Origin: a virus
Direction: 5' to 3' (one strand)
DNA: 25,936 nucleotides
Virus record (IMG/VR): IMGVR_UViG_3300032278_000103
Coordinates: 1 to 25,936 of that record
A program made the position numbers and the translations under genes. Positions 1 to 25,936 of the stretch are shown piece after piece (positions within the stretch are counted from its first letter, which is position 1; every line of letters begins with the position of its first letter). The notes under the pieces were generated by a model. The model was not told the DNA's origin, ran no database searches, and saw only the letters and a list, made by a program, of their open reading frames with translations.

Positions 1-981
1 AAAAAAGAGACTCACATGGCTGATCAATTTGCTAAGGATATGATTACCCATGATGAAGGTAGACGTAGAATCGGTTATGAGCCTTTAATCATTCCAACTC
101 CAGAAGAAATTGAAAACGAACAAGATCTTGCAGAGAACTTTCCAGAATGGCATAAAACAAGATGGAAAATGTTTGAAATGCCCAAGCTTCTCATTCAAGC
201 TCTTGATGAACCCTACTCTCCAATTGCTAAGGCTCTGGCTAAAGATAATTCAGTCAGTATGACTTCTGGGGACTTCAGTCAGTCTGGCCAGGAGCAAACA
301 CAGAGAGATCTGGAGCTGGTTAAGGCTAAAAAGCCAGATCCAAAACCTGTTACAAGGAAGGATGGTTATTTAACCAGTACCTTTAACCAGACTAAGATAG
401 ATGTTTTAAGAAGAATCTCCGCAAAGGAGAAACTAGAAGAAGATTGGGTTGCTGCGCTTATTCGGAGTGAGTTTTCTTCTGCTATACAAACATTATTATC
501 TGAGCAGATGATTGCTTATAAAAATGGCTATCAACGTCATTCAAATTCTTTTGATCCAGTTTTTATAAACGGAACGATAATCGCCAGGAAATTTTTTAGA
601 GATAGACTGGAAAGATATGTCTATAGATTAACTGAAGAAGTTATTGCTTCTTTAAAAAGAAATTCTTCTTTTAACTTTTCGGTGGAATCTATACTCTCTA
701 AGGTCAGAGCAGTTTTTGATTCTTATGAATATAGAACTAGATTTATTGAAGATGTTGAAATTAAAAAAGCATTTTCTTATGGGGAAGTGAATGGACTTAA
801 GGACGCTGGAATTGAAATAGCTTTTATATCTAGTGTTGATGGGAGCTGTGCACAGGGAGCAGCATTAAAAGATAAAGAAATTATTTTAAATCTTGTTACC
901 CTTGAAGATATCCCTCCATTTCATGCTAAATGTAGTTATCATATAAGTAAAAATTTTAAAAAAGAGGGTAAAACCGAATAA
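1..981 (+). CDS. Portal protein C-terminal part fused to Mu F-like minor head domain (5' truncated)
   Basis: The reading frame is open to base 1 (codons AAA AAA GAG ACT CAC before the ATG at 16), and no good SD precedes that ATG, so the gene almost certainly starts upstream of the window. Residues 1-24 counted from that ATG (FAKDMITHDEGRRRIGYEPL) look like the C-terminal stretch of portal proteins, where a minimum run, a conserved Asn/Asp-Glu and a 'R..lGl.Pl' motif are typical. A charged linker follows. Residues about 240-312 resemble the SPP1 gp7/Mu F minor head family: a helix with E-x-x-x-A-x-x-x-G, then DGSC (275-278), then IPPFHAKCSYHI (299-310) with the His and Cys typical of that family. 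The inference is a portal with a fused minor head domain, acting at the DNA entry vertex. It could instead be a minor head protein alone with a divergent N-terminus. Confidence 0.6.
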   Translation, partial: KKETHMADQFAKDMITHDEGRRRIGYEPLIIPTPEEIENEQDLAENFPEWHKTRWKMFEMPKLLIQALDEPYSPIAKALAKDNSVSMTSGDFSQSGQEQTQRDLELVKAKKPDPKPVTRKDGYLTSTFNQTKIDVLRRISAKEKLEEDWVAALIRSEFSSAIQTLLSEQMIAYKNGYQRHSNSFDPVFINGTIIARKFFRDRLERYVYRLTEEVIASLKRNSSFNFSVESILSKVRAVFDSYEYRTRFIEDVEIKKAFSYGEVNGLKDAGIEIAFISSVDGSCAQGAALKDKEIILNLVTLEDIPPFHAKCSYHISKNFKKEGKTE

Positions 982-1028
982 AAAAATAGCAGAATAAGTT
1001 GCAAGGTTATTTAAATCATTGTAAAAAC

Positions 1029-1057
1029 TTGATAATTTTTAAAATTAAGACTATTAT
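1029..1057 (+). promoter_or_regulatory. Sigma70/sigmaA-type promoter candidate
   Basis: TTGATA (1029-1034) and TATTAT (1052-1057) each match the -35 and -10 consensus at 5 of 6 positions and are separated by exactly 17 bases. They lie in the only sizeable gap of the head module (982-1122, 141 bases), upstream of the protease/scaffold gene. Transcription would start near 1064. The AT-rich setting raises the chance of a false match. Confidence 0.45.
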
Positions 1058-1065
1058 GTGTTAGA

Positions 1066-1108
1066 TACTTGATTTGAAAATTATTTTTTTAAAAAAATGA
1101 TTCAAGTA
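1066..1108 (+). repeat. Leader inverted repeat (5' hairpin)
   Basis: TACTTGA (1066-1072) is perfectly complementary to TCAAGTA (1102-1108). Between them is a perfect 16-base palindrome, ATTTTTTTAAAAAAAT (1083-1098). If the promoter at 1029-1057 is used, the transcript would begin almost at the base of this stem, giving a 5'-terminal hairpin that ends just before the SD (CGGAG, 1111-1115). Such hairpins can stabilise mRNA or modulate initiation; here that is inference. Confidence 0.45.
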
Positions 1109-1122
1109 GTCGGAGCAAAATC

Positions 1123-3366
1123 GTGAGCAATCAGAATTGTCTTAAAATAACAGACTTGGTTAAATTTTCTTTAGTTAATCAAAGTCTCATTAGTATCCGC
1201 GATGACTTCAGTCACGCGTCAGATACACAGAGTGCCGGGAATATAAATAAAGATAATCTCGGAAATCTTCTCTCTTTGAATCCTAGTAATCCATTAAGAA
1301 AAGGTTTGCAAGTTAAAATCGCTGCAAGTCATTCTGGTATTATAACAAGAAACAATGGATTTTATCTTCCTGATAACATGCGTAAGGGTGCATCAAGTTT
1401 TATTGAAGAATACCCTAAACCTGTCCTTCTACATCATGATGATCATAAAGACCCAGTGGGTAGAATCATCGCTGCAAACTACAGGGATACTTCTCCAGTG
1501 GTTTCTAACAGGTATGATGGATTAGAAGTTAAGAACAAAGATGGAGAAGTTGTTGGAACAATTACTGATTCCCTTATAAAAGATTTCGTTGGGAATAAAA
1601 TGCCTTTTGGCATGCAAGTGGATATTGTTTCAACTATGTTTAGAGATAGCTTGTTGTCTGACAGGGCTTATCAAGGTCTAGGATTTATAGAACTTGTTGC
1701 CAATGTCACAGATAAGAACGCGATTGAAAAACTTTTAGACGGTCGATATATTACTGGGTCTGTAGGAGCAACTACAGATAAAGCAGTTTGTTCAATTTGC
1801 AAGTCAGATTGGACAAGAGAAGGACCATGTGATCATAAACCAGGAGCCTTATATGACTCTGCAAAATGTTTTATTATCGCTGGTGAATTAGTATATGACG
1901 AGTATTCTTTTGTAAATGTCCCCGCAGATAGACACTCTCAAGTTTTAGAGTTAAATTATAACGGATTGCGAGATCAAATTGAACTCGCTGATGATTATAA
2001 GGGGCATCTTTACGAGGTTAAACTAGGATTTCCTCAATATGATTCCAACAATAAGGAGAACAAAACAGTGTCAGAAGAATTATCTGTAGAAATCAAAGAT
2101 TCTACCGCTGTTGATTCTCAAACTGATCTTGATTCTACGGAAGAAGTTATTCAATCTGTAGAAATCAAAGATGAATCCAAAGTAGAAGAGGTTTCTGTAG
2201 AAGAAGTCGTGGTTGAAGATAAATTAGAATCTGAAACCGTGGCCTTATCTGAAGAAGTCTCTGAAATTGAGGATGGATCGTTTGAGGACTTAACAGCCAA
2301 GATTCTTGATGGAATTAAATTAGCTCAAGAAGATGAGCAAAAAATTTATGACTATATGTGGGAAGAGATAGAGCAGGCCGTCAAAGATGGTGAGCTTCTG
2401 GAGGAAGTACTCGACGGAAAGTTGAGTTCTAAACAAAGGAAAAAGCTTGCCAAGTCTACATTTTGTGGGCCTAACCGATCCTTTCCTGTTCCAGATTGTG
2501 CACATGTGACGGCAGCACGTCGTCTCATTGATCGATACAAAGGTCCTGGAGATAAGAGCGATATTTTAGCTTGTGTTAGTCGCAAGTCTAAAGCTCTTGG
2601 ATGTAGTTCCCCAAAAGATATGGTTAAAAAAGATATTATCCAAAAGGATAAAGTTGAAAAAGTTGATCTTTTAGATCAACTTCTTAAGGTTTTTGAACAA
2701 GAAAACTTGCAATTAGAAGACAGTATTGAATTCCTAAATGAGGATAAGAATACGCTAAAGCAATTGGTAGACAAGTTATCGGTTGTAGTCGGTGTAGAAT
2801 CCTTGCAGGATGCTTTTAAGGAACTGGATATACAAGTTGTATCTGATTCTGAAGAGCCTCTCATGCAGGAAATTATAAAACTGGAAAATGTAGTAGGAGA
2901 GCTCAGAGATCAACTCGGAGCTATCCGTAAAGAGTATAACTCCCTGTTCCAAGACATGGAAGCTCTGCAGGATGCTAGAATTGAGGACCTGTCTAATCTT
3001 AGACAGTTGAAAGAAAATTATCTTTCTACCTTAATCAATCTTGAAGAGAAGAAGGTTGAAGAAAGAGATTTTACTCAATTTACTGATTCCAGTTTGGATT
3101 CTGAACTTGGAAGGATTGTCGGCTCAGTTAGTCTAGAAAAGATTACTGATAAATTAACCGATGGTTTATCCCGAGTTCCTACAGAAACTGTAGAGGATCC
3201 AATTGGTGTTCAGGCAACTGAACAATCTAGCGTATCTGTGGAAGATCTTACCAAGATTGAGGAGCATTATATGTACCTCAGGATGGGTAAGAGTGAAGCT
3301 GCTGCTGAAGCCTTTCTCTCTCAAATGAGACGAGAAGGGAAACTTCCAGAGAAAGAACATAATTAA
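1123..3366 (+). CDS. Prohead protease-scaffold fusion protein
   Basis: This 747-aa protein starts at GTG 1123, with CGGAG 7 bases upstream. Residues about 60-275 look like a prohead maturation protease of the HK97 type (S78-like): PVLLHHDDHKDPVGR (100-114) holds the candidate catalytic His, TGSVGA (211-216) the candidate nucleophile Ser213, and YDEYSFVNVPAD (258-269) matches the closing 'E-x-S-x-V-x-x-P-A' motif. An inserted knuckle has C223, C226, C236 and H238 and could bind zinc. Residues about 316-430 are very acidic and repetitive. Residues 445-495 form a compact Cys-rich domain (FCGPNRSFPVPDCAHV; C448, C459, C484, C494). Residues about 510-645 look coiled-coil, as in scaffold proteins, followed by a short C-terminal domain that could contact the capsid protein. 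It sits just before the decoration and major capsid genes. The protease would cleave the scaffold after shell assembly. An internal start at 2068 probably yields a separate scaffold. Confidence 0.8.
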   Translation: MSNQNCLKITDLVKFSLVNQSLISIRDDFSHASDTQSAGNINKDNLGNLLSLNPSNPLRKGLQVKIAASHSGIITRNNGFYLPDNMRKGASSFIEEYPKPVLLHHDDHKDPVGRIIAANYRDTSPVVSNRYDGLEVKNKDGEVVGTITDSLIKDFVGNKMPFGMQVDIVSTMFRDSLLSDRAYQGLGFIELVANVTDKNAIEKLLDGRYITGSVGATTDKAVCSICKSDWTREGPCDHKPGALYDSAKCFIIAGELVYDEYSFVNVPADRHSQVLELNYNGLRDQIELADDYKGHLYEVKLGFPQYDSNNKENKTVSEELSVEIKDSTAVDSQTDLDSTEEVIQSVEIKDESKVEEVSVEEVVVEDKLESETVALSEEVSEIEDGSFEDLTAKILDGIKLAQEDEQKIYDYMWEEIEQAVKDGELLEEVLDGKLSSKQRKKLAKSTFCGPNRSFPVPDCAHVTAARRLIDRYKGPGDKSDILACVSRKSKALGCSSPKDMVKKDIIQKDKVEKVDLLDQLLKVFEQENLQLEDSIEFLNEDKNTLKQLVDKLSVVVGVESLQDAFKELDIQVVSDSEEPLMQEIIKLENVVGELRDQLGAIRKEYNSLFQDMEALQDARIEDLSNLRQLKENYLSTLINLEEKKVEERDFTQFTDSSLDSELGRIVGSVSLEKITDKLTDGLSRVPTETVEDPIGVQATEQSSVSVEDLTKIEEHYMYLRMGKSEAAAEAFLSQMRREGKLPEKEHN
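2053..2070 (+). promoter_or_regulatory. Internal ribosome binding site and GTG start for nested scaffold
   Basis: AAGGAG at 2053-2058 is followed after 9 bases by GTG at 2068, in frame with the protease/scaffold gene (codon 316). Strength and spacing equal those of the best SDs in the window, and it lies exactly at the boundary between the protease domain and the acidic scaffold part. SD strength and position both point to real internal initiation. Confidence 0.6.
2068..3366 (+). CDS. Nested scaffold protein (internal in-frame start)
   Basis: Predicted 432-aa product sharing frame and stop with the protease gene, starting MSEELSVEIKD at GTG 2068. It would contain only the acidic repeat region, the Cys-rich FCGPNRSFPV..CAHV domain and the coiled coil, which together look like a core scaffold without protease. 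This is the arrangement known from lambda C/Nu3 and similar phages, where the short product is made in excess over the full-length protease-scaffold. Supported here only by the internal SD, start codon and domain boundary; no expression evidence. Confidence 0.5.
   Translation: MSEELSVEIKDSTAVDSQTDLDSTEEVIQSVEIKDESKVEEVSVEEVVVEDKLESETVALSEEVSEIEDGSFEDLTAKILDGIKLAQEDEQKIYDYMWEEIEQAVKDGELLEEVLDGKLSSKQRKKLAKSTFCGPNRSFPVPDCAHVTAARRLIDRYKGPGDKSDILACVSRKSKALGCSSPKDMVKKDIIQKDKVEKVDLLDQLLKVFEQENLQLEDSIEFLNEDKNTLKQLVDKLSVVVGVESLQDAFKELDIQVVSDSEEPLMQEIIKLENVVGELRDQLGAIRKEYNSLFQDMEALQDARIEDLSNLRQLKENYLSTLINLEEKKVEERDFTQFTDSSLDSELGRIVGSVSLEKITDKLTDGLSRVPTETVEDPIGVQATEQSSVSVEDLTKIEEHYMYLRMGKSEAAAEAFLSQMRREGKLPEKEHN
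2083..2172 (+). repeat. Two 18-base direct repeats in the scaffold coding region
   Basis: TCTGTAGAAATCAAAGAT occurs at 2083-2100 and again at 2155-2172, 72 bases apart and in frame, encoding SVEIKD twice. It looks like an internal duplication in the acidic, low-complexity start of the scaffold. The capsid protein N-terminus (MSIEIKDAS) resembles the same hexapeptide. Confidence 0.7.
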
Positions 3367-3380
3367 GGAGGAAAGAAACT

Positions 3381-4661
3381 ATGGGTTTTGATAGTTTAGG
3401 GCGTTATACGCCCGGTCACAAATCTTGGGATCATGTAGGAAATATGATTCCAGTTGTTGAGCACTCCGAGGGTGTTCGTCCACATGGGGAATTCAAGCCA
3501 GCAGCTTGGCTTCCAGTACAGTTCTTCGATAAGTATTACGAAGAACACTTTGTGGTCCTACCCGGAAAAGTGCTTGCTTTTGATAATGATGGAAGGGTGG
3601 TTCCTGCGGGAGTCGCCTCTGGAACAAACATTGTTTACACCGCTCTTGATGTAACTGCAGGTGTAATTGATGTTACTACTGGAGTGGCTGTTACGGCAGC
3701 TGTAACTCATGCAGTAGCTGATATTGATGGTTCTACTAAACATTTTTTGGGTAGAAGTGGAACCGCTCTTACGGTTAGTAAGCCTGTTGGCGTAGCACCT
3801 TATGCTATGTGGCAATGGGCAGGTGATGGTAGCTCTTTGGATGACGGATCCAATCCGGCTGCTTATCGCAATCACAATCACAATTTGCAACATCAAGTTG
3901 CAATTCTTTGTGATTATGTTTTGGAACTGCCTTTGGTTCCAGCAAATGCAACTGCAGAAAGTGCTGTCTTCGGGTCTTATACCGCAGGCACGGATCTTCT
4001 TGTTTTAGCTGCTTTAAGTAATGCTGGTTCTTTGGCTGCTGATACTCAGCGTACAAGAGTCACTTTTGCTGGAGCAGTAGCTGCAACAGGTGCTTTGTTT
4101 GTAACAAGAGTTGATACTCTTGCAGAAGCTGATTCAGAAGGTAAATGGCACTTGGATCAAACGACAGGGGTTATCACTCTGTTTACTGCTACAACTGTTG
4201 CCGCTGGTGATGTTAATGGTGGTGATTTAACTGTTAGTTATTATCACTATGCTTCGGCAGCTGCTTCGGTGGGTGCTTTTGCATGTGCAACAGGCAACCT
4301 GAAAGCAGGTGACTTTGTTAAGTGTGATGCAAACTCTAACTTTGTACTTGCCAATCCTGAGCCATCAGTCGCAGCTGATGTTGATGGGGCTAATACCGTA
4401 TTACTACGGACTAATATCGGTGATACTTTCGCTGATATTGTTGGTCAGGTTATTGAAGTAGAGAGTGCAGCAAAAGATGCATTGGATAAAGTACGTACTG
4501 CGTACAATCCAGCCCTTGGTACTGATTCCAGCGGTAGCCTTCCCGGTTACGCAGGTCAAATGGATCAGATGCCAGGTTCCGCAACGGGCGGCGTTTCAGA
4601 TAAAGTTCATTACGCAGGTGCTGCAGACTTAGTTGTCCGCATCAACCTGGTATCAAGATAA
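3381..4661 (+). CDS. Probable capsid decoration / head structural protein
   Basis: A 426-aa protein with a strong SD (AAGGAGG, 3365-3371, overlapping the previous stop) located directly between protease/scaffold and major capsid genes. The N-terminal part has the phrase VVLPGKVLAFDNDGRVVPAG, a small beta-barrel pattern ('lp.G.vv..d..G.lvpa') common in capsid stabilisation and decoration proteins. The middle is Ala/Val/Thr/Gly-rich and looks all-beta. It includes WHLDQTTGVITLFTATTVAA and a tyrosine-rich strand. A second 'GDFVKCDANSNFVLA' element repeats the barrel pattern, followed by a Gly/Ser-rich C-terminus. No catalytic motif or signal peptide is visible. The composition and position fit an abundant surface protein of the head; the exact role is inferred. 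It could instead be a head fibre. Confidence 0.55.
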   Translation: MGFDSLGRYTPGHKSWDHVGNMIPVVEHSEGVRPHGEFKPAAWLPVQFFDKYYEEHFVVLPGKVLAFDNDGRVVPAGVASGTNIVYTALDVTAGVIDVTTGVAVTAAVTHAVADIDGSTKHFLGRSGTALTVSKPVGVAPYAMWQWAGDGSSLDDGSNPAAYRNHNHNLQHQVAILCDYVLELPLVPANATAESAVFGSYTAGTDLLVLAALSNAGSLAADTQRTRVTFAGAVAATGALFVTRVDTLAEADSEGKWHLDQTTGVITLFTATTVAAGDVNGGDLTVSYYHYASAAASVGAFACATGNLKAGDFVKCDANSNFVLANPEPSVAADVDGANTVLLRTNIGDTFADIVGQVIEVESAAKDALDKVRTAYNPALGTDSSGSLPGYAGQMDQMPGSATGGVSDKVHYAGAADLVVRINLVSR

Positions 4662-4677
4662 GGAGGAATTGAATATG
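4660..4677 (+). promoter_or_regulatory. Strong ribosome binding site fixing the capsid start
   Basis: AAGGAGG (4660-4666) overlaps the stop of the preceding gene and lies 8 bases from ATG 4675. It shows that the capsid gene starts here rather than at an in-frame ATG at 4633 inside the upstream gene. The 15 bases AAGGAGGAATTGAAT are repeated identically before the sheath gene. Confidence 0.85.
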
Positions 4678-5883
4678 TCTATAGAAATTAAAGACGCAAG
4701 CCAATTTGAGTACCTTTGGAAAAACAATGGTAGTCTTCAAAGTGGCGAACGTGTAAAATTAAATGATGCTCTTTCGGTTCCTAACGCGCCAATGCTAATG
4801 CCTAAGGTCATTAGTAATATCGTTAAGGAAGCTGCAGAGCCTCTATTAGTAGGTAGTAGCCTACTCCAAAGAATTAATTATTCTTATGGTCAAACTATTA
4901 CTTTCCCTGCTGTTGGGGCACTCGTTGCTGCTGACATTGCGGAAGGTCAAGAATATCCAGAGCGTAGCCTCCAGATGGGTGGAAGCACGGTCACTGCAAC
5001 GATTGGGAAGTCGGGTGTTGCTGTTAAAGTAACTGACGAAATGGTCCGATACTCCCAATTTGACGTGATCGGTATGCATCTCCGTGCAGCTGGTCGGGCT
5101 CTTGCTCGTCATAAAGAAGTTAAGATTTTTAACTTCATTCGAAGTATGGGTGTCACTTGTTTCGACAATGTCACTCCTGCTTCATCTCTTAAAGGCGTCA
5201 CGACGGGTCGTGATATTGCTGGAGCAGGGAATGGTTCTGTAACCATGGATGATATCTTTGATGCTTATGCACAAGTTATCACTCAGGGTTTCACTCCCAA
5301 TACCCTTCTCATGCATCCTCTGACCTGGACGATGTTCGTTAAGGATGCCACCTTGCGTTCCTTTGTTTTAGGAAATAATGGTGGAAACTGGTTTGCAGGT
5401 CATTCGGGTAATCCTGCTGGACAAGCTCCTTGGGGCGGTGGCCTCGGAGTGTCCGGCGGTCAGGATATTACTCCCGGAGGTAATGCTGCGGGTGCGACTG
5501 CTAGTCCATTGAGTGCTTATCCCCAGACACTCAATTCTGCACCTCAATTGCCAGGATATATGAATATACCATTTAGGATCATTGTAAGTCCATTTGTGCC
5601 TTACGATCCTAGACGTAAGCTTACTGACATTTACATGTTTGATTCGGCTGAGCTCGGTGTTCTCATCGTTGATGAAGAAGTCACCACTGAAGAGTTCGAT
5701 GATCCGCGTGTAGATATTCGCAAGATCAAGCTCCGTGAGCGATACGGTATTGGTATCCTTAATGAAGGTAAGGCCATTGCAACATTGAAGAATGTTCATG
5801 TTGTGCCTAATGAGATTGTTACCCCGGCTCAGGCTACTATTAATAACTTGAGTGCGATTGGTGCAACCTCTAATGTTCTTTAA
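4675..5883 (+). CDS. Major capsid protein (HK97 fold)
   Basis: A 402-aa protein, the usual size for an HK97-fold capsid subunit. It begins with an N-arm (MSIEIKDASQFEYLW). The segment LMPKVISNIVKEAAEP then opens the fold; GQTITFPAVGALVAADIAEGQ is typical of the E-loop/P-domain entry; and ATIGKSGVAVKVTDEMVRYS followed by a long helix (VIGMHLRAAGRALARHKEVKIFNFI) corresponds to the spine helix. The region around 245-290 is Gly/Ala/Pro-rich (A-domain loop). The C-terminal part includes the conserved-looking RKIKLRERYGIGILNEGKAI, a common capsid ending motif. The strong SD and the terminator right after the gene suit the most abundant virion protein. The acidic scaffold upstream probably directs its assembly. 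There is no long N-terminal delta domain, consistent with the scaffold being a separate gene. Confidence 0.88.
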   Translation: MSIEIKDASQFEYLWKNNGSLQSGERVKLNDALSVPNAPMLMPKVISNIVKEAAEPLLVGSSLLQRINYSYGQTITFPAVGALVAADIAEGQEYPERSLQMGGSTVTATIGKSGVAVKVTDEMVRYSQFDVIGMHLRAAGRALARHKEVKIFNFIRSMGVTCFDNVTPASSLKGVTTGRDIAGAGNGSVTMDDIFDAYAQVITQGFTPNTLLMHPLTWTMFVKDATLRSFVLGNNGGNWFAGHSGNPAGQAPWGGGLGVSGGQDITPGGNAAGATASPLSAYPQTLNSAPQLPGYMNIPFRIIVSPFVPYDPRRKLTDIYMFDSAELGVLIVDEEVTTEEFDDPRVDIRKIKLRERYGIGILNEGKAIATLKNVHVVPNEIVTPAQATINNLSAIGATSNVL

Positions 5884-5903
5884 TCTAATTAAAAACTAGA
5901 TTA
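5881..5903 (+). other. Small hairpin overlapping the capsid stop codon
   Basis: TAATCTA (5881-5887) pairs perfectly with TAGATTA (5897-5903) around a 9-base AT-rich loop. The left arm contains the stop codon of the capsid gene. It sits 20 bases before the main terminator and may protect the 3' end or be incidental in AT-rich DNA. Confidence 0.35.
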
Positions 5904-5923
5904 GAAACATTATGGCTCTACCT

Positions 5924-5956
5924 AGAGGGGGGCGCAATGCCCCCCTCTTTTTTTTT
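5924..5956 (+). terminator. Strong intrinsic terminator after the capsid gene
   Basis: AGAGGGGGGC (5924-5933) is perfectly complementary to GCCCCCCTCT (5939-5948), with the 5-base loop GCAAT, followed by eight more Ts to 5956. The GC-rich 10-bp stem plus U tract is a textbook rho-independent terminator. It would cap the capsid message and reduce transcription into the neck and tail genes. Confidence 0.93.
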
Positions 5957-5970
5957 ATATTAGAAAGGAA
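5953..5970 (+). promoter_or_regulatory. Recurrent TTTTATAT-TAGAAAGGA element, copy 1
   Basis: TTTTATATTAGAAAGGAA lies between the terminator and the first neck gene. It matches the sequence at 13481-13498 at 16 of 18 bases, and a version with a 4-base insertion is at 7385-7406. The AAAGGA part serves as SD for the gene at 5976. The TATATTA part could be the -10 of a promoter that restarts transcription, but no -35 is seen. Confidence 0.35.
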
Positions 5971-5975
5971 TTGCT

Positions 5976-6569
5976 ATGGAATTAGCTTTGAAAGATGTTG
6001 ATAAGCATTCAATGCTTTTTATTGGTTCTCATATTGTTCTAACTCCTGAGAATCCAGGTCCAATTGCAGTTAATTTAGATTCTCTAACGAAGCAAGAAGC
6101 TGAACAGATCTTGTTTAATATTAGGATGGGTGTTCTTAGTACTGAATTTAATTTAGAAATTCTTGAGAAAATTGCGAGTACAAAGACGGAAGCCCAACAA
6201 GGGGTATTCACCCCGGTTAAGGCAGTCGCAAGTAAAGTTGAAACTGAATTAACTCCTCGTAAAAAAGAGGTAATCCTTAAAAAGATTCTAGCTAAAAAGA
6301 TAAATGTAATTAAGAGAGAGGCCTCTAGTCTACCTGTTTCAGATTTAAGAAAACTGATAGATATAGAGCGTTCAAATAAAAATAGAAAAGGTTTGCTTCC
6401 TGTTCTAATTGAGATGTTCGCATCCCATACAGATCAGGTAACTGAAAACCTTAAAAAGATTGAAGATAATTCGGAAAAACAAGGATTAAGCCCTCAGACC
6501 TTCTTGGATGATCTGCCTGATGTGGTAGAATTGGATGAGAAGGAAGTGGAGATACCTCTTCCCGAATAA
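5976..6569 (+). CDS. Unknown helical protein between capsid and neck genes
   Basis: 197 aa, SD AAAGGA 6 bases before ATG 5976. I do not recognise a family. The first ~65 residues are mixed alpha/beta (GSHIVLTPENPGPIAVNLDSL then TKQEAEQILFNIRMGVL). The middle (about 85-150) is Lys/Arg-rich and helical, including the RKKEVILKKILAKKINVIKR stretch. The C-terminal ~45 residues are acidic. No Cys motif, signal peptide or membrane segment. Genes in this position in related clusters are often minor head or head-tail joining accessory proteins; assignment here rests on position only. Confidence 0.6.
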   Translation: MELALKDVDKHSMLFIGSHIVLTPENPGPIAVNLDSLTKQEAEQILFNIRMGVLSTEFNLEILEKIASTKTEAQQGVFTPVKAVASKVETELTPRKKEVILKKILAKKINVIKREASSLPVSDLRKLIDIERSNKNRKGLLPVLIEMFASHTDQVTENLKKIEDNSEKQGLSPQTFLDDLPDVVELDEKEVEIPLPE

Positions 6570-6585
6570 ATTAAGAGGATAAGTC

Positions 6586-7374
6586 ATGCCTGCACTTTCA
6601 GATATTATTGATGATACTTTTCCTGGAAGTGGAGATGTGGGTGTTCCATTGCAAAGTGCTATTACGGTGCTTTTTGATCGAGCAATGGATCATACGGAAC
6701 TTCAATTAGATTTCTTTATTGAAGGACCTGATACAGATCAATTTATTGGGCCGGGCTTGTTGGAGCTAACAAGCCCTGCCAATATTTCTCAAGGTGATTT
6801 AGACAATTTTTTAAGATCTCCAGGTTATGCAGGTCTTGTTCAAGGTGTATTCACTTTTAAGTACATCAGTTTAACTGATGTAAATGTTGAAGTTGATCCA
6901 AACGTTACATCCTATAGAAGTAAATTAGTATTCACTCCTGACCAGCCTCTACATCCTTCATTAATTTATACGGTTAATATTGCAGAGACAAAGGATGATG
7001 CAGGAGCTGCTTGTACTGGTCATGTCTCTTTTAATTTTGAGAGTGGTACTGGATCAATTACTGAATTGCCCAGCACTATTTCTACTTCTATCTTATCTTC
7101 AGGAGCAACGCCCAGTACAGCTACTTCACAATCTACGGGTGTATTGAAGTTGATTTCTTCAACTCCAGCAGATTACAGTATTGATAACGCTTCTGATTTA
7201 TCTGAAATAGTTTTTACTTTTGATAAAGAGTTGGATTCTTCAACAATCACAGACGCAAGTGTTATCTTGGAAGCGAAAAAGGTTTCAGATCATCCCAATA
7301 TTGTTTCCAGTGCAAAAGGAAAGCTTGCTAAGGAGCTTGTTGTCAGCGGTAAAACACTGACAATCAAAATTTGA
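6586..7374 (+). CDS. Ig-like (Big_5/SbsA-type) domain virion protein, second domain incomplete
   Basis: 262 aa, SD AGAGGA before ATG 6586. Residues about 5-155 fit one bacterial Ig-like domain of the SbsA/Big_5 type: DDTFPGSGDVGVPLQSAITVLFDRAMD opens it, and SKLVFTPDQPLHPSLIYTVN plus the closing HVSFNFESG end it. A Ser/Thr-rich linker (about 160-185) follows. A second copy starts at LISSTPADYSIDNASDLSEIVFTFDKELD. It stops at GKTLTIKI (255-262), where the first domain still has two further strands, so the second domain lacks its last ~35 residues. These domains usually decorate virion surfaces or pad structural proteins. A +1 shift at the stop would add a 20-codon tail ending at 7435. Whether that is real, a sequence error or decay is open. 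Confidence 0.65.
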   Translation: MPALSDIIDDTFPGSGDVGVPLQSAITVLFDRAMDHTELQLDFFIEGPDTDQFIGPGLLELTSPANISQGDLDNFLRSPGYAGLVQGVFTFKYISLTDVNVEVDPNVTSYRSKLVFTPDQPLHPSLIYTVNIAETKDDAGAACTGHVSFNFESGTGSITELPSTISTSILSSGATPSTATSQSTGVLKLISSTPADYSIDNASDLSEIVFTFDKELDSSTITDASVILEAKKVSDHPNIVSSAKGKLAKELVVSGKTLTIKI

Positions 7375-7381
7375 TACAGTC

Positions 7382-7435
7382 ATGTTCTATATAAAAAAGA
7401 AAGGAATTAAATATCGATTTAGTGGAGGTTTCTAG
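7382..7435 (+). other. Seventeen-codon ORF coupled to the next gene
   Basis: ATG 7382 to TAG 7433-7435 encodes MFYIKKKGIKYRFSGGF in the +1 frame of the preceding Ig-like gene. Its stop overlaps the GTG start of the following gene (TAGTG), the same junction type seen at 12740-12744. No SD precedes ATG 7382. It could be the shifted 3' end of the Ig-like gene or chance. Confidence 0.25.
7385..7406 (+). promoter_or_regulatory. Recurrent TTYTATATAA-GAAAGGA element, copy 2
   Basis: TTCTATATAA, four extra As, then GAAAGGAA. Compared with copies at 5953 and 13481 it has a C for T and a 4-base insertion. Here the GAAAGGA is not the SD of the next gene, which uses GGAGG (7424-7428), so the conservation is not explained by ribosome binding alone. 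Confidence 0.3.
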
Positions 7436-8409
7436 TGGCCAGATCTGTAAGTGCTGGAGAAGTGATAAAGCTTCGTGTTCAATTTAAAGATGATTTAGGG
7501 AAACCCACAACCTCTTCAAATGCAAAGGTTTATATTTTTCAACCTGATGCGGATACCTCTGATGTTGCTAACTCAATTGATTCAGATGGATTTACCCCTA
7601 CTTATCTGGGTGAAGGAGTATATGAATACCAATATACACTTCCTTGTACTCCTCTTGGAGTCTGGAGCGATAAATGGATAGGGGATCTTACCTGTCAGAC
7701 AGGGGTTAATGTTCTATTAACTTTTGAAGTCGCTTCTGGAACTTCAGAAGTTATCTCATTTGAATCTCCTCAGCTAAGTGTCAATAATATTGTTTCTGTG
7801 AAGTTACTCTCTACTGTTGCTGCAACTACGGGAGAGAGCTTAACGGAAGATCTTCAAATCGAATTCTTAACGGCGCTTACTCCTTTCTATAGTAACTTAA
7901 CAAAAGTGAAGCTAGAGGTTGGTAGTCTTATCAGTGAGATTAAAGACCTTACGACTGCAATGGCTGTTTTAGAAGCCAGTCTTGAAGCAGATAGTCTTAC
8001 CTTCTCCACTGTTAATATTAATGAAAAGCTATTTCAACATGCAAGAAGAGAGTATGTCTCCTTCGCCTCTTCTTATACATTGGTCACTAATGTTGGTGGA
8101 AATCTTTTAAAATCAAAGACTCTTGGAGATTTATCTGTAACTTACGACACTGCCTCTCATCAGGAGACTCTGAATTATCTTCAGGATATGATGAGAAAAT
8201 GGGGTGATCAGTTAATGAGCGGTGGTGGAGCGAAAACGATTAGAAGTCCTAAGATGGTAATCAAGGGCGTCTATGATGTTGATCGACCACTTTTTGACCG
8301 CATGTGGGAGGGAACTTCTGCAACGAATAAGAGGCCAACAGCCAATGCTTCTGAAACCTCTAACAATATAAGACGTAGCCTTAGAACACATAAGAAAAGG
8401 TGGTGGTGA
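7435..8409 (+). CDS. Head-tail adaptor-like connector with N-terminal beta-sandwich domain
   Basis: 324 aa, GTG start at 7435 with GGAGG 6 bases upstream. Residues 1-105 look like an Ig/macroglobulin-type beta-sandwich (SAGEVIKLRVQFKDDLGKP, then GEGVYEYQYTLPCTPLGVWSDKWIG). Residues about 130-285 are helical, ending in KTLGDLSVTYDT followed by LNYLQDMMRKWGDQLMSGGG. A helical bundle followed by an 'x-lGdlsvsyd' strand is the pattern of HK97 gp6/SPP1 gp15-type adaptor proteins, which form the first ring under the portal. The C-terminal ~45 residues are basic (RRSLRTHKKRWW). The stop overlaps the next ATG by one base (TGATG), so translation is coupled. The adaptor role is inferred from pattern and position. 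Confidence 0.55.
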   Translation: MARSVSAGEVIKLRVQFKDDLGKPTTSSNAKVYIFQPDADTSDVANSIDSDGFTPTYLGEGVYEYQYTLPCTPLGVWSDKWIGDLTCQTGVNVLLTFEVASGTSEVISFESPQLSVNNIVSVKLLSTVAATTGESLTEDLQIEFLTALTPFYSNLTKVKLEVGSLISEIKDLTTAMAVLEASLEADSLTFSTVNINEKLFQHARREYVSFASSYTLVTNVGGNLLKSKTLGDLSVTYDTASHQETLNYLQDMMRKWGDQLMSGGGAKTIRSPKMVIKGVYDVDRPLFDRMWEGTSATNKRPTANASETSNNIRRSLRTHKKRWW

Positions 8410-8930
8410 TGTCCTCTAGGTCTCTCTATCCATCAAGTGGTTCAACAGAACCAGATATGAGGATGGAACTTAAGAATACTTTAGATGGCCATTATCCTGA
8501 GGTGTCTAAATCCCAAAAAGTTTTATTCAGAAAAATGAGAAAAAATTCAAGCGACAAGCTAATAGATTGTCCGTGTGTTGATGAAGTAACAGATGAACCA
8601 GACAGAGATCTATTCTGTCCGATTTGTCATGGAGAGGGCTATGTTTGGGATGAAGTCTATATCGACTGCTATAAAGTAATATTACGAAATGAACTCATCT
8701 ACAAAGCCCCAGTTACTGTTTTTTATTGCAAATCTTCATTGGGCTTTACAGATGAAGATAAGATTATAGAATTAGTATTGGATGAAGAAGGAAAAGTAGT
8801 TCAACCGATGAAAAGAATGATTCGATATGAAATTAAAAAAGCAATTGACTTTAGAGCTGATAGTGGAAGGTTAGAATATTGGAAACTTGATTGTGTCGAA
8901 AAGGCATATAAGTTTCTTAATGGTATTTAA
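8409..8930 (+). CDS. Cys-rich head-closure-like neck protein
   Basis: 173 aa from ATG 8409; GTGs at 8400, 8403 and 8406 are in frame but ATG sits 5 bases after AAGGTGG and overlaps the previous stop, so ATG is preferred. CPC (54-56) and CPICHGEGY (70-78) form a CxC..CxxC knuckle, probably zinc-binding. The 'CPxCxGxGy' form is familiar from small phage neck proteins encoded between the adaptor and tail terminator. The remainder is beta-rich (YKVILRNELIYKAPVTVFYC). Position suggests the head-closure (stopper) ring that seals DNA in the filled head. Function is inferred; the metal site is only a sequence pattern. Confidence 0.5.
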   Translation: MSSRSLYPSSGSTEPDMRMELKNTLDGHYPEVSKSQKVLFRKMRKNSSDKLIDCPCVDEVTDEPDRDLFCPICHGEGYVWDEVYIDCYKVILRNELIYKAPVTVFYCKSSLGFTDEDKIIELVLDEEGKVVQPMKRMIRYEIKKAIDFRADSGRLEYWKLDCVEKAYKFLNGI

Positions 8931-8932
8931 GT

Positions 8933-9643
8933 ATGAGTGAAAAATTAAATGAATTACTTAATGTAAAAGCTGGCGATGGTGGTCATCGTATAATTGCTCA
9001 GACTGTTTATGATCTTAATTTTCAGGATCAATCTAATTCTACTATTCCTACTAAACATACGGTTGGAAATGTTAAATCATTAAAAGAATTTTATGGTTTA
9101 GTTAACAAAGGATTAAATGATTATCAGAGAAGATCTGGTATTTCATTAAGGAATTTTATTGATTTTACAGAAGAAGACCCTAAGCCTACAGATGAGACAG
9201 AGGTGATATCTTTTCGTTTAGTCAGGAGAGAGCCTGGAGCTTATAGTCAAGGAGCTCCATTTGAAGGACCTGTTAAAAATCTAAGACCAATAGTTAGAGA
9301 ATCTGGAAATGATCCAAATGATTCTAACTATAGATTTTCAATTCAGGGCTATTGGTATGACAATTTAATTCGATTTACTTGTTGGGCTAGAACAAATAAG
9401 CAAGCCAATGAGAGAGCTAGTTGGTTTGAGGATTTTATGGAAGAATATGCCTGGTGGTTTAGACTGCAAGGTGTAGGTCGTGTGTTATTCTGGGGAAGGG
9501 GTGAGGACGATACTGTTTCGGAGGACGCAAACAAATGGTATGGCCGACCTTTAGATTACTTCGTAAGAACGGAAAAACTAAGAAGATTCGAGGAGAAAAA
9601 ACTTGAAGAAATTTTAATTCAATTGGACGCAAATAAGACATAA
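8933..9643 (+). CDS. Tail terminator/completion-like protein
   Basis: 236 aa. ATG 8933 lies 2 bases after the previous stop and has no clear SD, so translation is probably coupled. Residues 140-176 (GYWYDNLIRFTCWARTNKQA, then a helix to EEYAWWF) have the strand-helix pattern of tail terminator proteins: a beta strand ending in a Trp/Arg turn followed by a helix beginning 'ANERASWFEDFM'. Aromatic-rich RVLFWGRG and WYGRPLDYFVRTEKLRRFEEKKLEEI follow. It precedes the sheath gene, as tail terminators usually do. The N-terminal ~90 residues are of unknown fold. Other possibility: another neck protein. Confidence 0.5.
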   Translation: MSEKLNELLNVKAGDGGHRIIAQTVYDLNFQDQSNSTIPTKHTVGNVKSLKEFYGLVNKGLNDYQRRSGISLRNFIDFTEEDPKPTDETEVISFRLVRREPGAYSQGAPFEGPVKNLRPIVRESGNDPNDSNYRFSIQGYWYDNLIRFTCWARTNKQANERASWFEDFMEEYAWWFRLQGVGRVLFWGRGEDDTVSEDANKWYGRPLDYFVRTEKLRRFEEKKLEEILIQLDANKT

Positions 9644-9645
9644 TC

Positions 9646-9664
9646 AAGGAGGAATTGAATTATG
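9646..9664 (+). promoter_or_regulatory. Strong sheath ribosome binding site
   Basis: AAGGAGG (9646-9652), 9 bases before ATG 9662. The 15 bases AAGGAGGAATTGAAT are identical to those before the major capsid gene, so the two genes expected to be made in highest amounts share one initiation cassette. Confidence 0.8.
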
Positions 9665-11248
9665 GCAATTTACAATAACTTACCTGGAATCTTTTTGGAC
9701 GCTCTTGATGGGCAATTAACAATATATCCAGATCCGGGTAAACCAAAATTTTTAATCCTGGGAACCTCAGATAGTGTTCCCAGTGACTATTCAGCACCTT
9801 ACACAGTAACAAGTTTTGCTGATGTAAAAACTGGGTTTGGAACTAACGGCACTCTCTATAAAACAATGGTTGAGGCTCAAGCAGGTGGAGCATCTAACTT
9901 CGTTCTCTGGCGCATTGGTGATTCTGATGCAAGCGATGGAACCCAAGGAAAGAGGCACCAGTATCAAGAGCTTTTTAAGGCATTTGCATACATGTATGAC
10001 CAGCCTTTAGATGCAGTTATTCCTGGCGGAGTCTATCTTGATGACGCCAATGTAATGGATTTGACTGATGCAGATGCTGCGCATCTGTGTGCAGGAACTA
10101 GTACTTTTACTATTCCTGCAGTGGGAAGTGGAGATGTTGATACACTCGGCATGTTTCAAGCTAAAGAGGTTGCTGGCGAATGGAAATTTGCATGGGTTTT
10201 TCCAGGTGATCCTGGAACGCCGTCTTTTGCAAGTCCGTCGGTTACATTAGATCCAGATAGCATTGGTGGAACTATAGATGATTTCCATGAAGTTAACTTT
10301 GCTTATCAATTAGCTGAATTCTGTCATCGAGGCAGTGAAGTTGTTGATATGCGAATGGGCTTTATTGGAGTTAAAGCTGCTGTTGATAGTGCAGGTGCAG
10401 TTGACTGGGGTGGTGCAGCCTCTGAGTCAACATGGGTAGGAAAAGCTCCTACGCTTTCTAGTGGTGCGATAACTGTCGATGGAACTGGTCTCCTTGGAAA
10501 CAAGTTCCTTTCTGGACGTTTAGGCGCGGCATCGGGACCACCTCCCTTTAAGAATACTGCTACTTATGCAGGGAATGGAGGCTTTTTTGCCTCTGCAGAA
10601 GATGCTGCTACAGGTAGATGTTATCTTGATGATGCAGAGAAGACTGATGCTAATGGGTCTAAGGTAGATATTGGGAAGTATCTCAATATCGTTGCTTCTT
10701 GGATTAATTTTGCCAGTGGCTCTCTTAATTATGAGACTAGTGTAGCAGCTGCATATGGTGGATTTCTTCAAGGTGGAAGCCTTCCAGTTTCTAGTGCCCC
10801 AACTAATAAGAGCTTTAATCCTGGTACCCTTCTGGGTACGATTACCAGCTTGAAATTAGATGCTTTGGCAGGGAAGAGACTTGTTGGTTTAAATAGGAAA
10901 GCAACTGGTGTTGTTATTTCTGATGGACCTACTGCGGCAACTCCGGCATCTGATTACGCAAGAGCTTCAACTGTAAGACAGGTTGAAGCTTGTGTTGACG
11001 GTATACGTGCAGTTGGCGAGCCATTCCTTGGCGGATCAATGACGAGTGCACAAATTGCAGGACTAGATACTGCAATTAAAGGAGCACTTCAGGCTCTTGT
11101 TCAAAGTGGAAGTATTTCTGCTTATGAACATCAAATTGTAGTAACTCCTCAAATGAAGATTTTAGGGCAAGCAATTGTCCAGTTAAAAGTAGTTCCAGCT
11201 TTTGAACTACGTCAAATTACAGTGGTTGTTGGCCTTTCGGCAACTTAA
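9662..11248 (+). CDS. Contractile tail sheath protein
   Basis: 528 aa, a usual length for a sheath subunit. The N-terminus PGIFLDALDGQLTIYPDPGKPKF followed by LILGTS.SVPSDYSAPYTVTS and VKTGFGTNGTLYKTMVEAQAGGA is the typical sheath opening (a strand that exchanges with a neighbour, then an 'l.G.a..G' loop). The middle domain is Gly/Ala/Asp-rich. The C-terminal domain holds SDYARASTVRQVEACVDGIR, then IKGALQALVQSGSISAYEHQ and a final strand QIVVTPQMKILGQAIVQLKV before VPAFELRQITVVVGL, the pattern by which sheath proteins close. The following tube genes confirm the arrangement. This establishes a contractile-tailed (myovirus) virion. Confidence 0.88.
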   Translation: MAIYNNLPGIFLDALDGQLTIYPDPGKPKFLILGTSDSVPSDYSAPYTVTSFADVKTGFGTNGTLYKTMVEAQAGGASNFVLWRIGDSDASDGTQGKRHQYQELFKAFAYMYDQPLDAVIPGGVYLDDANVMDLTDADAAHLCAGTSTFTIPAVGSGDVDTLGMFQAKEVAGEWKFAWVFPGDPGTPSFASPSVTLDPDSIGGTIDDFHEVNFAYQLAEFCHRGSEVVDMRMGFIGVKAAVDSAGAVDWGGAASESTWVGKAPTLSSGAITVDGTGLLGNKFLSGRLGAASGPPPFKNTATYAGNGGFFASAEDAATGRCYLDDAEKTDANGSKVDIGKYLNIVASWINFASGSLNYETSVAAAYGGFLQGGSLPVSSAPTNKSFNPGTLLGTITSLKLDALAGKRLVGLNRKATGVVISDGPTAATPASDYARASTVRQVEACVDGIRAVGEPFLGGSMTSAQIAGLDTAIKGALQALVQSGSISAYEHQIVVTPQMKILGQAIVQLKVVPAFELRQITVVVGLSAT

Positions 11249-11260
11249 TAGGAGGTTATT

Positions 11261-11938
11261 ATGGCAGCAGATAACAGTGTAAATTTAAGAGGAGCTGGAG
11301 TAAACAACCAAGGGTATAATAGTTTTTCCGGTGTAGATATTAAAGCAGTTTTCGGAGCTGAGGTTATCGGAGAACTGCAGGCAATTTCGTATAGTATAAG
11401 TAGGGAAAAAGCACCACTTTATACTATGGGATCTGCCGATTGCAGAGCTTACTCTAGAGGTAAGCGAGGTATTGCAGGAACATTGATTTTTTTGATGTTT
11501 GATAGGCATGCCTTTTTGGGACATTTTGGAGTAACTAGACCTACTGGTCAGACTGGTAGCATTGAGAATTACAAGCCTTATTTGGATCCAGATGAAAAAT
11601 CTTATGGTCTTTCTACGGAAGGTGTGAAGCTTACTACTCCTTTAGCAAGTACAGCAGCTTTGACATATGATGGGGCTGAAACACCTACGGATATGAACGG
11701 TCTTGTTTCTAAAGAAACAGCTTTCTTTTCTGACCAGGTGTTGCCCTTTGATGTCACACTTGCAGCAGCAAATGAATATGGAGCTTTAGCAATTATGAGG
11801 ATTTACGGATGTGAAATTCTTAATGAAGGTTATGGCGTCTCTATTGATGATATCGTTTCTGAACAACAGATGAGTTATGTAGCTAGAACTTTAGCTCCAT
11901 GGCAATCATTGGATAGAAATGGCAGTGATGAGCCTTAG
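11261..11938 (+). CDS. Tail tube-like protein, paralogue 1
   Basis: 225 aa, SD AGGAGG (11250-11255) before ATG 11261, immediately after the sheath gene, the classic place of the tube gene. Conserved with its neighbours are LQAISYSISREKAPLYTMGS (39-58), AYSRGKRGIAGTLIF (63-77), DQVLPFDVTLAAANEYG (158-174) and MRIYGCEILNEGYGVSIDDI (179-198). The closing segment resembles a 'SieDi..e....yvA.d..P' ending. All-beta composition suits a tube ring. Being first after the sheath, it is the best candidate for the main tube protein; the neighbouring paralogues may be adaptors. Confidence 0.65.
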   Translation: MAADNSVNLRGAGVNNQGYNSFSGVDIKAVFGAEVIGELQAISYSISREKAPLYTMGSADCRAYSRGKRGIAGTLIFLMFDRHAFLGHFGVTRPTGQTGSIENYKPYLDPDEKSYGLSTEGVKLTTPLASTAALTYDGAETPTDMNGLVSKETAFFSDQVLPFDVTLAAANEYGALAIMRIYGCEILNEGYGVSIDDIVSEQQMSYVARTLAPWQSLDRNGSDEP

Positions 11939-11981
11939 TAAGATCATCAGTGTAATCATTTTTGATAAATAATAATAAGAT

Positions 11982-12019
11982 AAGGAGCCTAGCGGATTTG
12001 TCCGCTAGGCACTTCTTCT
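11982..12019 (+). promoter_or_regulatory. SD separated from its start codon by a perfect hairpin
   Basis: AAGGAG (11982-11987) is 32 bases from ATG 12020. Between them GCCTAGCGGA (11987-11996) pairs perfectly with TCCGCTAGGC (12001-12010) around the loop TTTG. Folding removes the stem and leaves ACTTCTTCT, 9 bases, as the effective spacer, equal to that of other genes here. AAGGA could also pair with TTCTT (12013-12017) across a 2-base bulge, which would hide the SD instead. There is no T tract, so it does not look like a terminator. Hairpin-bridged SDs are known from T4 genes 25 and 38. Confidence 0.65.
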
Positions 12020-12742
12020 ATGGTAAAAAATAATAACAACGAAAGTCAGCCTCATGTAAGGAAAGTGTTGGATTGGTCTAAGTCCACCTATTCAGGGACA
12101 GATGTCAGTGTAATAGCTACTCTTAACTTTGGTATTCTTGAGAAAAGATTTTTTAGGAAAGAATATAGAGTGGGAGCCTCTCAGGAAGAGGAAAAAAAGC
12201 TGAAGGGACTCGCTTATGAGCTGGGGACTGTTCAGACCATATCATGTCAGGCTCATAGACCAAAAGCTCCAGTTAGAGCCATGGGGAATGTTCAAGCCCG
12301 TGGGTATACTCGAGGTCCAAGAACTATTGCTGGTTCTATGATTTTCACTGTACTTAATCAGCACTCCTTAAGAGAATTAACTCGTGAGATGGAGAAGATT
12401 ATCTATGATATAGAAAAACCTCAAGTTGTAATGCTTGCAGACCAGATACTTCCTGTTGATCTAACTTTTCTTTTTGCAAATGAACATAACAATATTTCTA
12501 GAATGGCTCTTTATGGTGTGGAATTCATGAATAGTGGTCAGACAATGAGTATTGAGGATCTTCTTCTTGAAGAGGTTGTTCAATTTGTAGCTCTTGATAT
12601 GGATCCAATGTCTGATGCTACAGAGGTTATCAGGCAAGGCGGAAGTAAAGGGCAAGTGACGTCAGGAAGCATGTTGCTCAAACAAGACTTTTCCACATAT
12701 CAAAAATTACTTGAAAGAGCAGGAATAAGGAGGAATTATTAG
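12020..12742 (+). CDS. Tail tube-like protein, paralogue 2
   Basis: 240 aa. Shares with the preceding protein: PKAPVRAMGN (81-90) against KAPLYTMGS, YTRGPRTIAGSMIF (96-109) against YSRGKRGIAGTLIF, DQILPVDLTFLFANE (141-155) and MALYGVEFMNSGQTMSIEDL (162-181). It has an N-terminal extension of about 65 residues, rich in Asn and charged residues, and a C-terminal ~45-residue tail, so it is a modified tube-fold protein, perhaps a tube initiator, tail completion or baseplate-proximal ring. Initiation depends on the hairpin-bridged SD. The stop overlaps the next GTG by one base (TAGTG). Confidence 0.6.
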   Translation: MVKNNNNESQPHVRKVLDWSKSTYSGTDVSVIATLNFGILEKRFFRKEYRVGASQEEEKKLKGLAYELGTVQTISCQAHRPKAPVRAMGNVQARGYTRGPRTIAGSMIFTVLNQHSLRELTREMEKIIYDIEKPQVVMLADQILPVDLTFLFANEHNNISRMALYGVEFMNSGQTMSIEDLLLEEVVQFVALDMDPMSDATEVIRQGGSKGQVTSGSMLLKQDFSTYQKLLERAGIRRNY

Positions 12743-13473
12743 TGGCTTACACTCCATCAGAATTAGATCTTCTTTCCTCTAGTCGAGATCTGGATACTTT
12801 TGAATATAATTTAGATTACTTTAGTGGAGCTCAAGCAGCTGTTTATATTGAAAATGTTCTTGTAGATGAAGTAACTAGTTTGCAATGGACAGTACAGCAA
12901 TCTAAAATTCCAATATACGGTTATGCTTCTCAAACTTTTGACGAGATGGCTAATGGAACAATAATTGTTCAAGGTAGTTTTAGCATTAACTTCACTCACT
13001 CTGGATATCTGTGGTCTATACTTAAAAATCGACATAATCCAACAGTATTCAACGCAAATAAAAAACTTGTTGATGAATTAACATATCTGAATGTGCGAGA
13101 TAGAGTGCAATCTCAAGACACAAAGGCAGCGAAAGATAGAGTTGATGAAATTGAGTCGTATATGCTTTTGTTAAATGAAGTACGAGATAATAACGTTACA
13201 ACAGGTAATGTTACTAAGCAGATAAATGATGTGGTTTGGGGACCTGATAATAGTGAAAAAAGAGCTGACATGGGTTTTGGTCATGAGTTAAGAACTGATA
13301 GAAGAATTTTAAATGGATTCGATATCTATTTGGAATTTAAGCACGATGGTTCAGAAATAGCAACTGTTCGTAAAATTGAAAATGTGCATTTAATTGGAAA
13401 AGGACAGACTGTTGTGATAGATGAAAATCCAGTACAAGAAGTCTATTCTTTTTATGCAAAAAATGTTATATGA
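12742..13473 (+). CDS. Tail tube-like protein, paralogue 3 (virion structural)
   Basis: 243 aa, GTG 12742 with AAGGAGG (12727-12733) 8 bases upstream inside the previous gene. VTSLQWTVQQSKIPIYGYAS (44-63) then NGTIIVQGSFSINF (71-84) aligns in spacing with the LQAIS..KAPLY..GIAGTLIF part of the first tube paralogue, suggesting the same beta fold. A helical insertion follows (about 95-175). The C-terminal part has FDIYLEFKHD and VHLIGKGQTVVIDENPVQEVYSFYAKNV, resembling the closing strands of tube-like virion proteins. Probable ring at a tube end, or an additional tail protein; more divergent than the other two. Confidence 0.55.
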   Translation: MAYTPSELDLLSSSRDLDTFEYNLDYFSGAQAAVYIENVLVDEVTSLQWTVQQSKIPIYGYASQTFDEMANGTIIVQGSFSINFTHSGYLWSILKNRHNPTVFNANKKLVDELTYLNVRDRVQSQDTKAAKDRVDEIESYMLLLNEVRDNNVTTGNVTKQINDVVWGPDNSEKRADMGFGHELRTDRRILNGFDIYLEFKHDGSEIATVRKIENVHLIGKGQTVVIDENPVQEVYSFYAKNVI

Positions 13474-13480
13474 TATTATG

Positions 13481-13498
13481 TTTTATATAAGAAAGGAT
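13481..13498 (+). promoter_or_regulatory. Recurrent TTTTATAT-AAGAAAGGA element, copy 3
   Basis: TTTTATATAAGAAAGGAT is 16 of 18 bases identical to 5953-5970. AAAGGA (13492-13497) is also the SD of the chaperone gene at ATG 13504. It lies in the 30-base gap before the tail assembly chaperone pair, a plausible place for a transcription restart. Confidence 0.35.
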
Positions 13499-13503
13499 CG
13501 GTT

Positions 13504-13944
13504 ATGATAGAAGAACAAACCGTTGAAGATATAGAGAGATTAAATGAAGAATTATTGGAGGAAGAAGATCCAATTAAAAATTTAGCAGAAATTTTAGCTG
13601 CTTATCCAAGAGCTCCCTCAGAGGTAAATATAGAGCAATGGAAACAGAATCATGGAGAAGTATATTGTTCTGGGTTCTCAGATGACGAACTTGTTGTTTG
13701 GAGACCAATCAATAGAAGGGAATTTGTAAAGCTACAAGAAACCGTGCAGAGTTCAGAGCAAAGAGTTAGTGCTCTTGATCTAGAAGAAGAGGTTGTTTCT
13801 AAATGTATTCTCTGGACGTCTGAAAAAGGCAAGCAAGCTCTCGAGCATAAAGCAGGAAGCTTAACAACTTTGAATGAGCAGATTATGCAGAATTCAAATT
13901 TTATTAATCCCCAAATGGCTTCAGCCCTTGTAGTTAAACTTTAA
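13504..13944 (+). CDS. Tail assembly chaperone 1
   Basis: 146 aa, the usual size for a gpG-type chaperone that holds the tape measure protein during tube assembly. It shows an acidic helical N-terminus; VVWRPINRREFVKL (64-77); EEEVVSKCIL (94-103); KAGSL (116-120); and NEQIMQNSNF (124-133). The last three blocks recur with matching spacing in the next gene, so the two are paralogues. Position between tube genes and the two giant genes fits the family. The SD is AAAGGA, 6 bases before ATG. Confidence 0.65.
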   Translation: MIEEQTVEDIERLNEELLEEEDPIKNLAEILAAYPRAPSEVNIEQWKQNHGEVYCSGFSDDELVVWRPINRREFVKLQETVQSSEQRVSALDLEEEVVSKCILWTSEKGKQALEHKAGSLTTLNEQIMQNSNFINPQMASALVVKL

Positions 13945-13952
13945 AAAATAAA

Positions 13953-14891
13953 ATGTTTGATCCTCCAGCTTTAAGAAGAAAGTATGGATCTGTTTTTGTC
14001 ACTAATCTTGAAAGTGGAGATGTTATTCCATGGAAACAATTAAGTATAGGTGACTATCTTGAATATTCTGCTTTACTTGAAAGCGGAGTATATGCACGAG
14101 CGACTATAGAAGATGAGATTTTTCAGAAATGTGTTCTGGATGATTTCATTAAGGATAGTCTGTTCGCTTTAAAAGCAGGGACTGTAAGTACAGTTGTTCA
14201 GGATATAATTTCAAATTCAGGTCCTGAAAGTATAGAAGATCTCAATACAGCACTTAATGGATTCAGAGGTATTGCTAATCAAGCAATACATCAGACAGCT
14301 TCATTTATTTGTCAGGCCTTTCCTGCTTATAAATTAGAGGATGTATACGCTATGGATTATGGAGACTTCATGCTTCGATTGGCTCAATCAGAGTCAAAGT
14401 TGATACAGCTGGGGGCTCTACAGGAACCAATAAATTTCCGTAATCCATCAGAAGAGAGTGCTGAAGAAGAAAAGCCTAAAGAAAAGCCTAAAGCTATGGA
14501 TCTGTATCTTAAGTATCTTGAGCAACAGGGAGAATCTCAACCAGTTACGACTTCTGTACCAAAGTCAGATAGGACTGTAATTACTGAAGTTCAATCTAGA
14601 TCACTTGCTTCTCAAATGACTGGTCATGAAAAAGAGGATGAGAATATCCAGACAAGTCAAATGGTGGAGGATGGTTCTCTAATTTATAAAGATTATCTAG
14701 ACCAATTGTCTTCCGGTGGTAAACTAAAGATTAAGACCCCGGAGGAAAGATTAGTAGCAGCTCGAGAACGTGCAAAGGCGAATGAAGAAGAGTTCCATAG
14801 AAGCAACAAGCAAGAACGATTAGATGAAGTTGCTTTGAATAGACAATACGAAGATATATTCAAGAAGAAAGCTGCTGCTAAGAAGAAATAG
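13953..14891 (+). CDS. Tail assembly chaperone 2 with charged C-terminal extension
   Basis: 312 aa. ATG 13953 is 8 bases after the preceding stop with no SD (TAAAAAATAAAATG), suggesting coupled reinitiation. The chaperone-like core is residues 10-160: IPWKQLSIGDYLEY (25-38), EDEIFQKCVL (53-62), LKAGTVSTVV (73-82), QDIISNSG (83-90), then FICQAFPAYKLEDVYAMDYG (118-137) and FMLRLAQSESKL, with the 'FPaY.pEdvyaM' motif I associate with large-myovirus tail proteins. Residues about 165-312 are charged, low in order, ending in KKKAAAKKK. The split into two genes replaces the G/GT frameshift pair of lambda; the second may be the partner equivalent to gpGT. Confidence 0.6.
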   Translation: MFDPPALRRKYGSVFVTNLESGDVIPWKQLSIGDYLEYSALLESGVYARATIEDEIFQKCVLDDFIKDSLFALKAGTVSTVVQDIISNSGPESIEDLNTALNGFRGIANQAIHQTASFICQAFPAYKLEDVYAMDYGDFMLRLAQSESKLIQLGALQEPINFRNPSEESAEEEKPKEKPKAMDLYLKYLEQQGESQPVTTSVPKSDRTVITEVQSRSLASQMTGHEKEDENIQTSQMVEDGSLIYKDYLDQLSSGGKLKIKTPEERLVAARERAKANEEEFHRSNKQERLDEVALNRQYEDIFKKKAAAKKK

Positions 14892-14893
14892 CA

Positions 14894-17800
14894 GTGCCAA
14901 AAAATAATCAAGAACCCTATGTCTTAAACCCTCAAACTGGACGAAAATATTACGGGAAGGCTTTAGGTTCAAGAAGTAATCAAGAAGAACTGTGGACTGA
15001 TAGGCCTTATCAGTCTGGTTATAATGTTTCTCATCCATATTCAGGTAGAGTTGGCGTTCTAGCTGGCGCTGCAGCTGCCTATGGTTTGGCTCGAAAATCC
15101 CCTGCAGTCTGGGATACAGCAACACATTTATCAAGAATCGCTGAGGATTACTCTCCATTTAAATGGGGTAGAACCTTTCAGATCTCTAATATTCTCTCTC
15201 ATAGAGAGAAGTCTGTCATGGATGCTCAGTCTGGTGCTGGGCAATTCTTCGATCTAAAAAAGCTTAAAGGCGATAAGACAGCTGAATACTTAGCTCTTTT
15301 AAGCGATAAGAAGGGAGTCTCTTCTGGTGCAATAACAAGAGAAGGGGTAACTCTTAAAGGCGGAAAATTATACTTAGGCAAGGATATAACCTCTAAATCA
15401 AAGGTTCTCCTGGAGCATGCTGGTGTAATAAGGCTGAGTGAAGAAGGGGCATCTAATACATTTGGTGAAGCTTATGCTAGAGCAAATGTTCCAGGCTTTG
15501 AAGTAAATAAAAGTACCTTTGGTGCTGTAAAAGATCCGTCAGGTCCTGACAGACCAAATATTGCATCTAAGTCAGATCCTAAGGGGACAAAGAGACCGAT
15601 TCAGTTCATTGGTGGCAATACAGCTTTTCAATATCACTTCAGAAGAGCTAAGGCAATTGCAGCTGAATTTGGGGTTTATCGATTTAATCGATTATTAAGT
15701 GAAGATTTTCAACAAGGTATGTTGAAGCCAGTTGCTGATTTTCTTCAAGAGTTACCGCATATTGGTAAATATTTCGATACTGGTCTTGGCGTTAGACCAG
15801 GTGCACCTTTAAAAACAGCTTTTCATCTAGGTAAGAAACTTACCATGCTCGCCGGGGTAGTCCCTCTTGCATATAAACAATTAGACTGGATGGCTGAACA
15901 GACTGTTGGAACAGGGATAACAGAGGCGGTTGCAACCGCAGGTGTTGCCGCACATCTTGGTTATGCAAATCTTGTTAATACAGTAACTCCTCTTTATGGG
16001 ATTCAGGAATATTTTGAAGAGAATATCCCTGGGATTACAGACCCTTTAAATATTTTTAAATTTGGTCTTCCTTCTATGATGACGTCAATGTTTGCTGCTA
16101 AACTCTATGAGGGTTCTAGAGGCTATCAGAGAAGAGAGCATTCAACATTTGAGTCTTTTCAATCTTCAAGGGCAGATATTCATAAAAGATATGTTGATTT
16201 TGATTTTGGAGAGGATAACTTTTTTAAGTCTAAGTTTCAACGTTATGGGACAAGCAGGGCTGGAAGCGTAATTGACGAAGATAGTACTATTGGAGCGATT
16301 TGGAGAAGGGTTGCAGAAAAGGGTGACGCAGACATCTTGAACTTAAAGCTCTTTGGATTGAAAACAAGAGCTACTCCAGGAAAGGTTGCTGGAATGTGGG
16401 GATTCTTAGCTAGTAGTATATTTTGGCTTCCTGGTGCAGCAGGTCTTGTAGTTCCAGATGAAAGACCAGAAGAGCTAGAGGCGATCTATTCTGGTAGAAA
16501 AGAAGTTGCAGTAAGGAGAGGTCGTTTCTGGGAGTTCGGTAGAGGATCAATGGAAGGCGAAGATATCATGTATTATCGCCCAGGTTGGTATGCCCGAATG
16601 AAGTCCAAGTATAAAGAGAAAGCTATTTGGCAAGATGATTATGATATCTCTCCTATGAGAAAGTTCTACTTAAAAGAACTCACATATCATCTGGAAGAAA
16701 AGCATTACAACAGTAGACCGTATCCAGTAACTTCTCTTCCATTTGAAGACCTTCCAGGTTTTGTTGGACCGATATTATCAAACACACTTGGTAGATTACT
16801 TAAGCCTTCACGTTATATGCACACAGAAGAATGGGTGGATAAAGGTTCAGTAAGGGTTGAAGACCCTGGATTTGGAAAAGTATACGCAACTGAGCTTGGA
16901 GAAACTCCTGGAGGTATTCCAGTTTCTCCTCATGGAGTTACCCAGAGTTTAAGTAAAGCCTTTTATCATCTAACAGAGCAAGCTGGTCTATGGGGATACG
17001 CAACAGAAAGTATTGTTGATTCAATTACAGGATCTCCCGGTATCCTTGATCAGTATAAGATAATGTCTTCTTTTAGAGATGTGACTTCTGTTTCTCGGGA
17101 TTTCTTTGATTTAAATCTTGGTGGAATGGCAATGACGAATGAGGCTTTTCGTCGTTTATACCCTGCTCAAAGAAGACACTTAGACAAATACAATCCTATT
17201 GAAAACGAGATGCCCTCCTGGATCCCTGGAGGGGGCTCTAGAGGGATTAATTTTCAAGCAGGCGATCCCTACACTAAGGTGGCAGAAGGCGAACTGAGGC
17301 TACCTGGGGCTGGCTATGCGGCAAGATTCAATGAGCTTGAGGGAGTTAACCCTGAAGACTACCCATTAATCCATAAATATAAAATTCTCGCAGATATTGC
17401 TCCCTACAGTGACGAGTTTAAAAAGATAAAGGAACAGGCGAGACAAGCTTCCTCTGACTTTGATTCTTATGAATCAAGTATATACGAAGCAACAAGACAG
17501 CAGTTAAGGGCAAGAAGAGATCGGAAGCAGTTCTCCGAGTATAGAAACTCTCTTTTTGGTCAAGGGGATAAATATGGAGCTGATTACTCCTCTGGGGTTT
17601 TAGCTGGAATCAATAGAACCATAGGGGCCAGGTCTGAAACCACGGGTATCCTGGGAGCACTATTTTCAATTCCAGAACGCATATTGCATGGACAGTCTCC
17701 AATTGAATACCTATATCCTTTGTCTCCAGAATCTAAATTTAATCCAAGACGAACATCCATTGAAAGCTATGAAAGAGAGAATGTCTATGGGAGAACCTCT

Positions 17801-18739
17801 GCTTTTTGGAATAGTCCTTTTGATGACTTTATATCTCCAACTGTAAAATCTATTGCTAATAACTATCTTGGCTGGGATGGCATTCCAGGAGATCTTGAAC
17901 AAAGAAGAGATATTGAAGAATACTTTGATACGCTGAAGTATGTTAAAAATGCAAGATTAGCTAATATTGCAAAGCTAAATAGAGATGAAGAAGCAAGACA
18001 TATATTTGAGCAACGCAAGGATGAAACTCTCTTTGGAGTAAACCCTTATACTCAAAATGATTCCTCAATATACAGAGCACTTCCCGCAAAAGATAGGGCA
18101 TATTTTAGAGCTTTCTCTGAAGCAGATAGCCCTGAAAAAAGAAGAAGGATACTTGAGCTTGTCCCCAGAAATCAAAGAGAGCTCTATATGGCCAGGTGGA
18201 AGTTAGAGCAGACTCAAGATTTTAAAGAAGCAAGGAACGATATGTTGAATGCATCAATATACAGCAATGTTGTTTCTGATAGAATAAATGATACTTATCA
18301 AGAAGCTAGAGATGAAGGGTTTCCAAAAACTCCAGAGCTCTATCAGATGTATCAGAGTACAAAGTATCAAGGAGAGAATTACAGTGACTGGTATAGAAGA
18401 ACTCAACTTCTACCTGATGTCCCTCTCCCTCAGGCAGATTGGGTCGGATGGCATCCATCAGTAGATTTAGAAGATATCAAATTGAAGATGGTTGTTAATG
18501 CTGGTGAAAATATGCACGATTATGGTTTTTATGACACCCAGTTAAGAGCCCTTGGTAGTAAACCGTTTTTAGATAATGCAGTTGCAGGTATAATGAGTGT
18601 TCAAAATTCGGGTGATTCTTATGGGTCACGAAGAAATATAAATGAGATTTTTGCGAGCAGAAGAATACATGCAGATATTGGAATAAGTAAGCATTGGGGA
18701 CCAGGAAGTAGACCTGAGATTTCGGTTGATTTGGAGTAA
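14894..18739 (+). CDS. Giant virion protein, tape-measure position
   Basis: 1281 aa. GTG 14894 is 2 bases after the previous stop, with no clear SD; translation is probably coupled. I do not recognise a defined family. Several short hydrophobic stretches are visible: residues about 52-66 (Gly/Ala-rich), 317-330, 341-364 and 501-521 (MWGFLASSIFWLPGAAGLVV), suggestive of a protein that can interact with membrane, as tape measure or ejection proteins do. Just after the last one is a Trp/Tyr/Arg-rich patch (EAIYSGRKEVAVRRGRFWEF, then YYRPGWYARMKS), apparently a folded globular domain. The C-terminal third is helical and charged, including RRRILELVPRNQRELYMARW near residue 1080-1097. It is the first gene after the chaperones, where the tape measure normally lies; the lack of long heptad repeats makes that only a candidate call. 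Confidence 0.6.
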   Translation: MPKNNQEPYVLNPQTGRKYYGKALGSRSNQEELWTDRPYQSGYNVSHPYSGRVGVLAGAAAAYGLARKSPAVWDTATHLSRIAEDYSPFKWGRTFQISNILSHREKSVMDAQSGAGQFFDLKKLKGDKTAEYLALLSDKKGVSSGAITREGVTLKGGKLYLGKDITSKSKVLLEHAGVIRLSEEGASNTFGEAYARANVPGFEVNKSTFGAVKDPSGPDRPNIASKSDPKGTKRPIQFIGGNTAFQYHFRRAKAIAAEFGVYRFNRLLSEDFQQGMLKPVADFLQELPHIGKYFDTGLGVRPGAPLKTAFHLGKKLTMLAGVVPLAYKQLDWMAEQTVGTGITEAVATAGVAAHLGYANLVNTVTPLYGIQEYFEENIPGITDPLNIFKFGLPSMMTSMFAAKLYEGSRGYQRREHSTFESFQSSRADIHKRYVDFDFGEDNFFKSKFQRYGTSRAGSVIDEDSTIGAIWRRVAEKGDADILNLKLFGLKTRATPGKVAGMWGFLASSIFWLPGAAGLVVPDERPEELEAIYSGRKEVAVRRGRFWEFGRGSMEGEDIMYYRPGWYARMKSKYKEKAIWQDDYDISPMRKFYLKELTYHLEEKHYNSRPYPVTSLPFEDLPGFVGPILSNTLGRLLKPSRYMHTEEWVDKGSVRVEDPGFGKVYATELGETPGGIPVSPHGVTQSLSKAFYHLTEQAGLWGYATESIVDSITGSPGILDQYKIMSSFRDVTSVSRDFFDLNLGGMAMTNEAFRRLYPAQRRHLDKYNPIENEMPSWIPGGGSRGINFQAGDPYTKVAEGELRLPGAGYAARFNELEGVNPEDYPLIHKYKILADIAPYSDEFKKIKEQARQASSDFDSYESSIYEATRQQLRARRDRKQFSEYRNSLFGQGDKYGADYSSGVLAGINRTIGARSETTGILGALFSIPERILHGQSPIEYLYPLSPESKFNPRRTSIESYERENVYGRTSAFWNSPFDDFISPTVKSIANNYLGWDGIPGDLEQRRDIEEYFDTLKYVKNARLANIAKLNRDEEARHIFEQRKDETLFGVNPYTQNDSSIYRALPAKDRAYFRAFSEADSPEKRRRILELVPRNQRELYMARWKLEQTQDFKEARNDMLNASIYSNVVSDRINDTYQEARDEGFPKTPELYQMYQSTKYQGENYSDWYRRTQLLPDVPLPQADWVGWHPSVDLEDIKLKMVVNAGENMHDYGFYDTQLRALGSKPFLDNAVAGIMSVQNSGDSYGSRRNINEIFASRRIHADIGISKHWGPGSRPEISVDLE

Positions 18740-18745
18740 TGACAA

Positions 18746-21700
18746 ATGGCAGATGAAGAAAATCAATTTAGAAAAAAGAATAGAGGGGTCTTTAAAAAAG
18801 ATGTTCTAAGAACTAAACAAGACTGGCGATTTGATTTAGAGAGATCAGAGGTTAACCGACTCTCTAAAATTAAGAGTAATGTAGAATCCAGAGGGGAAAC
18901 CTTCCTTGGAAGAAATGCTGCTATGGTAAAGAAGCAGCAAAAATTTATTAAGAATCAATTGGATTACCAGATAAATCCAAGATTATCTTCTGACAAGTAT
19001 CCTCATATTACTCCAGGACAAAATAAAGAAGCTTTCGATCAGGCATTCAGACTTGCTCTGGATAAGGCACCTAAAGAGGATAGAGAGGCGATTATAAAAA
19101 TACTTGCTCCAACAGATGAGCTGGAGACAGGTTTACGAAGAGCAATTCAAGGTCCTGGCTATGAGGGAACTCGATTAGCAGAATATGTTCAGAGAGCAAT
19201 TACTGGTGGTCATGGCGGTAAGTTAAATACTTCTAATTTGTTTTTAAGATTTCTTTCAAGTCAACATAAAATATTAAGACCTTTGTCTGGAGAACTAAAG
19301 GCTGGCAGAGGGTTACCCAATGTACAGACAACTAGTAATTGGTTTTCTTCAGCAACAAAGAATACGACTGTATTGAATTCAAACAGGAGTCTTTCCGCGA
19401 TCAGCACAATCAATAGTCTGTCGGGTAATGTAGATAAATGGGATCAGGCATTAGTATCTCAATTGTCTGATTTCCAAAAAGCTTTATTTGAGGCGAGCGG
19501 TGCAACTGTAGCTTGGGAAGAATCAATTGGTCATGGTGGAGCAAGTCAAATTCAGGGTAAGTTTAAATACTTAGGGAGAGATGTCTCTTTAAGGATACCT
19601 CTCATACAAGACCTTGAACGTGAAATGATGATGAACGACAGAACGATGCGTACCTTTAAAACACACATTGGTTATACAGGGGAGAATTTAAACGTAAGAA
19701 GAGTCTATCGTCAGTTTGGGATTCTTGATGATGCAGGAAAAGAAGTAAATAGGTTAAGAGCTGACTACTATGTGATGGGCGAGTTACTTGGGCATAGAGC
19801 AAAAGATGGTTCTCTTATGGGTGGTGGAGGTATCCTTGCGAGAATGAAAGAGGGGACTCTTACTGGTCAACAAGCACTTGATGCTTTTAAAGAATTGGGA
19901 CAGGTCTTTACTGAGGGTGAATTAACTGGAGGAGCTCATTTTAAAGTAGGTGCTGCACAAAGAGACTTTGAAACAATGATAGGAGCAACTGTTAAATTGG
20001 TTCAACCTGGCGTAGGCCCTCTTATTGATGAAAGAGGAACTCCTTTACGTTCACAATCTCCAGGAGTGGAAGACTTAGTTGATGTGGTTAGAAGGAGTGG
20101 AGGTAAATTCTTTGCAGATGTCGGTGCATCTAAATTTGGAGAAGGAATTCTCTCGACTGTAGATCTCTCTGAATTACACATATTAGATCCTTTACAGGTA
20201 CAGCATTCAAACTTACAGCAAGGAGTTAGGGCAACTACACCTAGTTCTGGTGCAATTATGGCTGCTTATGCAGAACATGGATCTGAAACTTTAACAAAAA
20301 AAACAAAGAATTTAGAGAGACAGCAAAAATATATTCGGGATAGTTTTTGGAGCTCAATACTTGGTCGCAGAGATAAAGGTTCTTCTACGTTGAGGGAGAG
20401 ACTGAAGGGTCAAGCAGAAAGAATCGCAGATATAAACAGAAAAGTAGAAGCTAAAAATTCTTTTAGAATCTCACATAAAGAACGAGATCTTTTGATGGAG
20501 ATTGCTAAAAGAAAAGGTCTTACTGAATTTGAGTTAGAAAGAGGAGTGAGTTCTCTAATGTCTGTATCTGGGGTACACGAGGGTATAGCCGGGATTGGAG
20601 ATCCGAGAAAGAGTACTTTTCACGGACAAGGCCAACCATCATACGGGCAGGCAGGCAAAAATGTTCCGTTTGTTAAAAATGTACCAGGGATAAGTGATCC
20701 AGGAAGAGCATTGGCTAAGGTTATACTTAGCGCTCCACATAGAACTCAAGCATCTACTATTCGTAAAGCTTCTTTAAGCTTATCTACTCCATTTGAAAGA
20801 TCTCTTAGTGGCTTTAGTCAAGGAATGGCTGGAAAAGTAACTCCTGGTGAAACTGGTAGATTGGCAATGGAAAGTTTACTTGGAAAACATCAGGGTGTTG
20901 TCCAGGCAATGGCTTATTATGTTGATCCCAGCAAAATGACTGGGAGCAGATCTCCACTGGGATCTGGTAGTGCTGTGTTTGCTCCACATATGCGTGAAAT
21001 GCTTTCTGTCCAAGTTAGCGGGTCTATGAAGCTTGAGCATGTTCATGCAGGTCTTCTTAATGTAGCAGATGACGGCTCTATCTCTATAAATAGAGAAGCA
21101 TTGAAGGGGGGTAAGGATAGCAAGTTCTTTCTTGGTCTAGATCAGAAGGGAGACCCGAGATACCTGACAGAAGAAATGCTGGATAAGGGTCATTTTAAAA
21201 TTAGTGAGGCTAGACTTGTTGGTCCAAAAGATAATTTAAAACTACATCTTGATTATTTAGAAGTACTTACACCTGAAGAATTAATAAAAATTCATGGAGA
21301 TGTTAAGGTCGCAGGTGGAATTGCTCGAACAGCTCCAGGGTTTGAGAATGTAGTAGGAACTATTGCTTCTGAGTTAAATCAAAATGAAGCTGGTGCTCGG
21401 GTTATGAGGAGTCAAAGATTTAATGCAGATTTATTAACTTTAGCTGATCATCTGGAAAATGGCAAGAAGCCTCAGCTTCATAACAGACAGATGATTTCTG
21501 CATTACAAGCTCATCACGTTAATCATATGGGTGCCTTTTCTGGATTAAAAGAATTCGGTCATTATGCTGGATTGTTGACTGGAAAGAGTTCTCTTATTCT
21601 TGATGACGCATATGCTTTCTCTCGCACAGTTCAAGGCGGATCTGCAAGTCACAGAGAAGCAACTACAAGACTTATGTCTAACTTCTTTGAAACTGGAATC

Positions 21701-24238
21701 GATTTAGAGAGACAGTTGAGATCTCAATCTCAAGCGGGGATTCTTCAGGACAAATCTAAAAGATTTTTACATGCAGATCATTTCTCTGAAATCTTTGGTT
21801 TAACCGGAACTCATTTTGGGGGAGACAAATCTAATGAGATGATGGAGGAGGTTCTTAAACAAGAACATAGAGGAGTTGCAATTGGAGATATCCTAAGAGA
21901 AGAATTTGGTTATAACCTGGGATCCTATAAAGCTGCTGCAAGATCTGGTGTCGCTGCTGGTTCAATTAGGGTCGCTGTTGGAGATCCAATGAAGTACCAG
22001 GGTGCAGGTAAAATGGCAACTATGGAGCCTCGGTTTTATGACATCATGGAGGGTCCTGGATTTGGAAAGCACTCTAGAGCGATAGTCCAAGATATTGCAA
22101 GAAGGATCAGGCATTATGATTTATCTCCTGAGGGAAGTAATAAGATTGGGGTTCATCAAGAACTACAAAAAACACTAGAATCTATATCTGGATATAGAAC
22201 TCCTAGAGGTCCTGATGAATCTGTACTCTTAGATATTGATTCAGAGTTTAAAAGCACTAAGGAAATTTTAGGGGATATTGATACAGCTAACAGAAAGGCA
22301 ATGGAAGAAGGAAAAGAACTCTTTGTTAAGTTAGGTGGGAAAGAGATATATATTCCTAATTTAGATACTCCTGGAATGGAACTAAAAACTTTACAGAGTG
22401 CATCTGGAGAAGAAGTACCAACTCAAGCTGCAATTAGAAAATCATTTAGAAACCTTATTGAAGGCTTAGCGGAAGGAGGTTCTTCAAGAGATGTCGAAGA
22501 ACGATTTATTACAGACATAACTAAAGACTGGGCAATAGAAGGAAAGGGGATGGGTTCTGTTGAAAGAAATAGAATTCCAGGAAGTTACTTTGCAATAGCA
22601 GGAAAAGCTCCAGTAGTAAAAGGTAGTAGAACAAAAATCCCGGGTGTAGAGACGATGGATGATCTCTTTACTGTTAAAATCACAAAAAAACATGCTGAAG
22701 AAATGCGTCAGCAGATGCTGGATACAGGTTTATATCAGAAGGATGAAGTGATGGAGATGTTTTCACATCTTTTTGATAAAAGAGGATCTGGAAAAATGGC
22801 AGGAATAACCTTTCGACATCCAGGTATCGGCCCCTATTCTTTGCAGAAAGTCTTCTTTCAATTAACTGAACAAGGATCAGGACCAACAGCTTATGTCCCT
22901 GAGGCTAGAGAAGAAATTGGATTCAGCATTATTGAGGAAGTTCAAGGAAATACCAAAAAAGGAATAAAGAATAAACTAACAGCCTCTGTTCGTCTTGGGC
23001 CAATGCTTGGTCTGGCTGGAGACTTTGACTTTGATGCATTAGCTATCTTAGCTTTAAACCCTCAACTTGAATCCAGTGTTGCAGAAGAGCTTGGAGGTAG
23101 AGCAGGAACAGGAAACTCTGCTTATAATAAAGCTTATATCCAGCATCAGCTTAGATATCAGATGCTGAAGATGGCAAGTGATGAGGGTGGAGACCATATC
23201 CTCAAAGAGTCTGAAAATATCCTACAGCTTCAGAGACATGCTTCTGCTCAAAGTAATATTGGCGTAATCTCATCTCTTATAACTAGAACTAAGAGAGCAG
23301 CTTTATCTTATCATAGTGGTGGAGAATTAGGTAATATGCTGAGTCTCTTGGAATGGATTGAGCAAAAGCCAATTGGTTTCAAGCATCATGATGCAAGTAA
23401 GATGACTGATATGTTATCTAGTCTTACAGATGCTTTTAAGAGCGGTAATGAGGGTGCCCTAAAAGAATCGATTAAGGCTTTTATGGAAGAAGGGATTATG
23501 ACTGACAAGTCAATTCGACTTGCCCCCAGTGATGTAAAGAGATTGTCTCAACGTTATGGTGTTCAGTTAGATCCAGAATTAAAGAGTTTTGATTTAAATA
23601 AGATCGTTGGTCTTCTAGCAGGTTCAATTCAAAGAGGTAAAGAAGAGAGATTGTTTGTTGATATGAATGTTCATAAAGGCAGAGCTTCTGCAAGAGCAGT
23701 ACAAAGAGAGATGCTGAACCTTCATAGAAATAACAAGGCTAGAGCTGGAAGCTCCTTTGTAGCAAATGCGGAACAAATTTTCTCTAATACGCTTGGAAGT
23801 TTAGGTAAGGGAACAATTAGTGCCCATAAAGGCATAGCTGCATTAGCTGCTATTGGTGGAATAGCATCTTTAGCGAGTATGAATAGTCAGCCAAGAGAAA
23901 TGGTTGGTCCTGGTAAGGCATTAAACTCAAACCAAAAGATAAGAATGAACCAGAGGAAAGCTCACAAGAGGATGGTCGGAAAAGATGTAAGGCCGATCAA
24001 AGCTCCTATAGGAAATCCAATGGGCCCAAATCTTCTTTCTCAAAGAAGAGCAATGGTTTCAAGTCATCCAGTCCCATCGAATAAATTTATAGTTAGAGCA
24101 AGAGCTAATCACCCAAATGACATTGGTGTGATTTCAGAACAATTTCAACAATTTGCCGTAACGGGAGGTTCTGTTAATATCAATTCTTCATCAAGATCTA
24201 TTCAGAATCCATATGGCGAAATAAATAAAATGTACTAG
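18746..24238 (+). CDS. Giant tail-module protein with an RNA polymerase beta'-like catalytic barrel (candidate virion RNA polymerase)
   Basis: 1830 aa; GGAG (18733-18736) 9 bases before ATG 18746. Seen in order: IEGKGMGSVERN (K1267, R1274); FRHPGIGPYSLQ (R1357, P1359, Q1367); VRLGPML; GDFDFDALAI (D1426, D1428, D1430); SNIGVISSLI (from 1503); IGFKHH (K1546). In E. coli beta' the matching parts are GKQGRFRQN, NRAPTLHRLGIQ, IQLHPLV and ADFDGDQMAV. The R-x-P-to-Q spacing is identical and GK-to-RxP is 90 residues here against 91 by my count from memory. The DxDxD aspartates that bind catalytic Mg are kept, with G changed to F. The later 'IG.I..L' and 'FK' pattern resembles QDE-1/YonO-type single-chain polymerases. 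The lysine-bearing first barrel is not securely located (candidates about 1043-1094). The N-terminus is basic; near the C-terminus is a hydrophobic stretch (about 1696-1712) followed by an Arg/Lys-rich tail. Role inferred: RNA polymerase carried in and delivered through the tail, or a degenerate structural derivative. Confidence 0.6.
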   Translation: MADEENQFRKKNRGVFKKDVLRTKQDWRFDLERSEVNRLSKIKSNVESRGETFLGRNAAMVKKQQKFIKNQLDYQINPRLSSDKYPHITPGQNKEAFDQAFRLALDKAPKEDREAIIKILAPTDELETGLRRAIQGPGYEGTRLAEYVQRAITGGHGGKLNTSNLFLRFLSSQHKILRPLSGELKAGRGLPNVQTTSNWFSSATKNTTVLNSNRSLSAISTINSLSGNVDKWDQALVSQLSDFQKALFEASGATVAWEESIGHGGASQIQGKFKYLGRDVSLRIPLIQDLEREMMMNDRTMRTFKTHIGYTGENLNVRRVYRQFGILDDAGKEVNRLRADYYVMGELLGHRAKDGSLMGGGGILARMKEGTLTGQQALDAFKELGQVFTEGELTGGAHFKVGAAQRDFETMIGATVKLVQPGVGPLIDERGTPLRSQSPGVEDLVDVVRRSGGKFFADVGASKFGEGILSTVDLSELHILDPLQVQHSNLQQGVRATTPSSGAIMAAYAEHGSETLTKKTKNLERQQKYIRDSFWSSILGRRDKGSSTLRERLKGQAERIADINRKVEAKNSFRISHKERDLLMEIAKRKGLTEFELERGVSSLMSVSGVHEGIAGIGDPRKSTFHGQGQPSYGQAGKNVPFVKNVPGISDPGRALAKVILSAPHRTQASTIRKASLSLSTPFERSLSGFSQGMAGKVTPGETGRLAMESLLGKHQGVVQAMAYYVDPSKMTGSRSPLGSGSAVFAPHMREMLSVQVSGSMKLEHVHAGLLNVADDGSISINREALKGGKDSKFFLGLDQKGDPRYLTEEMLDKGHFKISEARLVGPKDNLKLHLDYLEVLTPEELIKIHGDVKVAGGIARTAPGFENVVGTIASELNQNEAGARVMRSQRFNADLLTLADHLENGKKPQLHNRQMISALQAHHVNHMGAFSGLKEFGHYAGLLTGKSSLILDDAYAFSRTVQGGSASHREATTRLMSNFFETGIDLERQLRSQSQAGILQDKSKRFLHADHFSEIFGLTGTHFGGDKSNEMMEEVLKQEHRGVAIGDILREEFGYNLGSYKAAARSGVAAGSIRVAVGDPMKYQGAGKMATMEPRFYDIMEGPGFGKHSRAIVQDIARRIRHYDLSPEGSNKIGVHQELQKTLESISGYRTPRGPDESVLLDIDSEFKSTKEILGDIDTANRKAMEEGKELFVKLGGKEIYIPNLDTPGMELKTLQSASGEEVPTQAAIRKSFRNLIEGLAEGGSSRDVEERFITDITKDWAIEGKGMGSVERNRIPGSYFAIAGKAPVVKGSRTKIPGVETMDDLFTVKITKKHAEEMRQQMLDTGLYQKDEVMEMFSHLFDKRGSGKMAGITFRHPGIGPYSLQKVFFQLTEQGSGPTAYVPEAREEIGFSIIEEVQGNTKKGIKNKLTASVRLGPMLGLAGDFDFDALAILALNPQLESSVAEELGGRAGTGNSAYNKAYIQHQLRYQMLKMASDEGGDHILKESENILQLQRHASAQSNIGVISSLITRTKRAALSYHSGGELGNMLSLLEWIEQKPIGFKHHDASKMTDMLSSLTDAFKSGNEGALKESIKAFMEEGIMTDKSIRLAPSDVKRLSQRYGVQLDPELKSFDLNKIVGLLAGSIQRGKEERLFVDMNVHKGRASARAVQREMLNLHRNNKARAGSSFVANAEQIFSNTLGSLGKGTISAHKGIAALAAIGGIASLASMNSQPREMVGPGKALNSNQKIRMNQRKAHKRMVGKDVRPIKAPIGNPMGPNLLSQRRAMVSSHPVPSNKFIVRARANHPNDIGVISEQFQQFAVTGGSVNINSSSRSIQNPYGEINKMY

Positions 24239-24250
24239 TAGAGGAAGAGT

Positions 24251-25936
24251 ATGGCGAAGAAAAAGATAGAGTTAAATGATGAGTTTGTAGTTAAATCATA
24301 CGGTTCATTTCAAATCAATGATGTTGTATTGAAGATTCCACCTTCACAGATTCAAATCACAAAGATGAACCATGCGAATAAAGTTTCGAATTTAAGAACA
24401 AGCTCTGAAGCAACAATTTGGTCTAGGAATAAAGAGGTCAATATAAATGTAAAATTATTTTTTACAGATAAACCAAAAGATGAAAATCCAGCAGAGAGTG
24501 GGTTTACAGACTTAAGAAAAATTATCTCTGGATTAAGAGCCACTCCGTTTTGCTATATAGAAAATGAATTTATTAGAGATGGGATTTCTGGTGGAGGGAG
24601 TATCTCTGTAGATCAGGCAATGGTTTTTGCTCTTAGAAGTCTTAACGTTTCGACTGCGAGCAATGAACAAAGTAATTCATATATGCCTGGAACTCTTTCT
24701 GTGGAAATGACTTTAAGTCATTTTAATTACAAAGCCTATGTAAATGAATTCCTCTACAACGTAAGTCCTTTTAGCCATAAAGTTACAATAGATCCAAGAG
24801 CTTCTTTTTCATGGAAAATAATGAGGTTTGCGGAAGAAAGAAGAAGGGACTATCAAGATGTTGTTTCTTTTACGAGAGAGGATGGGTCTCCTTTTGGTCA
24901 GACAAGTTTTAAATTTAATGAATTTAAAATGGCAACAGTTCCAGGTCTTCTTAAAGAAGTAAAACTAAAAGAATCTCATTTAAAAGATCCAGTAAATAAA
25001 GAAGGCACTTCAGATTACAACAAACGTCGTAAAAAGATTTTTGGTGCAATCAATGAAGACTTCAATTCAGCAATTGCAGGCGAAGAATTTGGGACTAGGG
25101 TTTCTGGTTATAATTATGAATCAATAACTCCCCAGGAACAAAATGAAGAGTATAATAAGATTTTAGAACGAGAAGGTTTTCATTCTTCAGATTCCACCAT
25201 GATAGCAGATGGAGGAAAAGAGAAGACAGGTGAGGAAATACTTCTAGAAGGAAAAATTGATGTTCTCTCTAAAGATAGTCGTTGGAAACTCTATAAATTA
25301 AAAGATGGGAGTATGTTCAGGATAGGAGGTAATCCTTTTAAAAATGCTGATGCAGAAAAGATAAAGGGATTCCCACAGGATGAGAAATACTTAGTTTCAA
25401 GATCAATAAGTATTCCTTTAAATCTATCTGGGCTTCATATCCTTGGAATAAATATTAATTTTTCAAATCGAGTAACTTCGATTCCTTTACTGGGTTCAGA
25501 AACTCCAACATTTCAATATCTTGGAGGTAGCGATGCTTCAATAAGTATGTCCCTGAAGACTACAAACGCTTCAGCTTTAAAGGCTTTTGTTGCACTGGAA
25601 AGGTTATGGCATTCTCAGGGAAATATCTTAAGGACTCTTCCTTTAAAAATGAGAAGAATTAAGATTGTTAATGATTTTTTAAATATGTGCGGTCTTCATA
25701 ATTTCCTATTGAACAACATCAGCATATCTACTGCGCCTGGTGAACCAGATTGCAGATATATCCATCTAGATCTTAGTGAAAAAGAATTTGATGGAACGGA
25801 TGAATCTTTTGTATATGAGAAATTTCAACTTTATAAAGATGTTGATGCGATAAAACTAATTATCCCTAAGTTTAGAGATAATATTAGATTTTTAAAAGAT
25901 CAGTTTAGCACAGGATTTTTTACAAATAGGGCAAGT
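24251..25936 (+). CDS. Baseplate/tail-tip structural protein, 3' end outside the window
   Basis: ATG 24251 follows GAGGAAG 13 bases after the preceding stop; the frame is open for 562 codons to the window end. Two related beta domains are visible. The first is at residues about 15-170: FQINDVVLKIPPSQIQITKM, then WSRNKEVNINVKLFFTD, then LRKIISGLRATPFCYIENEF. The second starts near residue 390: LHILGININ, FSNRVTSIPLLGSETPTFQY, ISMSLKTTN, then a helix and MRRIKIVNDFLNMCGLHNFL. A charged, probably flexible segment lies between them. The domains resemble the 'I..IP.P..i.i....'-type baseplate hub or wedge proteins encoded after tape measure genes. Function inferred from this pattern and position. 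Confidence 0.55.
   Translation, partial: MAKKKIELNDEFVVKSYGSFQINDVVLKIPPSQIQITKMNHANKVSNLRTSSEATIWSRNKEVNINVKLFFTDKPKDENPAESGFTDLRKIISGLRATPFCYIENEFIRDGISGGGSISVDQAMVFALRSLNVSTASNEQSNSYMPGTLSVEMTLSHFNYKAYVNEFLYNVSPFSHKVTIDPRASFSWKIMRFAEERRRDYQDVVSFTREDGSPFGQTSFKFNEFKMATVPGLLKEVKLKESHLKDPVNKEGTSDYNKRRKKIFGAINEDFNSAIAGEEFGTRVSGYNYESITPQEQNEEYNKILEREGFHSSDSTMIADGGKEKTGEEILLEGKIDVLSKDSRWKLYKLKDGSMFRIGGNPFKNADAEKIKGFPQDEKYLVSRSISIPLNLSGLHILGININFSNRVTSIPLLGSETPTFQYLGGSDASISMSLKTTNASALKAFVALERLWHSQGNILRTLPLKMRRIKIVNDFLNMCGLHNFLLNNISISTAPGEPDCRYIHLDLSEKEFDGTDESFVYEKFQLYKDVDAIKLIIPKFRDNIRFLKDQFSTGFFTNRAS

Follow-up and report, generated by a model that had tools for sequence, protein, structure and literature searches.

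A probable hairpin-bridged Shine-Dalgarno site before the second tail-tube-like gene of an uncultivated contractile-tailed phage

The window analyzed here, 25,936 bases of an uncultivated virus (IMG/VR virus record IMGVR_UViG_3300032278_000103), has a hairpin between two paralogous tail-tube-like genes (hereafter, tube1 and tube2) that directly adjoins a Shine-Dalgarno (SD) sequence. On the sequence evidence, we consider this element likely to be a split (accommodated) ribosome-binding site (RBS), with the hairpin looped out and ATG 12020 as the start of tube2. In the proposed mechanism, the hairpin at 11987-12010 would remain folded during pairing of the 30S subunit with UAAGGA(G) (11981-11987), and ATG 12020 would then be 9 nt from the SD and not 33 nt. 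The bridge was probably derived from a hairpin that the phage group has between tube1 and tube2, and that would end, attenuate or protect the tube1 mRNA.

In the window lies a module of structural genes from a large phage with a contractile tail. Besides the capsid and sheath genes (Table 1), it comprises tube1 and tube2, one more gene related to them and two that are very long. The nearest named phages by protein are Moorella phage MTATph1, Bacillus phage vB_BauM_KLEB27-3 and Acinetobacter phage ME3. Tube1 matches phrog_9206 (1.2e-42), its KLEB27-3 homologue is annotated as tail tube, and tube1 and tube2 are 37% identical in alignment, indicating that they are paralogues. Sequence search found no solved structure. 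An AF2 model of tube1 (61 sequences; pLDDT 69) had phage tail tube, Hcp and related injection-system chains as its best matches, with middling Z scores of up to 7.0. The best Foldseek E value was only 0.025, and the tube fold thus rests on Z of about 7 together with gene order. The prediction for tube2, made from four sequences (pLDDT 36), was of no use. The initial annotation's description of tube2 as a second tube gene is therefore moderately supported, through its paralogy with tube1, the predicted fold of the latter, the KLEB27-3 annotation and the gene order behind the sheath gene. In phage G, two tube candidates likewise lie behind the sheath gene (PMC8570332).

Some observations concern the annotation of this module. 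A third, more distant tube relative (12742-13473; phrog_9206, 1.4e-7) follows tube2 with a stop/start overlap and a strong plain SD. The label of PHROG 9206, "major head protein", is probably an annotation error for the tube-like proteins at 11261-13473, and has probably passed into the MTATph1 and ME3 records. The capsid ORF is listed from TTG 4633, but judging by the strong SD TAAGGAGGA its real start would be ATG 4675 (codon 15). In MTATph1 (L002), a gene annotated as S-adenosylmethionine decarboxylase (4642-4998) is inserted between tube1 and tube2, right behind the junction hairpin.

Table 1 Features of the window that bear on the start of tube2.
Feature	Position	Strand	Remarks
Major capsid gene	window		basis: PF25209
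Tail sheath gene	window		basis: phrog_16991
tube1, first tail-tube-like gene	11261-11938	+	ORF, 225 aa; stop TAG 11936-11938
5' halves of the extension, AGA 11978-11980 and AGG 11983-11985	11978-11985	+	paired in the minimum free energy (MFE) fold
Shine-Dalgarno UAAGGAG	11981-11987	+	final G doubles as first stem base
Hairpin 5' arm GCCTAGCGGA	11987-11996	+	core -18.2 kcal/mol
Hairpin loop TTTG	11997-12000	+	4 nt
Hairpin 3' arm TCCGCTAGGC	12001-12010	+	perfect 10-bp stem with the 5' arm
Effective spacer ACTTCTTCT	12011-12019	+	9 nt; poor U-tract, terminator score -24.6
tube2, second tube-like gene	12020-12742	+	240 aa; ATG start
Alternative start, AAGGA 12058-12062 before TTG 12068 (codon 17)	12058-12070	+	SD -5.1 kcal/mol, spacing 4

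The anatomy of the site agrees with the initial annotation, which had placed the only SD 32 bases upstream of ATG 12020 and had the excess filled exactly by a perfect stem. The distance to ATG 12020 is 33 nt from AAGGA and 32 nt from AAGGAG (11982-11987), the hairpin takes up 24 nt, and the remainder is 9 nt; a detail previously glossed over is that AAGGAG and the stem overlap in one base, G 11987. The SD therefore lies beyond normal spacing, and none of -5 kcal/mol or better was found 3-13 nt from ATG 12020 (best, -2.4), in a window where most genes have an SD and strong SDs are common. With the stable hairpin in between, the anti-SD duplex of UAAGGAG (-7.0 kcal/mol, including the stem-base G) is left at a normal effective spacing. 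Translational coupling from the tube1 stop was also considered, and judged unlikely at 81 nt upstream.

Such a stem is rarely formed by chance. Perfect stems of at least 10 bp with loops of 3-8 nt occur three times in the 25.9-kb window (mean 0 over 10 window shuffles), and shuffling the 81-nt gap produced one in 3 of 5000 trials and the complete bridged layout in 3 of 3000. For the window alone, shuffling the leader gave p = 0.016 for an SD at the stem base, and the junction fold had z = -3.55. No Rfam covariance model matched the window at gathering score, and blastn of the junction against phages returned no match.

Initiation at TTG 12068, which would make the bridged SD irrelevant, was weighed as well, as this codon has an SD of usable strength and spacing (Table 1). 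TTG is weak as a start, however, and the bridged layout would then have to be a coincidence; moreover, the near relative L005, whose sole nearby start is the upstream ATG, shares KxLD(W/Y) in the stretch encoded around the TTG. We thus consider TTG 12068 less likely than ATG 12020 and, taken by itself, highly improbable.

The hairpin can be extended at its base in a way that hides the SD, as the initial annotation had proposed, although its AAGGA:TTCTT register was off: in the MFE structure AGG 11983-11985 pairs with CUU 12012-12014 and AGA 11978-11980 with UCU 12017-12019. This extension is worth -4.1 kcal/mol over the hairpin core and leaves the SD bases 11983-11985 with unpaired probabilities of 0.05, 0.01 and 0.15; the partial pairing of the SD counts against bridging. 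It had also been suggested that the element is a switch, in which temperature, a protein or tube1 ribosome traffic opens the extension and thereby sets the tube1:tube2 ratio. The pairing of the SD bases fits this idea, but the SD:anti-SD duplex is stronger than this modest extension, no comparable 3+3-bp extension was seen in L005, and the overall accessibility of the SD (mean 0.44 unpaired) is ordinary, falling within the interquartile range of the plain SDs of relatives (0.33-0.59). We see no sign of regulated switching, nor of a ligand or trigger, and regard a switch as very unlikely; the extension may instead tune the strength of the site.

Scans of viral contigs and genomes yielded 136 distinct tube1|tube2 junctions, 125 of them with a usable start. 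These relatives were found by querying with the sheath, with tube1 and with alignments; tube2 as a single-protein query gave none. Because they are metagenomic contigs with unknown hosts, their anti-SD sequences were assumed. Among junctions of 30-150 nt, a hairpin of -8 kcal/mol or better is present at 104 of 117 tube1|tube2 junctions, versus 49 of 194 other junctions of the same loci (Fisher 1e-29, uncorrected for relatedness), and the hairpin is therefore a feature of the whole phage group. The tube1|tube2 gap is also longer (median 68 nt, versus 12 at other junctions). A plain SD lies downstream of the strong hairpin at 63 of 108 junctions, and the hairpin was probably in the first place a 3'-end or attenuation element of tube1.

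The scans turned up just two phages closely related to the window, L005 and L007. Both have the stem, and one of the two (L005) the bridged layout. The three stems share no sequence, indicating that the hairpin is conserved and not its letters; the stems of L005 and L007 have no alignable sequence in common, which precluded a count of classical covariation in the window stem. One A-U to G-C double change was seen in the stem of the L039/L042/L044 clade. In two sister phages, L036 (6673-6746) and L034 (6667-6735), SD-like sequences (AAGGAGG and AAAAGGGGG) are placed within the loop and 3' arm of the junction hairpin, where they are apparently sequestered.

To be counted as bridged, a junction had to have an SD at the hairpin's 5' base, no usable SD after it and a start codon at most 13 nt from the stem; these thresholds were chosen following an initial inspection of the junctions. 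On this definition the window, L005, L036, L037, L039, L041, L044 and L101 are bridged, and looser criteria add L042 and L136. L005 reads AAAGGA, TCCCCCAGCAG-TTAATT-CTGCTGGGGGA, ATACCAAT and ATG, i.e., the layout of the window with an unrelated stem; its tube2 ATG is 8 nt past the complete stem and no other start codon is nearby. L037 has AAAGGAGG, a hairpin of about 14 bp, AGCTTTAA and ATG. L036, L041, L044 and L101 are weaker cases, with effective spacings of 11-14 nt among them; L036 has a second SD inside the hairpin, and the leader of L101 is too short for the shuffle test.

The bridged layout is concentrated where a plain SD is absent. Of the 20 short-tail junctions lacking one, 8 have an SD at the hairpin base, compared with 3 among the other 88 junctions (Fisher 4e-5); the eight bridged cases are non-independent, and collapsing them to about five lineages gives p of about 0.003. 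Shuffling restricted to the leader 5' of the hairpin gave the appearance of bridging at 2.8 +/- 1.2 of the 20 junctions, and eight were never reached in 300 trials. The SDs of bridged leaders all sit 0-9 nt from the stem base, with none further upstream. On the tube1 tree the bridged state requires about seven changes, at least five of which are forced by well-supported branches. The window clade of three has two bridged members (the window and L005) and one with a plain SD downstream of its hairpin (L007), so bridging is not required of tube2. Plain SDs are also found in its sister rows L019 and L021, and in L208, which is related to the L037 clade and has a U-tract as well. The initial annotation would have given up the bridge had related phages combined a plain SD with the lack of a stem, and half of that combination is seen, as the stem is present in almost all of them and a plain SD in most, including L007. 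Given the shared layout in L005, the recurrence in other lineages and the enrichment where a plain SD is absent, the proposal of a hairpin-bridged SD is supported.

The hairpin could instead do no more than form the 3' end of the tube1 message, as a weak terminator, an attenuator or an exonuclease barrier, with the SD left over or there by chance and tube2 weakly translated from an A/U-rich leader. Its conservation (104 of 117) whatever the position of the SD is consistent with this, as are the hairpin junctions with neither a plain nor a bridged SD. About half of the non-bridged hairpins (47 of 99) score as terminators, versus none of nine bridged ones (p = 0.005), on a d'Aubenton-Carafa type score; scores in relatives reach +38 among the values listed. 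A terminator scan with a looser pattern does list the window's junction hairpin. The U-tract that should follow a GC-rich hairpin in an intrinsic terminator is lacking there, however, and its negative score compares with 75.8 for the terminator behind the capsid gene of the same genome. In a phage with many strong SDs, a 7-nt SD that coincides with the stem base and leaves 9 nt to the ATG is also unlikely to be accidental by the leader shuffle, and we judge a role confined to the 3' end to be unlikely. The capsid-gene terminator (5925-5947) is a strong one and consists of a 9-bp GC-rich stem and T9 directly after the major capsid gene, and a plain SD for gene 5976 lies downstream of it.

A reading that overlaps with the split RBS is that the hairpin does both, trimming tube2 mRNA by partial termination or 3' processing and bridging the SD on read-through messages. 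The conserved hairpin and the bridged SD do share the same 24 nt, but good U-tracts are absent from the bridged hairpins and termination would therefore be inefficient, leaving such a dual role rather improbable, though less so than a 3'-end role by itself. For the split RBS, we tentatively suggest an evolutionary route that is possible but short of an even chance: in this group of large myophages, the conserved hairpin at the end of tube1 may have started out terminator-like, with the SD behind it, and have become the bridge of a split RBS on several occasions, so that transcriptional control of the paralogue ratio gave way to translational control.

Hairpin-bridged RBSs are documented for few genes, namely T4 genes 25 and 38 and E. 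coli thrS (cases in PMC3014915 and PMC3936740). The junctions described here would extend this to a second group of phages, where the bridged layout recurs beside relatives with ordinary sites. The window and L005 versus L007, and the L037 clade versus L208, are natural before/after pairs for how ribosomes handle a folded spacer, and the layout shows gene finders why tube2 appears to be SD-less.

In T4 gene 25, at the 26-25 junction, a stem cuts the SD-AUG distance from 27 to 11 nt (Nivinskas 1999; Malys and Nivinskas 2009, reviewed in PMC3014915), and in gene 38 from 22 to 5 nt (PMC3014915). For both, the geometry was shown by mutation, reporters and DMS probing, and stem mutation lowers initiation (PMC3014915). 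Likeness to these genes is the best reading of the tube2 site, backed by its layout, recurrence and enrichment, and the change from 33 to 9 nt fits. As in gene 25, a tail gene has an SD that is too far away, a stem between SD and AUG, and this arrangement in only a subset of related phages; the phage group, the gene and the distances differ, the tube2 case is known from its sequence, and the position of its hairpin is conserved group-wide, where elsewhere in the group it is often terminator-like. Gene 38 similarly has its spacing shortened through a stem, but it is a tail-fibre gene of unrelated sequence. In E. coli thrS the ribosome accommodates a folded hairpin between the two parts of the binding site (Sacerdot et al., discussed in PMC3936740), as proposed here, although that hairpin is part of a larger multi-domain leader. 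Finally, the tube2 element resembles the intrinsic terminators that follow highly expressed structural genes in phages, such as that at 5925-5947, in being a GC-rich hairpin downstream of a gene for an abundant protein, and differs from them in its lack of a U-tract and in having the SD upstream, not downstream, of the hairpin.
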